Assembly (NCBI GenBank): GCA_944327085.1
Contig: CALVGG010000001.1
Span: forward strand, 124,001-188,000
Direction of reading: 5' to 3'
Origin: an uncultured Elusimicrobiales bacterium
Lineage (GTDB): Bacteria > Elusimicrobiota > Elusimicrobia > Elusimicrobiales > Elusimicrobiaceae
Length of the DNA: 64,000 nt
A program made the translations under genes and the position numbers. This document shows, piece after piece, positions 1 to 64,000 of the stretch (positions are counted from its first letter, which is position 1; the number at the start of each line of letters is the position of its first letter). The notes beneath the pieces were generated by a model. The model worked only from the letters and a program-made list of their open reading frames with translations, was not told the origin of the DNA and did not search any database.

Positions 1-564
1 AAAATACTCCGTCTCCACCAAGTGCACAGCGCAGACCTGGTAACTATTTTAAACGAACAAGCCGCCCAAGCCCAGCAGGCCCAAAACCCGCTTACCCAGG
101 CGGACGGGTGGATTATCAGCCCCCAAGGCTGGGGTGCCAGCGTGCTGACGGCGGACTGTGTGCCCCTGTTTTTATGGGACGAAACCGCCCATTTAACCGC
201 CCTGGTGCACGCCGGCTGGCGCGGGGTGGCGCAAGGGCTGCCCCAAAAAACCGCCCGCCAAATGCGCCAACTGGGCGCCCAAGGCAAAATTTGCGCTTAC
301 CTGGGGCCGCATATACAAAAATGCTGTTTTGAAGTACAGGAAGACACCGCCTGCCAGTTTGACGCGGGGTGCGTCATCCGCCAAAACGGCAAAATATTTG
401 TGGACTTAACCCAAGACATTATCCGCCAGCTTTCCTTAGAAGGCGTAAAGGAACAAGACGTATACGCCCCCCAATGGTGCACCTGCGGCAATAAAGAGCA
501 GTTCTTTTCCTACCGGCGGGACCACCAACGCGACGTGCAAATTTCCTTTATCTACAAACCCTAA
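1..564 (+). CDS. pgeF: PgeF/YfiH laccase-domain protein, 5'-truncated by window edge
   Basis: This is the C-terminal part of a COG1496 (DUF152) protein. The frame is open to base 1 and reads KILRLHQVHSADL before the first possible start (GTG at 22), so the gene begins outside the window. Visible family motifs are QVHSAD, LTADCVPL, VHAGWRG and GPHIQKCCFEV, which carry the Cys and His residues of the metal/active site. E. coli PgeF is a polyphenol-oxidase-like enzyme that protects peptidoglycan synthesis by removing muropeptide precursors with L-Ser in place of L-Ala; other members act on purine nucleosides. The exact substrate here cannot be read from sequence. The gene ends ahead of a strong hairpin at 598. 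Confidence 0.9.
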   Translation, partial: KILRLHQVHSADLVTILNEQAAQAQQAQNPLTQADGWIISPQGWGASVLTADCVPLFLWDETAHLTALVHAGWRGVAQGLPQKTARQMRQLGAQGKICAYLGPHIQKCCFEVQEDTACQFDAGCVIRQNGKIFVDLTQDIIRQLSLEGVKEQDVYAPQWCTCGNKEQFFSYRRDHQRDVQISFIYKP

Positions 565-597
565 ACACCGTATATAGATGCCAAGTATTAAAACAAG

Positions 598-626
598 AAC
601 GGCCTCCCTTGTGGGGAGGCCGTTTC
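598..626. terminator. Bidirectional hairpin terminator between pgeF and the prepilin
   Basis: An 11-bp perfect stem (AACGGCCTCCC / GGGAGGCCGTT) with a 4-nt loop lies between two convergent genes. A T-rich stretch follows it on the plus strand. Confidence 0.8.
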
Positions 627-669
627 CTCTTTGCGTTAGCTAGAGCAAGGAGGTCTCGTAAAGGTTACT

Positions 670-1947
670 CTAAGGCTGATAAGCCATTACAACCCCACCG
701 TCACAAAGACCCGTCGGGGGATTCGGCCCATAACAGCCAATTCTTTCACACTGACTCTGCGGACAATTGGGCTCAAAAGAGGCCGGAAAATCCGAGCAAT
801 AACACACATTTTCACAAGACTTTCTTCCATCAGAATGGAAAGTCCAAGGTTGAGATCCTGCCGGACATTGACAAGTATTCCACTGGCAAGAAGAATTACA
901 GGTTTTGCTTTGTCCGGTAAAGGCACACCCCTCTTGAGAAGTAGTTCCAGGGACACATACCCCCTGCCCAGTACAAGACCAATCTCCCCACTGGCCATCC
1001 GTTCCACATGTACGAGTTTGCTTACCGCAATTACCGCAGGCAGATCCCGTTTGGGTTTCCCCTGGAGTGCATTCCATGGTAGGGCATTCTTTATCCCACT
1101 CACCGGCCGTCCATACATTATTTACACAGCTGTAAGTTTTGGTACGTACTGTCTTCCCGTCCGAACACGTTTCAGTTATGTTCGCCGGTTTAGCCGGGCA
1201 AGATGGAAAGGGCTTTTGTGCCCATTGATAATTGGTGCTGGCATCACAATAATACGGAGCTGTTACCACGCCGCATTCGCACTGTTTGGTGGCATCGGCC
1301 GGCTGATTACCCGTACACTGCGGTTTAGGAGTACATTCTTCCACCGTTTTGGAACAGGTACCAAGCACATTGGTCCATTTCCCGCCTACGCATTTCTGCG
1401 TGGTTTGTGTGCCACACCCGTTGCAAGACTGGCTTCCTTGCACGGCTCCGTCCGTACATTCAGGCGTTTCCTCTGGTTCCGTCCCGGGCGGGGTTACTTC
1501 CCCTTCCGTACCCGCACAGGCAGACTCCGGAAAGCTTAAGCCGGCGCAATCCGGGTAGTTTTTGTTTAACTTCTTGCACCCTTCACCCGTGCAGCAGTAG
1601 CTGCCGTCTTCGTAAGACAAAATTTTAAGCGTATAGTCCCCGCTGTTGCTCTTGGCCGAGATACCCTGAGGCTGCAAGCTATACGTGTAGTTTTTGGTAT
1701 TGTCAGACGCAATCACATCAGACAAACTGTCAAAGTTGGTCGTGTAATTTTGGTCTAATGTGCAGCGTCTTTCCTGTTCCGTTCTAACCGCGGACATCAT
1801 CTCTTCCGCTTCCGTTACTTTGCGGTTTTCTATCACGCGGTTGAATTTGGGCAATGTAACGGCGGATAATACACCAATTACAATTACCACAATTAACAAC
1901 TCTGTAAGCGTAAAAGCACGCTTATTTGCGGTTTTTGTTTTATTCAC
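670..1947 (-). CDS. Type IV prepilin with long cysteine-rich C-terminal extension
   Basis: The start is GTG at 1947, 3 nt after a strong purine-rich Shine-Dalgarno (AGGGAGGGG). Residues 10-35 form a class III prepilin signal: a basic leader (NKTKTANKRA), then FTLTELLIVVIVIG with the conserved Glu five residues after the processing site, then a hydrophobic helix and an amphipathic helix. A normal pilin would be 140-180 residues; this one is 425. From about residue 150 it has a tail with about 38 cysteines in imperfect modules such as CGNCGKQTRTC, CNGCGTQTTQKC and SCQWNTCQC, resembling thrombospondin-like disulfide modules. The first part is likely assembled in a pilus or pseudopilus, leaving the Cys-rich tail surface exposed. 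The tail's function is unknown; adhesion is a guess. Confidence 0.85.
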   Translation of the reverse strand: MNKTKTANKRAFTLTELLIVVIVIGVLSAVTLPKFNRVIENRKVTEAEEMMSAVRTEQERRCTLDQNYTTNFDSLSDVIASDNTKNYTYSLQPQGISAKSNSGDYTLKILSYEDGSYCCTGEGCKKLNKNYPDCAGLSFPESACAGTEGEVTPPGTEPEETPECTDGAVQGSQSCNGCGTQTTQKCVGGKWTNVLGTCSKTVEECTPKPQCTGNQPADATKQCECGVVTAPYYCDASTNYQWAQKPFPSCPAKPANITETCSDGKTVRTKTYSCVNNVWTAGEWDKECPTMECTPGETQTGSACGNCGKQTRTCGTDGQWGDWSCTGQGVCVPGTTSQEGCAFTGQSKTCNSSCQWNTCQCPAGSQPWTFHSDGRKSCENVCYCSDFPASFEPNCPQSQCERIGCYGPNPPTGLCDGGVVMAYQP

Positions 1948-2001
1948 AATCCCCTCCCTACAATATAATCAAAAACCTTTATATCAAAAAAAAAAAACAA
2001 A

Positions 2002-2076
2002 GCAAGGCCTATTTATAAATAGGCCTTGCCAATCAATCAACAAAAAACCGGCCGTGCCGCAAAGCACAGCCGGTTA
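2002..2076 (-). terminator. Two tandem terminators after pgm
   Basis: Two hairpins follow the pgm stop on the minus strand. The first (2047-2076) has the stem AACCGGC...GCCGGTT with one internal mismatch and then TTTTTTG. The second (2002-2029) is a perfect 14-bp inverted repeat centred on TATTTATAAATA, followed on the minus strand by a run of about 13 T. Doubling insulates the prepilin gene from pgm transcription. Confidence 0.8.
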
Positions 2077-2094
2077 TAAACTTTAGTACCGGGT

Positions 2095-3639
2095 TTATTT
2101 ACCGTTAATAATTTTTTGTCCTTCCTCTATTATGCGGGCCAGGTGTTTTTCGCCCAAGAAAGACTCCGCATAAAATTTAAGGATGTTTTCCGTACCGGAA
2201 GGCCGCACCAAAAACCAGGAGCTTTGCAAATAAACCTTTATCCCGTCCGTATCGCGCACGCCGGTTACGCGTTCCCCGGCTACGGTATACAAGTTAGCAA
2301 AGTCTTCTTTCTTTAAAGCTTTGATTTTTTGTTTGGCGGCGTCATCGGTCGGCACGTCTATACGGGTATAGCAGGGGGTGCCGTACAGGCGGGTTAATTC
2401 TTTATATTGGTCTGCAATGTCCCCCTGTTTGGACATAATTTCCAACAGCAGGCACACGGCTAAAATGCCGTCTTTTTCCGTCGTCCAGCCGCTAAGGGAC
2501 ATACCGGCGCTTTCCTCCCCCGCCAGCACGTATTTGCGGCGCACTAACCCGCGCACAAAATATTTAAAGCCCACGTTTACTTCTTCCAGCTTGGCTTGGT
2601 TGGCCAGGGCAATGCGGTCCAGCAAGGAGGTGGTACCCAAGGTGCGGCCGATGGTGTTGCCCTCGCGGCGGTTTTTAAGCAAATAGTCCGCCATTACGCA
2701 CAAGGCGTGGTTGGGCGAAATTAAGCCGCCTTTTTTGGTGGCACAGCCAAAGCGGTCGGCATCCGGGTCGCTGGCGCCGGCAAAATCATACTTGCCGCTT
2801 TCCACCAGCTTAATTAAAGGAGACATAGGATATTGGGAAGACGGATCCATGCGGATTTTGCCGTCATGGTCTAACGGAATAAAACTGAAAGAAGGGTCTA
2901 TGGTTTTATCCACAATTTCCAAATTATCCAACCCGTAACGCTCTTTAATGGCTTCGTAAAATTTTAAGCTGGCGCCGCCCAACGGGTGCACAGCCGCCTT
3001 TAATCCGGCTTTTTTAATGGCTTTGAAATCAATAATTTTACCCAAGGCCGTAACATAGGGGTTTAACACGTCCGCCCCGCGCACCAAACCTTGTTTGCGG
3101 GCTTCGTCCAAATCCATCATTTTAATTTGGGACGGATCTTTTAAATATTCATTGGCGTATTTTTCAATTAAGGCGGTCAGTTCCCCGTCTGCCGGGCCGC
3201 CGGTGGACGGATTGTATTTCAACCCCATATCCTGCGGCGGGTTGTGGCTGGCCGTTCCGTTTAAAGAAGCGCAGGCGCGGCCGCTGATGATCTCGTAAGA
3301 AAAAACAGGCGTAGGCACCGGCATATCCGGCAAAATAACCTGAAAACCGTTACCGGCCAAAACCTGGGCGCACAAAACGGCCGTATCCCGGGATACCGCG
3401 CGCGTATCCCCACCCACCAAAATGGGGCCGGTAATATTGCGTTCCAAATGTAAACGCGCAACAGCCTGCGCAATGGCTTTGGCGTGCAAGGCACAGAAAC
3501 CGGTGCCCAGTTCACCCCGGTGGCCCGAGGTGCCAAATTTAACGGGGGCAGGCTCCCCCTTGGGGTTTAAAAATGCGGCTTTTAAAGCGGCAATATCTAT
3601 TTTTTGTTTTGCAAGCGTTCCGGCAAGTTCACTAACCAT
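2095..3639 (-). CDS. pgm: Alpha-D-glucose phosphate-specific phosphoglucomutase
   Basis: Interconverts glucose 1-phosphate and glucose 6-phosphate, linking glycogen/nucleotide-sugar metabolism to glycolysis. The 514-residue product has the family hallmarks: FGTSGHRG near the N terminus, the phospho-serine loop TASHNPP, the metal-binding loop DPDADRFG, and the sugar-specificity and phosphate-binding loops near GEESAGMS and RPSGTE. The ATG at 3639 was chosen over an upstream in-frame start at 3699 because it has a strong Shine-Dalgarno (GGGGAGGA, 6 nt away) and matches the usual family N terminus. It is a single-gene unit with tandem terminators. Confidence 0.95.
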   Translation of the reverse strand: MVSELAGTLAKQKIDIAALKAAFLNPKGEPAPVKFGTSGHRGELGTGFCALHAKAIAQAVARLHLERNITGPILVGGDTRAVSRDTAVLCAQVLAGNGFQVILPDMPVPTPVFSYEIISGRACASLNGTASHNPPQDMGLKYNPSTGGPADGELTALIEKYANEYLKDPSQIKMMDLDEARKQGLVRGADVLNPYVTALGKIIDFKAIKKAGLKAAVHPLGGASLKFYEAIKERYGLDNLEIVDKTIDPSFSFIPLDHDGKIRMDPSSQYPMSPLIKLVESGKYDFAGASDPDADRFGCATKKGGLISPNHALCVMADYLLKNRREGNTIGRTLGTTSLLDRIALANQAKLEEVNVGFKYFVRGLVRRKYVLAGEESAGMSLSGWTTEKDGILAVCLLLEIMSKQGDIADQYKELTRLYGTPCYTRIDVPTDDAAKQKIKALKKEDFANLYTVAGERVTGVRDTDGIKVYLQSSWFLVRPSGTENILKFYAESFLGEKHLARIIEEGQKIINGK

Positions 3640-3736
3640 AAAAAATCCTCCCCTCAAATATATGGCCCGGTTGCGCACCGGGCTCTCTTTTTCTATCATA
3701 TTATATGTCGTTTATTTTATCAACAGGAGTTTATTT

Positions 3737-4426
3737 ATGAAAAGAATTTTTGCGTTTTTTTCCCTGTTGGCGTTTGCTTTGCCGGCCGCCGCAGGCAATA
3801 TCGGCGATGATTTCAGAGAACATGTAAGACCGACGTCCAGCCTGTCCGCCTACAATAAAGACATTGCCACCATGATTGGCGTGGCGGATTTTCATACCGG
3901 CAAAGGAGCCACCTTCCCCGGGTTTGACATCGGCGTTACCGCCAATGCCATTAAGCCCACCAATAATATTTCCCATGAAGATTACCTTTACACCGGTTTT
4001 ATTACCGCGGAAACCAAAATCCCCGTGTTGGATTTGGGCGTAATGGTGCGCGGAACCGATATGAACGGCTTTAAATCTTTAGGCGGCGGGTTAAAATATT
4101 CGTTTAAACTGCTGGAAGTGTTTGATATTTCCGCCATGGCATTTTATGATAAAGGCTCTACCGATTGGTACGATGTGGACCATTACTCCGCTTCCGCCAC
4201 GGCCTCTTTTAGCTTTTTATTTCTTACCCCTTATGCGGGTATCGGTTATGACTACAGCGAAATGGACACCACCGGCCTGCCGTATCATTTGTCTTCTTCC
4301 GATGATTCCGTACGCTATACCCTGGGTGCCAGCATAACGCCGTTCCCGTTTGGGTATGTTTTTGGCGCTTATACCAAAACGGCTGATAACGAAGGCTTCC
4401 AAGCCGGTATCGGGGTGCATTTTTAA
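3737..4426 (+). CDS. Outer-membrane beta-barrel-like protein
   Basis: The 229-residue product starts with a Sec signal peptide (MKRIFAFFSLLAFALPAAAG, cleavage after AAA). The mature part is a series of alternating hydrophobic/aromatic strands ending in Phe (GIGVHF), as expected for a small outer-membrane barrel. Strands such as GGGLKYSFKLLEVF and FSFLFLTPYAGIGYDYS are clear. No catalytic motif is seen and no named family is recognised. A good Shine-Dalgarno (CAGGAG) precedes the ATG. It is followed after 2 nt by murB, so the two are probably cotranscribed, although a functional link is not evident. Confidence 0.75.
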   Translation: MKRIFAFFSLLAFALPAAAGNIGDDFREHVRPTSSLSAYNKDIATMIGVADFHTGKGATFPGFDIGVTANAIKPTNNISHEDYLYTGFITAETKIPVLDLGVMVRGTDMNGFKSLGGGLKYSFKLLEVFDISAMAFYDKGSTDWYDVDHYSASATASFSFLFLTPYAGIGYDYSEMDTTGLPYHLSSSDDSVRYTLGASITPFPFGYVFGAYTKTADNEGFQAGIGVHF

Positions 4427-4428
4427 GT

Positions 4429-5334
4429 ATGTGCCTGGATTATAAAACCGAACTGAAAAACTTTTTTGCCGATCGCTGCCTGTTTGACGAGCCGATGGAT
4501 AAACACACCACCTATCGCACCGGCGGCCGGGCCGAAGTTTTTGTTTTGCCCAAAACCCGCGAAGATTGGAGCTTTGTACTTAAAATGGCCAAAACGGCCC
4601 AAGTTCCTTTAAGGGTTTTGGGGTTTGGTTCCAACATTTTGGTAGGCAGCCGCGGCATTGGCGGGATTGTATGCTCCACCGAGGAAATGAACAATGTAAT
4701 TTGCGAAGGGGACACCGTGCGCGCAGAAGCCGGCGCCCCCTTGGATAAAGCCTGTGAACTTTCCGCCGATGCGGGCCTGGCCGGTATGGAAAAACTATCC
4801 GGCATACCGGGAAGCATTGGCGGGGCCGTGTATATGAACGCAGGCGCCTTTGGACAGGAAACCTTTGACTGTCTGGACTATTTTGACGTAATAGACCGCG
4901 AAGGCCGCCCCGCCACGCTGCTGAAACAAGATTTAAACTATTCCTACCGCCATGTAGAAGGGATAGAAAAATTCATCATACTCTCCGCCGCGTTTACACT
5001 GCAGAAAGGGGATTTTAAAACCCTGGTGCAAACACGCAATACCGTGCTGCATAAACGCCGCGAAAAACAACCGCTGGAATATCCCTCCGCCGGCAGTGTA
5101 TTTAAACGCCCGGAAGGGGATTATGCCTCCCGCCTGATAGACGACACCGGCCTTAGAGGCCTTACCGTGGGCGGGGCAAAAGTGTCCGAAAAACACGCCG
5201 GTTTTATTGTAAACTTTAACCACGCCACGCCAGAAGACATAAAAAACCTGATGGCGCAGGTGCGGCAGAAAGTGAAAGAAAAACACGGGGTGGAACTGGA
5301 ACTGGAGCAAATTTTGTGGGGAGAATTTAACTGA
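4429..5334 (+). CDS. murB: UDP-N-acetylenolpyruvoylglucosamine reductase MurB
   Basis: FAD enzyme that reduces UDP-GlcNAc-enolpyruvate to UDP-MurNAc in the cytoplasmic stage of peptidoglycan synthesis. The 301-residue protein shows the FAD-binding domain (TYRTGGRAEVF, LGFGSNILV, GIPGSIGGAVYMNAGAFG) and the substrate/catalytic domain with YPSAGSVFKRP, whose second Ser is the proton donor, and a late catalytic Glu in the C-terminal part. The YPSAGSVFKRP form without the longer type I insertion indicates a type II MurB. The start lies 2 nt after the upstream stop and has no evident Shine-Dalgarno, so translational coupling is likely. Confidence 0.96.
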   Translation: MCLDYKTELKNFFADRCLFDEPMDKHTTYRTGGRAEVFVLPKTREDWSFVLKMAKTAQVPLRVLGFGSNILVGSRGIGGIVCSTEEMNNVICEGDTVRAEAGAPLDKACELSADAGLAGMEKLSGIPGSIGGAVYMNAGAFGQETFDCLDYFDVIDREGRPATLLKQDLNYSYRHVEGIEKFIILSAAFTLQKGDFKTLVQTRNTVLHKRREKQPLEYPSAGSVFKRPEGDYASRLIDDTGLRGLTVGGAKVSEKHAGFIVNFNHATPEDIKNLMAQVRQKVKEKHGVELELEQILWGEFN

Positions 5335-5368
5335 AAATTTAAGTTAAATTTCCGCTAAAAAAAATTGT

Positions 5369-5398
5369 TTGACGCATACCCCGCAATTAAGCTAAAAT
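5369..5398 (+). promoter_or_regulatory. Promoter of tRNA-Asp
   Basis: TTGACG (5369-5374) and TAAAAT (5393-5398) are separated by 18 nt and lie 26 nt before the tRNA. Confidence 0.6.
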
Positions 5399-5424
5399 AT
5401 ACTTGTAGCAAGAAAGAAGTAAAT

Positions 5425-5499
5425 GGAGCCGTGGTGTAGCCTGGTTAACACGCTGCCCTGTCAAGGCAGAGACCGCGAGTTCGAATCTCGTCGGCTCCG
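5425..5499 (+). tRNA. tRNA-Asp (GTC)
   Basis: A full cloverleaf can be drawn: acceptor GGAGCCG/CGGCTCC with G discriminator, D arm GTGT/ACAC, anticodon arm CTGCC-CTGTCAA-GGCAG with anticodon GTC, and T arm closing around TTCGAAT. CCA is not encoded. The 3' end merges directly into a repeat module that recurs at 18741 and 20480, and the accessory block starts here. Confidence 0.95.
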
Positions 5500-5660
5500 T
5501 ATTTTAGTTTTGAATAATTAGCATAGATCCCCGTTAGGATTAACTCCCGACGGGGATTTTTTTGTGCGCCACTCATAGCATAGACTTTTTTATGGTTTTA
5601 TGCGCATTACGGCCAATTTTTTAGTTTTATGCTAAGCTGGCTAGGTAGGAAGTCGTTCAC
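5497..5660. repeat. Dispersed intergenic repeat module, copy A
   Basis: The module starts at the tRNA 3' end with CCGTATTTTAGTTTT, which is also found at 20492-20506. It contains AGCATA, a terminator-like hairpin with stem ATCCCCGT/ACGGGGAT (5527-5557) followed by TTTTTTTGTGCGCCACT, then a TTTTATGC element and a GGTAGGAAGT-like end. Copies B (18741-18945) and C (20480-20660) show the same order. It terminates the upstream transcript and precedes the promoter of the next gene. Confidence 0.7.
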
Positions 5661-5683
5661 TGCATATAGATTTAGAAAATTGC

Positions 5684-5689
5684 TACAAT
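5684..5689 (+). promoter_or_regulatory. Extended -10 upstream of the 5719 gene
   Basis: TTGCTACAAT, a TGN-extended -10 (TACAAT), lies 29 nt before the start codon. No clear -35 is visible. Confidence 0.4.
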
Positions 5690-5718
5690 AATAAAAAAAT
5701 TTCAAGAGAGAAAATTGT

Positions 5719-6264
5719 ATGCATAATATTGCGGAAGAAATAACCGGCGAATGGCTACGACACATCAAAAAATGTGAATTTGTAGAATACAATGTCAAAG
5801 GACCTCATCAAACTGAAATTGATGTAATTGGATTGAACATCATCAATAAAGAAATCTATGTTTGTGAAGTCGCCGCCCATATTCATGGATTGCAGTATGT
5901 GGATCCACAAAAACGCCGTCCCGATACAGAAAACCGTTTTATTCACAAATTTACAAAAGACCAAGAATATGTTCATCAGCATTTTGACAATTTTACCAAG
6001 CATTATATGCTTTGGAGTCCCATTGTTAAATCTTCCAAAGAAGGAGCAAAATATGATGCCCTGAAATCTGTCTTAAGTGCCAAAGAAGTCCTGAAAAAGT
6101 CAGGCATTGACTTGGAACTCGTTATTAATGAACGATATCATGCTGCTATTCAGGATTTACGAAAAGAAGCTCTAAAGCAGACCCATGATTTGAGCAACTC
6201 TTCTGTGTTGCGCTACCTACAAATAGAAGAGTATCTCAATAAATATTTATCTATCAAAAAATAA
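5719..6264 (+). CDS. Small protein with PD-(D/E)XK nuclease-like core lacking the Lys
   Basis: A 181-residue cytoplasmic protein with no recognised name. Residues 3-57 read like the core of a restriction-endonuclease-like fold: an early Glu (EEITGEWLR), EIDVIGLN with the metal-binding Asp, then IYVCEVAA, where the usual E-x-K is E-V-A. The rest is mostly helical and polar. If the fold assignment is right, the catalytic Lys is replaced by Ala, suggesting a binding-only or degenerate nuclease. The gene sits alone between the repeat module and the recombinase, with a reasonable Shine-Dalgarno (AGAGAG). Its codons are more AT-rich than those of murB, consistent with transfer. Confidence 0.65.
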   Translation: MHNIAEEITGEWLRHIKKCEFVEYNVKGPHQTEIDVIGLNIINKEIYVCEVAAHIHGLQYVDPQKRRPDTENRFIHKFTKDQEYVHQHFDNFTKHYMLWSPIVKSSKEGAKYDALKSVLSAKEVLKKSGIDLELVINERYHAAIQDLRKEALKQTHDLSNSSVLRYLQIEEYLNKYLSIKK

Positions 6265-6303
6265 TTGTTAGCATAACCTTACAGAAGGTCGTTCTCTTAT
6301 GGG

Positions 6304-7920
6304 TTATTCTCCAAGGATTTGTTCTTGTTCGCGCCAATCCGCTGTGCGGATGGAGAGCAATTTTTTAAGGGTACACTCGGCAGGTTGTGTACCGTTTAGG
6401 ATGGAGCGTACGATTTTTGGTGATAAGAAACTCAAATTGAGGATCCGGCGGACATATTGCACACATACTTTTTCTCTATTGGCTATTTCTTGGGTAGTTT
6501 TTCCATCTAATATTTTTTGGTGCCAAGCGCATGCTTGATTTAAGATTTTGATAAGTTCTTTGTTGGGTTGTTTTGTAGGTTTGACAATTTGTCCTACTAT
6601 AACTTTGGCCCCATTAGCTACCGTTCCTATACGATATGCTTCCGTATAAGTGGTTTCATTTTTTAGTTTCTCTGGTTTAAGCAAACTCATTTCTCTATTC
6701 TCATAAATGGCATTTAATAACTCCATAACTTGCTCTTGATATAGCGTGATTTCTATCTTGTTGAAGTGCAACTGCACGCGTTTAATGAGTGATTTTTCTA
6801 CATCCCGTGTTATCGGATATGACGGTAGTCGTTTAATAATTTCCTTTTGCTTACTTACTCCAAACTGTTGGATATACGGATATATTTTTGTTTTATCCTT
6901 CAAAAACTCACTAAACAAATTATCTATAAATTGCTCTAACTTTGGGAGAGATACCTTATTGACCTTCCCCACCTTACCCGGTTCTTTGCGGATAAGGGCT
7001 TGGCTGACATAATAGCGATATTTCTTACCGCCACTGCCTGTGCTCCAACTCGGGCTCATGGCATTATCTTTATCGTCATACAACTTACCGCCTAAGAGAC
7101 TTTTACTAGGGTCATAATGTTGGCGGTTAATGCGATTATTGGCCATTACTGTTTGGACCTGTTCAAATAAAGATTTATCTATGATCCCTTGGTGCTCGCC
7201 CTGATACCATGTCCCTTTATGCCCCACTAGGCCAATATAAGCCTTATTACGTAAGATGCAGTTTAAGTTCCCTACGGATATATTGTGCCCCTGTTCCGCG
7301 AGCCAATCTTTTAGAAGTGTGGTGCTTTTAAGGACTACATACTTTTGGAATATGCTAGTAACGAGTTTTGCCTTTTCTTCATCCGGATATATCTTTTTAT
7401 CTTTACGGTAGTACCCTAGTGGTGGTTTTCCGCCCATCCACATACCCTTTTTCTTACTAGCACTAATTTTATCCCTTATGCGCTCTCCCGTCACTTCCCT
7501 CTCAAATTGGGCAAATGAGAGTAGCATATTTAATGTGAGCCGCCCCATACTGGTAGTCGTATTAAAGTGTTGGGTAATAGATACAAACGAGGCATTGTGC
7601 TTATCTAATACTTCTACTATCTTGCTAAAATCCATTAAACTACGGGTTAAGCGGTCTATTTTGTAAACAACAATAATATCAACAAGACCAACTTTGATAT
7701 CAGATAAAAGTCGTTTTAGGGCAGGGCGTTCCATATTACCGCCCGAATATCCACCGTCATCATATTCGGTAGGTAATAATTGCCAATTTTCGTGCTTTTG
7801 GCTTTTAATATAGGCCTCGCACGCTTCCCGCTGGGCCTGTAAACTATTAAACTCTTGCTCTAATCCTTCTTCCGTTGATTTGCGGGTATAGATAGCACAA
7901 CGTATTTTTTTATCATTCAT
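6304..7920 (-). CDS. Large serine recombinase
   Basis: A 538-residue site-specific recombinase. The N-terminal resolvase domain (about 1-145) has the catalytic Ser at position 15 in IYTRKSTEEG, the conserved YDDGGYSGGNMERP, and the Arg-containing YKIDRLTRSLMDF and LSFAQFERE helices. A recombinase domain follows (GKPPLGY..., about 165-280). The zinc-ribbon cysteines of phiC31-type enzymes are absent; instead there is the KYRYYVSQALI signature of the COG1961 subgroup. Such enzymes integrate, excise or invert mobile DNA. The start overlaps the upstream DUF2924 stop by 4 nt (ATGA), so the pair is translationally coupled. No other phage or conjugation genes are visible. Confidence 0.93.
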   Translation of the reverse strand: MNDKKIRCAIYTRKSTEEGLEQEFNSLQAQREACEAYIKSQKHENWQLLPTEYDDGGYSGGNMERPALKRLLSDIKVGLVDIIVVYKIDRLTRSLMDFSKIVEVLDKHNASFVSITQHFNTTTSMGRLTLNMLLSFAQFEREVTGERIRDKISASKKKGMWMGGKPPLGYYRKDKKIYPDEEKAKLVTSIFQKYVVLKSTTLLKDWLAEQGHNISVGNLNCILRNKAYIGLVGHKGTWYQGEHQGIIDKSLFEQVQTVMANNRINRQHYDPSKSLLGGKLYDDKDNAMSPSWSTGSGGKKYRYYVSQALIRKEPGKVGKVNKVSLPKLEQFIDNLFSEFLKDKTKIYPYIQQFGVSKQKEIIKRLPSYPITRDVEKSLIKRVQLHFNKIEITLYQEQVMELLNAIYENREMSLLKPEKLKNETTYTEAYRIGTVANGAKVIVGQIVKPTKQPNKELIKILNQACAWHQKILDGKTTQEIANREKVCVQYVRRILNLSFLSPKIVRSILNGTQPAECTLKKLLSIRTADWREQEQILGE

Positions 7921-8300
7921 TTCTTCACTCCAAAGAATATATTTCCGTTCCAGCTTTTCCCGGTTATGGCTCTCGCTACACCGGATAAACTTTTATAGGT
8001 TTTGTGCCTATATAGATACCCTTGTGGAACGATTTCCACTTCATATTTAAGCCCTTGGTACGAACGGATTAGTTTGGAGCCTATCTCAAGAGTGGCCTTG
8101 GGGCGTTTATCAATACTTTTAGCAGCTTGGGCCACTTCACGAAACAAGCCAAGCGGAGAAATTTTCCCATGCTTGGCTTGTTCATACCATAACAAGTATT
8201 TAATAATCAGACTCCGCCCGATTGGCGGCACAGGATGGCCTATTAACTCCAGCCATTTATATTCCAATTCCCGCGCGGTTAACTGTGTATAGTTTTGCAT
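7917..8300 (-). CDS. DUF2924 family protein
   Basis: A 127-residue protein of the DUF2924 family, shown by the C-terminal signature RSYQGLKYEVEIVPQGYLYRHKTYKSLSGVAR and ITGKSWNGNIFFGV (read as separate motifs). Family members are usually encoded immediately before a serine recombinase, as here, and are thought to assist or regulate it; the biochemical role is not established. ATG at 8300 was chosen because it follows AGGAGAGA by 2 nt, while the in-frame ATG at 8318 has no Shine-Dalgarno. The 16-bp palindrome at 8327 lies in its upstream region. Confidence 0.85.
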   Translation of the reverse strand: MQNYTQLTARELEYKWLELIGHPVPPIGRSLIIKYLLWYEQAKHGKISPLGLFREVAQAAKSIDKRPKATLEIGSKLIRSYQGLKYEVEIVPQGYLYRHKTYKSLSGVARAITGKSWNGNIFFGVKK

Positions 8301-8326
8301 ATTCTCTCCTATACACATTCACGCTT

Positions 8327-8342
8327 CTTCTAGGCCTAGAAG
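8327..8342. promoter_or_regulatory. Perfect 16-bp palindrome upstream of the recombinase module
   Basis: CTTCTAGGCCTAGAAG is a perfect palindrome. On the minus strand it follows a TTGACT that could serve as a -35, so it may be an operator for the DUF2924-recombinase pair. It could also be a recombinase binding site. Either role is inferred. Confidence 0.4.
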
Positions 8343-8364
8343 TCAAGTTATTTAATTAAATCAT

Positions 8365-9495
8365 TTAATACCTCTTCCAAATCATAATGGGCAAAGCAAC
8401 CCGGTTTATAAACCCGGTGAACCATTTCCAAAACCATCTTCTACCAATAGATAAATGGTTATAAAATAGCACAGTATATTCCGTGCGTCCTACTGCGCCG
8501 CGTGCTCGTTTAAAAAGAGATACACCGGACGAAAAATTGATATTGAGCGGTTCCTTATCTTGGATCATCTCCCATCCCCACAAAGATAAAACACGATACA
8601 AGGCATCTTGCGTTGTACTGTTAGATGCGTACCCAAAAATAGGAGCCGTTGCTCCGCCTCCATGCACAAACAGCCCACACACTCCTCTGTTTTTGGCCCC
8701 TTGTCTTAGCATCCGTACCTGAAATAATGCATTTTGCAAAATATGACGATAAAATAACTGGGTAAATTGTGGATTAAGACGAGAATATTTCTTCAAATAT
8801 AATGCTTCGTAAAATTGATTTATATCCGGCACATCCGCTAGTGATGCGTTGGCCCAGCAGTAGTTTTTTGCTTGTTTTGTGTTTTCATCTTTGCGCAATA
8901 ATTTTTTGGCGCAAGAACGGATATTTTCGGATTTTAATAAGTAAACACGACGGGAGGCAATTTTGTGACCACCTAAAGAAATTAGATCAGCCAGTGCAGT
9001 AGCGTTATAATCCTCGTTGATCGAGCGAAAAGCAATTAAAAATCCCGGAAATTGTTTTTGAGCTGCCCACACCAACTCTTGATATTGCATCTTAGATATG
9101 GGCACATACAAATTGGTGGAAAGCATAAAATTATTTAGAATAACTACTTTGTTCATTTGAGCTCGTTTTGCCATCCAGCCCAACAGCCCTAACAGCGGCG
9201 CAAATAAATATTTGAGTCCCCCTATCCCAACGATATTCATCTCTTCTTTGCAATACGAAATATAATGCGTATACAACGAACACACATAGGAATTTTCATA
9301 CTGGGCTATGTTTTTGGTTACCGGTAATAAAATATCATCAATTTGAGCAAGCCATACCTCCGTATCTACGTTACTGATTAAAGCACGGCTACCCTTTTCT
9401 ATAAAAGGTTCTACATACTGATAAACCGCATGCGCCTGAGGATTAGCCGGAGGCGTATAAGTAGCATATTGTTGCGGATTAATAAAACGTATCAT
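8365..9495 (-). CDS. GNAT-like protein, last gene of the lipid operon
   Basis: A 376-residue protein with no firmly recognised family. The C-terminal half (residues about 150-340), with YLKKYSRLNPQFTQLFYR, GVCGLFVHGGGATAPIFGY and INFSSGVSLFKRARGA, resembles the acyl-CoA-binding/GNAT-like halves of peptidoglycan-bridge-type acyltransferases. Residues 80-110 contain a hydrophobic segment (GGLKYLFAPLLGLLGW). Its ATG overlaps the stop of the F390-like ligase by 4 nt (ATGA), so it belongs to the same operon. A role as the final acyl or amino-acyl transfer step is inferred from context only. Confidence 0.6.
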   Translation of the reverse strand: MIRFINPQQYATYTPPANPQAHAVYQYVEPFIEKGSRALISNVDTEVWLAQIDDILLPVTKNIAQYENSYVCSLYTHYISYCKEEMNIVGIGGLKYLFAPLLGLLGWMAKRAQMNKVVILNNFMLSTNLYVPISKMQYQELVWAAQKQFPGFLIAFRSINEDYNATALADLISLGGHKIASRRVYLLKSENIRSCAKKLLRKDENTKQAKNYCWANASLADVPDINQFYEALYLKKYSRLNPQFTQLFYRHILQNALFQVRMLRQGAKNRGVCGLFVHGGGATAPIFGYASNSTTQDALYRVLSLWGWEMIQDKEPLNINFSSGVSLFKRARGAVGRTEYTVLFYNHLSIGRRWFWKWFTGFINRVALPIMIWKRY

Positions 9496-10766
9496 ACCGA
9501 AAACTCCCGCACAACCCGCTTTTGTTTGCGAGTTAAATTCGTAGCGGGCCTGTACTCCGCCACGTCAATCTGTATAGGCAAAATCTGTTTTAGTTGCGTA
9601 AGTAATTCGGGCGGGCATTTGACATCAACCGGCAAAGCCAACTGCGCATTTGTTAGTGAAATTTGCCGAAATTGGAAATTACCCACAAACGGCAAATATT
9701 GAAGTACAAGCCGTACAATAAAATCCGGAAACACCGGACGCAATGGGTTTCCCGGAGCATATAGCACATCATCACACCGCCCTTCTATGCGCTCAATTAC
9801 CAACGAAGGGTTGCCACAAGGGCAAGGTTTGGAACTTAACGTCAACATATCATTGAGTTCATAGCGAATAATCGGTTGTGTAGTCCGGTTAAAATCGGTT
9901 AATATCGGTATAAAACGGCCCGAATTTTTATCTAAACATTTTTGCTGAACAAGCATTAACTCTTCGTTTAAGTGCAAATGTCCGTGCGCACAAGTACAAG
10001 CGATAAGGCCTTCGGTAGCTTGATAAATTTGGTGTATTTTTTGCTTAAAAATACGGCTTATATATTGTTTTACATCATCATACAGTACATCTGCCACCGA
10101 AATAATTTTTATCGGTGAAATATGTAATTTCCCTTGCTCTTGTGCTTGGGCCAATAGATACAGTACCATAGGTGGTGCCACCAAAATATCGGGCCGAAAA
10201 ATTTGCAAAGTAGAAATGTGTTGTTCAAACGGTTTTTTCAAATCAAAAAATTTGAACTGTATAATACGGCTCTTTACACTTTCATATAAATTATTATCGG
10301 CGCGCAAGAAAAATGCAATCTTCTGTTTACAAAAAATAGAGTGGGGCAACATTTTAGCCAAAATGGTTCCACTCCACTGGACTTGCTCCCGCGGGCTAAT
10401 TAAAAACACGCCTCGTATCCCGGAAGTGCCTGAAGAAAGCCCTACACTATATTTGCCTATTTTGGGAGTAAAATCACGCGTCGTTTCGGCCTGTCGGGCG
10501 ACATGCTGTGCTTGCTCGAGAGGAATATTGGCCGTATTAAGCTCGTCAAAATGAGTCATCAAAACACGTTTATCCATACAAGGCCAGGAAGATAAATCTT
10601 TATCGGAAAGATTTTTAGTGTGATAAAAGGGACTATGATTTTTCATATACCGTAAAATACGTTTGAGTTGCTTTTGTTGGTATCGTTCCAACTGAGCACG
10701 GGAAGAAAATCGCAATCCGTATTTGGCCCGCAGATAGTAAAAGAATGTTAAAAATTTATAAAACAT
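9492..10766 (-). CDS. Coenzyme F390 synthetase-like adenylate-forming ligase
   Basis: A 424-residue member of the CapK/PaaK/F390-synthetase group of acyl-adenylating enzymes. Visible are the N-terminal LKRILRYMKNHSPFY helix, the ATP-binding loop SSGTSGIRGVF, YQATEG and the C-terminal CPCGNPSLVIERIEGRCDD. The substrate is unknown; F420 biosynthesis is not suggested by the neighbours, so the name reflects similarity only. ATG at 10766 overlaps the MBL stop (TAATG) and has GAGGAAG upstream; an in-frame start at 10841 would lie inside the MBL gene. It probably activates a carboxylic acid for the operon's product. Confidence 0.85.
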   Translation of the reverse strand: MFYKFLTFFYYLRAKYGLRFSSRAQLERYQQKQLKRILRYMKNHSPFYHTKNLSDKDLSSWPCMDKRVLMTHFDELNTANIPLEQAQHVARQAETTRDFTPKIGKYSVGLSSGTSGIRGVFLISPREQVQWSGTILAKMLPHSIFCKQKIAFFLRADNNLYESVKSRIIQFKFFDLKKPFEQHISTLQIFRPDILVAPPMVLYLLAQAQEQGKLHISPIKIISVADVLYDDVKQYISRIFKQKIHQIYQATEGLIACTCAHGHLHLNEELMLVQQKCLDKNSGRFIPILTDFNRTTQPIIRYELNDMLTLSSKPCPCGNPSLVIERIEGRCDDVLYAPGNPLRPVFPDFIVRLVLQYLPFVGNFQFRQISLTNAQLALPVDVKCPPELLTQLKQILPIQIDVAEYRPATNLTRKQKRVVREFSV

Positions 10767-11548
10767 TATTCTTCCTCGTGCGTGAATAAAATTTGTACTT
10801 CTGGCCAATTGGCTAAAGCAGAAAGGGTTTGTAAATAACATATTTTATCTTCACTAAACAGTAAAGCGATAGATGACGGCTCTGCACCGAATTTTAAATT
10901 AGTTTGCCGCCATGCTGCATCGGCGGCCAGTAAAATATTCTCGTTTTTAAGCCATAATCCCAACTGTCCCTTGGCATGGCCGGGAAGTTCTACCGCATAC
11001 AGATTGGGCAAATCTGCCAAAGGATATACTGTTAAATTGTTTAATTTTTGGGCATTACTTGTACTTACAAATACCACACGCTGTTCAAAATCATCCGGCA
11101 AGAACTTGCTCACAAATCCTTTGCAAACCTGACGGAATTTTGAAAGTTTTTTAAGTGCTTGGTATCCCTCCTGCGAACAAATAAACCGGGCCTTCGGGAA
11201 ATCACGCAAGCCCCCAATATGGTCTGCGTGGAAGTGGGAAATAAAAATATATTTTATATCATCCTTGGATATCCCCAGCTCACTTAGTTGTGCAACTGCA
11301 GTTTGACTGAAGGGTATTGTTACCGGAATAAGTGTTTTATACAACAAAGCCGGCCATGATTGCATAATACGGCCTACGTCGGCACTATAACCACTGTCAA
11401 ACAATAAATATCCCTCTTGCAAAGGTACTAAAAAACAACGTGCCTGGAAATGTAACCATTTCCAACGCCCTTGTTTGGAAGCAAGTCTTTCCAGTTGCGT
11501 GCAATATCCGCAAGATAATATTTTAATGTTTCCAACGTTGCGTGACAT
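10766..11548 (-). CDS. Metallo-beta-lactamase-fold hydrolase
   Basis: A 260-residue MBL-fold protein with the metal motif HFHADHIGG (about residue 106), a downstream His in ELPGHAKGQ, the bridging Asp in LLAADAAW and a final His (FTHEE). The fold covers lactonases, thioesterases and similar hydrolases; the N terminus (GYCTQLERLASKQG) and general layout recall acyl-homoserine-lactone lactonases. In this operon a thioesterase or beta-lactone hydrolase role is plausible. The start overlaps the preceding reductase gene by 26 nt and has AGGGG 8 nt upstream. Confidence 0.85.
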   Translation of the reverse strand: MSRNVGNIKILSCGYCTQLERLASKQGRWKWLHFQARCFLVPLQEGYLLFDSGYSADVGRIMQSWPALLYKTLIPVTIPFSQTAVAQLSELGISKDDIKYIFISHFHADHIGGLRDFPKARFICSQEGYQALKKLSKFRQVCKGFVSKFLPDDFEQRVVFVSTSNAQKLNNLTVYPLADLPNLYAVELPGHAKGQLGLWLKNENILLAADAAWRQTNLKFGAEPSSIALLFSEDKICYLQTLSALANWPEVQILFTHEEE

Positions 11549-12494
11549 ACGATAGCCCCTGTGTAATAGTTACTTTCGGCTGATAACCCAGTTCCCGGCG
11601 TGCTTTATCAATACAAAATGTTTGGCTTTTGGCAATGAGTCCTATGCTATACGTGGTAAAAGGCGGCTCTGTTTTAGGGCAAAATAACTGATGCCATTTT
11701 TCTAAAAAATAAGCATACATTTTGGCTAAAGCAAACGGGATCCGTTTCCCATGATAGGTATATCCTAAATTTTCTACTAACTGTTTAACTGTTTGCTGGA
11801 TTAAAATACTTTCCCCGTTGGTAATATTATAAATTTTCCCGTAACAAGATGTTGGAGCTTGCAACGCACATATAATGGCTTCTACCACGTTATCAACGTA
11901 CGTTATATCGGTTAGCGGACCGCCATTATCGGTAAATTCCGGGAAAAATTTTTCCTTATTTACTTTCAAAAGACGCGGTAGTAAGGAACTGTCTCCCACC
12001 CCAAATATAGCACGCGGACGTAAAATAATACATGGTAACCCTTTACGGACAAATTTTAATACCTCTTGTTCTGCCAAAAATTTAGTTTCGGCATAATGGT
12101 TAGCCTTCTGTTTAGGCAGTGGCATATCCTCGGTAATTTGTTGGTGATTTTTAGAGTCAAAATATACACTGGTAGATGAAATATGCACAAAGCGTTTAAC
12201 CCCTTGTTGCAAAGCTTGCTCGGCTAATAACCGGGTAGCCACTACATTGTTTTGATAAAAATCATCATACTTACCCCATACGGAACTTTTTGCCGCACAG
12301 TGGACAACAGCGTCTACTCCTTGCCATGCTTCCGGCGGTAAGAGACGAGTTAAATCGGCCTGCATAAATTTAATTCCGCTGGGCGATTTAGCGCGATTGC
12401 GACCAATCCCCACCACTTGATGACCTTGGCTTGCCAATATTTCACAAGTCCGTTTACCCAAAAAACCGGTTGCCCCTGTTACAAGTATTTTCAT
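11523..12494 (-). CDS. NAD-dependent epimerase/3-beta-HSD family, OleD-like reductase
   Basis: A 323-residue extended short-chain dehydrogenase. It has the dinucleotide motif TGATGFLG, HCAAKSSVWG, the active-site Ser segment VHISSTSVYF and the YxxxK pair in HYAETK, followed by RPRAIFGVGDSSLLPRLL. The CAAKSSVWGKYDDFYQNN region and the GVGD...RLL segment are typical of the 3-beta-hydroxysteroid/OleD branch, which reduces 2-alkyl-3-ketoacids in olefin and beta-lactone biosynthesis. ATG at 12494 was preferred to 12518 because the product then begins MKILVTG and GGAG lies upstream. It overlaps the ATP-grasp gene by 41 nt. Confidence 0.88.
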   Translation of the reverse strand: MKILVTGATGFLGKRTCEILASQGHQVVGIGRNRAKSPSGIKFMQADLTRLLPPEAWQGVDAVVHCAAKSSVWGKYDDFYQNNVVATRLLAEQALQQGVKRFVHISSTSVYFDSKNHQQITEDMPLPKQKANHYAETKFLAEQEVLKFVRKGLPCIILRPRAIFGVGDSSLLPRLLKVNKEKFFPEFTDNGGPLTDITYVDNVVEAIICALQAPTSCYGKIYNITNGESILIQQTVKQLVENLGYTYHGKRIPFALAKMYAYFLEKWHQLFCPKTEPPFTTYSIGLIAKSQTFCIDKARRELGYQPKVTITQGLSYVTQRWKH

Positions 12495-13587
12495 AAAAAT
12501 TGGCTCCGTTAAACTCAATATCTACGGTGCTGGCCGCCGTCGGCCCGCCATACCAAAGTCCTTTGAATAACCACCAAATCACTATCGGAATTTGCGCTAG
12601 CCACGCAAGGGGGTCTTGTTTAAACGATACAAAATCAACCGCTCCAACACACAATCTGTGGGCTTGCAGGGTTTTAAGAGGTTGTAGTACCCCATAACAC
12701 CAAACCGCCAAGTGGGAAATCAGCACAGAAGGGTTATCCTTTTTAACTGTTCTTTCATTAGATAACAACCGCACAAAATCAGCGCCTAAAAAACCAAGTC
12801 CATTCGTCGAACGCGGGTTACACTCTATAACATATAATTCATTGTTATCCTTTTCTATAAAATCAAAGGCAATTTGCCCTGTAAAACAAAAATCTTGGCT
12901 AATACGCGCTGTTATTTCTTCCGCTTGCGGATGGGAGATCCGCTTAAGCAAAATCCCGGCTCCTTTGCCAGCCGCTAGAACCGGCTCATACACACATTGG
13001 GCAAGTACTTTCCCCTCTTTGCAAAAAGCATACGAACAAATTTGTTTTCCGTTGATAAACTCTTGCACAATATGATGGTCATCTGTCATTGTCTTGGGCA
13101 ATTTCGTTTCACATTTTACCTTACTAGCAAAACGGGAAAAGCGCGGTTTAATGATATGCGGTTGTTCCCACGCTTCATCTGCTTGATCTGCTAGTTTGGT
13201 AGCGGGTGTTCTTAAACCAACCTTACATAAATAATTATAAAAACTCCATTTGTCATGTAACGAAATTAGTTTTGGGGCTTCCTCGCAAAATACGCGAGCA
13301 TGTTGGGATAATTCTTGCCGGAATTGAGCAAGGTAAAAAATTTCTTCACAGGTGGGAATTACATAGTCAATCCGATACTTTTGTACTATTTTACACAACG
13401 CATCTTTGTAATTGGGACTTTTCGGTTGGGGAAGTTTAATAAATTTATGCACAAAACGACTCATTAGACATACACTTGCGTACGTACTGTCTGCAGCGTA
13501 CACTTCATATCCCACTTGCCCAAGCAAGCGAGCCATGTACGCTACAATAGGTGCCCGCGCCCCTGTAAATAGCACTTTAGTACTCAA
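12454..13587 (-). CDS. ATP-grasp domain ligase
   Basis: A 377-residue ATP-grasp protein. The N-terminal pre-ATP domain has VLFTGARAPIVAYMARLL, the ATP-grasp core carries HIIKPRFSR and VQEFINGKQ, and the metal-binding strand is ELYVIECNPRSTNG. A C-terminal extension with a hydrophobic stretch (IPIVIWWLFKGLW) may touch the membrane. ATP-grasp enzymes join a carboxylate to an amine or thiol via an acyl phosphate; the substrate is not predictable. The start is TTG at 13587, supported by GGGGTGAT five nt upstream inside the end of the preceding gene; the two genes overlap by 11 nt. Confidence 0.85.
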   Translation of the reverse strand: MSTKVLFTGARAPIVAYMARLLGQVGYEVYAADSTYASVCLMSRFVHKFIKLPQPKSPNYKDALCKIVQKYRIDYVIPTCEEIFYLAQFRQELSQHARVFCEEAPKLISLHDKWSFYNYLCKVGLRTPATKLADQADEAWEQPHIIKPRFSRFASKVKCETKLPKTMTDDHHIVQEFINGKQICSYAFCKEGKVLAQCVYEPVLAAGKGAGILLKRISHPQAEEITARISQDFCFTGQIAFDFIEKDNNELYVIECNPRSTNGLGFLGADFVRLLSNERTVKKDNPSVLISHLAVWCYGVLQPLKTLQAHRLCVGAVDFVSFKQDPLAWLAQIPIVIWWLFKGLWYGGPTAASTVDIEFNGANFYENTCNRGNRFFG

Positions 13588-14563
13588 GAAGCATCACCCC
13601 AATAGATAAACCCGCTGACGTGCCTAGCAGCATTACTTTGTCGCCTCGTTTGATTTTACCCTGCTCAGTGGCTTTAGCAAATGCAAACGGAATGGATGCC
13701 GCCACATTATTGCCATAATCTTGTATCGTAAACATCATTTTTTCCAAAGGAATCCCTAATTTTTTGCACATAAGCGTCATGGCAAGCGGACTGGCCTGGT
13801 GTGGAATTACCATGGCAATATCATCCCAACAAAGTCCGGTTTCCTTAAAAGCACGTGCAAAGATATCAGGAAGCACCTGTGCAGTTGCTTTATAAATACT
13901 TCTTCCGTTCATATCAAATAAATAATCGGCTTTGTTTTCCGGAGTATAATAAGTAGATAATTTTGCCAGTTGCCCACCCTTAATACGGGCAAAATCAGCC
14001 CCTTTGGCATGGGTGGAAAACGAAGAAAAAAGCACTTTTTTTGCTTGCGCGCTTTGCCCGATGACAGCTGCTACCGCCATATCTCCAAACAAGCAGGCAC
14101 TTTTGGGTTGTTGCCAATTAAGTACGCCGGAAGGTTGCTCGGCGCTTACAATCAACACGTTTTTATATTTGCCGCCTTGCACCAGCCACGATAAACTATC
14201 TAGTGCTACCATGAAACTTAAACAGGTGCTGTCTATATCAAAGCAAGGGAAAGATAAATCATTAAGGCCCAATTCTTTTTTTATGCACGCCGCCATACAC
14301 GGTATTGGTTGCCATTTGGTAGCGGACGCCGCCACCATGCAATCAATATCTGCCCACGTCAGTCCGGCTTGCTCCACAGCCTTTTGAGCTGCTGCCGCAC
14401 CACCTGCCAGCACGGTTTTCTTATCAAAATAATAGCGTGACTTGATACCAATATGTTCTTCGGCATATCCAATAGGGGTTTGACATTTTTCGTCAAGTTC
14501 ATTAGACAAGACATACCGATCCGGCAATTCATAAGCAATGCTTGCAATGTGTAATTTAGTCAT
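13577..14563 (-). CDS. 3-oxoacyl-ACP synthase III-like condensing enzyme
   Basis: A 328-residue thiolase-fold enzyme of the KAS III family. The Cys-His-Asn triad is visible: C114 in IDSTCLSFMVAL, H255 in VIPHQAS and N285 in DYGNNVAASIP. This STCLSF variant is not the FabH housekeeping signature and points to a specialised condensing enzyme such as OleA-like or secondary-metabolite KAS III. It would condense acyl-CoA or acyl-ACP units. The ATG follows AGGATTTATT and lies 8 nt after the upstream stop. No fabD or fabF genes accompany it, supporting a dedicated role. Confidence 0.9.
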   Translation of the reverse strand: MTKLHIASIAYELPDRYVLSNELDEKCQTPIGYAEEHIGIKSRYYFDKKTVLAGGAAAAQKAVEQAGLTWADIDCMVAASATKWQPIPCMAACIKKELGLNDLSFPCFDIDSTCLSFMVALDSLSWLVQGGKYKNVLIVSAEQPSGVLNWQQPKSACLFGDMAVAAVIGQSAQAKKVLFSSFSTHAKGADFARIKGGQLAKLSTYYTPENKADYLFDMNGRSIYKATAQVLPDIFARAFKETGLCWDDIAMVIPHQASPLAMTLMCKKLGIPLEKMMFTIQDYGNNVAASIPFAFAKATEQGKIKRGDKVMLLGTSAGLSIGVMLLEY

Positions 14564-14571
14564 AATAAATC

Positions 14572-17500
14572 CTAGCTGTTTAATGCCATCTCTTTTAACT
14601 TTACATAATCTACTTTACCTGTACCCATGAGCGGAATTTCTTCCACTACACGAATCGTTTTGGGCACGGCCAGTTCACTAAGGCCTTTCTCTTTGAAATC
14701 AGCAAGCAAGGATCCGCGTTCGGCCGTCGGTTCCGTGGTAAACAGTACCAACTGTTCTCCTTTTTTCTCATCGGGGATGTTTACTACCGCGTGCATTTTG
14801 TTAGGCCACAGCGCACTGATTTCCGTTTCCACAGCGGTTAAAGAAATCATCTCGCCCGCAATTTTAGCAAAGCGTTTGGCACGACCTAGAATAAACACAA
14901 AACCGTCTTCATCCACGCGCACAATGTCGCCTGTATCATACCAACCGTCTTGCGGCGGCTCTAATACACCGGGGTTGCTATCGCGCAGATACCCAGCCAT
15001 AATGTTAGCCCCTTTGACAAGCAGTTTTCCTCCCTCTTCCACGCCGGGGATTTGTTCCAACTTATATTCAATGCCCGGTAACAGGCGGCCCACACTGCCC
15101 CGCTTAAAGTACATGGGAGTATTAACGGCCATAACAGGGGCCGTTTCGGTGGCTCCGTATCCTTCCATAATGCGCAAACCGAACTGGTCATAGTAATTGC
15201 GGATAGTTTCTTCTTTTAGTTTTTCTGCTCCCACCACCGCTAAACGCACAGAATAGAAATCATACGGGTGGGCCATTTTGGCGTAACCGCCGAAGAATGT
15301 ATCCGTTCCAAAAATAATGGTAGCATTCCGATCATAAATAAGTTCCGGCACAATACGATAATGCAACGGTGACGGATAGAAAAATACAGGCATCCCACAT
15401 AATAACGGAAGTAGCGTTCCTACTGTGAGTCCAAATGAATGAAAAATGGGCATAGCGTTAAACACACGGTCTTTAAGCCCAAAATCTAGCACGCTTTGCA
15501 GTTGCAAACGGTTGGCTTGGATATTTTCATGGGAAAGAACCACCCCTTTGGGGGTTCCCTCGCTCCCCGATGTAAAGAGCACAACCGCCGGATCTTTAGG
15601 GCTTACATTACCACGCACCATTTTGTAATAACGGCGCGGCGCATAAGAAGCCGCCAAGCCCACCAATTTATCCCAAAGCGTAATTTGTGTTTTGAGATCT
15701 TCCAAATAAACAAGTTTCAACCCTGCTTGTTTAAGCGCGGCCGCCGTTTCCGAGAGCCCTCCTTGTTCCAAAAATGTTTTGGAAGTAAACACGGTAGAAA
15801 TTTCTGCTGCCTTGCAACACGCCAGCATATTTTTTACACCCGTAGAAAAGTTCAGCATACACGGCGTAATATTAAACGCGCGCATACCAAAAAGCGCTAC
15901 CACACTAGCCGTCATATTGGGGAGTAAAAATCCTGCCATTTCGCCCGGCTTGGTATACTTTTGGATTTGTTTACCAAGTACAAATACAGCCGTTAAAAAT
16001 TGGCCGAAGTTAAGCGGATGACGTGTGGCGTCATTGATAATACGTTTTTTACGGCCCACCAATTTATAGGCATCAATGAGCGAATCAAACAACGTCTCGC
16101 TGACATTGCCCGCCTCGTACTTCATATTGACCATGATATCGTAAAGTCCACGGGCGGCCGCCAAACGGCGCGCTTTTCCCTTGATAGTTTCGTCAATTTT
16201 TAAGGTTTTAGGAGCTTGAATAGAAATCGTAATTTTACTTTGCGGACGTGTTTTTAATTGCGTGCCAAAACGAGAAAATAGCGAATACTGGCTGCCTTCC
16301 AAACAAATGGGAAGTAATTGCGCATTACTTTTATCGGCAATCATAGCAGGGCCGGGATAGATTTTCATCAGCCCCCCAGTCGTGGTAATACGTCCTTCTG
16401 GGAAAATAACTACCCGTTTACCCGATTTTACTTCTTCAATAATGGATTTTACTGCCATCGGGTTGGTGGGATCAATCGGAAAGTATTTGACTAGGTGCAA
16501 AAACGGTTTGACCCACCATTTTTGACTCACGTATGTATCAATAGCAAAATACAAATGACCAGGGATATATACCCACAACAGCACTGCATCTAAAAACGAC
16601 GTATGATTGGCAATAATAAGTGCATTGCCTTGCAAATTTTTCCAGTTTTCTAACCCGTTTACTTTTACACCGTACACAAAATTCAAAATGCGCGTCATCA
16701 TCATGCGGATGATGTGATGCGGCAATAGACCGCAAATGTAAATGGCAGCTAACGCGTTAGCAAACGCAATCACGCCAAACACAGTAGGAATCGTAAAGTG
16801 CATAGCCAACAATAGCGCACAGAATCCGCTACCGAGTACCATAAAGAGCGAGTTAATGATATTGTTTGTAGCAATTACGCGAGAACGCGTGTCTTCGGTT
16901 GCTAAGAATTGGAGCATGGCATTAAGCGGTACGATATATAACCCTCCGCACACCGCAAAACCAAGTAAATCCAGTGTAATGCGTTTGCCTGCAAAGGTCA
17001 GCAAAAATGCTTTGTAATCCACGGGGACCGCAGATGGAACATAGCCCGCAGTAGCCCACGCTAAATCGACTAAAAATACCGTCATGATCAAGGCGCTGAC
17101 CGGAACGTATTTACTGGTAATTTCCCCTTTTACTAAAAACTGGCAAAGTAAGGACCCCAATCCAATACCACAAGAGAAAAGTGTGAGAAAGAAGGTAAAA
17201 AGTCCGGGAGTTCCGTTCAAAATATCATGTGCCAAAGAAGGCATTTGTGCAATAAGTGCCATACCCAACATCCAAAACCAAGAGATACCTAAAATACACA
17301 GAAAAATATCGTGATTCTGCTTAGCAAACGCCATATTTTTCCATGTACTACGGATGAAATTTTTATCTACCTTTAAATTCGGGTTCGCAGGTTTTTGAGC
17401 AGGGACGAACAAACTGGCAAGCAACCCCAATATAGCTACCCCTAAAATAATGCAGGGCAACCACAATTCATTAGCGGCAATGATAATTCCACCGAAAATC

Positions 17501-17982
17501 GTGCCTTGCAAAATAGAACCATACGTTCCCGCTTCAATAATACCGTTACCGGCAATGAGTTGTTTTTCACCCAAAATATCAGGCAAGATGCTGTATTTTA
17601 CGGGTCCAAAAAAGGCCGACTGCGTACCCATTAAAAATAGTACACCCAGTAAAAGTGCTACGTTGGTCGTTAAAAATCCGACCCCTGCTAAAAGAACGAT
17701 AACAACTTCCAACCCTTTAGTGGCTTTAATAAGGATATCTTTGCGAAATTTATCCGCCAGTTCCCCGGCCAAGGCCGAGAATAAGAAAAACGGCAACATA
17801 AATAACGCCACTGCTAGTGATACCACCACCGATTTGCTTCCGGCAGACATACTGGTTACTTTGTAAGTAATAAAAGTAGCCATAGCAGTGCGGAAAAAAT
17901 TATCGTTAAATGCACCTAAATACTGCGTGCAAAATAAAGCCAAAAACGAACGATTGAAAAAGGTTTTAAGTAAAGACAACAT
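14572..17982 (-). CDS. MFS-acyltransferase-AMP ligase fusion (LplT-Aas type)
   Basis: A 1136-residue fusion of three domains. Residues 1-430 are an LplT-like major facilitator (about 12 membrane helices, starting QYLGAFNDNFFRTA). Residues 435-625 are a PlsC-type acyltransferase with the HX4D motif (NHTSFLD, H460-D465) and FPEGR at 528-531. Residues 640-1136 are an acyl-adenylating ligase with FTSGSEGTPKG at 803-813, YGATET and TGD. The combination is known from lysophospholipid uptake and re-acylation (LplT/Aas). Here it heads a biosynthetic operon, so it may activate fatty acids or acylate and move the product. ATG at 17982 has AGGAGGG 8 nt upstream and lies 1 nt after the marR stop. Confidence 0.93.
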   Translation of the reverse strand: MLSLLKTFFNRSFLALFCTQYLGAFNDNFFRTAMATFITYKVTSMSAGSKSVVVSLAVALFMLPFFLFSALAGELADKFRKDILIKATKGLEVVIVLLAGVGFLTTNVALLLGVLFLMGTQSAFFGPVKYSILPDILGEKQLIAGNGIIEAGTYGSILQGTIFGGIIIAANELWLPCIILGVAILGLLASLFVPAQKPANPNLKVDKNFIRSTWKNMAFAKQNHDIFLCILGISWFWMLGMALIAQMPSLAHDILNGTPGLFTFFLTLFSCGIGLGSLLCQFLVKGEITSKYVPVSALIMTVFLVDLAWATAGYVPSAVPVDYKAFLLTFAGKRITLDLLGFAVCGGLYIVPLNAMLQFLATEDTRSRVIATNNIINSLFMVLGSGFCALLLAMHFTIPTVFGVIAFANALAAIYICGLLPHHIIRMMMTRILNFVYGVKVNGLENWKNLQGNALIIANHTSFLDAVLLWVYIPGHLYFAIDTYVSQKWWVKPFLHLVKYFPIDPTNPMAVKSIIEEVKSGKRVVIFPEGRITTTGGLMKIYPGPAMIADKSNAQLLPICLEGSQYSLFSRFGTQLKTRPQSKITISIQAPKTLKIDETIKGKARRLAAARGLYDIMVNMKYEAGNVSETLFDSLIDAYKLVGRKKRIINDATRHPLNFGQFLTAVFVLGKQIQKYTKPGEMAGFLLPNMTASVVALFGMRAFNITPCMLNFSTGVKNMLACCKAAEISTVFTSKTFLEQGGLSETAAALKQAGLKLVYLEDLKTQITLWDKLVGLAASYAPRRYYKMVRGNVSPKDPAVVLFTSGSEGTPKGVVLSHENIQANRLQLQSVLDFGLKDRVFNAMPIFHSFGLTVGTLLPLLCGMPVFFYPSPLHYRIVPELIYDRNATIIFGTDTFFGGYAKMAHPYDFYSVRLAVVGAEKLKEETIRNYYDQFGLRIMEGYGATETAPVMAVNTPMYFKRGSVGRLLPGIEYKLEQIPGVEEGGKLLVKGANIMAGYLRDSNPGVLEPPQDGWYDTGDIVRVDEDGFVFILGRAKRFAKIAGEMISLTAVETEISALWPNKMHAVVNIPDEKKGEQLVLFTTEPTAERGSLLADFKEKGLSELAVPKTIRVVEEIPLMGTGKVDYVKLKEMALNS

Positions 17983-17983
17983 A

Positions 17984-18472
17984 TTATTTTCCCTCCTGTA
18001 GTTCCACAAACCAATCTTTTAAAATTTGTTCCATTTGCGGCCGGCTTTGTGCCGGAATTTTTTCCGTCAATCCTTTTACTAATTGATCATATCCGGGCCA
18101 CACCTTATCTATAAGGGCTTGCCCTTTTTGTGTAATACAAATGATATTTTCGCGGCGGCTTTGTGGATTTGTGTTGCGCGTAATAAAACCGGCTTGAACC
18201 GATTTTTCTACCAGTTTAGTAATGTTACTGGCGGAGGCAATAAGCCGCTTAGATAACTCCACTTGGCTAAGCCCTTTGCCATTATTTTGATACGCCGCAA
18301 GCATCAGTAAATTAAACTGTACAGCCGACAAACCATGCGGAAGCAAGTATTTTTCCACACGGGCTTGTAATAGGTTATAAACCAATGCTAACACATACGT
18401 AATATTTTCATAATCGCGTCCTTTTTCCGGATTGATACCGTAAGGACGTAAGTTCGTTTTATTAGTTTCCAT
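17984..18472 (-). CDS. MarR-family transcriptional regulator
   Basis: A 162-residue winged-helix regulator. The helix-turn-helix region spans GLSQVELSKRLIASASNITKLVEK split over two helices, followed by the wing RNTNPQSRRENIICIT. MarR proteins usually repress their own operon and respond to small ligands, often lipophilic or phenolic. This one is the first gene of the eight-gene lipid operon, with an inverted repeat between -35 and -10, so autorepression with product or fatty-acyl sensing is likely. No Shine-Dalgarno precedes the ATG, and the -10 lies 6 nt upstream of it, so the mRNA may be leaderless. Confidence 0.92.
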   Translation of the reverse strand: METNKTNLRPYGINPEKGRDYENITYVLALVYNLLQARVEKYLLPHGLSAVQFNLLMLAAYQNNGKGLSQVELSKRLIASASNITKLVEKSVQAGFITRNTNPQSRRENIICITQKGQALIDKVWPGYDQLVKGLTEKIPAQSRPQMEQILKDWFVELQEGK

Positions 18473-18478
18473 ATAAAT

Positions 18479-18507
18479 AGTTTACTAATAAATTATTTAT
18501 TTGTCAA
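18479..18507 (-). promoter_or_regulatory. Promoter and candidate MarR operator of the lipid operon
   Basis: Reading the minus strand, TTGACA (18507-18502), a 17-nt spacer and TAAACT (18484-18479) precede the marR ATG at 18472. The spacer holds AATAAAT-A-ATTTATT, a perfect 7-bp inverted repeat (18487-18501) well placed for repression. Confidence 0.65.
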
Positions 18508-18544
18508 GCATTATTTTGGATTTTAACTTTAAAAATACCGTTTC

Positions 18545-18712
18545 TCGCCTGTTTGTCGCCTGTTTGAAAGCATTTTTCCTCGCTTTATCGTCGCTTTGCA
18601 AATTATCAATTCTCGCCGCTTTGTCACCGCTCTGAAAACATTTTGCCGTTTTTAGTCGCTTTTCAGTCGCTTTGAAAAATTGTCAGTTTTTACCGCTTCA
18701 TTGCCGCTTTGA
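18545..18712. repeat. Five degenerate 33-43-bp tandem units
   Basis: Five imperfect units start near 18545, 18580, 18613, 18656 and 18692. Each contains a doublet of TCGC/CCGC followed by TTTG and an A/T-rich tail, for example TCGCCTGTTTGTCGCCTGTT and TCGCCGCTTTGTCACCGCTC. No open frame runs through them. They occupy the gap between the divergent marR and ankyrin units. The role is unknown. Confidence 0.55.
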
Positions 18713-18740
18713 TAAAAAAATATTCAGCATAGTGCTAGGG

Positions 18741-18945
18741 AAACTAAAAGCACCGTAGAATTTGAAACCCTCGCATCAGCGGGGGTTTTTAATTTTAAGC
18801 ATAAATCCCCGTTGGGCCTAACGCCCGACGGGGATTTTTTTGTGCGCCACTTTCAGCATGTGTTTTTAGGCGGATTTTTGAGAATTTCGGAAAAAATTTT
18901 ATTTTTATGCCGATCGAACTGGATAGAAAGGGGAGTAGCGGCTAT
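18741..18945. repeat. Dispersed intergenic repeat module, copy B
   Basis: The copy starts with AAACTAAAAGCACCGTA, identical to 20480-20496. It contains a first hairpin (18765-18790, stem ACCC.CGC/GCG.GGGT plus T-run), AGCATA, then a longer hairpin (18803-18837) with stem AAATCCCCGT and a GGGC/GCCC inner stem followed by TTTTTTTGTGCGCCACT as in copy A. It ends near TTTTATGCCGATCGAACTGG and GATAGAAAGGGG. Apart from this repeat and the tandem units, I see nothing else in the gap 18510-19002. Confidence 0.7.
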
Positions 18946-19002
18946 TATCAAAAAAATCTATAATAAAAACAAGCATGACTTTTAACGGGAGACAAACCGA
19001 AT

Positions 19003-20073
19003 ATGATTCCACAAAGCGAACAATTCTTACAAGCAGCTCAAACGAATAATCTAGCATACATAAAAGAATACGCAGATAAAGCTAGCCGCGAGGCACTTCA
19101 ACTCGCTTTTGTTTATACCCCTTCCGTGGAGATAAGTACATATTTATTACAATACAAAGTTGAAATAAATAGCTATGCATATGATGTTGATAAGCAAGTT
19201 AAATTAACGGCACTTTACAGAGCTTGTGAAGAAAATTATATAGAAAAAGTGAAGTGGTTAATAAAAAATGACGCGGACGTTAATTCGCCTGTTCTGATAA
19301 TTAAAGAAGAAACAGAACAAAAAGGCGAGTCCGCTTTTATGTGTGTAGCAAAACAACAGAATTTTACGTTAATGGATGTGTTACTAAAAGCCGGGGCAAA
19401 TACAGATTATAAAGATACCCAAGGTAAAACCGTCCAAGATATTGCCCCCTATACAAAAAAATGGTTGCAAAACTATAAACAACGCCACACCAATGAGATT
19501 TTTTTACACGCGGCACAACAGGGGGATGAATCTTTTGTACGAAACTTTATGGAAGATGCCGATGAAAACACCCGAATTAAAGCATTTGTACAAACCCCTT
19601 TTCTAACAATTGCTCAACTGCTAAAAGACCACGGAGTAGATGTAAATGGAATAGATAAAGAACGGACATCATATGGTAGAGGATATTATGAAGGAAAATA
19701 TTCCGCCCTGTCAGTAGCATGTAAAAATAATGATACACAGAAAGCCTTATGGCTCATTGAACAAGGTGCGGATGTAAATATAGTATATTATGAGCGCCAA
19801 TTCGTTGCCGGCATGGATGGGATTGACGAAGAAAACAAATTGTCTCCTTTAATGTGGGCCGTGGAAAATAAAAATCTAGAATTAGTAGAAGTACTCATAA
19901 AAAAAGGAAGTCAAATAAACCTTATAGGACACTTGGGAGACAAACATTATGAACCCCAAAAAACCGCTTTAGATTTGGCTCAAGATAAAGGTAATACAGA
20001 AATTATTTCTATTTTAAAATCTGCCGGAGCAAAAATAGCTGCGGAATTAACAGACAATATCTTTACATATTAG
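19003..20073 (+). CDS. Ankyrin-repeat protein
   Basis: A 356-residue protein made mostly of ankyrin repeats. Clear units include LTALYRACEENYIEKVKWLI..GADVN-like NDADVN, SAFMCVAKQQNFTLMDVLLKAGAN, SALSVACKNNDTQKALWLIE with QGADVN, and LSPLMWAVENKNLELVEVLI. No signal peptide or enzyme domain is seen, so it is a cytoplasmic or atypically secreted protein-binding scaffold. Its N terminus (MIPQSEQFLQAAQTNN) is clearly related to that of the 21421 gene (MTPQEEQFLQVIRTND), so the two are paralogs. GGGAGA precedes the ATG. The reading frame stops at TAG just where further ankyrin sequence continues in another frame. Confidence 0.85.
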   Translation: MIPQSEQFLQAAQTNNLAYIKEYADKASREALQLAFVYTPSVEISTYLLQYKVEINSYAYDVDKQVKLTALYRACEENYIEKVKWLIKNDADVNSPVLIIKEETEQKGESAFMCVAKQQNFTLMDVLLKAGANTDYKDTQGKTVQDIAPYTKKWLQNYKQRHTNEIFLHAAQQGDESFVRNFMEDADENTRIKAFVQTPFLTIAQLLKDHGVDVNGIDKERTSYGRGYYEGKYSALSVACKNNDTQKALWLIEQGADVNIVYYERQFVAGMDGIDEENKLSPLMWAVENKNLELVEVLIKKGSQINLIGHLGDKHYEPQKTALDLAQDKGNTEIISILKSAGAKIAAELTDNIFTY

Positions 20074-20486
20074 GTGACAGAAAAATAGAAACAAGTTATA
20101 CCACAGCCCGAATTACTGACAGCAAACCTACAGACAATAACCCGTGTTTATACCAAGAAACCAATAGATACACTGGACCGACTTGGATACACCCTTTACT
20201 CAACACAGTTAAAAACGGCCAAATAGACGAAGTCAAAAATCTGATTACACAAGGTACTGATGTAAACTTCGTAGACAGATTTGCTGAATCCGCCTTAATG
20301 GTTGCTATTATTAAAAAGAATGTAGAAATTATTAAACTTTCAATAAAGACCGGAGCAGATGGAAATTACAAAAACAATTTCAATGAAAACATCTTACAGA
20401 TAGCCGAACAAAAAGGATTTACTGAAATTGCCGATATCTTAAAATCTGTCGGAGCGAAAGAAGAAGCACCTTGCTACCCAAACTAA
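20074..20486 (+). pseudogene. Frameshifted ankyrin-repeat remnant continuing the 19003 gene
   Basis: A frame that is open from 19995 to 20486 (offset -1 relative to the 19003 gene) encodes more ankyrin sequence, such as GQIDEVKNLITQGTDVN, SALMVAIIKKNVEIIKL and GFTEIADILKSVGAKEEAP. There is no ATG, GTG or TTG start with a Shine-Dalgarno before the internal ATG at 20298, which falls inside a repeat. The simplest reading is that a single indel between 19995 and 20073 split a longer gene. Programmed frameshifting or a sequencing error are alternatives. Confidence 0.6.
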
Positions 20487-20660
20487 AAGCACCGTATTTT
20501 AGTTTTTGATTTTCAGCATATATCCCCGTTAGGCAACGCGCCCGACGGGGATTTTTTTATAAACAACCGATAGCATGCGGTTTTTGGCTAGATTTTGCGA
20601 AGTGCGGCAAATCTTTTGTTTTTATGCTGAAAAGGATGGATAGGAAGTGGTGCAGTAACA
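20480..20660. repeat. Dispersed intergenic repeat module, copy C
   Basis: Shares AAACTAAAAGCACCGTA with copy B and CCGTATTTTAGTTTT with copy A. It has the stem ATCCCCGT/ACGGGGAT at 20522-20552 followed by a T-run, and ends TTTTTATGCTGAAAAGGATG with GGATAGGAAGTGG after it. Upstream AAGCACCTTGCTA.CCAAACTA (20464-20484) recurs at 22150-22171 after the second ankyrin gene. The 244 nt between genes hold only this repeat and the promoter region of the next gene. Confidence 0.7.
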
Positions 20661-20730
20661 GTTTTTTGTAACAAATTTCAAATGAAATATTTTACAATGA
20701 AAATAGGTTTTATGATAATGAGGTAATTTT

Positions 20731-21354
20731 ATGGAACAATTAGCAAATATGCCTGTATGGGCACAAATGCTGTCAATGGGTAGTTTTATGTTCGCCAGCG
20801 GCGTGTTAATGACACGTATTCCGCTTGCCCCTGCTATTATACTGTCGTTCTTTTATCTGTACGGGGCGTTTAACACCACGCACCATATGCCAAGTTTTAC
20901 CTTACAACACCCTTGGATAATTACAGCATTGTATATTGGAATTCCCTTGGTGTTTGTTTTATTTGCTACATGGGTAAACGCTCAATCCAGTGGTCCCGGC
21001 GATATGCAAATAGGAGGCACTTTGTGGACGTTGATAGCTCTTATCCCTGTTGTTATTGCTTGGCTAGTATCTTTGGTAGTGGCATTTATTAAACTATACC
21101 AGTTCATTATTGCACTTCCTGCAGCAAAATATGTATGGGCCTTGGGATTATTATTTTTTATTATTGGGGTAACAGCAGGTGTTTTTGAATGGAATGGTTT
21201 CTTTCATTCAAGTGATCATATTGCAAAAACTTGGCCCTATTTCGTGAGTTTTACAGGTTTGTGCATATTAGCATGTGTAGGTTTGCGTATACGGGATTAT
21301 GCACACAAAATCTTGGGTAATAGTACTAACCCCTGTATTATTTCTTATAATTAG
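20731..21354 (+). CDS. Polytopic membrane protein of unknown function
   Basis: A 207-residue protein with five or six predicted membrane helices (MLSMGSFMFASGVLM, AIILSFFYLYGAF, IITALYIGIPLVFVLFATW, LIALIPVVIAWLVSLVVAFI, YVWALGLLFFIIGVTAGVF and FVSFTGLCILACVGL). No transporter motif or known family is recognised. It starts after GAGGTAATTTT and lies between two ankyrin genes and behind repeat copy C. The AT-rich codon use matches the accessory block. Confidence 0.7.
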   Translation: MEQLANMPVWAQMLSMGSFMFASGVLMTRIPLAPAIILSFFYLYGAFNTTHHMPSFTLQHPWIITALYIGIPLVFVLFATWVNAQSSGPGDMQIGGTLWTLIALIPVVIAWLVSLVVAFIKLYQFIIALPAAKYVWALGLLFFIIGVTAGVFEWNGFFHSSDHIAKTWPYFVSFTGLCILACVGLRIRDYAHKILGNSTNPCIISYN

Positions 21355-21420
21355 TGGAGCTTTTACTCCTCTCTACCTAAAGAAGTAAAATTGGAATCTG
21401 CTAGAGCAAAGGAAACAACT

Positions 21421-22152
21421 ATGACCCCACAAGAAGAACAATTTTTGCAAGTTATCCGAACCAATGATACCAATCAAGCTAAATTGCTTATAGAGAAAGG
21501 CATAAATGTAAATTTAATTGATGCAGTGTCAAATATGTCGGTACTCATGTTGGCCGCGCAAAAACATAATTATAAATTGTGTGAGTTGTTGTTAGGCTAT
21601 GGGGCTGATTTGTTTTGGAAAAACCAAGAAGGAGAAACCATTTTTGATAAATTTAAAGACGATATTAAACTGATGACTTGGCTTGAAACTCAGATAAAAA
21701 GAATAAATAACCAAAAATTTAAAGAGGCCGCTTTGCAAGGGAATTTAAATTATATTACAGAACATTTCTCTGAAGTTAATGCCGATACTTTATCTTGGAG
21801 TTTTGTGCATGCTCCATCCGTCCCAGTATTAGATTATCTACTAAAAATGGGGATAGATGTTAATGTGCAGAGCACATACATTAAAAAATATGGATTTGGT
21901 GGAGGAAGGGAGCATTATACATTGACGTCTTTATTGGATGGATGTAAGCAAAATAACTTAGAAAAAGTAAAATTTTTGTTGGAGCATGGAGCTCGCGTGG
22001 ACATTGTTTATCACTCGGTACGGCTTATATATGGGAAAGATTCAGATGATTATATTAACGAAGATCAAAAAATAACAGCCCTATCATTTGCTCGCACTTG
22101 CAAGAATTTGGAAATGGTAGAGTTGCTAAAATCCTACGGAGCAAAGGAGTAA
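21421..22152 (+). CDS. Ankyrin-repeat protein, paralog of the 19003 gene
   Basis: A 243-residue protein with ankyrin units: NDTNQAKLLIEKGINVNL, SVLMLAAQKHNYKLCELLLG with YGADLF, SLLDGCKQNNLEKVKFLLE with HGARVD, and SFARTCKNLEMVELLKSYGA. ATG at 21421 was chosen because AAGGAAACAACT precedes it; an in-frame TTG at 21391 has no Shine-Dalgarno. The related N termini and the similar 3' flank (AAGCACCTTGCTA) show that the two ankyrin loci arose by duplication. The binding partner is unknown. Confidence 0.85.
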   Translation: MTPQEEQFLQVIRTNDTNQAKLLIEKGINVNLIDAVSNMSVLMLAAQKHNYKLCELLLGYGADLFWKNQEGETIFDKFKDDIKLMTWLETQIKRINNQKFKEAALQGNLNYITEHFSEVNADTLSWSFVHAPSVPVLDYLLKMGIDVNVQSTYIKKYGFGGGREHYTLTSLLDGCKQNNLEKVKFLLEHGARVDIVYHSVRLIYGKDSDDYINEDQKITALSFARTCKNLEMVELLKSYGAKE

Positions 22153-22197
22153 GCACCTTGCTATCCAAACTACATCCACCGCCATTTACAAACAATA

Positions 22198-22219
22198 CCC
22201 GCCTTACGGCGGGTTTTTT
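22198..22219 (+). terminator. Terminator after the second ankyrin gene
   Basis: CCCGCC-TTAC-GGCGGG followed by TTTTTTATT. Confidence 0.75.
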
Positions 22220-22301
22220 ATTCGTTATATTGCGTATATCTAAAAAAAGGCAAGCCCTTTCTTTTAACTTTTCAATATCTCACCAACGGGATTTTTTGCA
22301 T

Positions 22302-22330
22302 AAAAAACCCCGCTTTTAACAAGCGGGGTT
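22302..22330 (-). terminator. Terminator of the dCMP deaminase gene
   Basis: Perfect 10-bp stem AACCCCGCTT/AAGCGGGGTT, followed on the minus strand by TTTTTT. Confidence 0.8.
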
Positions 22331-22351
22331 ACAAACAGTGATATCAACGGT

Positions 22352-22840
22352 TTAGTATCCGCGCTGGCCTTCTAAAGATTCGTCATTTTCTATCCAGTCC
22401 TGCACGTTAATTACCCGGTATTCGTCGGCCGTGTCACGCACGTATACTTTTTCTATCCCGGCGTTTATAATCATACGCTTGCACATAGAGCAGCTGTTGG
22501 ATTTGCAAATATACTCCCCGGTGGAAACTTCCCGCCCGGCCAAATACAGGCTGGCGCCCAGCATTTTATCGCGCGAGGCGCTGATAATGGCATTGGCCTC
22601 GGCATGCACACTGCGGCACAGTTCGTAGCGCTCCCCGCGGGGGATGTTTAATTTTTGGCGGATGCAGAAACCCAAATCACTGCAGTTTTTGCGCCCGCGC
22701 GGGGCACCCACATAGCCGGTGGAAATGACTTCGTCATTCTTTACAATTACCGCGCCATAGCGGCGGCGCAGGCAGGTACTGCGTTGGGAGACAACGTCTG
22801 CCAAGTCCAAATAATAATTTATTTTATCGCGCCGAACCAT
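22352..22840 (-). CDS. Deoxycytidylate deaminase family protein
   Basis: A 162-residue zinc-dependent deaminase of the dCMP deaminase/ComEB family, converting dCMP to dUMP for thymidylate synthesis. The zinc motifs are HAEANAI (catalytic Glu) and SNSCSMCK (the two Cys), with the usual N-terminal segment LADVVSQRSTCLRRRYGAVIV. The Cys motif has S instead of P before the first Cys (SCSMC for PCxxC), which is tolerated in the family. ATG is preceded by a near-ideal AGGAGGTG. It forms a single-gene unit. Confidence 0.9.
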   Translation of the reverse strand: MVRRDKINYYLDLADVVSQRSTCLRRRYGAVIVKNDEVISTGYVGAPRGRKNCSDLGFCIRQKLNIPRGERYELCRSVHAEANAIISASRDKMLGASLYLAGREVSTGEYICKSNSCSMCKRMIINAGIEKVYVRDTADEYRVINVQDWIENDESLEGQRGY

Positions 22841-22954
22841 GTGGCACCTCCTGTACGGTTAGTGTGAAATGACAGGCGTTTACCAGGCACGCCCGCCACA
22901 GACAAATACAAAAATATTATATTTGAAAATAAGCCCCCGGGCAATAAAAACAAA

Positions 22955-23635
22955 TAAATATCCCCCGGCGTAGCCGGGGGTTTTTCTCAATACGGGCCTA
23001 GCCCTCTCTCTACTAGCTACTACTTTAAGTAGTTCCCACTACCTGTCATTTGCGTTCTCTTGCTTCTAAGGGGTTAGTGTCAAACGGAAGCAAACTCCCC
23101 GCCTCATCTGCCTTTAACTGGTTCTTTATATATTCTTCTATCCGCTTTTTATTCTTCCCCACTGTATCTACATAATACCCCCGGCACCAAAACTCCCGGT
23201 TCCTAAACTTATACTTCACATTCCCCCACTTCTCATATATCATTAGACTGCTCTTGCCTTTGAAGTACCCCATAAAGCTTGATACGCTATATTTAGGTGG
23301 TATTGATACTAGCATGTGGATATGATCTGGGCATAGTTCAGCTTCTTCTATACAACTTTCCTTCCACTCACATAACTGTCGCAATATTTTCCCTACTTCT
23401 ACTTTCTTCTCTTTGTAAAAGAACCTTCTGCGGTACTTCGGGGCAAACACTATGTGATATTTGCAATTCCACTGCGTATGTGATAGTTTATTTATGTCAT
23501 TGGTCATAGCAATGACCTCCTTTTGTTTAAATTGCCTGCTAGCACAGGCAATTTATTGTAACAAAAGGAGTTTTTTGTCTTGTGTAACGGTAAAACCTTT
23601 ACCGAACCCCTAGCCTGGCTGGGGGTTTTCACAAC
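22955..23635 (-). mobile_element. IS200/IS605-type insertion element (tnpA only)
   Basis: A Y1-transposase gene is flanked by two hairpins in the same orientation: CCCCCGGC-GTA-GCCGGGGG followed by TTTTTCTCAA (22962-22990), and CCCC.AGCCTGGCT.GGGG followed by TTTTCACAA (23607-23634). Same-strand subterminal hairpins are how IS200/IS605 ends are recognised as single strands. A further 10-bp palindrome AAATTGCCTG/CAGGCAATTT (23529-23554) lies in the tnpA leader, and a 7-bp one (23019-23033) follows the gene. Exact ends cannot be fixed without an empty site. Confidence 0.7.
23046..23507 (-). CDS. tnpA: IS200/IS605 family transposase TnpA (Y1 HUH)
   Basis: A 153-residue Y1 transposase, the normal length for IS200. 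The HUH metal motif is HIHML in LCPDHIHMLVS, and the catalytic Tyr lies in GYYVDTVGKN. The N-terminal HTQWNCKYHIVFAPKYRR and the FMGYFKGKSSL helix are typical. It acts by cutting and joining single-stranded DNA at replication forks. No accessory tnpB is present. AAGGAGGT is 7 nt before the ATG and follows a leader hairpin, a layout that keeps IS200 expression low. The gene appears intact. Confidence 0.95.
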   Translation of the reverse strand: MTNDINKLSHTQWNCKYHIVFAPKYRRRFFYKEKKVEVGKILRQLCEWKESCIEEAELCPDHIHMLVSIPPKYSVSSFMGYFKGKSSLMIYEKWGNVKYKFRNREFWCRGYYVDTVGKNKKRIEEYIKNQLKADEAGSLLPFDTNPLEARERK

Positions 23636-23640
23636 ATACA

Positions 23641-23671
23641 AAAACCAAGCTAAAAATTGTAGCTTGGTTTT
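23641..23671. terminator. Terminator of guaBA (bidirectional)
   Basis: Perfect 12-bp stem AAAACCAAGCTA/TAGCTTGGTTTT, T-rich on both sides. Confidence 0.8.
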
Positions 23672-23689
23672 TTAAATAACAGGCAGGGG

Positions 23690-25221
23690 TTACTCCCACT
23701 CAATGGTGGCAGGAGGTTTGGAGGTAACGTCGTAAATTACGCGGTTTACGCCGTCCACCTCGCTCACAATGCGTGAGGAAATACGCTCCAGCACTTCGTA
23801 AGGGATGCGCGCCCAGTCGCAAGTCATGGCGTCGGTAGAGGTTACGGCGCGCAAACCCACGGTGTGGAAGTAAGTGCGTTCATCCCCCATCACGCCCACG
23901 CTTTTAATATTGGGCAGAAAAGCAAAATATTGCCAGATGGCGCTTTCCAGCCCGGCGCGGGCAATTTCCTGGCGAAGGATAGCGTCCGCCTCGCGGATGA
24001 TATGTAGTTTTTCCGGCGTGATTTCACCCAAGCATCTAACCGCAAGCCCCGGCCCCGGGAAAGGCTGTCGCCAAACCAGGTTGTGTTCCAGGCCCAGTTC
24101 TTCACCCAAGGCGCGTACTTCGTCTTTAAATAAAGAGCGCAAGGGCTCCAGCAGTTTAAACTTTAAATCTTTAGGCAGGCCCCCCACATTGTGGTGGCTT
24201 TTGATGACGCTGGCATTGCCGGCGCCGCTTTCTATCACGTCCGGGTAAATGGTGCCCTGGAGAAGGAAATCCATATGGCCCAGCTTTTGGGCTTCTTCAT
24301 CAAATACGGCAATAAATTCCCGCCCGATGATTTTGCGTTTTTCCTCCGGGTCCGTCACTCCGCGCAAAGCGTTTAAAAAACGCTCCTGCGCGTTTACGCG
24401 TATTAAATTTAAGCCAAAGCGGCCTTTAAAAACGCGTTCCACTTCGTCGCCCTCGTCTTTACGCAAAAGGCCGTGGTCCACAAATACGCAGGTTAAATTG
24501 TTCCCCACCGCTTTATGCACCAGCATAGCAGCTACGGAAGAATCCACCCCGCCCGAAAGCGCACACAAAACTTTTTTATCACCCACGGTTTCTTTTACGC
24601 GGGCAATTTCTTCTTTGGCAAAGTTGCCCATGCTCCAATCCCCCTGCACGCCGCAAACCTGATATAAAAAGCGGTGCAGCAAGGCAGAGCCGAAAGGCGT
24701 GTGTAAAACCTCCGGGTGGAATTGCACGGCATAGAGGCGGCGGGAAGCGTCTTCCATCGCCGCTACGGGGCACAAATCCGTTACCGCCGTTACGCGAAAG
24801 CCGGCCGGCAGTTGTTCAATATAATCACGGTGGCTCATCCAGCAGGTGTTTTGGGCTTGCAAACCGGTAAACAGCGGGCTGGTAACATCCAGCTTTATTT
24901 GCACTTTGCCGTATTCTTTAAAGTCCGGGCTTTTTACTTTTCCGCCCAGCAAATGCGCCGTAAGCTGCGCCCCGTAGCAAATGCCCAAAACGGGGATACC
25001 CAGCTCAAAGATTTCTTTGGATACGCTGGGTGCACCCTCTTCATACACGCTGGCGGGGCCGCCCGTAAAAATAATGCCTTTGGGGCGTTTTTGTTTGGCC
25101 GCCTGCACAATTTGCGTAAAGGGGACTACCTCGCAATATACGTGGTCTTCCCGCACGCGGCGGGCGATAAGCTGGTTATACTGGCCGCCAAAATCGGCCA
25201 CTAAAATCAGTTCGTTTGCCA

Positions 25222-25222
<1 letters not shown>
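23690..25222 (-). CDS. guaA: GMP synthase (glutamine-hydrolysing)
   Basis: Converts XMP to GMP using ATP and glutamine. The 510-residue protein has the class I glutamine amidotransferase domain (about 1-190) with the nucleophile in GICYGAQ and the partner His in [10 protein letters not shown], then the ATP-pyrophosphatase domain with the P-loop [10 protein letters not shown], and the C-terminal dimerisation domain ending KPPATIEWE. All key residues are present. It overlaps the guaB stop by 1 nt (TAATG), so the two are one operon. Confidence 0.97.
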
Positions 25223-26688
<1,466 letters not shown>

Positions 26689-26708
26689 TCAGTTAACCTT
26701 TCTTTTTA

Positions 26709-26714
26709 TTATAG
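26709..26714 (-). promoter_or_regulatory. -10 element of guaBA
   Basis: CGCTATAAT on the minus strand, 23 nt before guaB. No convincing -35 is visible. Confidence 0.45.
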
Positions 26715-26734
26715 CGGTTTTGGAGGGAGCACGC

Positions 26735-26762
26735 AAAAAAGGCCGGGCATACGCCCGGCCTA
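26735..26762 (-). terminator. Terminator of nrdAB
   Basis: Perfect 8-bp stem GGCCGGGC/GCCCGGCC with a 4-nt loop, followed on the minus strand by TTTTTT. Confidence 0.85.
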
Positions 26763-26781
26763 AAAAATATATCAAGGCCTG

Positions 26782-27828
26782 TTAAATTTCGTCCCAGCCT
26801 TCCACGGCGGAACTTTGGTTATAGGCCGAGATGTTCACCTCAAAAAAGTTGCCTTTTACACTGCCTTCGCCGGCGGTATCGGCAATTTTTTCCAGGTGGG
26901 GGTAGGGGTTTTTGTCAAAACCTTTGTATAAGGGTTCCAGGCCAATTTCCTGCAGGCGCTGGTTGGTGATAAACTTGGTGTAGGCCTCGGTGCTTTGGCG
27001 GGTGATGCCCATCACGCCGTCCCCAATAATGTGGTTGCTCCAGGCTATTTCCCGTTCGGCCGCTTCGGCAAACATGGCGTAAACTTCTTTTTCGTCAAAA
27101 AAGTCCGGGTTGGTGCGCCAGATTTCTTTAATCATGTTGGAGAAAATGACACAATGCACCAGCTCATCGCGGTTGATGTATTTTATTTCGTCCGCGGTGC
27201 CCATCATTAAACTGCGCGAAGCCAGGTTGTAAAAGAAATTAAACCCGTTGTAAAAATAAATGCCTTCCAGCAAGAAGTTAGCCACCAGCACGCGGGCAAA
27301 GTTATGCGGGGTTTTTTCATCCAAAAAGCGCTGGTAAATTTCGGCAATGTATTGGTTGCGCTCCAGCAGGACGGGGTCCTCGCGCCATTTTTCGTAAACG
27401 GCGTTGCGTTTGTCCTCCGGGATGATGCTTTCAATAATATAGGCGTAACTTTGGGAGTGCACCGCCTCCTGATAGGTTTGAATAGCCAAAATAAGGTTTA
27501 TTTCGGGCGCGGTGATGTATTCGCTTATATTGGGCAGGTTGTTGGTTTGTATACTGTCCAAAAACACCAAGAAAGACAAAATGCCGTCATAGGCTTTTTG
27601 TTCGGCCGGGGTCAGTTCGGCATAGCTGCGTTTATCGTCAAACAGGGAAACTTTTTCCGGTATCCAAAAGTTTTCCATCATCACGCGGTAAAGTTTATTG
27701 GCCCAGGTGTATTTAACATTGTTTAAGTTAAATAAATTGGTAACGTTTCCGCCAATGATTTTGCGCACGGACACGTCATCGTTGCCGTGTACGTTAAAGA
27801 TGGGTTTTTGTTTCATGTATTGGGTCAT
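26782..27828 (-). CDS. nrdB: Ribonucleoside-diphosphate reductase beta subunit
   Basis: The 348-residue radical-generating subunit of class I ribonucleotide reductase. Metal ligands are visible in LVFLDSIQ (Asp), EAVHSQSY (Glu and His, with the radical Tyr four residues after His), LLEGIYFY (Glu) and RDELVHCVIF (Glu, His). The presence of Tyr after EAVHS indicates a tyrosyl-radical rather than a Tyr-less Mn/Fe enzyme. It lies 13 nt after nrdA. Class I enzymes normally need oxygen for radical assembly, which is notable beside anaerobic genes such as hydCBA and suggests occasional oxygen exposure. Confidence 0.95.
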   Translation of the reverse strand: MTQYMKQKPIFNVHGNDDVSVRKIIGGNVTNLFNLNNVKYTWANKLYRVMMENFWIPEKVSLFDDKRSYAELTPAEQKAYDGILSFLVFLDSIQTNNLPNISEYITAPEINLILAIQTYQEAVHSQSYAYIIESIIPEDKRNAVYEKWREDPVLLERNQYIAEIYQRFLDEKTPHNFARVLVANFLLEGIYFYNGFNFFYNLASRSLMMGTADEIKYINRDELVHCVIFSNMIKEIWRTNPDFFDEKEVYAMFAEAAEREIAWSNHIIGDGVMGITRQSTEAYTKFITNQRLQEIGLEPLYKGFDKNPYPHLEKIADTAGEGSVKGNFFEVNISAYNQSSAVEGWDEI

Positions 27829-27841
27829 GGTAAAAGTCCTC

Positions 27842-30097
27842 TTAGCCGGCGCAGCTTACGCATTCTTCTTTCTTGGCGCTGGTGCCGTCTTTTTGAATAC
27901 TGCGGGTATAATATAAGGTTTTTAAACCTTTTTGCCAGGCATCCATAATGGTATTGTAAATATCTTTGGCGCGGATATCGCGGTTTAAGTTATAAATTAA
28001 CTCCACCGATATACCGGTGTCTATCCATTTATTAATATGGGCCATAATATCCACCACGGTGCGCTGGTCAATATTGCGGTTTTCCTGATAGTACCAAAGT
28101 TTTTGGGCAATAAACGGCGGGCAATTGGGTATGCTGCCTTTGCCGTGCGTTTCCACAAAAAACTTGCTGTATACGGGCAGCACGCTGGCTGTGCAGCCTT
28201 GGATTAAGGAAGAGCTGGTATTGGGCGCAATGGCCGTTATTTGGGAGCTGCGCACCCCGTATTGTTTCAGCTCGTCAAAAATCAGTTTCCAGCGTTCCTT
28301 TAAAGAGGCGTTCTCTTCAAACCAGGCCTGATTATGGCCTAAAATAATGCCGCGGCTCCAGTCCGACCCGTCATACGCGCCGTACGTCCCTTTCACTTTG
28401 GCAATATCAATGCTGGCCTGTATGCAGTAGGCGGCAAATTTTTCAAACAAAGCGTCCACCGCCGGGGCGGATTTGGTATAAGTGATGTTGCGCTTAGCCA
28501 GCCAGTCCGCCAGCCCCATAGCGCCCACCCCAATGGTGCGGTAACGGCGGTTATGAAGGACACCTTCCAAAACGGGCACTTCGGTAAAGTCTATGGCGTT
28601 ATCCAACAGGCGCACGGAAGTGCGGCACACGCTTTCCAGCTCTTCGTCCGTATCAATATTAGCTAAATTGACAGATACCAAATTGCACACGTGGATAAGC
28701 CCGCCGTGTTCCTCCCGCACGATTTTATCCCCCTCCAGCTCACGCGCGCCAAACTGCGTGGGGCGCACGTTACTGTGGGATTCCGTACACAGGTTGGTAC
28801 CCACAATCAGCCCGTCGTGCTTATTGGGGTTAAAACGGTTTAAAGTGTCTTTAAACGCCAGGTAAGGCATGCCTGTTTCCACCTGGGATTTCATCATTTT
28901 CTTAAACAACTCTTTGGCGGAAACAAATTTAAACATTTCCAATTTGCCGGCTTTGGCGTCCGCCTCCAGCTTGGCGTAAAACTCATTAAAAGCAGGGCCC
29001 CACAGTTCGCTCATTTCCGTCCAATATACGGTGCGGATTTCGTTCGGGTCCACCAGCAGCCAGTCTTCGTTGGCGCGCACTTTTTGCATAAACAAATCCG
29101 GTATGACCACCTGCGGGAAAATATCGTAGGCTTTCATGCGCTGGTCTCCGTTTTCGGTGCGCAGTTCCAAAAAGTCTTCTATATCCAGGTGCCAAACGTC
29201 CAAAGACACGGTAACGGCCCCTTTGCGTTTGCCCTGCTGGTTTACGGCCACGGCCGTATCGTTAATAATGCGTATCCAGGGGATTACCCCGCCCGAAGCG
29301 TTTTTAATTCCTTTAATGCGGGCCCCTTTGCAGCGCACGCGCGAAAGGTTAACCCCCACCCCGCCGCCAAATTTGGAAATGGCGGATATTTGGTCTATGA
29401 CGTAAAAAATAGAGTCCCGGCTGTCGTCCATCTGCACAATAAAGCAGGAACTTAAATTGCCGTTGGGGCGGCGCAAATTCATCAGCAGCGGCGTTCCCAG
29501 CGAAATTTTACGGTCCGCCAGTTTTTCATACGTATCTTTTACCAACGCCATGCGCTCTTCGCGCGGTTCATCCTGATGGGTTAACAAGGCAATGGTTAAA
29601 AACATATCCTGCGGCAGTTCCACTATTTTATCGTTATATTCGCACAAATAGCGTTTAATAAGCAGATTGGCACCGGCATAGTCATACACCATATCAAAAG
29701 CCGGGTTGATAAAAGAAGCCGCCTGGGCAATTTCCTGCGCGCTGTATTTATCCGTTACCTGGGTGGTATAAACGCCGCAGGCCGTGTTTTCGGCCAGGGT
29801 GCGGGGATAATCATAAATATATCCGCGGGCGCTGGTGCGGCGGTACAATTCCAACATTTTTAAACGGCCGGCCACGTTCTTCCAGTCCGGCTCCTGCAAA
29901 GAGGTCATCTGCAAGGCCAAAAGCATCAGGTGCTGCATAATTTGCGCGTCCGTGCTGGTGGCGGTAATAAAAGGCAGTATTTTCTCCCTCAAGGCCGAGG
30001 CAGAAACCTGCAGGCTCTTTGTAGAAACAGCCAAAATTTGTTCTATACGCCCTCCGGTAAGCGGGGCGGAGAAAAGAGAAAAAAAGTCGTTATTCAT
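27842..30097 (-). CDS. nrdA: Ribonucleoside-diphosphate reductase alpha subunit
   Basis: The 751-residue catalytic subunit. Visible are the active-site Cys in NLSSCFIVQ, the FGGGVGVNLSRVR loop, the NLCTESH segment with the second and third redox residues, SNVRP, and the C-terminal swinging-arm cysteines in ECVSCAG. The N-terminal region is short, and the usual ATP-cone signature (basic pair plus Gly ahead of the KI helix) is not evident, so overall dATP control may be reduced. ATG at 30097 is used because AGGA precedes it; a TTG at 30112 has no support. Confidence 0.95.
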   Translation of the reverse strand: MNNDFFSLFSAPLTGGRIEQILAVSTKSLQVSASALREKILPFITATSTDAQIMQHLMLLALQMTSLQEPDWKNVAGRLKMLELYRRTSARGYIYDYPRTLAENTACGVYTTQVTDKYSAQEIAQAASFINPAFDMVYDYAGANLLIKRYLCEYNDKIVELPQDMFLTIALLTHQDEPREERMALVKDTYEKLADRKISLGTPLLMNLRRPNGNLSSCFIVQMDDSRDSIFYVIDQISAISKFGGGVGVNLSRVRCKGARIKGIKNASGGVIPWIRIINDTAVAVNQQGKRKGAVTVSLDVWHLDIEDFLELRTENGDQRMKAYDIFPQVVIPDLFMQKVRANEDWLLVDPNEIRTVYWTEMSELWGPAFNEFYAKLEADAKAGKLEMFKFVSAKELFKKMMKSQVETGMPYLAFKDTLNRFNPNKHDGLIVGTNLCTESHSNVRPTQFGARELEGDKIVREEHGGLIHVCNLVSVNLANIDTDEELESVCRTSVRLLDNAIDFTEVPVLEGVLHNRRYRTIGVGAMGLADWLAKRNITYTKSAPAVDALFEKFAAYCIQASIDIAKVKGTYGAYDGSDWSRGIILGHNQAWFEENASLKERWKLIFDELKQYGVRSSQITAIAPNTSSSLIQGCTASVLPVYSKFFVETHGKGSIPNCPPFIAQKLWYYQENRNIDQRTVVDIMAHINKWIDTGISVELIYNLNRDIRAKDIYNTIMDAWQKGLKTLYYTRSIQKDGTSAKKEECVSCAG

Positions 30098-30125
30098 AAT
30101 TTTTCCTAACAAGTGGGTAATTTTT

Positions 30126-30131
30126 ATTATA
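30126..30131 (-). promoter_or_regulatory. -10 element of nrdAB
   Basis: TTTAGCTATAAT on the minus strand, 28 nt before nrdA. No NrdR box is recognisable. Confidence 0.45.
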
Positions 30132-30219
30132 GCTAAATTAAACCCAAAAATAAAAAATTTTAAGGGTTAGCCGCTGCATAAAAATAAGCCCAACCCAAAG
30201 GAAAACCTAATAAAAAAGA

Positions 30220-30225
30220 TATAAT
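30220..30225 (+). promoter_or_regulatory. -10 element of the Omp85-like gene, very short leader
   Basis: TATAAT ends 11 nt before the ATG, and no Shine-Dalgarno is present, predicting a leader of about 5 nt or none. Confidence 0.45.
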
Positions 30226-30236
30226 TTAAATAAGTT

Positions 30237-31559
30237 ATGAAAAAAATCCTTTTCTTATGTTGTTTAGTGGTCTTTTCCCCCCTGTACGCCCAGGATTATG
30301 AAGGAAGAACCATCGCCCAGGTGCACGCCACGGCAACCCGCATGAACCCCAAAGTTATTTTGCAGCGCTTTCCTTTAAAACCGGGGGACCGCTTTACCGC
30401 CCAAACCTATGACCGTGCCCAAGACAAACTGCACAATATGCGCGTATTTAAAAAGCTGGATTTTACCCTTACCCCCCGCGCGCAAGATAAGCTGGATATC
30501 AACATCTCCGCCGAAGACGGATACTTTATTTTCCCCCTGGCGTTTGCCTCCGGCGGGGGAAAAAGCGTGGCGGCCCTTTCCCTGGCGGCGGGAAATTTAT
30601 TTAAACAGGGGGAAATGTCCTTCTTTTTTGGGGGCATCAGCCAGGACGGGTTTACCCTAAACGGCGGGGTAGCCCTGGGCAAAAACAGTTTTTATGCCGG
30701 CTACAGCAAAATAAATACAGACCAACGTTTCTATAAAAATTATTGGAGCAACACCTTTGGCGTGTTTTCCACTTCCGACGACGAAGGCGAATACCCCGGT
30801 GAACTGCTGGCCCAGGTGCACACCCGCCAGGAAAGTTTTACCTTTAACTACGCCCGCGAGCTTACACCCAACCTCAGCCTCAGCCTGCGGCCGGAACTAA
30901 CGCACTACCGCTATGCCAATACCCCCTTCATGCAGTTGGACAGCGGCACCCACAATACCCTAACCGCCGCCTTGCAAATAAGCGACAATATACGCAAAGG
31001 GGCCAATATGGGGGCCTTGTCCGGCTATGGGCTGACGGATAAGAAAAAAAGCTTGACCAATTTGCCCCGCCCCCGCTACGGCTACGCCGGAAAAATATTT
31101 TATACGGACGGCGGCAGCTGGACCGCCAGCGACTACCGTATTTCCAAACTGGGCGTTCAGGCTACCTGGCTGGCGGAGCTAAAACAGCGCCATTTGCTTA
31201 CGCTGGAAATAAAAGCGCAAGATGCTTTTCAGGCCCACTTTAGCGATGAAATTTTATCCACCGATTTGCTAAGCGGCCAAGGCCGTTACGACCGCCAAAT
31301 CCGCGGCCAACGCGGCGCCGGCGCCAGTGCGGGCTTTGTGTATTATTTGCTGCGCAACAATACGGGCCTTTTGTCTTTGGCGCCTTTTTATGAAACGGCT
31401 TACGTGTACCGCGCCGGAGAGTACCGCAACCACAGCGGTGCCGGGGCCACGCTTTCTTACAAGCTGTGGCGCTTTCCTTTCCCGGTGGGTATCAACTATA
31501 CCCATAACCTGACGGACGGCTCCCACCAAACCGCCTTTGTATTCGGCGGGGCCTTTTAA
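30237..31559 (+). CDS. Short Omp85/BamA-like outer-membrane protein
   Basis: A 440-residue protein with a signal peptide (MKKILFLCCLVVFSPLYAQ), one POTRA-like domain (about 22-95: GRTIAQVHATATRMNPKVI, FPLKPGDRFTAQTYDRAQDKL in separate strands, then MRVFKKLDFTL) and a C-terminal 12-16-strand barrel ending in Phe (AFVFGGAF). BamA and TamA have several POTRA domains, so this is a minimal Omp85-superfamily member. Its role could be protein or lipid export. It stands alone, with core genes on both sides. Confidence 0.8.
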   Translation: MKKILFLCCLVVFSPLYAQDYEGRTIAQVHATATRMNPKVILQRFPLKPGDRFTAQTYDRAQDKLHNMRVFKKLDFTLTPRAQDKLDINISAEDGYFIFPLAFASGGGKSVAALSLAAGNLFKQGEMSFFFGGISQDGFTLNGGVALGKNSFYAGYSKINTDQRFYKNYWSNTFGVFSTSDDEGEYPGELLAQVHTRQESFTFNYARELTPNLSLSLRPELTHYRYANTPFMQLDSGTHNTLTAALQISDNIRKGANMGALSGYGLTDKKKSLTNLPRPRYGYAGKIFYTDGGSWTASDYRISKLGVQATWLAELKQRHLLTLEIKAQDAFQAHFSDEILSTDLLSGQGRYDRQIRGQRGAGASAGFVYYLLRNNTGLLSLAPFYETAYVYRAGEYRNHSGAGATLSYKLWRFPFPVGINYTHNLTDGSHQTAFVFGGAF

Positions 31560-31615
31560 ACCGGTTAACAAAAATATTTTAGCTATTCCCCATACGCCGC
31601 GCGCGTTTATTTTAT

Positions 31616-31621
31616 TATAAT
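31616..31621 (+). promoter_or_regulatory. -10 element of hppA
   Basis: TATAAT in TTTATTATAATGAAG, 43 nt before hppA. Confidence 0.4.
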
Positions 31622-31664
31622 GAAGAGGTAGGAGTGTAACTTCATCATATTTAAAGGAGAAGCT

Positions 31665-34028
31665 ATGTGGTATGGAATTGCGGCCCTGAGACCGTTTGAA
31701 CAATATGCCCTTTTTGGCGTTTTGTTTATTGCGGTGTTGGGGCTTTTGTATGCATGGTTCCTGCGCAGACAAGTACTGCACGAGGACGCCGGCACCCCCG
31801 AAATGCAAAAAGTATGGGGCGCCATACGGGAAGGCGCTAACGCCTACCTGAAAAGACAGTTAAAAACCATTTTACCGCTGATAGGGTTGCTGACGGTTTG
31901 TTTGTTCCTCTCCGTATACATTGTGCCCGTATCGGCCGATTCTATGGAACGCTTTGCCGGGTTATCCCCCGAAAAAGTAAAACTGATTGCCGCTTTCGGC
32001 CGCGCGGGCGCCTTCATTTTGGGGGCGGTGTTTTCCCTGCTGGTGGGCCAGTTTGGTATGCGTATTGCCGTGGACGCTAACGTGCGTGTGGCGGCCGCTT
32101 CCAAACGCAGTTTTGGCGATGCGTTAAAAATTGCTTACCGCGCCGGCACCGTAACCGGTATGTTGACCGACGGCCTGGGCCTGCTGGGCGGAACGGTGAT
32201 TTTTATTATCTTCGGCATTGCCGCGCCGGATGCTTTGTTAGGCTTCGGTTTCGGCGGCACGCTATTGGCTTTGTTCATGCGCGTGGGCGGCGGTATTTAC
32301 ACCAAAGCCGCTGACGTAGGCGCCGACCTGGTGGGTAAAGTGGAAGCCGGCATACCGGAAGACGACCCCCGCAACCCGGCCGTAGTGGCCGACTTAGTGG
32401 GCGACAACGTAGGCGACTGCGCCGGTATGGCAGCCGATATTTTTGAATCTTACGAAGTAACCATCGTTTCCGGCTTAATTTTGGGTATTTCTTTATGGAG
32501 AATTACCGGCCACCACGAATGGATTGTCTACCCGCTTTTGGTGCGCGGTATCGGGGTATTGTGCTCCATCATCGGCACCTATGCGGTAAAAGACTCCAAA
32601 CGCACCGCCGGCAACGCCATGAAAGCCATTTTTAAAGGCTATACCATTTCTGCGGCCATTTCCGTAGTAATATTTGGTTTGCTGGCCTATTATTATATGA
32701 CGGATGTTCCCGGCGGCTGGTGGAGACCTTTTGCCGCCACCACCATCGGCATTTTGCTGGCCATTACCATTGACCGCCTGACCGAATACTTTACCGGCAC
32801 GGATAAAAAGCCCGTGCAGGAAATTAAAAAATCCACGGCCACCGGTTCCGCCACCACCATCCTTTCCGGTATTGCGGTGGGGTTTGAATCGGCCGTGTGG
32901 AGCACCTTGGTCATTGCGGGCGCTATCTTCCTGTCTGTAATGATTTTCGGCACCATTGACGGCCTGGCCGCGGCGGATAAATTTACCTTCATCCTCTACG
33001 GCGTAGCCATGACGGGTATTGGTATGTTAACCCTTACCGGCAACAACGTGGCCATGGACTCCTTCGGCCCGATTGCCGATAACGCCAACGGCATTGGCGA
33101 AATGGCCTGGCACGGAAAAGACGATAAAGAAACCCAAAAAGCCCGCCAGATTATGGCCGACTTGGACGGCGTGGGCAACACCACCAAAGCCATTACCAAA
33201 GGGGTGGCCATCGGCTCGGCCGTTATTGCGGCGGTAGCTTTGTTTGCCTCTTATATGGTAGACGTAAGCAACGTGCAAAAACTGCTTAACGACGCTTGGG
33301 CCGCCGCTGGGGAAGACAAAGCCCTTACGCTTTTATCCCAGGTAGGTATTGTGGTTTCTGACCCGACTGTATTTGTGGGTATGCTTATTGGCGGGGCGCT
33401 TCCGTGGTTGTTCTCTTCCTTTGCCATCAACGCGGTAAGCCGCGCGGCGGCACTGATTGTGGAAGAAGTACGCCGCCAGTTTAAAGGCGGTGTGCTGGAA
33501 GGCAAAGCCAAACCCGATTACACCAACGCCGTAAACATTTCCACCGTGGCCGCGCAGAAAGAGCTGATTGTGCTGGCCGTGCTGGGCATTGTGTCCCCCA
33601 TTGTGGTGGGGCTGGCCTTTGGGGTGGAAGCCTTGGGCGGTTTCTTGGCGGGTATTATCATATCCGGGCAGTTGCTGGCTGTGTTTATGTCTAACGCGGG
33701 CGGCGCCTGGGATAATGCCAAAAAAGTGGTGGAAGACGAACCCAGCAATATTGCCGCTAACACCGGCAAAGGGTCCGAACGCCACAAAGCCAGCGTGGTG
33801 GGCGACACCGTGGGTGACCCCTTAAAAGACACCGCCGGCCCTGCCGTAAACCCGCTGATTAAAGTGGTGAATATGGTGGCCGTTATCGTGGCGCCTATTG
33901 TGGTAAACTACCATAACGATTTTACCCCCCTGGGCAAAATCGGCTGGGTAGTGGTGATTGTTCTTTTAGCGGTACTTAGCTGGGCCATTTTATCCAGCAA
34001 AAAACCCGCGCAGGACTTAACCAAATAA
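31665..34028 (+). CDS. hppA: Membrane-bound proton-translocating pyrophosphatase
   Basis: A 787-residue polytopic enzyme (about 15-16 membrane helices) that couples pyrophosphate hydrolysis to ion pumping. The substrate-binding acidic motifs are intact: DVGADLVGKVE, DNVGDCAGMAAD, DNANGIGEM and the C-terminal VVGDTVGDPLKDT. The K+-dependence position reads GNTTKAITKG with Lys, the signature of K+-independent enzymes, which pump protons; Na+-pumping members carry Ala there. It probably recovers energy from biosynthetic pyrophosphate in a fermenter. AAAGGAGA lies 5 nt before the ATG. Confidence 0.96.
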   Translation: MWYGIAALRPFEQYALFGVLFIAVLGLLYAWFLRRQVLHEDAGTPEMQKVWGAIREGANAYLKRQLKTILPLIGLLTVCLFLSVYIVPVSADSMERFAGLSPEKVKLIAAFGRAGAFILGAVFSLLVGQFGMRIAVDANVRVAAASKRSFGDALKIAYRAGTVTGMLTDGLGLLGGTVIFIIFGIAAPDALLGFGFGGTLLALFMRVGGGIYTKAADVGADLVGKVEAGIPEDDPRNPAVVADLVGDNVGDCAGMAADIFESYEVTIVSGLILGISLWRITGHHEWIVYPLLVRGIGVLCSIIGTYAVKDSKRTAGNAMKAIFKGYTISAAISVVIFGLLAYYYMTDVPGGWWRPFAATTIGILLAITIDRLTEYFTGTDKKPVQEIKKSTATGSATTILSGIAVGFESAVWSTLVIAGAIFLSVMIFGTIDGLAAADKFTFILYGVAMTGIGMLTLTGNNVAMDSFGPIADNANGIGEMAWHGKDDKETQKARQIMADLDGVGNTTKAITKGVAIGSAVIAAVALFASYMVDVSNVQKLLNDAWAAAGEDKALTLLSQVGIVVSDPTVFVGMLIGGALPWLFSSFAINAVSRAAALIVEEVRRQFKGGVLEGKAKPDYTNAVNISTVAAQKELIVLAVLGIVSPIVVGLAFGVEALGGFLAGIIISGQLLAVFMSNAGGAWDNAKKVVEDEPSNIAANTGKGSERHKASVVGDTVGDPLKDTAGPAVNPLIKVVNMVAVIVAPIVVNYHNDFTPLGKIGWVVVIVLLAVLSWAILSSKKPAQDLTK

Positions 34029-34041
34029 CCTGCTTTAAACT

Positions 34042-34078
34042 AGACCCCCCCGCTTGCAAAAGCGGGGGGGTCTTTATT
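34042..34078 (+). terminator. Terminator of hppA
   Basis: 14-bp stem with AGACCCCCCCGCTT on the left arm and AAGCGGGGGGGTCT on the right, then TTATTG. Confidence 0.85.
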
Positions 34079-34095
34079 GTACCAAACGATATTAT

Positions 34096-34503
34096 CTATT
34101 GGGCCGGGCAGTTATACACCAAAGCGTTATATTCCACATTATTGACCACAAAAGGGTTGTCGTAATTGTAAGAAATATCGGTATTATGCCAGCTGGTGTT
34201 TTTTACCCAAACGGTATTGCCGCCCATACTAACGGCATTGTTGCGCAAGTCTGCCGCTACCTGGAAAGATACATCCGCCTCCCCGCGCAGTATGCCGGAA
34301 GCATCGGGGTTTACGTCCCCCATAATCCCCCCTTTAAAAGTGCAGTTGGCGGCCGGTTGTTGCACCACAATGCGCACCTGCTGCCCTGTTGCCGTAACGG
34401 GCGCCTGAGTAAAAGAAGCCACCTCTTTTTGCGCTTCTTGTTCCAACCCGGCGCAAGCCGCCAGAACTGTCAAGCAAAACAATAAAGATGTAATTTTCTT
34501 CAT
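34096..34503 (-). CDS. Small outer-envelope lipoprotein, DUF4156-like
   Basis: A 135-residue lipoprotein with a lipobox LAAC at residues 14-17, so the mature chain starts at Cys17 and is short. The mature domain (CTFKGGIMGDVNPDA, VAADLRNNAVSMGGNTVWVK, VEYNALVYNC) resembles the DUF4156/RcsF-like fold with a conserved Cys pair that can form a disulfide. An Asp is not present at +2, so export to the outer membrane is expected. A TGN-extended -10 (TTTGCTATAAT) is 20 nt upstream and a good AAGGAGGG precedes the ATG. Confidence 0.7.
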   Translation of the reverse strand: MKKITSLLFCLTVLAACAGLEQEAQKEVASFTQAPVTATGQQVRIVVQQPAANCTFKGGIMGDVNPDASGILRGEADVSFQVAADLRNNAVSMGGNTVWVKNTSWHNTDISYNYDNPFVVNNVEYNALVYNCPAQ

Positions 34504-34523
34504 AACCCTCCTTTTCTGCCAAA

Positions 34524-34529
34524 ATTATA
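34524..34529 (-). promoter_or_regulatory. Extended -10 of the lipoprotein gene
   Basis: TTTGCTATAAT on the minus strand (TGN-extended), followed 13 nt later by AAGGAGGG and the start. Confidence 0.5.
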
Positions 34530-34576
34530 GCAAATACCCAAATGTTTTTGATAATATGAAGAAAAGAGGGTTTATT

Positions 34577-35449
34577 ATGGGGATTATCATCGGCATTTCT
34601 TGCGTGGCATTGGCGGCGGGATTAGTGATACTGGGCAACACCCGTACCGCCCGCATGCACCGCTATGCAAAACGCAATCATGCCCAGTTTGACCGGCACC
34701 GCAACTCCCTCACCACCCCGTTAAGCGCCGGCAAGCTGGAACTGCTAAAAGAATACTTTCCGCTTTTCCGCCATGTGATGACGTTTATGGATAACACCGC
34801 CTTTATGCGCCTGGCGGATGCTGAAATTTATAAAGACGAAAGCCCCAACGCCCAGCCCGTAAACGTTACTTTATTTACGGCCGAATTTAGAAACCGCAGT
34901 TTTCCCGTCCTTAAAATAGCGCCGTTAGGGTCCCCGTTTTATGCGTCCCAATATATGACGGTAAAAACCAATATCCCGGAAATTGACCGCGCCTACCACA
35001 TCAGCGCCCCCAACCAAGCCGCCGGCCTATTGTTTACCCCCTACTTAAAGCGCTTATTAAAAACGCGGGATAATATTTACCTGGAAGTAAATGATAACGC
35101 CTTCTTATATCATGAAAATTGCCTTCAGCCCATTGAAGAGCTGGAACATTTCCACTGCCGCGCCGCCCAATTATTGGCCGAATTTGGCAACACCATGGTT
35201 AATTTAGACAAACCCGGCACCGCCACCATTGCGGCCGCCATCAAAAACCCGCCCAAACCCAAGCCCGTACTGACGGACGAAGAGTTTGACGCCAAAGCCC
35301 AGGCTATGCTTTCGGTCATGTGCCCTAAAGAAATTGCCCGCATGCACGGCAGCAGCAGCCTGCGCGGGTTTTGGAGCATTATTCTATTGGTCCTTTTACT
35401 GGCCATACCCGTGGTGGGGTGGCTGTTGTTAAAGAATTTTCCCCATTAA
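34577..35449 (+). CDS. Bitopic membrane protein of unknown function
   Basis: A 290-residue protein with one N-terminal helix (MGIIIGISCVALAAGLVIL) and one C-terminal helix (FWSIILLVLLLAIPVVGWLLL), flanking a soluble domain of about 230 residues that should be cytoplasmic by the positive-inside rule (RTARMHRYAKR follows the first helix). No family is recognised. ATG at 34577 is preferred because AGAGGG lies 7 nt upstream; an in-frame ATG at 34556 has no Shine-Dalgarno and would put basic residues on both sides of the helix. The soluble part has no catalytic motif. Confidence 0.7.
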   Translation: MGIIIGISCVALAAGLVILGNTRTARMHRYAKRNHAQFDRHRNSLTTPLSAGKLELLKEYFPLFRHVMTFMDNTAFMRLADAEIYKDESPNAQPVNVTLFTAEFRNRSFPVLKIAPLGSPFYASQYMTVKTNIPEIDRAYHISAPNQAAGLLFTPYLKRLLKTRDNIYLEVNDNAFLYHENCLQPIEELEHFHCRAAQLLAEFGNTMVNLDKPGTATIAAAIKNPPKPKPVLTDEEFDAKAQAMLSVMCPKEIARMHGSSSLRGFWSIILLVLLLAIPVVGWLLLKNFPH

Positions 35450-35451
35450 TA

Positions 35452-35479
35452 AAAAACCCCGGGTTTCCCCGGGGTTTTT
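35452..35479. terminator. Bidirectional terminator between convergent genes
   Basis: Stem CCCCGGG/CCCGGGG with TTTC loop, A-run on the left and T-run on the right. Confidence 0.8.
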
Positions 35480-35497
35480 GGTGTAAAGGGCAGGGCT

Positions 35498-37564
35498 TTA
35501 TTGGGCCTTATCCTGCGAGGTTTCTACGCCCAAGCTTTTTAAGAAAGCCCGGTTGTTATACGGCCGGCCCAGGAATTTTTCCACCATTTCGTTTTCGTCA
35601 TACACCGTGCCGGGGGTGTAGATATAGGTGCGCAGTTTGGCGCCCAGTTCTTTATTAAACAAGCCTTGTTCTTCAAACTGGGAGAAAATGTCCTGCGCAA
35701 TTACCAAAGACCACGCATACACATAATACCCCACATCATACGGGTCCGTGAGGGACATAATATGCCCAAAACTGGCCTGGGGGTAGGTGCCTTTCGTCAT
35801 TTCTATGCCGGTAATGTCTTTCATCATTTTGGCGTAGAGTTTGGTGGTGTTTACGCGGCGGTTTTTGGCGTGGGCTTCCAGGTCAAACTGGCCCAAAAAG
35901 TTTTGGCGCAGGAAGGCCGTAGCCTCCCCGGCGTGGCGGGCCTGTACCATGGAGTTTATCAGCTCGTCCGGTATTTGCTGGCCGGTTTTGTAATGGGAAG
36001 ATATTTTTTTAAGCACCTGCGGCTGCCAGGCCCAGTTTTCCAGCAGTTGGGAGTGGGTTTCTATATAATCCCAGGCTACGTTATCCCCCGTTAAGCTGGC
36101 ATATTTGGAAGTAGCCAAAGACATTTGCAGCACGTGCCCAAACTCGTGGAATAAAGTTTCCACTTCCCCGTGCCCAAGCAAAGCGGGCACCCCGTTGGCG
36201 GCAGGGGAAAAGTTGGCCGCTATCACCACGGAAGGGATTTGATACTGCCCGTCAGGCAGTTGGAAGCGGTCCACAAAAGACCAGGTGGCCGCATGGGTAT
36301 ATTTGCCGTCACGCGGGTACAGGTCCATATAAAAATAAGAAATAGTCTGGCCGGTGGCCGCGTCTTTAATAATCCAGGTTTGCACGTCCGGGTGCCAAAC
36401 GGGCAGGTCCGCCTGCTCAAAGGTTAAACCGAATATGCCCCCAAAAATTTCAAACATACCGTTAATAACGGTTTGCACGGGGAAATATTCTTTTATCTTT
36501 TCATCATCCACCTGATAAAAAGCTTTTTTGTATTGGTTGGCCCAGTAGCCCAGCTCCCAGCCGTTTATTTTTTTGCCGGAAGTACCCAATGTTTTATTTT
36601 TAAGTTCCAGGTATTGGGCCATTTCCGCCTGGGCCAAGGGGGTTACCTGTTTTTGCAAATCTTTTAAGAAAGCGCGCAGGTTGTCCTGCGTTTTGGCCAT
36701 ACGCACGGGGAGTACAAAATCCGGGTATTGTTTATACCCCAGCAAAGCGGCCTGTTTGCGGCGCAAAACCAGGGTATCTTCCAACAGTTTTACGTTTTCT
36801 TCCCCCCCGCGGCGGGCAAATTTGGTTTGCAGGGCTTTGCGGGCACCGTCGTCCTGCGCGTTGGCCATAAAGGGGTTATAATCCGGGTATTTTAAAGTAA
36901 CAATGTATTTGCCGTCTTTGGTTTTTTCCAAACGGTTTACATAGGTTTCACCCATTCCTTTTAATTGTTCGGCCGTAAGGGGCAGTTCGTCTTTATAATT
37001 ATTTAAATTAACGTTATAGCGGGTGATTTTTTCCAGGCGCTCGTCGTTTAGTTTTAAATATTTTTTTAATTTGGCGTCCGTTAAAGACATACCGGCCCGT
37101 TCGTAGCGTTCCAGCCATTTATTTAACAGGCGGGCGTCTTCGTGCGCCAGCTTGGGATTGGTTTGGGCGTATTCTTTTAAAGAGCGGTATACGTCCCGCC
37201 GGGCAAATATTTCCGCCTTTTTCTTGCTGCCTTGGGTTTCCAGCACGGCGGCGGCCTCCCGCACAGAAGCGTCTTTATGAAAATAAGCCAGTAAAGATAA
37301 ATTTTTAGGCACAAACCAATACTGCGTGTAGGCCTTTTCCAAAGCCAAAACGGTATTTTCAAACGTGCGCTGCTGGGCAGGAACGGCCGTTAAGGCGGCC
37401 AGGCTGTCTTCCAACTCTTGGGAAGCGGCCTGCTCCAGGGAGGCTATTTCCTGCGGGGTATAATCAAAGCGGAGGTGTCCGTCACGGAACATCTCGCCGT
37501 AGGCGCCGGCAAATGCCGCGCAAGGCAGCGCCACGGCTGCCAAACCGGTAACAAATTTGTTCAT
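35498..37564 (-). CDS. Exported M3-family metallopeptidase (Dcp/oligopeptidase-like)
   Basis: A 688-residue zinc peptidase of the M3 family. The zinc motif is HEFGH in TLFHEFGHVLQ, with the third ligand Glu in DYIETHSQLLENW. The C-terminal part ends YNNRAFLKSLG as in peptidyl-dipeptidase Dcp. The N terminus MNKFVTGLAAVALPCAAFAG is a Sec signal peptide, so it acts in the periplasm or outside, releasing di- or oligopeptides for uptake. The start lies 7 nt after TATAAT with no Shine-Dalgarno. It is divergent from ispH with a 66-bp gap. Confidence 0.92.
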   Translation of the reverse strand: MNKFVTGLAAVALPCAAFAGAYGEMFRDGHLRFDYTPQEIASLEQAASQELEDSLAALTAVPAQQRTFENTVLALEKAYTQYWFVPKNLSLLAYFHKDASVREAAAVLETQGSKKKAEIFARRDVYRSLKEYAQTNPKLAHEDARLLNKWLERYERAGMSLTDAKLKKYLKLNDERLEKITRYNVNLNNYKDELPLTAEQLKGMGETYVNRLEKTKDGKYIVTLKYPDYNPFMANAQDDGARKALQTKFARRGGEENVKLLEDTLVLRRKQAALLGYKQYPDFVLPVRMAKTQDNLRAFLKDLQKQVTPLAQAEMAQYLELKNKTLGTSGKKINGWELGYWANQYKKAFYQVDDEKIKEYFPVQTVINGMFEIFGGIFGLTFEQADLPVWHPDVQTWIIKDAATGQTISYFYMDLYPRDGKYTHAATWSFVDRFQLPDGQYQIPSVVIAANFSPAANGVPALLGHGEVETLFHEFGHVLQMSLATSKYASLTGDNVAWDYIETHSQLLENWAWQPQVLKKISSHYKTGQQIPDELINSMVQARHAGEATAFLRQNFLGQFDLEAHAKNRRVNTTKLYAKMMKDITGIEMTKGTYPQASFGHIMSLTDPYDVGYYVYAWSLVIAQDIFSQFEEQGLFNKELGAKLRTYIYTPGTVYDENEMVEKFLGRPYNNRAFLKSLGVETSQDKAQ

Positions 37565-37570
37565 AATTTT

Positions 37571-37622
37571 ATTATAGAAAATATGGCGCCTTCCCCAGCC
37601 GCTGCGCGTAATTTCCTATAAT
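37571..37622. promoter_or_regulatory. Divergent promoters for the M3 peptidase and ispH
   Basis: TTTCTATAAT on the minus strand (-10 at 37576-37571, 6 nt before the M3 ATG) and TTTCCTATAAT on the plus strand (-10 at 37617-37622, 8 nt before the ispH ATG). Neither start has a Shine-Dalgarno, so both mRNAs are predicted to be leaderless. Confidence 0.6.
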
Positions 37623-37630
37623 ATATATAT

Positions 37631-39322
37631 ATGGAAAAAGAACAAGACGTTATTGTAGCCAAAAGCGCGGGCTTTTGCCCGGGCGTAAAACGCGCCATAG
37701 ATAAAGTGCTGGAGCTGGAAGCCGCCGGTAAAAAGCCCATTTACACCATTGGGCCTTTAATACACAACAAACAAGTAACCGACATGCTGGCCGCCAAGCA
37801 AATATCTTCCATTGATAAACCGCAGGACGCGGCCGATAAATCCGGCGTGCTGGTTATCCGCGCGCACGGCATTACGCCGCAGTTCCAGCAGGAGATAGAA
37901 TCCTGCGGTATGGAAGTGGTGGATGCTACCTGCCCGCTGGTTAAACACGCGCATGACGTAATTTCCAAATACGCCAAACAAGGCTATGATACCGTTATCG
38001 TGGGGGACGGCGGCCACGCCGAAGTAATCGGCCTTCTGGGCTATACCGAAGGCCGCGGCACCGTGGTATCCGGGCCGGAAGAAGCCCAAAAACTGCCGCA
38101 TTTTAAAAAAGTAAATGTGGTCTCCCAAACCACGCAAAAAGAAACCGTTTTTTATCAAACCGCCCAAATTATTAAAGAGAAAGCAGACGAATGCCAAATT
38201 TCCAACACCATCTGCCAACCCACCAAAGATCGCCAAAAAGAAACCATTGAGCAAGCCAAAAATGCGGACCTAGTTATTGTAGTGGGCGGCAAACACAGCG
38301 CCAACACCGCCCGCCTGGCTTTGCTTTGCCGCGGGCTGGCCCCGCAGGTGCTGCATATAGAAACCGAAGCGGAACTGCAGCCCGAGCAGGTGCTGCACGC
38401 CAAAAAGATATTTATTACGGCCGGCGCCTCCACCCCCAACTGGGTGATAGACAAAGTGGCCAACTGGGTGCGCCAAACCCGGCAAACCCGCAACCGGTTT
38501 TCTTTGGCTACGCCGTTTTATAATGCTTGGAAGCTCTTTGTAAAATACTCCTTTTACACGGCTTTTGCCGCCATGGCTTTAAGTTATGTTTGTATGAAAC
38601 TGCAAGGCGTGCGCACGGATTGGAAACTATTGTGGTTTGCGTGGCTGTTTGTGTTCGGGTTAACCTCCGTAAACCACGCGGCGGAACGCGCCCCCACGCG
38701 CGCACGCAGTATTTCCTATACACTTGGGTTTACGGCCTGTGCGGCAGCGCTGGTGCTGGCGGCTTTAGCCGGATGGCAGATATTTGCACTGGCGGCCGTG
38801 TTTTTGGCGGCCGGAATATTTTATCCGTTTAGGCATGTTTTGCACTCCAAATGGGCTTCTTTTCCCGGAACCAAAGACGTAGCCACCGCGCTGGGGTGGG
38901 CCTTTGCCTGTGCCTGGCTGCCTGCTTACGCCCATGGCATGCCGTTTCACAAAGCGGCCTATTTGGCCGTATTTTATGCGGGGCTTTTGGTGTTTACGCG
39001 TTCGGTTACGCTGGGTTTTTCATCGGTAAACAAAGATTTAATGGTGGGTAAGGAAAGCTTTTACAAAGCCTTTGGCATTTCCGCCACCAAGTGGGCGGTT
39101 ACGTTTATTTTAACCGCACTCACGGGAGTGTTGGTTGCTTTGTGGTTTATGCCCTGGAAGCCGCTTCTTACAGGCATGCTGCTTATCGGCAACGTTTATA
39201 CGGTTTTTATTGTAATATATTACTATAGCCATGTTACGGCCCGTAATATTAAGCAGGAAACGTTTATAGATGGGCAATTTTTTATTTTATGGTTGCTATG
39301 TTATCTGTCTAAATTCTTTTAG
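37631..39322 (+). CDS. ispH: IspH fused to a UbiA-like membrane domain
   Basis: Residues 1-282 are 4-hydroxy-3-methylbut-2-enyl diphosphate reductase, the last step of the MEP isoprenoid pathway. The three [4Fe-4S] cysteines are C16 (GFCPGVKRA), C101 (DATCPLVKH) and C195 (NTICQPTKDRQ), with the catalytic Glu near 131 (HAEVIG) and the C-terminal GASTPNWVI. Residues 300-563 form an added domain with about eight membrane helices. Its first loop, NHAAERAPTRARS, and overall layout resemble UbiA-family prenyltransferases, but the Asp-rich NDxxD motifs are not clear. The domain may attach isoprenoid product to a lipid acceptor or simply anchor the enzyme. Confidence 0.9.
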   Translation: MEKEQDVIVAKSAGFCPGVKRAIDKVLELEAAGKKPIYTIGPLIHNKQVTDMLAAKQISSIDKPQDAADKSGVLVIRAHGITPQFQQEIESCGMEVVDATCPLVKHAHDVISKYAKQGYDTVIVGDGGHAEVIGLLGYTEGRGTVVSGPEEAQKLPHFKKVNVVSQTTQKETVFYQTAQIIKEKADECQISNTICQPTKDRQKETIEQAKNADLVIVVGGKHSANTARLALLCRGLAPQVLHIETEAELQPEQVLHAKKIFITAGASTPNWVIDKVANWVRQTRQTRNRFSLATPFYNAWKLFVKYSFYTAFAAMALSYVCMKLQGVRTDWKLLWFAWLFVFGLTSVNHAAERAPTRARSISYTLGFTACAAALVLAALAGWQIFALAAVFLAAGIFYPFRHVLHSKWASFPGTKDVATALGWAFACAWLPAYAHGMPFHKAAYLAVFYAGLLVFTRSVTLGFSSVNKDLMVGKESFYKAFGISATKWAVTFILTALTGVLVALWFMPWKPLLTGMLLIGNVYTVFIVIYYYSHVTARNIKQETFIDGQFFILWLLCYLSKFF

Positions 39323-39341
39323 CGGGTACAAGGGGTAAAAA

Positions 39342-40442
39342 ATGAAAATTAAAAAAATTGGTATTTTAACCGCCGGGGGAGACTGCCCCGGCTTAAACGC
39401 TGTGGTGCGCGCGGTAAGTAAAAACGCTTTGCAGCACGGCATTGAAGTACTGGGCTTTAAAAACGGTTTTGACGGCCTGGTACGCAACGAATTTGTTCAA
39501 ATTACCAATGATTTAGTTTCCGGCATTTTAACGCTGGGCGGCACCATTTTGGGCAGCAGTAACATTGCCAACCCGTTTAAATACACGCTGGCGCCGTTCG
39601 GCTCGGCCGAAAATCCGGCGGATTTATCCGGCGCCGCCATGCACAATTTTAAAGAAAACCAGCTGGATGCTTTAATTACCGTAGGCGGAGACGGCACGCT
39701 GCATATGTCCCAGCAATTTGTGGATATGGGCATGCCCATTGTGGCCGTACCCAAAACCATTGATAACGATTTATCCGCCACGGACCAGACCTTCGGTTTT
39801 GATTCCGCCCTGGCCATTGCCACCGAGGCCATAGACCGCCTGCACACCACCGCCCAAAGCCACCACCGCGTAATGATTGTGGAAACCATGGGCCGCTACG
39901 CGGGCTGGATTGCCTTGCGCTCGGCCATTGCGGGCGGGGGCGATATTGTGCTGATACCGGAAATCCCGTACAATGACGATGTAATTGCCAATTATATTTT
40001 GGACCGCCGCAGCCGCGGCAAGACCTTCAGCATTGTAGTAGCGGCCGAAGGTGCCAAGAACGAAGCCGGCGAGCAAGCCGTCACCCGCACGGTGGCCGGC
40101 AGCACGGACCCGGTACGCCTGGGCGGCATTGCTTATAAATTAAGCCAAATGATTGAAGAAAAAACCAAAATAGAATCCCGCGCCTGCGTTTTGGGCCACA
40201 CCCAGCGCGGCGGCACCCCCACCGCGTTTGACCGCTGGCTTTCCACCCTGTACGGCACCAAAGCGCTGGACATGGTGCTGGAAGGTAAATTTGGTTATAT
40301 GGCCAGCCTGCGGGCTTTCCAAATGCAGGAAGTAAAAATTGTGGATGCTATTTCCAAATTAAAACGCGTTGACCCCCACGGGGAAGAAGTAAAAGCCGCG
40401 CTGGAAGTGGGCATGAGTTTCGGCTCGGCCGACATCGGCTAA
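39342..40442 (+). CDS. 6-phosphofructokinase with mixed ATP/PPi signature
   Basis: A 366-residue group A phosphofructokinase. It has GILTAGGDCPGLNA, the catalytic PKTIDND, MGRYAGWIAL and HTQRGGTPTAFDR. Phosphate-donor markers conflict: GGDGT (Gly118) is the ATP-type residue, while Lys138 in PKTIDND is the residue seen in PPi-type and in some ATP-type clade X and actinobacterial enzymes. The donor therefore cannot be called. A PPi-linked role would fit hppA. The ATG lies 17 nt after ispH, and rlmB follows 9 nt later, so the three may be cotranscribed. Confidence 0.9.
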   Translation: MKIKKIGILTAGGDCPGLNAVVRAVSKNALQHGIEVLGFKNGFDGLVRNEFVQITNDLVSGILTLGGTILGSSNIANPFKYTLAPFGSAENPADLSGAAMHNFKENQLDALITVGGDGTLHMSQQFVDMGMPIVAVPKTIDNDLSATDQTFGFDSALAIATEAIDRLHTTAQSHHRVMIVETMGRYAGWIALRSAIAGGGDIVLIPEIPYNDDVIANYILDRRSRGKTFSIVVAAEGAKNEAGEQAVTRTVAGSTDPVRLGGIAYKLSQMIEEKTKIESRACVLGHTQRGGTPTAFDRWLSTLYGTKALDMVLEGKFGYMASLRAFQMQEVKIVDAISKLKRVDPHGEEVKAALEVGMSFGSADIG

Positions 40443-40451
40443 GGAGCAAAA

Positions 40452-41210
40452 ATGAACGAACCTTTAGATATTATTTACGGCATACACCCGGTAATGGAAG
40501 CGCTGCGCAGTAAAAAACGCAACGTAACCCAGCTGTTTGTTACCGACGGGAAAGCCGGCCACCGCCAGGTGGAAGAAATCATCCGTTTAGCCAAACGCAA
40601 CAATGTAAAGGTGGACCGCATTGAACCCCGCGTGCTGGATAAATTAACCCACGGGGCCAACCACCAGGGCGTTTTGGCCAAAATACAACCCGTAAAATTG
40701 ATGAAACTTTCCACCGCGCTGTATGAATCCGACGGCAACAAAAAAGACCTTTGGCTTGCTGTGGACGAAATGACCGACCCGCAAAATCTGGGGGCCATTA
40801 TCCGCAGTGCGGCGTGTTTAGGCTTTTCCACCATTATCCTGCCGCAGCGGCGCACCGTGGGCATTACGCCCGCCGTATACCGTGTGGCCTGCGGCGCGAT
40901 TGAAAACATCAACATTGTGGAAGTAGCCAACTTAAACACCGCGCTTATAGACCTGAAGGAAGAAGGTTTTTGGGTGTACGGGGCTGATATGGAAGGCCAA
41001 CCCATTACGGAGACGGACTATGCCTCCCCCGCCGTGCTGGTAATTGGCAGTGAAGGCTTCGGCATACGCGAAAAAACCGCCGAAAATTGCGACCAAATCA
41101 TCTCCATCCCCCAAAAAGGCGGGGTGGAAAGTTTAAACGCCTCGGCCGCAGCCAGCATTATTATGTATGATATGATGGCTAAAGTACAATTAAAAAATAA
41201 AATTCCTTAA
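40452..41210 (+). CDS. rlmB: 23S rRNA 2'-O-ribose methyltransferase, TrmH/RlmB family
   Basis: A 252-residue SPOUT methyltransferase. The N-terminal substrate-binding domain (IIYGIHPVMEAL, about 1-80) and the C-terminal knot domain with EMTDPQNLGAIIRSA, LVIGSEGFGI and SIPQKGGVESLNASAAA, are all present. RlmB methylates G2251 of 23S rRNA; other TrmH-group-3 members modify tRNA, so the exact site is likely but not certain. AAGGAGC precedes the ATG, and the gene ends in a strong terminator. Confidence 0.92.
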   Translation: MNEPLDIIYGIHPVMEALRSKKRNVTQLFVTDGKAGHRQVEEIIRLAKRNNVKVDRIEPRVLDKLTHGANHQGVLAKIQPVKLMKLSTALYESDGNKKDLWLAVDEMTDPQNLGAIIRSAACLGFSTIILPQRRTVGITPAVYRVACGAIENINIVEVANLNTALIDLKEEGFWVYGADMEGQPITETDYASPAVLVIGSEGFGIREKTAENCDQIISIPQKGGVESLNASAAASIIMYDMMAKVQLKNKIP

Positions 41211-41215
41211 ACCCT

Positions 41216-41247
41216 AAAAAGCCCCGTTAAAAAAACGGGGCTTTTTT
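41216..41247 (+). terminator. Terminator of rlmB
   Basis: Stem GCCCCGTT/AACGGGGC flanked by A5 and T6. Confidence 0.85.
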
Positions 41248-41275
41248 ATGGCAATAAAGGTTAAGCGTACAATAA

Positions 41276-41304
41276 AAACGGGGGCCGAACCAAAGCCCCC
41301 GTTT
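41276..41304 (-). terminator. Terminator of the PAP-like gene
   Basis: Perfect 10-bp stem AAACGGGGGC/GCCCCCGTTT, followed on the minus strand by TTATTG. Confidence 0.8.
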
Positions 41305-41321
41305 AGCCATAAACGGACAGA

Positions 41322-42545
41322 TTAACGCAAATGGAGTTCTATGGAGTCTATTTGTTTATTGGTCTGGTCAAATACTTTAAGCGTCAGTTTACGGTCCACA
41401 ATTTCCCCATAGGCATAATGATAAGCCGCCACATAGCGCGCGGTGGAAGAATCTCCCGAAACGCGTTTTTGCGGTTCCAACCCGGCCGCACCCAGCGTAA
41501 CATAAGTTACGCCGCGCACATTGGGCTCCCCGCGAAACATAGGGAAAGTGCGCTCATAATTGGGGGAGTTGCCCTGCAGAACCAAATTTACCTTATAATC
41601 TTCAAACAGTTTAATTAATTTGGAGGCCGCCTCATTATTGGGCGCCACGGGGCCGGTGGAATACAGCGGGGCATTGATTACTACTATTTTCCATTTCCCT
41701 TCCACATTGGAAGTAAGCGCCGTTTTAAGCCATTTGATTTGGGCGGAGTCTTCCTCCAAACTGGGGGCCCACACGGCGCCGTATGTGGTGTTGGCGTCCA
41801 AGAAAATAAAACGGGCGTTGGCCGTATCAAACGTAAAATATTTGGGGGTACCGGGGCCCCAGCTCATACTGTGAAAATTAGAATAATTGGCCCGCAGGAA
41901 GGATTTGCTTTCTTTTTCAGTACGGTCTGGCCCGTACTCATTGGGGCCTAAAGCCACCAACAAGGGGTTATTGGCCAGGACGGTTTTAAAGGGGGTAAAA
42001 AATTCCCGGTCCGCATCGGCATTTAAACCGCTGTGGGTAATGTTGCCGGTGTGGATAAAAAAGTCCGCCTGGTGCTGCAGCATTTGCCCGGCCAATGCCC
42101 GGCGGGCTTCGGCGGCAAAATCGGGCGGGACGATGCCGTCCTCCCCCGCCGTTGGCAGCGGGGCGCCGGTATTGCCCAGCGCCAAGAATTTAACTTCTTT
42201 GCGCTCCGGTGAAAATAAGGTGCGAAAGCTCCCCTCCACCGGGGCCTGCACGCCGTCTTTGGCTTGGTTGTATACATACAGGCGGTAGCAATAATCCTGG
42301 TTGGGCACCAGGCCGTACAAAATGGCCTTGTGCGAAGTGGAAGACGGGGTAAGCGTCATCAACTGGTTGCAACGCGGCACGGGGCCGTATTCCAGCCAGG
42401 AAGGGGTATCCTCATCCGTCTGCCACCGCAAAACCATGGTGGTTTGGGTAGGGTCTTCTATATACGGGCCGCGTACAATTTGCGCGGCGGCAGCCGGCAA
42501 TACAGCTGCACACAACAATATAAGGGTAAAAAGGGTTTTATTCAT
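41322..42545 (-). CDS. Purple-acid-phosphatase-like exported protein lacking metal ligands
   Basis: A 407-residue protein with a signal peptide (MNKTLFTLILLCAAVLPAAAA), an N-terminal FN3-like domain (about 22-110) and a calcineurin-like domain built like purple acid phosphatase. Each metal motif is recognisable but altered: GNTG at 124-127 (normally GDxG), TGNIT at 166-170 (TGDxx), GPNEY at 200-204 (GNHEY), INAPLYS at 290-296 (HxPxYS) and GNSPNYER at 325-332 (GHVHNYER). All expected Asp, Asn and His ligands are missing, so it is most likely a catalytically inactive binding protein. It is a single-gene unit with a -10 close to the start. Confidence 0.85.
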   Translation of the reverse strand: MNKTLFTLILLCAAVLPAAAAQIVRGPYIEDPTQTTMVLRWQTDEDTPSWLEYGPVPRCNQLMTLTPSSTSHKAILYGLVPNQDYCYRLYVYNQAKDGVQAPVEGSFRTLFSPERKEVKFLALGNTGAPLPTAGEDGIVPPDFAAEARRALAGQMLQHQADFFIHTGNITHSGLNADADREFFTPFKTVLANNPLLVALGPNEYGPDRTEKESKSFLRANYSNFHSMSWGPGTPKYFTFDTANARFIFLDANTTYGAVWAPSLEEDSAQIKWLKTALTSNVEGKWKIVVINAPLYSTGPVAPNNEAASKLIKLFEDYKVNLVLQGNSPNYERTFPMFRGEPNVRGVTYVTLGAAGLEPQKRVSGDSSTARYVAAYHYAYGEIVDRKLTLKVFDQTNKQIDSIELHLR

Positions 42546-42554
42546 ATTATTTTT

Positions 42555-42560
42555 ATTTTA
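42555..42560 (-). promoter_or_regulatory. -10-like TAAAAT before the PAP-like gene
   Basis: TAAAAT ends 9 nt before the ATG; no Shine-Dalgarno is visible. Confidence 0.4.
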
Positions 42561-42655
42561 CTAAAATATCCCTGCCAATAGCTGCTTACTGCGGAAATAT
42601 TTGCCATTTAATACAGTTATATTAAAAAACCCACGCGGCCTAACTTAAATTTTGC

Positions 42656-42661
42656 TAAATT
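42656..42661 (+). promoter_or_regulatory. Extended -10 six nt before the 42668 start
   Basis: TTTTGCTAAATT (TGN-extended -10, TAAATT) ends 6 nt before the ATG; no Shine-Dalgarno, so a leaderless mRNA is predicted. Confidence 0.5.
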
Positions 42662-42667
42662 AATAGT

Positions 42668-43564
42668 ATGAGAAAATTATTTTTATTATTAACCTTAGTG
42701 CTATTGCCTGCGGCTGCCATGCAGGCCAAAACGTTGGACGCAAGAGCGTCTTATTTATGGTCCTCCGATAAAAACCAGGCCACGGCTTCTTTATCGGTGG
42801 CTCCCACGTACAATACCCAGGCTGGGGTAGTGGTGCGCTATGTAAAAGACATGCAGGATTATGCCTTCGGCCGGCTGAAAGACCCTATCTACTCCGTTTA
42901 TGTGCCGATGTTATTTCAGTTTGAGTTGCTGGACGTGGAATTAACCCCGTTTTATTATTTTAAACACAATGCCGAAAATCCGGCCTATCAAGATGCGTAC
43001 GCCTATGGCGCCACCGCCGCTTTAACCATGTTAATGGAAAATGACCAGGTAAACGATATTTATACCCGCGCCAGACTGGGCGCCAGCTACGCCCGCCAGC
43101 AGGGTACTTTGTTTACCAAAAATGCCGCACCTGAAAATACCGATTATGACCAAGTGGCCTATTTCCTGCAGTTAAGCCACAGCATGTTTCAGGCCTACCG
43201 CTTGGAAGCCATGGGGGCGGCTTTCCAATACCCGGACGGGATAACCGACGTTACCGCTTGGCGCGGCGTATTAAACCAGCAGGATTTGGCCTCCCTGCAA
43301 ACGCTGGACATTACGCGTGACTTGCGCAAATACGCCCTTGGCGGGCGCTTTGTGCGCACGTGGGCGGAATCCGGCTCTGCCTTATACATAGGCTACTCCT
43401 TCACCGAAAATTACACCGCCGACCCGGACCATTCCTTTATTATCGGCAATTCTTTCCCGATAGTAAAAAATGTATTTTTTGATATAGCCTATAACCATAT
43501 AGAAACCACCAGCCATAAAAATAAAAGAGACATCTTTTACCTGGGGCTGGCGGCGGCTTTCTAG
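42668..43564 (+). CDS. Outer-membrane beta-barrel-like protein
   Basis: A 298-residue protein with a signal peptide (MRKLFLLLTLVLLPAAAMQA) and a mature domain of amphipathic strands (ATASLSVAPTYNTQAGVVV, LFQFELLDVELTPFYYF, ALGGRFVRTW, SALYIGYSF) ending in Phe (YLGLAAAF), typical of an outer-membrane barrel. No known porin family is recognised. It may start the transcription unit that continues with the histidine kinase 9 nt later, which is an unusual pairing of a barrel with a soluble kinase. Confidence 0.75.
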   Translation: MRKLFLLLTLVLLPAAAMQAKTLDARASYLWSSDKNQATASLSVAPTYNTQAGVVVRYVKDMQDYAFGRLKDPIYSVYVPMLFQFELLDVELTPFYYFKHNAENPAYQDAYAYGATAALTMLMENDQVNDIYTRARLGASYARQQGTLFTKNAAPENTDYDQVAYFLQLSHSMFQAYRLEAMGAAFQYPDGITDVTAWRGVLNQQDLASLQTLDITRDLRKYALGGRFVRTWAESGSALYIGYSFTENYTADPDHSFIIGNSFPIVKNVFFDIAYNHIETTSHKNKRDIFYLGLAAAF

Positions 43565-43573
43565 GGGAGTGTT

Positions 43574-44326
43574 ATGAGCGAGAATGATTTAAAAGAAAAA
43601 GATGCTTCCAATAAAATTTTATCATTGGTATCGCACAAATTAAAAACCCCGCTTTCCATTATTAACGGATATTCGGAAGCGATTTTGTCCCAAGCGGGGA
43701 AAGAAAAATTTTCTCCCTTTACGTCCAAAGCACTGGAAGAAATAAACAAACAGGGTTTAAAAATGGGGGAACTGGTGGATAAACTGCTAAACTACAATAA
43801 AATATCCTCCATGAAACCCATTGATTTAAAGAAAACGGACATCAATTTAAAAACGCTGGTAAAGGAATGCGCATCCCACGCCATAGCCAAAGATGACGAT
43901 TCCGCCCCCGCCCCCACCACCGAACCTACCGCCAAACGCGGCACATATATAGAAATTGACTGTTCCGAACGCTTAAACGTGCATGCAGACAAAGAAATAT
44001 TAAAGGCCATGCTGGAAGAAATGCTGGACAATGCCATTAAGTTTAACAACAAAATGGAAAAAATCATTAAACTACAATGCGCCAACCACGGCAACACGGT
44101 TTCCATCTCCGTGCGGGATTACGGAGCCGGCATACGCCCGCAGGACGTAAACCGCATTTTTGAACCTTTTTACCAGGTGGACGATTACTTTACCGGCCAA
44201 ATAAACGGCTGGGGCCTGGGGCTGCCCATGCTTAAAAACGGGGCAGAATTACACGGAGGAACGGTGAATGTTGTGTCAGACCGGGGGTTAGGCTCCATCT
44301 TTACCGTTACGTTACCCATTCAATGA
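43574..44326 (+). CDS. Soluble histidine kinase without sensor domain
   Basis: A 250-residue kinase consisting only of the dimerisation/phosphoacceptor domain (H21 in SHKLKTPLSIINGYSEAIL, quoted in part) and the HATPase domain with N box MLDNAIKFN, G1 box DYGAGI, F box EPFYQVDD and G2 box GWGLGLPM. There is no membrane segment, PAS or GAF domain, so any signal must come from a partner. GGGGAG precedes the ATG. The next gene overlaps by 4 nt. No conventional cytoplasmic response regulator lies in the window. Confidence 0.88.
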   Translation: MSENDLKEKDASNKILSLVSHKLKTPLSIINGYSEAILSQAGKEKFSPFTSKALEEINKQGLKMGELVDKLLNYNKISSMKPIDLKKTDINLKTLVKECASHAIAKDDDSAPAPTTEPTAKRGTYIEIDCSERLNVHADKEILKAMLEEMLDNAIKFNNKMEKIIKLQCANHGNTVSISVRDYGAGIRPQDVNRIFEPFYQVDDYFTGQINGWGLGLPMLKNGAELHGGTVNVVSDRGLGSIFTVTLPIQ

Positions 44327-44832
44327 ACTCGCTAGATTGTATGCAGCAAGCTGCTTTGCAGTGTGAAACACTGCGGGCCCAGCTGGCCGGTGCGGCCCGC
44401 TCTCTGGCGGAATTTTACCGCCGGCTGGAGCAAATATCGTCCCAAATCCATAAAAATATGGAAGTGCGGGACCAAACCTTTGCGCAGGATTTCAACACAT
44501 TCTGCCAAACCCTGCGCCACGATACAGACACGCAGGAAACCGCCTGGGCCCAAATACGCGCCCAAGTGCGCACCTGGACTAAAAACGACTACGGCGCCGA
44601 TATGGCCCTGCCAGCCAAAGGTTTTAACAATAAAGCAAAAACCCTTTCCCGCATGTGTGATGAGTTTACCACCGAATACCACCGATTCTACCGTTTATAT
44701 CAAGGGTTTACAGCCCAAAAACTAAACGTATGGTTATTAACGTCCTGCGCGGAGACCTGTAATAACCTGACGGATAAAATACTATTTTTGGCACGGGAAA
44801 TTGCCCAAAAAGCAGAACGTTACCGGAGGTAA
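44323..44832 (+). CDS. Helical cytoplasmic protein coupled to the histidine kinase
   Basis: A 169-residue, almost entirely helical protein (AARSLAEFYRRLEQISSQIH, FNTFCQTLRHDTDTQETAW) with six cysteines and no recognised family or signal peptide. Its ATG overlaps the kinase stop (ATGA), and the transporter gene starts 2 nt after its own stop, so all three are translated together. By position it is a candidate partner or regulator of the sensorless kinase; this is inference. Confidence 0.65.
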   Translation: MNSLDCMQQAALQCETLRAQLAGAARSLAEFYRRLEQISSQIHKNMEVRDQTFAQDFNTFCQTLRHDTDTQETAWAQIRAQVRTWTKNDYGADMALPAKGFNNKAKTLSRMCDEFTTEYHRFYRLYQGFTAQKLNVWLLTSCAETCNNLTDKILFLAREIAQKAERYRR

Positions 44833-44834
44833 CC

Positions 44835-45857
44835 ATGTTTAATAAAGAAAAGCCTTTATATTATTATCAAAAAACCAGCACCATTTGTTTAACCATTATA
44901 GCCGCCGGTATTGTTACGGCTATGCTGGTATACACCAAAGCGGTGTTGATACCGCTGGTTATATCCATTTTTTTGTACACCATATTAACGCAAATGACCA
45001 ATATGCTGCGCCATAAATTGTCTTTCCCCAAGTGGCTGGCGGTAACGGTGTCCATACTGGTGTTTTTGGCTTTTTTTGCAGCGGTTATTTTGTTTACGGT
45101 AAACTCCGTAGGCGGGTTTTTAAAAGGGGCTGAAGTATATAAAGAAAACCTTCTGGCCTCGGCACAAGATGTAATGACCCGTATACAAAAATATGGGGTA
45201 CATATTGATACCGGCTCCGTATTAACCGCTTTAAAAGACTTGCCCCTGTTTAACTGGCTTAAAAACTTTGGCGGGAAGTTATTTTCAGTCATCTCAAACT
45301 TTACACTTATTTTGCTGTTTATGATTTTCTTTCTGTTGGGCAGCAAAAAAACCCCGCCCATTACCAATGAAACCATTAAAGAAATGCTTTCCAACGTGTC
45401 TGTTTACTTATCCGTAAAACTGATGACCTCTCTGGCTACCGGCATTATTATTGCGGTGATTTTACTGGCGTTTGAGGTTAAACTGGCCCTGTTATTTGCG
45501 TTGTTTGCGTTCCTGCTTAATTTTATCCCCAGTGTAGGGTCCATTGTAGGGGTATTACTGCCGGTGCCGGTACTATTTTTACAATTCGGGTTTGGCGGCA
45601 AATTGCTTTTAATTGTAGGGCTGCTGACCGCTACGGAATTTATTATAGGCAACTTAATAGAACCCCGCTTTTTGGGGGACGGGATGGACCTGCACCCGGC
45701 GGTGGTAATTGCCTCGTTAATTTTTTGGAGCTTGGTCTGGGGCGTACCCGGTGCGTTTTTATCCGTGCCGATTACCGCTTCCGTTAAAATTATTTTAGGC
45801 AAAATAAAACATACCCGCCCGGTGGCGGAATTATTAGCCGGCAGGCTTCCGCATTAA
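44835..45857 (+). CDS. AI-2E family transporter
   Basis: A 340-residue membrane protein of the AI-2E (UPF0118/PerM) family with about seven membrane helices, including the family segments ALFAFLLNFIPSVGSIVGVLL, ATEFIIGNLIEPRFLGDGMD in part, and LIFWSLVWGVPGAFLSVP. Members include the autoinducer-2 exporter TqsA and several Na+/H+ antiporters, so the substrate is open. It is the last gene of the kinase operon, preceded by GGAGG. The terminator at 45862 ends the unit. Confidence 0.88.
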   Translation: MFNKEKPLYYYQKTSTICLTIIAAGIVTAMLVYTKAVLIPLVISIFLYTILTQMTNMLRHKLSFPKWLAVTVSILVFLAFFAAVILFTVNSVGGFLKGAEVYKENLLASAQDVMTRIQKYGVHIDTGSVLTALKDLPLFNWLKNFGGKLFSVISNFTLILLFMIFFLLGSKKTPPITNETIKEMLSNVSVYLSVKLMTSLATGIIIAVILLAFEVKLALLFALFAFLLNFIPSVGSIVGVLLPVPVLFLQFGFGGKLLLIVGLLTATEFIIGNLIEPRFLGDGMDLHPAVVIASLIFWSLVWGVPGAFLSVPITASVKIILGKIKHTRPVAELLAGRLPH

Positions 45858-45861
45858 CTTT

Positions 45862-45888
45862 AACCCCCGGTTAGGCCGGGGGTTTTTG
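45862..45888 (+). terminator. Terminator of the kinase/transporter operon
   Basis: Stem CCCCCGG/CCGGGGG with TTAGG loop, then TTTTTG. The following stretch up to 46024 holds no gene that I can support. Confidence 0.8.
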
Positions 45889-46024
45889 TTTACATAAACG
45901 GGCGCGTAAACAGCAAAAATAACCCGCGCCAAAAACACACGGCTCTAACGCGTAAAGCACGCCGCACCGTGTTTCTAAGCCGTCTGTTTTAACCACGCGC
46001 ACCCCCTCGGGTAAGCATACAATA

Positions 46025-46058
46025 AAAAGCCCCGCGCTTTATTTAACGCGGGGCTTTT
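46025..46058 (-). terminator. Terminator of the 47996-46073 operon
   Basis: Perfect 12-bp stem AAAAGCCCCGCG/CGCGGGGCTTTT. Confidence 0.8.
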
Positions 46059-46072
46059 ACTAAAAGCAAAAC

Positions 46073-46645
46073 TTATTGAGGCATTTCTTCACGCACTTTA
46101 TTAAATAAATTGGCCGATGTGGCCCTTGTTAAAAATGCTTCCCATTCCTCGGGGGACATTTCAAAATCGTCCATTACAATATAAGATATTTCACGCGAGG
46201 CGTCTTTCCCTACGGACTTTTTATCCTTCATATATTCCCGTTCCAGCTCCACATAGCGGCTGGCAACGGCATAGTCAATATCTTCCTGCGTATAAGGGGA
46301 AGGAGCCTCTTCGGCCGAGGCGGCTTCTTGTTTGGCGGCCGCTTCCTGCGGGGTGGAAATGGCTACATCCTGATAGTCCGGCTCTGCCAACGGCGTTTGT
46401 TGTGCTTCCGGCGCGGAAATAACTTCCTGCGCGGAAGGGATGTCCTGTGCGTTTTGATCCCCCACCGGAACAAGCAAATCTTCATGGGCCGGCGGTATGG
46501 AGGGACTCAGCTGGGGGTTTTCCACACGCGGCGTATTTACCACGCGCCCGGCCAACAAGTTGGAACATGCACTTGGGTTTACAATAAAATAAATACTTAA
46601 AATAATGAAAACCAAAATGGCAGATTTAATAAAAATTTTTAGCAC
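46073..46645 (-). CDS. Membrane-anchored Pro/Ala/Glu-rich protein of unknown function
   Basis: A 190-residue protein with a single N-terminal membrane anchor (IFIKSAILVFIILSIYFIV) followed by a low-complexity region rich in Pro, Ala, Glu and Gln (about 35-115) and a short charged helical C terminus. The layout fits a periplasmic protein held by an uncleaved anchor. The start is GTG at 46645 with GGGAGGGAG upstream. It has the same general plan as the next gene upstream (46702), suggesting related roles. No family is recognised. Confidence 0.65.
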   Translation of the reverse strand: MLKIFIKSAILVFIILSIYFIVNPSACSNLLAGRVVNTPRVENPQLSPSIPPAHEDLLVPVGDQNAQDIPSAQEVISAPEAQQTPLAEPDYQDVAISTPQEAAAKQEAASAEEAPSPYTQEDIDYAVASRYVELEREYMKDKKSVGKDASREISYIVMDDFEMSPEEWEAFLTRATSANLFNKVREEMPQ

Positions 46646-46701
46646 AGTGTTCTCCCTCCCTATAGCAAATAGAATACAATATTTTGGGGGCAGGTTAAAA
46701 A

Positions 46702-47271
46702 TTATTTTGCGTCTTGCGCATTAAAAACGGAAGATTTGCCCTGCAGAACTTGCACGCTTTGCACATATTGCGGGTTAGAAAAAATCTGCCCGACTATCAT
46801 GGAAAACTGCGGGTTTTGCAAGTGTTTTTGAATGAGTTGCTGCACTTCGGGGTGGGTTTGTATAACGGCCGTTAAACGCGGGCCGCTTAAATCCTCCAGG
46901 CTGTTGGCCTGCCCTTGCGTGAGGCGGGAAAGCTCCTGATTAAAAGCCACCAGGGCAGGGTCTGCTCGGTAATCGTCAAAGATAGACTGAAGGGTTAAAT
47001 CCGCCTGTTTGGTTTCCTGTTCGGGCGGGAGGGCCGTATCGCCCAAAAATATGTCTTGCGTAGCCTGCGGCATATACGGCACCGGCTTGGAAGCAGGTTC
47101 CGCCTGCGGTGCACCTAATGTAATGGGAATATTTTGAAAAGTAAAATCCGATACGGCCTCTTCCTCTTTTTGCTGTTTATAGTTTTCATAGGCGCGGTAG
47201 CCACGCGTTGCCCCTACAAAGGTAACTATGGCTACCATCGCACAAACATAAAACCAGCTGGTTTTGCCCAT
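46702..47271 (-). CDS. Membrane-anchored protein of unknown function
   Basis: A 189-residue protein with an N-terminal anchor (WFYVCAMVAIVTFVGATRGY), a Pro/Gln/Glu-rich linker and a helical C-terminal domain (LTAVIQTHPEVQQLIQKHLQ, FSMIVGQIFSNPQYVQSVQV). The C-terminal repeats of NPQ/HPE-type helices recall STI1-like (DP) motifs found in co-chaperones, but this is a weak resemblance. It overlaps the FKBP stop by 1 nt (TAATG), so the pair are cotranslated; a periplasmic folding role is a reasonable guess. Confidence 0.65.
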   Translation of the reverse strand: MGKTSWFYVCAMVAIVTFVGATRGYRAYENYKQQKEEEAVSDFTFQNIPITLGAPQAEPASKPVPYMPQATQDIFLGDTALPPEQETKQADLTLQSIFDDYRADPALVAFNQELSRLTQGQANSLEDLSGPRLTAVIQTHPEVQQLIQKHLQNPQFSMIVGQIFSNPQYVQSVQVLQGKSSVFNAQDAK

Positions 47272-47996
47272 TATAATACTTCCAGCAATTCCACGTTAAA
47301 CACCAGGGTGGAGTTGGGGGCAATCGGCCCCAGCGGGCGGTTGCCGTAGGCGGTGTCGGCCGGGCAAACAATTTTGGCCTTGGCGCCGGGTTTCATATAT
47401 TGGATGGCTTTGGTCCAGCACGGCACTACATCCGTTAATTTAAAGGTGGCGGCTTCACCGCGGTCGTAAGAGCTGTCAAACTTGGTACCGTCAATTAAGG
47501 TGCCTTCGTAATTTACTTTTACGGTAGAATCCGCCTTGGGGGCCTTGCCTTTGCCCTTGCGGGAAAGTTTAATCATGGCGCCGTTATCCAAGGTTTTAAC
47601 GCCTTTTTCTTTTTTGAAATTATCCATATATTCCTGTTGGGCAGCCTGGCGTTTTTGGTTGATAATTTCGGCGTCTTTTTGGTATTTTTCTATAATTTGG
47701 GGCTTATAGGCTTCCAGCTCCGTTTGAGAGGCTTTGTTAAGCAGGCTGTCACGCATACCTTGGGACAAGGCTTTGTAGTCGTCCTCATTATCCAAAATAA
47801 GCTGTTTCTTTAAATTATCCCCTAATAAAAACCCCAAAGAATACAACATTTTGTTGCGTTCGGCCGGGTCCTGCGGGGCGGCCGTGGCCGGGGACTGCTG
47901 GTCAGAAGGCGGCAGCACCTGCGGCTGTTGGGCCGCATCCTGCGCCATCAGCGCGGCCGGCGCGAACAAAATGGTTAAAGCAATCAGTTTTTTCAT
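47271..47996 (-). CDS. FKBP-type peptidyl-prolyl isomerase, periplasmic (FkpA/Mip-like)
   Basis: A 241-residue protein with a signal peptide (MKKLIALTILFAPAALMAQ), an N-terminal helical dimerisation domain (about 45-130: MLYSLGFLLGDNLKKQL and KYQKDAEIINQKRQAAQQEY) and a C-terminal FKBP domain (VKVNYEGTLIDGTKFDSS, AYGNRPLGPIAPNSTLVFNV). This is the FkpA/Mip architecture, assisting folding of envelope proteins. ATG at 47996 was chosen because GGAG lies 7 nt away; the ATG at 48002 is too close to it. It lies 9 nt after the LPP20 gene. Confidence 0.92.
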   Translation of the reverse strand: MKKLIALTILFAPAALMAQDAAQQPQVLPPSDQQSPATAAPQDPAERNKMLYSLGFLLGDNLKKQLILDNEDDYKALSQGMRDSLLNKASQTELEAYKPQIIEKYQKDAEIINQKRQAAQQEYMDNFKKEKGVKTLDNGAMIKLSRKGKGKAPKADSTVKVNYEGTLIDGTKFDSSYDRGEAATFKLTDVVPCWTKAIQYMKPGAKAKIVCPADTAYGNRPLGPIAPNSTLVFNVELLEVL

Positions 47997-48005
47997 ATTC
48001 ATCTC

Positions 48006-48938
48006 CTATCTTATTTTTAAATACGCATACATCCGCTGCGAAATCTGCTGAGCGGCCTTTTCCCCCACGCCCTGCATACTGCGGCGTAAAGAGTCCGGCC
48101 GGCGGGACGTGCCCGCCCTATCCTGCACGTGAAAACGCGCAAACGTGGCCCCCAGGGTTTTATCCACCATACTTACAGACGCCCCGCTGGAGCACCACTC
48201 CAACCCTTTTACCCGGTCGGAAGAGTAACCGTCCACCGTGGTTTCCACTATCACTTGCAGGGGGGCGTCCTCCTGCGCGTTTTGGGCAACCCCTAAACCC
48301 ATTTGGTTGATAGCGTCCGTAATCTGGCTAAGCAAAACCATATGCTGCGGGCCTTTGGTTTGTATGGAAACTTTTACCGCGCCCATGGCATTTTTTAAGG
48401 CTTCTTTATAGGAGGCAAACTCTTCAGAGCGGTAACCTTCCTGCCCGGCGTTTATAAAAGCATACACGTCTTGATACACGTTACGCTCTTGCACCAAAGG
48501 TTGCATATTAAAAGCCAGTTTTAAAGCGGCAAACGGTTCCGGCCCGGCCGCCAGGCTTTTGGCCAGCCCGGCCAGTTTGGCGTCCAGCGCGTCCATAGGC
48601 ACCGCCAGCATATTTTGGGCTAGAGTTCTGTCCAACACGGCCAGGGCAAAATAATTTTTGGGGCGGGAATTTTTCTCCTTCCACACTTTTTCCACCTTGG
48701 CATTAGCCAAAATATCATCCAATATTTGCGTATTGGCCAGTTCCGCCGCGCGTTCAAACTCTTTGCGCATATTGCTTAGCGCCGCGGTAGAGGCAGCTTC
48801 TTTACTGGCGCCTTCCCCCGCCACCACATAATAGCGGGTTTGGTCAAACAAAGACATTTGATAATTAACCGTGTTCTTATTTACGCTTGCGCAAGCGGCC
48901 AATACCCCCGCCGCCAGCACGATAAACCATTTCTTCAT
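48006..48938 (-). CDS. LPP20-like lipoprotein
   Basis: A 310-residue lipoprotein with lipobox LAAC at 13-16 (AAGVLAACASVNK). The mature domain contains YYVVAGEGASKEAASTAAL followed by a helical segment, the LPP20 signature of an N-terminal strand-helix unit that resembles the SIMPL/TolB-N type fold, and a larger C-terminal part that repeats the theme. It is the third gene of a set with COG3014 and LpoB-like genes, which are often neighbours. AGAGGA precedes the ATG at 48938, which is preferred over 48968. Confidence 0.8.
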   Translation of the reverse strand: MKKWFIVLAAGVLAACASVNKNTVNYQMSLFDQTRYYVVAGEGASKEAASTAALSNMRKEFERAAELANTQILDDILANAKVEKVWKEKNSRPKNYFALAVLDRTLAQNMLAVPMDALDAKLAGLAKSLAAGPEPFAALKLAFNMQPLVQERNVYQDVYAFINAGQEGYRSEEFASYKEALKNAMGAVKVSIQTKGPQHMVLLSQITDAINQMGLGVAQNAQEDAPLQVIVETTVDGYSSDRVKGLEWCSSGASVSMVDKTLGATFARFHVQDRAGTSRRPDSLRRSMQGVGEKAAQQISQRMYAYLKIR

Positions 48939-48949
48939 ATATATCCTCT

Positions 48950-50248
48950 TTACTTGGCCGTGCGGCAATGCAGGAAAACCCTTTCCCCCGCACGCACCCG
49001 CACAGAGCCTAAATTCTGTCCACCTATTATATTACCATATCCATCTTTAAACCAGATTTTTATTTCATGCGTTCCCGGTTTTACAAATATGCGGGACAAA
49101 CGCACCTCGGCCGGCAGGGTAAACCATTGGCGGGTGTCAGCCTTTTCGCTAAGCGCGCCTAAGAAATTTACGAACATTCCGGCCAGTTCCCCCACCGTAT
49201 CGTCATTAGCGGCCTGTGCGGCGGCGTGGCGCGCCTGCACCACCGCCGTTTGTTTTATAACAGCGCGCGTGGCTAACCGAAATAAAAGCCCCGGCATACG
49301 CTCCTGCAAGTAATCTTCCACCAGGGCAGAAGTATCCTGCACTTTCTGCGTGTTTTGCATAAACAAACCGTCCGCCGTTATAAACGAAGTTTGCACCTGG
49401 TAGGGCTGTTTTTCAAGCACCGGGTAGGCCACCGTAACGGCACGGCCCGTAAGCCCGGCCATAATGGCGTTTTGCACTTGCGGGTTTACACTTTCCCCCT
49501 CCGCGGGAGAAGACGCCCACACAAGCAGTTTATCCCACCCCACCTGCATGGTTTGGCTTTTTAAAAGCGGCAGTAAGCCGTTGTAATGGAAAATTAAAAT
49601 TTCGCCCAATTTATCGGCATTGGGCGGCACCGGGAAATCCGGCTCCGGCCAGCCGTTTCTTTGGTAAGCGTTTAAAGCGTTTTGGCGGGAGATGCGGGCG
49701 TCGTCCCGCTGGCCGCCGCTTTCAAAAACCAGGCTGGCAAAATATTGCACAAAGGCATCGTCGCGATAGCCGGAGGATTTTGCCCCGCGCAAATGGTCCA
49801 AATAAAAAACGGCTTTGCGCGCCTCCACCAGCGCGGCGGATAAATTATTTAACTGCAAAAAATTCATCCCGCGGTAAAAAAACGTGAGTGCGTTTTCATA
49901 CGGGGCGGCGTAATAGGGGGTGGTTAAATCGTTAATTAACAGCGTGCCCAGGGCGCCGGTTACGCTTTTGGCGTAAAGCTGGTCTATTACGTCTTGGGCG
50001 GAAGAGAGGGCCGCGTCGCTCTGGGCGGGCTGCTGGGCATCATGCAAAAGAGCCGCTTTGTCCAAAAAGTACAAAGCGGCGTCTTTTTCTTTATAAAGCT
50101 TCTTTTTGTCTTTATCCAAGCGGGCAACGGCTGCCGTAAAATTCTGCGCCGCTATCAGCCGGTTAACGTCTTTTTTATACCGAAGAGAAGGCGCCCCGCA
50201 TGCCGAGCATAACAATGCCACACAAATCAAAACGGCCTGTGTCTTCAT
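48950..50248 (-). CDS. COG3014-type TPR-like lipoprotein
   Basis: A 432-residue lipoprotein with lipobox CSAC at 14-17. The middle is helical with TPR-like pairs (NALTFFYRGMNFLQLNNLSA, ALVEARKAVFYLDHL, FVQYFASLVFESGG), followed by a mixed domain and the C-terminal beta part (VFLHCRTA). This matches the COG3014 family, commonly linked to LpoB and LPP20 genes. It probably sits on the periplasmic face of the outer membrane and organises cell-wall synthesis partners; this role is inferred. It starts 5 nt after the lpoB-like stop. Confidence 0.8.
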   Translation of the reverse strand: MKTQAVLICVALLCSACGAPSLRYKKDVNRLIAAQNFTAAVARLDKDKKKLYKEKDAALYFLDKAALLHDAQQPAQSDAALSSAQDVIDQLYAKSVTGALGTLLINDLTTPYYAAPYENALTFFYRGMNFLQLNNLSAALVEARKAVFYLDHLRGAKSSGYRDDAFVQYFASLVFESGGQRDDARISRQNALNAYQRNGWPEPDFPVPPNADKLGEILIFHYNGLLPLLKSQTMQVGWDKLLVWASSPAEGESVNPQVQNAIMAGLTGRAVTVAYPVLEKQPYQVQTSFITADGLFMQNTQKVQDTSALVEDYLQERMPGLLFRLATRAVIKQTAVVQARHAAAQAANDDTVGELAGMFVNFLGALSEKADTRQWFTLPAEVRLSRIFVKPGTHEIKIWFKDGYGNIIGGQNLGSVRVRAGERVFLHCRTAK

Positions 50249-50253
50249 ACGCT

Positions 50254-50847
50254 TTACCAGGCAACTTTGCTGCGTTTAACGTATTTTTTAATTTGTTTTT
50301 GCCCGTTCCAAACAATTTGGTTGGTTTCCAAATTGATAAGTTTCATATTAACCTGATAGAAAACCACAGCTTTTTTGCCGGCCTGGTCCACCACGGAATT
50401 GAGCGTTCCGCTAAGCATAAAATCCGCGCCGATTTCTTTACCAAAAGCCTTGCGGGTTTCTTCGGAAGCGAACTCGTCCTGTTCCAAACGTTCCGCGCGC
50501 ACTTCACCGCGTTCATCTTTAGAGGCCACAAATTCCACCTTGCCGGAATTAATCAGCGCGCGCTGTATTTCTTCCACAAACACATTGGTGTTGATATGTT
50601 CCATGGTATTATTGGTTACCGTACCCACAATAACCACCGGTTCTTTGCCCAGTTTAAGCAGGGTCTTATTGTACCAGCCGGCATTTAAACAATCGTCAAT
50701 CATTTCGGCCGCCACCATTTGCGCGTCCGTATCGTTCCAGCCGCCGCTTACGTCTTTAATTAAATTGGTTTCCACCCGTTTTACGCTGGGCGCACAACCG
50801 AATACCAAGGCCGAAGCCAATAAAACAAATAGCCAGTTTTTCTTCAT
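50254..50847 (-). CDS. lpoB: LpoB-like penicillin-binding-protein activator
   Basis: A 197-residue lipoprotein with lipobox LVFGC (Cys18). The mature domain (DVSGGWNDTDAQMVAAEMID, VIVGTVTNNTMEHINTNVFV, GADFMLSGTLNSVVDQAGKK, NLETNQIVWNGQKQIKKYVK) matches the PF13036 family of LpoB-type outer-membrane lipoproteins, which activate PBP1b. The short N-terminal linker means its reach to the peptidoglycan synthase differs from the long disordered linker of E. coli LpoB. It is the first gene of the lipoprotein trio. Confidence 0.85.
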   Translation of the reverse strand: MKKNWLFVLLASALVFGCAPSVKRVETNLIKDVSGGWNDTDAQMVAAEMIDDCLNAGWYNKTLLKLGKEPVVIVGTVTNNTMEHINTNVFVEEIQRALINSGKVEFVASKDERGEVRAERLEQDEFASEETRKAFGKEIGADFMLSGTLNSVVDQAGKKAVVFYQVNMKLINLETNQIVWNGQKQIKKYVKRSKVAW

Positions 50848-50872
50848 AAATATTCTCCCTTGTCAGGCTTGG

Positions 50873-51301
50873 TTATAAGCCCAGTTTTTCACAAATTTTA
50901 GCCCCGGCTACGGATTTGGTTTCATGGGAACAATCCGCCTTGCCGGTGGCGGCGTCCACCGTCAGCCATTTGGCAATATTTTTATGGCGCGCATAAATTA
51001 AACCGTCCTGCAAATAAAAATCATAATATTCACATTCCAGCGTGTTTACGCCTTCTTTGGTAACCTGCGGGCAGGTAAGCGGAACGCCAAAATTCATCCA
51101 ATCCTGGGCATATTGCCCGTCGTGTTTAGCTGCGTAGGCCTGCTGTGCCTGGGCCAAATTTTGCGCCATGGCCAAGGCCTCTTTGGCGTGGGAAATTTCT
51201 TTATGTTTGGCATATTGCGGCCAGCCCAATGCAAAACCGAAGCCCACCACAATAACCAATATAAAAACAATTCCGTGTACCATTCCTTTATTATTCATCA
51301 A
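50873..51301 (-). CDS. Pilin-like minor component lacking the conserved Glu
   Basis: A 142-residue protein with MNNKGMVHGIVFILVIVV: a short basic leader, a Gly-Met processing-like site and a hydrophobic helix, then an amphipathic helix (ISHAKEALAMAQNLAQAQQ) and a small globular part with four cysteines. The layout is that of a type IV pilin or pseudopilin, but residue five after the putative cut is Ile rather than Glu, as in tip pseudopilins of the GspK kind. AAGGAGC precedes the ATG. It is a possible tip or minor subunit for the pili suggested by the 670 gene. Confidence 0.6.
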   Translation of the reverse strand: MMNNKGMVHGIVFILVIVVGFGFALGWPQYAKHKEISHAKEALAMAQNLAQAQQAYAAKHDGQYAQDWMNFGVPLTCPQVTKEGVNTLECEYYDFYLQDGLIYARHKNIAKWLTVDAATGKADCSHETKSVAGAKICEKLGL

Positions 51302-51333
51302 AAGCTCCTTTTTTCTATATTATACCAACAAAG

Positions 51334-52281
51334 TTAATCATATGGGAACAAATTGCGGTGTACCCCGCGCAAACGCGTAATATAAAAGAATTTGCCGCGC
51401 CGCCACCCCTTGGTAAGCACCGGCGCCAAGATAATCAGGCTGACTGCACAAATAATCAGCACCAGCCCCCAGGCCAATGCACGGGTAAAAGGTTCCGAAA
51501 AGACCAACACGCCTATAATCATGGCGGTAAGCGGCTCAAAAGCCCCCAATACGGACGAAAACGTAGAGCCTATATTTTTAATTGCATACACCAGAGATAA
51601 ATTAGACAGCACCGTAGGCACCAGTGCCAAAAGCACCAGGTTTACCTGCCCCATTCCGCCGGGCACAGGCTGCAAACCGCCTTTCCACACGGCAAACAAT
51701 AAAAATGTGACCGCATCAAACAAAAACACATAAAACGTAAGTTTTAAAGCCCCCATATGTTTTACGCAGGACTGGTTTACCCCCACAATATATAAACCAT
51801 ACGAAAGGGCGGACATAATTTCTATCAACACCCCTTTTATTTTTACTCCTTCGGCCGACCCTACGCCCGACAGAAGCGCCACCCCCACCAAGGCCATCAC
51901 AATGGCCGTATAAGTAAAAAAGGAAGGCTTTTCCCCAAAAAACACGGCCATAATTACCGCCACAAAAACCGGGTATAAGAAAATAATGGTGGTAGCCACC
52001 CCGCTGGGCAAATAGTCATACCCCCAAAACAAAAACAGGGCTGAACCGGTATACAATAAGCTCAGCCACGCCAGCGCAAACAGCTCCTGCGGGGTTACTT
52101 TTAAGGATTTTCTACCTAAAAACAACACCAACCCCAACAATACCGCAGCCAGAAAAAACCGGTAAAACAGTATGGAAGGGAACAGCATCCCCCCCGCAAT
52201 TAACGGCAAAGTAAAAAGCGGAATCATGCCAAAGGTGGCAGAGGTTAAAATCCCGCAAAAAAGGCCTTTCCAGTAATGCAT
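51334..52281 (-). CDS. EamA/DMT-family transporter
   Basis: A 315-residue membrane protein with ten predicted helices in two EamA repeats (about 8-140 and 150-285), e.g. AALSYGLYIVGVNQSC and the pattern ALVPTVLSNLSLVYAIKNIG near the start of the second repeat's end. DMT transporters export amino acids, nucleotides or other metabolites; the substrate cannot be predicted. The gene is unlinked to neighbours. A TACAAT lies 8 nt before the ATG with no Shine-Dalgarno. Confidence 0.88.
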   Translation of the reverse strand: MHYWKGLFCGILTSATFGMIPLFTLPLIAGGMLFPSILFYRFFLAAVLLGLVLFLGRKSLKVTPQELFALAWLSLLYTGSALFLFWGYDYLPSGVATTIIFLYPVFVAVIMAVFFGEKPSFFTYTAIVMALVGVALLSGVGSAEGVKIKGVLIEIMSALSYGLYIVGVNQSCVKHMGALKLTFYVFLFDAVTFLLFAVWKGGLQPVPGGMGQVNLVLLALVPTVLSNLSLVYAIKNIGSTFSSVLGAFEPLTAMIIGVLVFSEPFTRALAWGLVLIICAVSLIILAPVLTKGWRRGKFFYITRLRGVHRNLFPYD

Positions 52282-52289
52282 ATAAATAT

Positions 52290-52295
52290 ATTGTA
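52290..52295 (-). promoter_or_regulatory. -10-like TACAAT close to the DMT start
   Basis: TAGATACAAT ends 8 nt before the ATG, predicting a leaderless or near-leaderless mRNA. Confidence 0.4.
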
Positions 52296-52334
52296 TCTAA
52301 ATAAATGCCCCCTATAAAGGGCCGCCCCTATGCA

Positions 52335-52362
52335 AAAAGCCCGGCTTTTATGCCGGGCTTTT
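52335..52362 (-). terminator. Terminator of the hydrogenase operon
   Basis: Perfect 11-bp stem AAAAGCCCGGC/GCCGGGCTTTT. Confidence 0.85.
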
Positions 52363-52403
52363 AAAATACACACAACCAAACTGCGTAAAGAGTAAAAGGC
52401 TCA

Positions 52404-54149
52404 TTAATCGGCTCTTTCCTCTCCCACGCGGAATTTTTTGGACTCATAATGCGTATGCAGCAGCTTATGGGCCACCGGGCCGCCTATTTTATCCAAAATG
52501 CGGCCGTACAAAGCGGTAACGCCACTGTTATCCTGGGATTTGTAGGCCAGTTCGGTATCTTCCTGATACAAGCCCTCCGCACGCACTTTGCGCGGGGCCC
52601 AGCCGTCAAACTGGGGCTGGCCGGCACCGGCCACACAACCGCCCTGGCAGGACATGACTTCAATAAAGTCATAATGATCCTTGCCGGATTTAATATCCTC
52701 CAGCAGTTTACGCGCATTTTTAAGCCCGCTTACCACCGCGGTGCGGATTTTAACGTCCCCAATGGTAACGGTTTTTTCTTTAAATACTTTGGGTTCGCGC
52801 AGGCTGGTGAACTTTACGCTGCGGGCGTTGCCGGGGTCCAGCTCGGCCACGGCGTAACGCAAGGCGGCTTCCATCACGCCGCCCGAGGCGCCAAAAATAA
52901 CGCCCGCGCCCGTTTTGGTGCCAAAGGGCATATCAAACCATTCGTTTTCCAGGTTTACAAAGTCTATGCCGGCCTCTTTAATCATACGGGCTAAGCCTAC
53001 GGTGGTAACCACATAATCCGTATCCGGGTTATCGTTTACGTAAAATTCTTCGCGTTTTGCTTCCGACTTTTTGGCCGAGCACGGCATCACCGCCACTACC
53101 ACCAAATCTTCGCGTTTGCCGCCGCGTTCCTCAAAGTCCGCCTTCAGCACGGGGCCCATCATTTGCATGGGAGAACGGGCGGTGGATAAGTTGGGAATAA
53201 ATTCCGGCGCGAACTTTTCCACATAGTTCACCCACGCCGGGCAGCAGCTGGTAAACTGCGGCAAATTGGTGCCTTTTTTAAAGCGTTCCAAAAATTCGGT
53301 GGCTTCTTCCACAATGGTCAAATCCGCCGCGAAGGCCGTGTCGTACACATAATCAAAACCCAGCATACGCAGGGCGGCGGCTATTTTGCCGTCCACATTC
53401 TGCCCTTGGGGCAGGCCAAAAATTTCGCCCAGGCCCACACGCACCGCAGGTGCAATATGCACGGCCACTTTTTTGGCGGGGTTGTTAATGGCTTTAAACA
53501 CTTCTTCAATTTCGGAAGAGTTTGGCATCAACGCCCCCGTGGGGCATACGCGCGCGCACTGGCCGCAGGACACGCATTCGTGGCTTTGGCCCAGCTCTTT
53601 ATTAAAAGCGGTGGCAATTTTGGAGCGGAAACCGCGGAAAGCAAAATCAATGGCGCCAATGCCTTGCACCTCGTTACAAATGCGCACGCAGTTGCCGCAC
53701 AGGATGCACTTGCTGTGGTCGCGCACCAAAGCGGGGGAGGTGGCATCTTTATGGCTGTCTAACTTTTTGGATTTAAAGCGGATTTCGGTTACGTCCAAAT
53801 CTTTAGCCAGCTTCTGCAATTTGCAGTTATTGGATTTGCTGCAAAGGGTGCAGTCGTGATTGCCGGAGGAGAGCAAAAGTTCCAAATTAATACGGCGCAG
53901 TTTGCGTATTTCGTCGCTATTTACGCGCACTTTCATACCGTCTTTAGGCGGTACCGTGCAGGAAGCCACAATGCCCATGCCTTCCACCTCCACCAAACAC
54001 AAACGGCACGCGCCGTAGGCGGCCAGTTCCGGGTGGTAACAGAAGGTAACAATGTTAAAATGCGCCTTGCGGATTAATTCCAGCAGGTTTTTTTCACCTT
54101 CAATAGGTACTCTTTTGCCTTCAATGGTTACAAATTGTTCTTTTTCCAT
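52404..54149 (-). CDS. hydA: [FeFe] hydrogenase catalytic subunit HydA
   Basis: A 581-residue hydrogenase. Domains in order: N-terminal [2Fe-2S] domain (CYHPELAAYGACRLC...C, 1-80), a His-Cys3 [4Fe-4S] site (HDCTLCSKSNNC), two bacterial ferredoxin clusters (CILCGNCVRIC, CVSCGQCARVCP), and the H-cluster domain with L1 TSCCPAW, L2 MPCSAKK and L3 MSCQGGCVAGAG. All H-cluster cysteines are present. With HydB and HydC it should form the trimeric enzyme that uses NADH plus reduced ferredoxin to make H2 (electron confurcation). The final three genes are one operon. Maturases HydE/F/G are not in the window. Confidence 0.97.
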   Translation of the reverse strand: MEKEQFVTIEGKRVPIEGEKNLLELIRKAHFNIVTFCYHPELAAYGACRLCLVEVEGMGIVASCTVPPKDGMKVRVNSDEIRKLRRINLELLLSSGNHDCTLCSKSNNCKLQKLAKDLDVTEIRFKSKKLDSHKDATSPALVRDHSKCILCGNCVRICNEVQGIGAIDFAFRGFRSKIATAFNKELGQSHECVSCGQCARVCPTGALMPNSSEIEEVFKAINNPAKKVAVHIAPAVRVGLGEIFGLPQGQNVDGKIAAALRMLGFDYVYDTAFAADLTIVEEATEFLERFKKGTNLPQFTSCCPAWVNYVEKFAPEFIPNLSTARSPMQMMGPVLKADFEERGGKREDLVVVAVMPCSAKKSEAKREEFYVNDNPDTDYVVTTVGLARMIKEAGIDFVNLENEWFDMPFGTKTGAGVIFGASGGVMEAALRYAVAELDPGNARSVKFTSLREPKVFKEKTVTIGDVKIRTAVVSGLKNARKLLEDIKSGKDHYDFIEVMSCQGGCVAGAGQPQFDGWAPRKVRAEGLYQEDTELAYKSQDNSGVTALYGRILDKIGGPVAHKLLHTHYESKKFRVGEERAD

Positions 54150-54164
54150 AAGTATGCTCCGTGG

Positions 54165-56048
54165 TTATGCGCCTACAATGACCGCGCCAAATTTACAGGT
54201 GGCTTTGCAGCCGCCGCATTTAATGCATTTTTTGGCATCAATGTGATGGGGTTTGCCCACCTCACCCGATATGGCCTGCACCGGGCAAGCCCGTTTGCAC
54301 ATACCGCAGCCTTTGCACTTATCGGCCAGGATTTCAAACCGGGCCAAGGCTTTGCACACGCCGGCCGGGCAGCGTTTTTCAACCACGTGGGCCAGGTATT
54401 CGTCCTTAAAGTGTTTTAAGGTGGAAAGCACCGGGTTGGGCGCCGTTTTGCCCAAAGCACATAAAGAAGACTTTTGCACCGCTTTGGCCAGGTCTTCCAA
54501 ATTTTCCAGCGTTTTTAAGGCAGCGCGGCCTTCCACAATGTCATTTAACATGGTAAGCATTTGTTCGGTCCCTTCGCGGCAGGGAACGCATTTACCGCAG
54601 GATTCGCGCTGGGTAAACTCCAGGAAAAAGCGCGCCACGTTGACCATGCAGGTTTTATCGTTCATCACTACCAACCCGCCAGATCCCACCATGGCGCCCA
54701 CGGATTTGAGGGAGTCAAAATCCAAAGGCAGGTCCAAATGTTCCCGCGTTAAACACCCGCCGGAAGGGCCGCCAATTTGCGCCGCTTTAAAGGCTTCTTT
54801 ATTTACGGTGCCGTCATCATTGGTGGTGCCGCCGGCCACGTCGTCAATCACTTGGCGCAGCGTGGTGCCCATGGGCACTTCCACCAGGCCCGTATTGGCA
54901 ATGTGCCCCGTTACGGCAAAAGTTTTGGTGCCCGGGCTGCCCAACGTGCCTATTTTGCGGAATTTTTCCGCCCCCATTTCCAACACTTTGGGTACGGTGG
55001 CCAAAGTTTCCACATTGTTAATAACGGTCGGCTTGCCGAATAAACCGCACTGGCTGGGGAAAGGTGGCTTAATTTTGGGCATACCGCGCTTGCCTTCCAC
55101 AGAGGCAATTAATGCGGTTTCTTCCCCGCACACAAAAGCGCCGGCGCCTTCCATTACGTGTATTTTAAAATCTTTGCCTGAGCCAAAAATATTTTTGCCC
55201 AAAAGGCCCAGTTTTTCGGCCTGTTCAATGGCTTTGCGGATACGGGCAATGGCCAACGGATACTCCATACGCACGTATACATATCCTTCATCCGCCCCGA
55301 TGGCGCGCGCGGCAATCATCATGCCTTCCAGCACGGCGTTGGGGTTGCCTTCCATAACGCTGCGGTCCATAAAAGCGCCCGGGTCGCCCTCGTCGGCATT
55401 GCAGATAACGTATTTTTTGGGGCCGGGTTCAATGCGGGTTAAATCCCACTTTTTGCCGGTGGGGAAACCGCCGCCGCCGCGCCCGCGCAGGCCGGAAGCG
55501 ATCATCTCTTTGCAAACTTCCTCGTCGGTCATCTGCGTATAGGCGCGTTTGGCCTGGGCGTACCCGCCGTGGGCGATGTATTCGTTAATGTCTTCGGGGT
55601 TGATGCGGCCGCAGTCGTGCAATAAAATGCGTTCCTGCTTGGCATAGAAAGGGATTTCCGCCACTGTTTTGGCTTTTTGGTTATTGGCCGGATTGTGGTA
55701 TAAAAGGCGGTCAATCACTTCGCCTTTTAAAAGGGTTTTTTCCACAATTTCGGGGACGTCTTCGGCTTTTACTTTGGTGTAAAAAATGTCCCCCACGCTA
55801 ACTAACGGCCCCTGCGCACAGAAGCCGCGGCAGCCGCTCATGCTTAAATAATTTTCGTGGCAGTCTTTGGTAATTTGCAAACAAAAACCGATGTGGCGCT
55901 TTTCCATTTCTTTTTGGAAGGCCTCATATACTTTTAAGGAGCCGCCCGCAATACACCCGGTACCCCCGCAAATAACCACACGGCCGGTTATTTTTTTATA
56001 CGCGTCGTTATAATCTTTGGCAATTTGTTCAATGGTTTTATTAGGCAT
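54165..56048 (-). CDS. hydB: Hydrogenase NADH-binding subunit HydB (NuoF-like)
   Basis: A 627-residue flavin/iron-sulfur subunit. It has an N-terminal thioredoxin-like [2Fe-2S] domain (about 20-115), the NuoF FMN/NAD domain with GRGGGGFPTGKKW and CNADEGDPGAFMDR, the SLBB domain, the [4Fe-4S] site ESCGKCVPCREG, and a C-terminal 2[4Fe-4S] ferredoxin domain (CKGCGMCKRACP, CIKCGGCKATC). This is the HydB/HndC architecture that passes electrons between NADH and ferredoxin. It overlaps hydC by 8 nt and lies 15 nt before hydA. GGAGG precedes the ATG. Confidence 0.96.
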   Translation of the reverse strand: MPNKTIEQIAKDYNDAYKKITGRVVICGGTGCIAGGSLKVYEAFQKEMEKRHIGFCLQITKDCHENYLSMSGCRGFCAQGPLVSVGDIFYTKVKAEDVPEIVEKTLLKGEVIDRLLYHNPANNQKAKTVAEIPFYAKQERILLHDCGRINPEDINEYIAHGGYAQAKRAYTQMTDEEVCKEMIASGLRGRGGGGFPTGKKWDLTRIEPGPKKYVICNADEGDPGAFMDRSVMEGNPNAVLEGMMIAARAIGADEGYVYVRMEYPLAIARIRKAIEQAEKLGLLGKNIFGSGKDFKIHVMEGAGAFVCGEETALIASVEGKRGMPKIKPPFPSQCGLFGKPTVINNVETLATVPKVLEMGAEKFRKIGTLGSPGTKTFAVTGHIANTGLVEVPMGTTLRQVIDDVAGGTTNDDGTVNKEAFKAAQIGGPSGGCLTREHLDLPLDFDSLKSVGAMVGSGGLVVMNDKTCMVNVARFFLEFTQRESCGKCVPCREGTEQMLTMLNDIVEGRAALKTLENLEDLAKAVQKSSLCALGKTAPNPVLSTLKHFKDEYLAHVVEKRCPAGVCKALARFEILADKCKGCGMCKRACPVQAISGEVGKPHHIDAKKCIKCGGCKATCKFGAVIVGA

Positions 56049-56523
56049 GTTGCGCCTCCTGTTTCATAACGGCGTCCAACAGTTCCACCGCTTTAGCCGG
56101 GGTAACCTGGCCGTGTACAACTTCGTCAATTACCATCACCGGGGCCAAACCGCAGGCACCCAGGCAGGAAACGCACTCCAGCGTAAACAGCATGTCTTCG
56201 GTAGTGTCTTGCCCTTCTTTTAATTTTAATTTGTCTTTTACCGTGTTAATAAGGAAAGACGAGCCCTTTACATGGCAGGCCGTGCCGTTGCAAACTTTAA
56301 TGATATGCTTGCCTTTGGGCGTAATGGCAAAATGCGCAAAAAAAGTGGCCACGCCAAAAACCCGGGCGGGCGATATTTCAAGTTCATCAGCTATATAGCG
56401 CATTACGTCTTCGGGCAGGTAGCGGTAAGCGTCTTGTACTTTTTGCAAAATAGGAATTAATTTGGACGGGTCATACTCATACTGTTTGAGTATGTTTGCG
56501 ACGGGTGTGAATTTGTCTGTCAT
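56041..56523 (-). CDS. hydC: Hydrogenase [2Fe-2S] subunit HydC (NuoE-like)
   Basis: A 160-residue thioredoxin-like ferredoxin of the NuoE/HndA family. An N-terminal helical bundle (LIPILQKVQDAYRYLPEDVM) is followed by the cluster domain with CNGTAC (first Cys pair) and CVSCLGAC (second). It is the first gene of hydCBA. ATG at 56523 was chosen because AAGGAGAC lies 6 nt away; a longer in-frame reading to 56628 begins with a sequence unlike the family and overlaps the promoter leader. Confidence 0.95.
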   Translation of the reverse strand: MTDKFTPVANILKQYEYDPSKLIPILQKVQDAYRYLPEDVMRYIADELEISPARVFGVATFFAHFAITPKGKHIIKVCNGTACHVKGSSFLINTVKDKLKLKEGQDTTEDMLFTLECVSCLGACGLAPVMVIDEVVHGQVTPAKAVELLDAVMKQEAQHA

Positions 56524-56646
56524 ACTTAGTCTCCTTAAAACAACGGCGGTACTGCGTTTGCTTCGGGTACGAAAAGAAAAGACTGGACAAATCCGCACGC
56601 GGGCAGCGCGCGGAATACAACAAGCCAAATAGCGGGCTTAAATTCC

Positions 56647-56690
56647 ATTATAACCAGTTAACGCCGGGCTGTCAACGACAGCCCGACGTA
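56647..56690 (-). promoter_or_regulatory. Consensus sigma-70 promoter of hydCBA inside a hairpin
   Basis: On the minus strand TTGACA (56675-56670), a 17-nt spacer and TATAAT (56652-56647) match consensus fully, giving a leader of about 117 nt before hydC. The -35 lies on the loop side of a hairpin (GGGCTGTC-GTT-GACAGCCC, 56662-56690) that also follows the 56714 gene, so one element may terminate the upstream gene and start the next. Confidence 0.7.
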
Positions 56691-56713
56691 AACCGTACAT
56701 ACCTTAAATAAAT

Positions 56714-57838
56714 TTATCTGGCCCAGCCGTTAGCGGCTTTTAACTGGTAATAATTATTCAGGGCGTTAAGCAGGGTTAAATAGCCGCTTGCATCCAGCGC
56801 AAAGCCGCCCCCGTGGGTGGAAAGCATACCGTCAAACCCCATATCAAAAAGGGTTTGGGCGTGGGCGTCTTCTTCACTAAAAGCAGATAATGCCAAAACA
56901 GGCGTAGTGTTATTATGACGGCGAAACTGGGCAATTAAAGCATAGCCGCCGCCGTTGGCCATAACCAAATCGGTAATAACCAAATCAAATTGCACGCCTC
57001 TTTCCAGCGCTCTTTCAAAATCATGCACGCTGCGGTAAGTAAAAAGCTGGGTATCTTTGGGGAATAATCCGCGGCGGTACCAACTGTATACGGCATATTC
57101 CACCGGGGATAAATCATTCAAAAACGCAATACGCATACCGGTGGGAATGCCTGCCGCTATTTTTTTGGCGCGGTACGCATTGCGTATCTCCCCCAGCCAG
57201 CTACTTCTTTTTAAGTATGGGGGGCGGCCGTCCGGGCCGTAAAGGAAAAATTCCTTTGCCACAAATTTGCGGTCCGTACGGCGCAAGTGGGAAGGCAAGG
57301 TCAGCTCATTTGCGGCATACGGGTTTAAAATTTTACGCGCTTTTAACAAATATGTGCGGGCCGCCTGAAGGGGTTTATCGTCAAACACCAGGGCCAAGCA
57401 AGAGAGTTTTTCTTCTACAGCCGTTATGCGCATATATAAATGAGACAAAGCCGCGGGAGTGAGTTTATCGTTTTGTGTTTGTATGTAAAAAAGTTGGGGG
57501 GCCAAGTCTTTTTTCAATGCGGCAAAATCTTTCATTGCCTGGTAGTAACGCCGTTTTTCCAAGCGGCGTTGGCGGTCATTTAACGGGTAAATAATTGGGA
57601 CCAGCTGATCAGGAGAGGTGGGTGTATATACCGCCGATGAAGCAGCGTATTGCAAACGGCTTTCCACCGCTTTTTTAAAAAGCTGTTGTTGAAAGCGAAT
57701 GTCACGCACTTCTTTTTGGCCTAAATTTTTAGCCAACCGTTTGGCAGCGGGCATCATATTGTTTTGCGCATACAAGGGAGCTTGCCCCACTGCATATATA
57801 CCTAACAGCACATAAAGTGCCATCAACTGCAGTTTCAT
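56714..57838 (-). CDS. Predicted exported receiver-domain protein, paralog 1
   Basis: A 374-residue protein with a Sec signal peptide (MKLQLMALYVLLGIYAVGQA, cut near LYAQ-N). Residues 60-230 form a helical domain with RRYYQAMKDFAALKKDLAPQ and a LFY motif, shared with its three paralogs. Residues 234-355 form a CheY-like receiver: acidic D242 (FLNDLS), phosphoacceptor-type D290 (VITDLVM), and the Ser switch in LALSAF. The conserved Lys near the end is missing (GFDGML). If exported it cannot be phosphorylated by cytoplasmic kinases, so it may be a structural or ligand-binding use of the fold. It is the last gene of a three-gene operon with paralogs 2 and 3. Confidence 0.75.
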   Translation of the reverse strand: MKLQLMALYVLLGIYAVGQAPLYAQNNMMPAAKRLAKNLGQKEVRDIRFQQQLFKKAVESRLQYAASSAVYTPTSPDQLVPIIYPLNDRQRRLEKRRYYQAMKDFAALKKDLAPQLFYIQTQNDKLTPAALSHLYMRITAVEEKLSCLALVFDDKPLQAARTYLLKARKILNPYAANELTLPSHLRRTDRKFVAKEFFLYGPDGRPPYLKRSSWLGEIRNAYRAKKIAAGIPTGMRIAFLNDLSPVEYAVYSWYRRGLFPKDTQLFTYRSVHDFERALERGVQFDLVITDLVMANGGGYALIAQFRRHNNTTPVLALSAFSEEDAHAQTLFDMGFDGMLSTHGGGFALDASGYLTLLNALNNYYQLKAANGWAR

Positions 57839-57858
57839 ATATTTGTACCTTCTTCATT

Positions 57859-58974
57859 TTAATATTCCCATTGATGCAAGTTACGATAGAAAAAATAGTT
57901 TTGTATTTTTTGTGCCAACAGCAACATATCGCCGCCGCAATCGCCAAAATACGGGCTTATGCTGATCATACCGTCAAACCCGGCCGAATACAGCCACGCG
58001 GCGGTATGTTTATTTGGCTGGTATTGGGTTAAGGCAATTAACGGGGTGGGGATGTTGCGCTGGCGAAGTTCCGCCGCGAGTAGCGGCCCCCCGCCGCCGG
58101 GCACCAATACATCCGTTAAAATTAAATCAAATTGTTCCCCCAGTTTAATAGCCCGCTGGGCAGCCTGGGCGCTGCCGTAAAAAACCCATTGGCTTTTGCT
58201 TCCAAAACCGCCGCGTTTATACCAATGCTCCAAAATAGCCAGTAAGGACGGGTCATCATTTACTACCGCCACTTTTTTAACTGGCAAGCTTTCCATAATC
58301 CGCCGGCAACGGCTGTAAGCAAACCAGGCGCCGCGCCCTTCTTTTACCTGAGAAGAAAAAACAGACCGCTTGGGCGCCTCCAACATAAACTCACTTATTT
58401 GATACACGCGTTTGCCTCGCGGCCATTCCTTGGAGCCAAACATATTTTGAAACATCGGTTCCACACGGCCGGCCGCTTCGTTTAAATAATCCAATGCGCG
58501 GGCAAGGGCAGGGTCCGCACGAAAGGGACCCGCTTTTAACGCGCGGATGCGGGAACTTAAATCCCCCATTTGTTTAAAAATTTCCTGTTTTTCCTGCTGG
58601 GCAAAAGGGCGGCCTTCCCCCGGCAGGGTTTGGTAAAAAAGGCGCACGTCCAGCTCCCGTTTAAAAGCGGTAAAATCTTCCATTGTTTTATAATAGCGGG
58701 CGAGCAAAGCTTTTTTTTGTAAATTTTCCAGCTCCGGGAAAAACACCCGCAGCTGCTCCGGCCGGGTGGGTTTTATGGAACGGAACATAGGGCTTTCACG
58801 CAAGGCGTGCATGGCCCGGGCCCCGGGTGAAAGCACGGCCTTTTTGCCGCTTTCTTTAGTAACCTTTTTTATGGCCTGGGCCGCACCCGCAGGCAGTTTG
58901 CCCTGCCCATATACTGCCCCGGGCAACACCAAACCGACTGACAAGACAACCCCCCACCAACCGTATAATTTCAT
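57859..58974 (-). CDS. Predicted exported receiver-domain protein, paralog 2
   Basis: A 371-residue protein with a signal peptide (MKLYGWWGVVLSVGLVLPGA, cut near VYGQ-G). The helical domain has ARYYKTMEDFTAFKRELDVR and LFY, then ARALDYLNEAAGRVEPMF. The receiver domain (about 234-360) has the acidic pair D240-D241 (VVNDDPSL), D288 in LILTDVLVPGGGG, and Thr in IALTQY; the Lys is absent (GFDGMIS). The C terminus (NYFFYRNLHQWEY) matches paralogs 3 and 4. The gene lies 3 nt after paralog 3 and 20 nt before paralog 1. Paralogy is seen directly; function is unknown. Confidence 0.75.
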   Translation of the reverse strand: MKLYGWWGVVLSVGLVLPGAVYGQGKLPAGAAQAIKKVTKESGKKAVLSPGARAMHALRESPMFRSIKPTRPEQLRVFFPELENLQKKALLARYYKTMEDFTAFKRELDVRLFYQTLPGEGRPFAQQEKQEIFKQMGDLSSRIRALKAGPFRADPALARALDYLNEAAGRVEPMFQNMFGSKEWPRGKRVYQISEFMLEAPKRSVFSSQVKEGRGAWFAYSRCRRIMESLPVKKVAVVNDDPSLLAILEHWYKRGGFGSKSQWVFYGSAQAAQRAIKLGEQFDLILTDVLVPGGGGPLLAAELRQRNIPTPLIALTQYQPNKHTAAWLYSAGFDGMISISPYFGDCGGDMLLLAQKIQNYFFYRNLHQWEY

Positions 58975-58977
58975 TTG

Positions 58978-60195
58978 TTAACGCATCCACTTATGTAAAT
59001 TACGATAATAAAAATAATTCTGTAAAGCTTCCGGCGCTCTGCGGTAGCCATAATCGTCGGACATTACATACCCGTCAAAACCAATTTCAAACAGGTCTTC
59101 CCCTTTTACGGCATCTTCTTTGTAGCCGCTTAAGCCGATAACCGGGGTGTTTATACTGTTTTCACGCAGTTTGTTTACCAGTAACATACCGCTGCCGTTG
59201 GGCATGGAAATATCGCTAAAAATAATATCATATTTACTGCCGTGTTTCAGGCTGTCTCCCAGCTTGTAAATACTGTCAAACGTAGTAACCTGCGCACCGG
59301 CCCCAAAACGCCCCCAACGGCCAAAGTTGGCCATGGCAGATAAGATATCAGGGTCGTCGTTTACCACGGCAATCTTAAGCCCGGCGGGCAAAGGGGGCAG
59401 TTGCACATCTTTGCCGGGGGAGGCCAACATAAATTCCTGCTTGTCATACACGCGGTCTTTACGTAAATAAGCGGGCATTTTTTCCAGCACACCGGCCAAA
59501 CCGGGCTGGAGCTCAATCATACGCTGGGTTAAATATTTAGTAGCCAAATAAAGGGGCATATCTTCCGGGAAGTAATATAAAGATAAAAATTTTAACCGAA
59601 TGCGCAATTTCCCTACGTCCTGACTCATTTGGGCGCGTTCATGCGGGGGCATGGAGATGGCGCTTACGCCGTCCGCCTTGAAATAAAACATCTTAATATC
59701 TACAAATTTTTTAAGTGTTGCAAACTCCTTCATGCGCTGGTAATATGTTTTGCGTGCCGCTTCAGGAGACATCATATCAAACCGCTTACCGCCGCCGTTG
59801 CGGGCAATGCGTTTGGCGGTCTCTTCGGAAGTCAACATGGCGGCCATCAGTTGGCGCTCCGGCGTGGGCTTAATGGCAGGGGGCATAATTTCATATGTTT
59901 TCTTTAAAATGGTTTCATCTAAATTTTCCGCTGCGCCTTCCATCCGGCGGCCGGAAATCACCTCATCCGCTTCGGTACGGTCCCGCTGCATCATTTGGTT
60001 TAATTGTTCGGGAGGATAAGGCAGTTTGGCACGGTTTACCACCCGGGCTTTAAATTGCCCGGCCTTGGAAGGTAAAGTTTCTTTTGTAATAACACGCACC
60101 AGGCTGCCGCCTTTTCCCTGGGCATATCCCGTAAAAGAGCAGGCAACTATACAACACGTAAGCAAAAAACCTTTTAATAAAGCCGATGTCTTCAT
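58978..60195 (-). CDS. Predicted exported receiver-domain protein, paralog 3
   Basis: A 405-residue protein with a signal peptide (MKTSALLKGFLLTCCIVACS, cut near GYAQ-G). It has a longer N-terminal region than its paralogs, then TYYQRMKEFATLKKFVDIKM with FY, and LATKYLTQRMIELQPGL. The receiver part has D280-D281 (VVNDDPDI), D328 in IIFSDISMPNGSG and Ser in IGLSGY; this copy is closest to a canonical response regulator, yet the Lys is still missing (GFDGYVM). ATG at 60195 was chosen because GGGAGG precedes it. It heads the three-gene operon. Confidence 0.75.
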   Translation of the reverse strand: MKTSALLKGFLLTCCIVACSFTGYAQGKGGSLVRVITKETLPSKAGQFKARVVNRAKLPYPPEQLNQMMQRDRTEADEVISGRRMEGAAENLDETILKKTYEIMPPAIKPTPERQLMAAMLTSEETAKRIARNGGGKRFDMMSPEAARKTYYQRMKEFATLKKFVDIKMFYFKADGVSAISMPPHERAQMSQDVGKLRIRLKFLSLYYFPEDMPLYLATKYLTQRMIELQPGLAGVLEKMPAYLRKDRVYDKQEFMLASPGKDVQLPPLPAGLKIAVVNDDPDILSAMANFGRWGRFGAGAQVTTFDSIYKLGDSLKHGSKYDIIFSDISMPNGSGMLLVNKLRENSINTPVIGLSGYKEDAVKGEDLFEIGFDGYVMSDDYGYRRAPEALQNYFYYRNLHKWMR

Positions 60196-60305
60196 AAATC
60201 CTCCCATATAGCTTATATGTATAATCTAAACAAAATCCCCCCCACACACAAGGGCCTTTGGGCCCATTTTAAAGTAGGTCCAATGTCCCGCCGGAAAGCC
60301 CAAAT

Positions 60306-60333
60306 AAAAACCGCCCTGTTACGGGCGGTTTTT
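60306..60333 (-). terminator. Terminator after paralog 4
   Basis: Perfect 11-bp stem AAAAACCGCCC/GGGCGGTTTTT, separating the paralog 4 unit from paralogs 1-3. Confidence 0.85.
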
Positions 60334-60357
60334 GCAAAAAACAAACTATAAGCAGCC

Positions 60358-61500
60358 TTACCACTTATAATAATCTTTATAAAAGAAGAATCTTTTCAAA
60401 CCTTCAGCCAAGTGCTTCGGGCCGGAAGCGGTTACATCCGCCCAGGAGATAAACCCGTCAAACCCCTGGTTAAACATTTGCTGGGCATTAATTTGGCCCA
60501 CCGTGTACGAACTGCATACAATAACCGGTAAAGTATTGCCGGCCGCGCGCAAACGGCGCACACTTTCCAGCACGCTGCTGTTGGCCACGGTCCAATCCGT
60601 AATCAGCAATTGGTAACCCGGGTTTTGGGCAATGCCTTTTACGGCTGCTTCCGCGGTGGAAAAGAAAGAAAAGTCCCACCCTTTAAAAAGGCCTTGTTGC
60701 TGCCACAGGGTGTATTGCTGCAAAATGGTGGGGTCGTCGTTCACTACGGCTACTTTTAATTTTTCCGGCAAGGCGGCGGTGCGCGGCGGCCAGGCCATGC
60801 GCGACATTTGGTCAAACCACATTTGGTCAAGTACAAACTCTTCCCGCTGGAAACGCCGCCCAATACGCTTTTGGGGTTCTTCGTATAAACCTTTAAACAT
60901 AGGGTTAATCTCACCCACTACAAAATAAAGGTATTTCAAAGCGTCTTGAAGGGGTTTATCTTCCGGATAAATTTTTTGTAATTTACGCAGTCTAAAAAGT
61001 ACACTGTTTACGGAAGTAATCAGGATGCGTCTTTCTTCAAAAGAAAATTTGACTGAGCCGTAAGTCTCCGCCACGCGGGTGTTATAATTTTGGCGTACTT
61101 TTAAAAATTGGGCCAGGGCCTCTTCATATTGGCGTGAAAACATAAATTCCTGCCCGGTAAACGGATGCGGCAAAGCCGGTAAAGCCTGCGGTTGAGTAGG
61201 AACAATCTGCCGGCGCAAAAGCTGTGTTCTTTGGGAAGCAGGGGTATTTAAAAGTTCTTTGGCGTATTTTTGTTGTCTTTCTTTGGCGGCTTGTATTCTG
61301 GCCTGAAGCTGAGCCTGCTGCACAGCCCGTTCCCCGCTGGAATATAAATCGTCCAAACGGTCCAAAATACTGGCGGCTTTTTGTTCCCCCGTGTTTTGAA
61401 TGGCTTTTTTACCCAACACTTTAGCCCCTTATACCAAGGGCTGCGCCTGCAGGCAAACACAGCTTATACAAAGGGTGCATAACAGCACAATCTTTTTCAT
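60358..61500 (-). pseudogene. Receiver-domain paralog 4, interrupted by an in-frame TAA after the signal peptide
   Basis: An ATG at 61500 starts a typical signal peptide (MKKIVLLCTLCISCVCLQAQ) that ends at an in-frame TAA (61431-61429). The same frame then continues without further stops as a 353-residue body, starting at a GTG (61419) preceded by AAGGGG. The body has the helical domain (FSRQYEEALAQFLKVRQNYN, LKYLYFVVGEINPMF) and receiver with D228-D229 (VVNDDPTI), D275 (LLITDWTV), Ser (VCSSY), no Lys, and the C-terminal FFFYKDYYKW. It could be a young nonsense mutant, a readthrough gene, or a copy re-initiated at GTG that now stays in the cytoplasm. Confidence 0.7.
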
Positions 61501-61634
61501 ACTTTCGTTTTTATCTCCATGATTTATAAATCTTTATTATATTTTCTAAAAGACAGAGACAAAAACCAGAGTCTTTAGACCCAAACAACACTTAGGCCTA
61601 AATGCTCCGGTCTTCGGTATGAAACGTTTACAAT

Positions 61635-62684
61635 TTATAGTATTACGGACAGCAACACAAAATAACTGCCCATCAGCCACAGCCCTGTAGGCACGGCCAC
61701 TTTGGCCCATTCCCGGCTTTTTATACCCAGTTTTTCAGCCGCCACAATGTTGGGCAGGTTCCCCTGCACCAGCATACTGCCGCAGGCCGTAAAACCAATA
61801 ACCATATACAGCAGGTCTTTTATCCCAATATCCGGCACAATTTCTATGGCGGCCAGGGTGGTATTGTCTATAATTACGGAAACGGAATTGGCCAAAAATA
61901 AAATCTTACCGCCCAGATGGGCAATGGTGCTCTGAGCCAGCGGCCTGAGCCCCGTGCTGATTAAATTTAACGCCGCCACAAACATATACACATGCAACGT
62001 GCGTTTAAGCATAGAAACATACGTTTCTTTATCTTCCCGTATATGCATTTGCATGGTGGTGCCGGCTTCCCGCACGCAGTAACCCGCCGCCACGGCCAAA
62101 GCCGCCAAAGCAGGCACTATCCACCAAAAAAAATGCCGTGTAAGAAAGAAAAAATCCGCATGGTGCGGCGGGCCGGATAAAGTATTATTAATAATTAAAC
62201 TTAAAGGTTCCGCCAGCGGGGTAAGCACCGCCCCTAACCCAATGGCATAACAGGCAAAAACGGTTACTTTTACCGTGGTGGTACGTTCCAAAGCAACTAC
62301 TTTTAACACCTCTGCCAATACCAACGCCGCCACCGTTACGCTGACCAGGCTGGAACACAACCCCAACACAAATACCAAAAACGCAAAGCTGAACTGCGGC
62401 TCCACCCGTTTAAAAAAAGCAAACAATACGCGGAAAATATAGCGGGAATAATTGCCGAATATAACACTGACCACCAATACAATAAACGCCACGTTTACCG
62501 GGGCGTTGAGCGTTTCATACACAAAATTTACGCTCCAGCCGCCGCTAATGGTAACCGCCAGCGCCCCCACAGCCAAAAGGAAAATTTCCAAATGGCTTTC
62601 CACCCATTTGGACGTTAACGGCCACACCAAAAGGTTTATTACCACAATAGCCAGCAAAATGTTTGTAAAGAGAGAAATTTCCAT
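61635..62684 (-). CDS. DUF1646 family cation/anion transporter-like protein
   Basis: A 349-residue membrane protein with ten or more helices. The sequence (WPLTSKWVESHLEIFLLAVG, GAVLTPLAEPLSLI, FLANSVSVIIDNTTLAAIEI, CGSMLVQGNLPNIVAA) matches the DUF1646 (PF07854) family, distantly related to ion-transporter superfamily members such as NhaD/ArsB. The repeated polar helix breaks (TPLAEP and VQGNLPN) resemble substrate-binding hairpins. The transported ion is unknown. TAAAAT lies 6 nt before the ATG and there is no Shine-Dalgarno. Confidence 0.8.
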   Translation of the reverse strand: MEISLFTNILLAIVVINLLVWPLTSKWVESHLEIFLLAVGALAVTISGGWSVNFVYETLNAPVNVAFIVLVVSVIFGNYSRYIFRVLFAFFKRVEPQFSFAFLVFVLGLCSSLVSVTVAALVLAEVLKVVALERTTTVKVTVFACYAIGLGAVLTPLAEPLSLIINNTLSGPPHHADFFFLTRHFFWWIVPALAALAVAAGYCVREAGTTMQMHIREDKETYVSMLKRTLHVYMFVAALNLISTGLRPLAQSTIAHLGGKILFLANSVSVIIDNTTLAAIEIVPDIGIKDLLYMVIGFTACGSMLVQGNLPNIVAAEKLGIKSREWAKVAVPTGLWLMGSYFVLLSVIL

Positions 62685-62690
62685 ATATTT

Positions 62691-62696
62691 ATTTTA
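62691..62696 (-). promoter_or_regulatory. -10-like TAAAAT six nt before the DUF1646 start
   Basis: TAAAAT-N6-ATG without a Shine-Dalgarno, predicting a leaderless mRNA. Confidence 0.4.
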
Positions 62697-62741
62697 CTAA
62701 AAACTCCGCCCGGGGTTTAATATATTACATCTATATTTTGC

Positions 62742-62747
62742 TACAAT
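62742..62747 (+). promoter_or_regulatory. Extended -10 of the 62779 gene
   Basis: TTTTGCTACAAT (TGN-extended) ends 31 nt before the start, leaving space for a short leader with TAGGAG. Confidence 0.5.
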
Positions 62748-62778
62748 AAATTTATCATATTATCTAGGAGAAAACAGC

Positions 62779-63249
62779 ATGAAAAAAACCTGCATTACCT
62801 TAATTGCTTTGTGTGCCGCGGCCAGCGCCTTTGCGGCAGACACCTGCAACTGCGAAAAAGGAGACCTGGCCTGCGCCAGCGCCTGCACCCGCGCCAAATT
62901 AACCGCGGCCAAACAATCGGCCCAAGATAAAGCCGACGCTTTAAAACAGGCCGCTGAAGACAAAAAAGCCGAATTGCAAGCCAATAAAGAAAACAAAACC
63001 AACGCGGCCGACGAAGCCAAAACCGCTTTGGAAGATAAAAAAGACGCAGTGCAATCTAAACTAGATGAAATTAAACAAGCCGCTAAAGACAAAAAAGCTG
63101 CCGTAAAAAAAGCCGCCGCGGATAAAAAAGCCGAGGCTAAAGCCAAAGCAAAACAAGACAAGGCGGACAAAAAAGCCAAATTAAATGCCATTAAAGACCA
63201 AGCAAAACAAGAGGCCAATGCTTGGAAAGCCTTGGGCAAAAACAAATAA
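62779..63249 (+). CDS. Exported Lys/Ala-rich helical protein
   Basis: A 156-residue protein with a signal peptide (MKKTCITLIALCAAASAFAA), a short Cys-rich head with four cysteines (DTCNCEKGDLACASAC), and about 110 residues made almost only of Ala, Lys, Asp, Glu and Gln in near-heptad runs (e.g. LDEIKQAAKDKKAAVKKAA). It should form a long highly basic helix or coiled coil outside the cytoplasm. The composition resembles histone H1-like or lipoprotein-like helical proteins, but no family is recognised. It stands alone between two terminators. Confidence 0.7.
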   Translation: MKKTCITLIALCAAASAFAADTCNCEKGDLACASACTRAKLTAAKQSAQDKADALKQAAEDKKAELQANKENKTNAADEAKTALEDKKDAVQSKLDEIKQAAKDKKAAVKKAAADKKAEAKAKAKQDKADKKAKLNAIKDQAKQEANAWKALGKNK

Positions 63250-63277
63250 TCTACTTGTTGGCATATTGTTGGCATAC

Positions 63278-63316
63278 AAACAAACATCCCCCGGCATAAC
63301 CGGGGGATGTTTGTTT
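63278..63316. terminator. Terminator shared by convergent genes
   Basis: A perfect 17-bp stem (AAACAAACATCCCCCGG on the left arm) with CATAA loop, A/T rich on both sides. It serves the 62779 gene and the mntP-like gene. Confidence 0.85.
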
Positions 63317-63326
63317 TCATTTTCAC

Positions 63327-63884
63327 TTAAATAATAATTAGCCGCAAGGCCATAATCGCCAACAACAGCCCGGCAATAAATTCAAAACGCTTACTGGTAA
63401 TGATTTTGGGGTTTCTGCTTCCCAGGTGAAACCCCAACAACGTAAATGCAAAAGTAACCACCAGCAAAATTAAAGTCTGTGCAAACCAGCCCTTTTGCAT
63501 GGTATTAACGGCAAACCCAACCAGTAAAGCATTTAAACCAAGCACGGCCGATACCTTTACCAGTTTACGGTTATTATCCACTTCATCTTCATTAAAACTG
63601 GGGGATTTTTCCACCGATTCCAACATAAATTTAATCCCCAACAATAAAATAAACGCAAAGGCTACCCAATTTTGGGCCAGGTAAATCCAATCGTTAAATA
63701 TAATGGCACCCACCAAATACCCAAAACCAAATAATAACGCATTAAATGCGGCAAAAAAGACGGCCAATTTGATGGAAAAAATATTTTTTACATCCGTCTT
63801 CATTTTAATGGATGACATATTGGCCGAAACCATATTATCCACACAAATGCATAAAAAGATTATTGTAACCGCAATTATGCCCAT
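63327..63884 (-). CDS. MntP-like manganese efflux pump
   Basis: A 185-residue membrane protein with six predicted helices in two related halves. The first half has CICVDNMVSANMSS (the conserved Asp in helix 1), and the second NALLVGFAVNTMQKG. This matches the MntP/YebN family of the LysE-like fold, which exports Mn2+. AAGGAGCG precedes the ATG. It lies 37 nt after the stop of a second MntP-like gene, and the two are probably an operon. A missing second-half Asp (VGFAVN instead of the DxxxVG form) makes the metal preference uncertain. Confidence 0.75.
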   Translation of the reverse strand: MGIIAVTIIFLCICVDNMVSANMSSIKMKTDVKNIFSIKLAVFFAAFNALLFGFGYLVGAIIFNDWIYLAQNWVAFAFILLLGIKFMLESVEKSPSFNEDEVDNNRKLVKVSAVLGLNALLVGFAVNTMQKGWFAQTLILLVVTFAFTLLGFHLGSRNPKIITSKRFEFIAGLLLAIMALRLIII

Positions 63885-63921
63885 ATACGCTCCTTACACA
63901 GCTATAATAAGTTGCCAAATT

Positions 63922-64000
63922 CTACCATATGCCCAAGCCTTCCAGCAAGAGCTTAAGCCCAATAAACACTAGGGCCGCACCGCCTAAAGCTTCCATTATT
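63922..64000 (-). CDS. MntP-like protein, C-terminal fragment cut by window edge
   Basis: The minus-strand frame reading MEALGGAALVFIGLKLLLEG and ending LGIW is the final helix typical of MntP proteins. Only about 25 residues are in the window. It is the upstream partner of the 63327 gene, so the locus has two MntP-like half-size pumps in tandem, which may work together. Confidence 0.6.
   Translation of the reverse strand, partial: IMEALGGAALVFIGLKLLLEGLGIW

Follow-up and report, generated by a model that had tools for sequence, protein, structure and literature searches.

Organization of the locus

The window, a stretch of 64,000 nucleotides from an uncultured Elusimicrobiales bacterium, harbors four consecutive receiver-type genes (g1 to g4) on its minus strand (Table 1). 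The encoded proteins share a common plan, in which a short predicted signal peptide with an A↓Q or G↓Q end is followed by a Lys-rich stretch, a helical domain and a C-terminal receiver domain. The products of g1, g3 and g4 are 26-31% identical to that of g2, and the genes g2, g3 and g4 are spaced by 3 and 20 bases. The original prediction, which had described three intact genes and one interrupted gene with this shared plan, was confirmed with corrections. The YYxxMxxF-type motif that it had placed in the helical domain is present as well, in g1 in the version RQYEEALAQF.

Table 1. Features of the receiver-type array and of its borders (positions in the window).
Feature	Position	Strand	Remarks
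DUF1646 membrane protein, putative transporter	61635-62684	minus	borders the array, and likewise the empty site, upstream
g1, predicted exported receiver-type gene	60358-61500	minus	broken by TAA after the signal peptide
g1 signal peptide, MKKIVLLCTLCISCVCLQA↓Q	61444-61500	minus	read from the sequence
g1 in-frame stop TAA, codon 24	61429-61431	minus	sense codon in G005 and G052
g1 receiver domain, reaching the C-terminus	60361-60756	minus	VVNDDP, ITDW, SSY, GFDGFISW; Pfam E 2.1e-6
Hairpin and T-run in the g1/g2 gap, probable terminator	60308-60340	minus	z -1.8; from the sequence
g2, intact predicted exported receiver-type gene, 409 aa	58978-60207	minus	Pfam; AlphaFold model
g2 signal peptide ending GYA↓Q	60121-60207	minus	from the sequence; helix 8-27 in the model
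g2 helical domain, helices 148-178, 188-212, 217-233	59509-59766	minus	predicted structure; no PDB match
g2 receiver domain	58981-59376	minus	N283, D284, D332, S360; Ser383 replaces Lys
g3, intact predicted exported receiver-type gene, 371 aa	57859-58974	minus	signal peptide 58906-58974; receiver 57862-58275
g4, intact predicted exported receiver-type gene, 374 aa	56714-57838	minus	signal peptide 57767-57838; receiver 56717-57133
TTGACA-17-TATAAT promoter-like site before the hydrogenase genes	56647-56675	minus	12/12 match
hydC, hydB and hydA-type [FeFe]-hydrogenase genes	52404-56628	minus	downstream border of the array

The TAA codon of g1 is followed by a GTG in the same frame at position 61419. 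Orthologues of g1 in two other genomes, G005 and G052, harbor a sense codon where g1 has the stop, which is thus local to this genome. Based on this comparison and on a dN/dS of 0.10 between g1 and its G005 orthologue, the stop is judged to be a recent nonsense mutation or a sequence or assembly error. Conserved recoding was discarded, as the internal stops of the orthologues sit elsewhere and a sense codon occupies this position. The g1 signal peptide of G052 itself begins out of frame. Breaks near the signal peptide were seen in family members of three species (60358-61500 in the window, about 9960-10010 in L070 and about 4600-4960 in L078) and are due to nonsense codons or, in an A-run, to a start that is out of frame. 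Such single broken members may represent decay, on/off variation or assembly errors.

Receiver fold and helical domain

The assignment of the C-terminal domain to CheY-type receivers with a (βα)5 fold was borne out by Pfam, profile search, AlphaFold and Foldseek. E values for the Pfam family Response_reg (PF00072) were 1.5e-12 for g2, 6.6e-9 for g4, 4e-8 for g3 and 2.1e-6 for g1. Three of the four genes pass the curated cut-off of 30.2 bits (36.4, 33.8 and 48.1 bits), whereas g1 reached 28.3 bits in hmmscan and 30.2 bits in the genome search. A search of the PDB with the family profile retrieved a designed receiver (8e-13) and natural receivers (3e-9 and 1e-8). In the AlphaFold2 model of g2, residues 256-409 have block pLDDT values mostly above 80 and largely above 90, and the strands 278-282, 306-310, 328-332, 356-360 and 379-382 alternate with helices in the order b1a1 to b5a5. 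Foldseek returned receiver-containing structures throughout the matches listed, with TM scores of up to 0.85 (target-normalised). The helical domain, predicted alone, has a mean pLDDT of 87.6. Profile and fold searches recovered no recognisable relative and no solved-structure match for it; it is family-specific.

Predicted export

A short signal peptide, typically with an A↓Q end, is present in 80 of the 81 intact and complete relatives, as called by a simple rule combined with inspection, so that the Sec signal peptides of the original prediction stand as predicted features. The rule by itself was passed by 66 of the 74 members from loci of the genus, but it is lax, being passed by 105 of 384 neighbouring open reading frames too. 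Among the eight members that fail it, four have a signal peptide on inspection or after correction of the start, three are broken near the start and one is cut by a contig end. Eleven further members include ten with a signal peptide, the exception being L118, which has none in its open frame. The seven canonical receivers encoded in this genome all lack a signal peptide at the N-terminus. Cysteine content points in the same direction: the family contains 0.28%, most of the cytoplasmic neighbours about 1-4% and a neighbouring outer-membrane factor 0%; this argument is only supportive, because small cytoplasmic receivers of this genome are likewise Cys-poor (0-1.6%). Export of the family from the cytoplasm is thus well predicted.

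The mature N-termini are rich in Lys and Arg, as would be the case if the N-terminal segment were an uncleaved, reversed anchor with Lys after the hydrophobic stretch and the receiver remained cytoplasmic. This is hardly to be expected: at a median of 12 residues the hydrophobic core is too short for a membrane anchor, it is often followed by Pro and then AxA↓Q, as is typical of cleaved signal peptides, Cys is scarce, and giant family members with secreted-type protease domains share the leader type.

Residues of the receiver pocket

The pocket was compared in 85 sequences. All of them have the second acid of the DD pair (DD2; D284 in g2) and the phospho-acceptor Asp (D332), although collection of the members with receiver-like profiles could favour sequences that keep these residues. 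The switch Ser/Thr is found in 81/85 and the switch Lys in a single sequence, while the position of the first acid harbors Asn in 76 sequences and an acidic residue in none. The phospho-Asp contexts ITD, LTD and FSD and the Ser/Thr switch were recognised correctly by the original prediction, and the loss of the conserved Lys (GFDG without Lys) is true family-wide. Of the acidic pair read in VVNDDP, the second acid stood and the first did not: when aligned to the Pfam profile, the two positions hold Asn and Asp (N283-D284 in g2). Nor does VVNDDP occur in all four proteins, as g4 instead reads FLNDL.

With PF00072 receivers such as CheY, PhoP and PmrA the family shares the fold, the order of its elements, the DD2 Asp, the phospho-Asp and the Ser/Thr, and in most members Pro at D+4. 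It differs from them in its predicted export, the Asn in place of the first acid, the lost Lys, the helical domain in front and the absence of the usual DNA-binding or enzyme output. The family therefore does not carry the set of canonical phospho-receivers (D, D, D, S/T, K), and D332, kept in 85/85, separates it from aspartate-less receivers. According to Bourret et al. 2025 (PMC12632262), a pseudo-receiver is a recognised receiver that misses any of the five residues; the proteins described here, with two of the five catalytic residues lost, are pseudo-receivers by this definition, as judged from their sequences, yet their putative cation site is unusually well kept. The pseudo-receivers of that review have a non-acidic DD2 in about 80% of cases, retain D, T and K in about 65% each and have lost the first acid in about 20% (PMC12632262). 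In the family, by contrast, DD2 is Asp and the phospho-Asp is invariant in all members, whereas the first acid is lost in all. Direct ligands of a cation kept and the phosphoryl-binding Lys gone would be the trace expected of a retained cation site without phospho-signalling. The earlier proposal that the pocket binds metal ions fits the strict conservation of the two putative ion-holding Asp residues.

The kept phospho-Asp, DD2 Asp and Ser/Thr, together with Pro at D+4 (53/85) and Gly at D+8 (58/85), would also be in line with working periplasmic phospho-receivers that are phosphorylated by an unknown donor without the Lys. Neither ATP nor a histidine kinase domain is known to occur outside the membrane. 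Moreover, Lys and first acid are lost family-wide, and we regard this reading as very improbable, even though a receiver changed at DD, T or K may still be phosphorylated (PMC12632262).

Distribution and evolution of the family

Searching the Elusimicrobiota for the same architecture, as had been proposed, recovered the family in two of 100 genera sampled, namely in 43 genomes of the genus of the window and in two of a sister genus. Relatives among named records are metagenome-assembled genomes, mostly of uncultured Elusimicrobiales. Three architectures occur: short proteins (about 360-430 aa) that frequently form arrays of 2-5, proteins of middle size (440-530 aa), and giants. In a tree of the module (helical domain and receiver), g1, g2, g3, g4 and a fifth paralogue each form one fully supported orthologue group, and the giants of the genus form another. 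Since each of the four genes belongs to its own supported group in other species, the array does not result from a recent expansion; the family is expanded across Elusimicrobiaceae gut genomes, but its orthologue groups are deep. dN/dS ranges from 0.09 to 0.20 in the unsaturated comparisons, two saturated g4 comparisons and the pair of g1 with its G052 orthologue being left out. As far as sequence comparison can tell, these orthologue groups are old and divergent, and purifying selection acts on them.

The fifth paralogue is located elsewhere in the genome (G000:C2:153309-154460) and follows a HlyD/ABC exporter cluster in five species. In L048 (5280-7144) it is positioned between this cluster and a type IV pilin-like gene with a Wzy_C ligase gene, a gene order that is kept in the five species.

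The array is located between the DUF1646 and hydrogenase genes in about 17 loci. Twelve array-free genomes of the genus have these border genes next to each other, with 73-249 bases between the aligned ends. This indicates that the array is an accessory filling of a fixed slot, whose occupancy varies by species from absence to 1-5 copies. The hydrogenase genes are probably a separate transcription unit, as suggested by the promoter-like site before hydC, which matches in 12 of 12 positions. A functional tie to the hydrogenase or to DUF1646, as gene order might imply, is weakened by the adjacency of the borders without the array and by this promoter-like site. Beyond DUF1646, a small Lys/Ala-rich protein with a signal peptide and cysteines at its mature start is encoded on the plus strand (window 62779-63249), and similar proteins (cluster c9) occur near many arrays. 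A mobile element was rejected, as searches of plasmids, phages and viral contigs found no relatives of the family, and PADLOC gave no match to defence systems.

The variable filling of the slot, empty in 12 related genomes, the deeply divergent paralogues and the decay of single copies (g1 here and one copy in G002) would suit accessory, diversifying surface proteins for host contact or competition, their receiver serving purely as a structural scaffold, with no chemistry of its own. Cross-species orthologues at dN/dS of 0.1-0.2 and the invariant pocket argue instead for a specific biochemical role, and we consider such surface proteins unlikely.

Giant members and predicted exported protease-type proteins

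Giants of both genera are predicted to be exported, are about 1,820-2,360 aa long and carry the receiver module C-terminally. Seven genomes of the window's genus encode giants (1,819-2,168 aa, one cut at a contig end), in most of which one or two copies of a His-Gly ... SVYxNxCxSG motif in the style of caspase-like peptidases were found; in two, one repeat has lost the His. Profile searches for a caspase-like fold gave neither a Pfam nor a PDB match. The sister-genus giants (2,351 and 2,357 aa) harbor signal peptides, two Trypsin_2 (PF13365) domains with His-Asp-Ser motifs, and the module on the same chain. In the genus of the window, by contrast, trypsin-fold proteins are separate from the module and have Cys replacing the catalytic Ser; those in the arrays of its own genome share the leader type.

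Several further features were observed. The sister-genus giants (L109:5110-12165 and L110:6005-13078) contain a stretch with kinase-like motifs (HTDIGAN ... MLDYEYF) and, judged only by eye, repeated RG / SFSPYASV motifs reminiscent of ADP-ribosyltransferases. Two adjacent frames (L123:1524-3995 and L123:4066-5478) have HG ... DSC[YF]PG motifs and lack the receiver module; the first has a signal peptide and a weak likeness to Peptidase_C13 (0.088). The genome of the window encodes at least 12 exported Trypsin_2-type proteins in four tandem arrays (L124-L127; G000:C4:68500-76000, C2:69000-73500, C11:5000-9800 and C1:105500-112500). With an invariant Cys in place of the catalytic Ser (H124, nearly invariant D160, C230; motif GxCG) they resemble chymotrypsin-fold cysteine proteases, which to our knowledge are rare in bacteria.

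Such exported trypsin-fold arrays occur in 44 of 66 genomes of the genus, in 35/36 genomes with short receivers versus 9/30 others (Fisher 3e-9), and in none of the seven genomes with giants. The association is suggestive only, because in a hydB tree it follows clades, with two to three independent pairs. A link between short receivers and trypsin-fold arrays drawn from co-occurrence was set aside, as shared descent can explain it.

The recurrence of one module at or near the C-terminus behind diverse N-terminal parts (a short linker, proteins of 440-530 aa, and giants with protease domains), ending in NYFYYRxxxxWxR in most members of the genus, would be expected of a sorting or anchoring domain that places cargo in the envelope, with the receiver fold merely a convenient scaffold. 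Apart from the module, most members contain nothing that is obviously cargo, and conservation of two pocket Asp residues in 85/85 is more than a mere address tag would require, which makes a sorting domain rather unlikely.

Proposed role of the predicted exported receivers

As the module is fused to protease-type domains in the exported giants, a docking or regulatory function is its simplest reading. Our preferred, tentatively held explanation is that the proteins are Sec-exported pseudo-receivers in which a cation-ordered combination of helical domain and receiver serves as such a module for exported proteases. The pre-protein would consist of a cleaved signal peptide, a Lys-rich linker, the family-specific helical domain and the receiver-fold domain. 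Since there is no ATP outside the cytoplasm, the receiver would presumably not serve in a phosphorelay. Its two invariant Asp residues are the probable ligands of a divalent cation (Mg2+ or Ca2+), and the bound cation could bring order into the beta-alpha loops. Helical domain and receiver could then act on exported proteases, in the giants in cis, on the same chain as the protease-type domains, and in the short proteins in trans. With somewhat less confidence, the receiver can be envisaged as a regulated extracytoplasmic switch that is controlled by a divalent cation or another ligand, not by a kinase, and that governs exported proteases in cis or in trans; this is possible, if doubtful.

Of the original interpretation, the predicted signal peptides, the receiver fold, the loss of Lys and the expanded family held up, and the first acid of the pair did not. 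Loss of this acid, the giants with the module beside protease domains and the variable occupancy of the site had been no part of it.

Few protein domains are as common as the receiver domain, which is regarded as a cytoplasmic target of ATP-using kinases. Among the open-access papers searched, none was found to speak of exported or periplasmic receivers except one on the sensor kinase CitA, whose subject, according to its abstract, is the kinase. The pseudo-receiver review does not mention periplasm, export or secretion (PMC12632262). The present family cautions that a PF00072 match alone does not justify annotation as a two-component regulator. Conserved, selected exported receivers with the cation site kept and the Lys lost would, if true, represent a second life of the fold, and the family would lend itself as a clean example from nature in which to learn how pseudo-receivers work.
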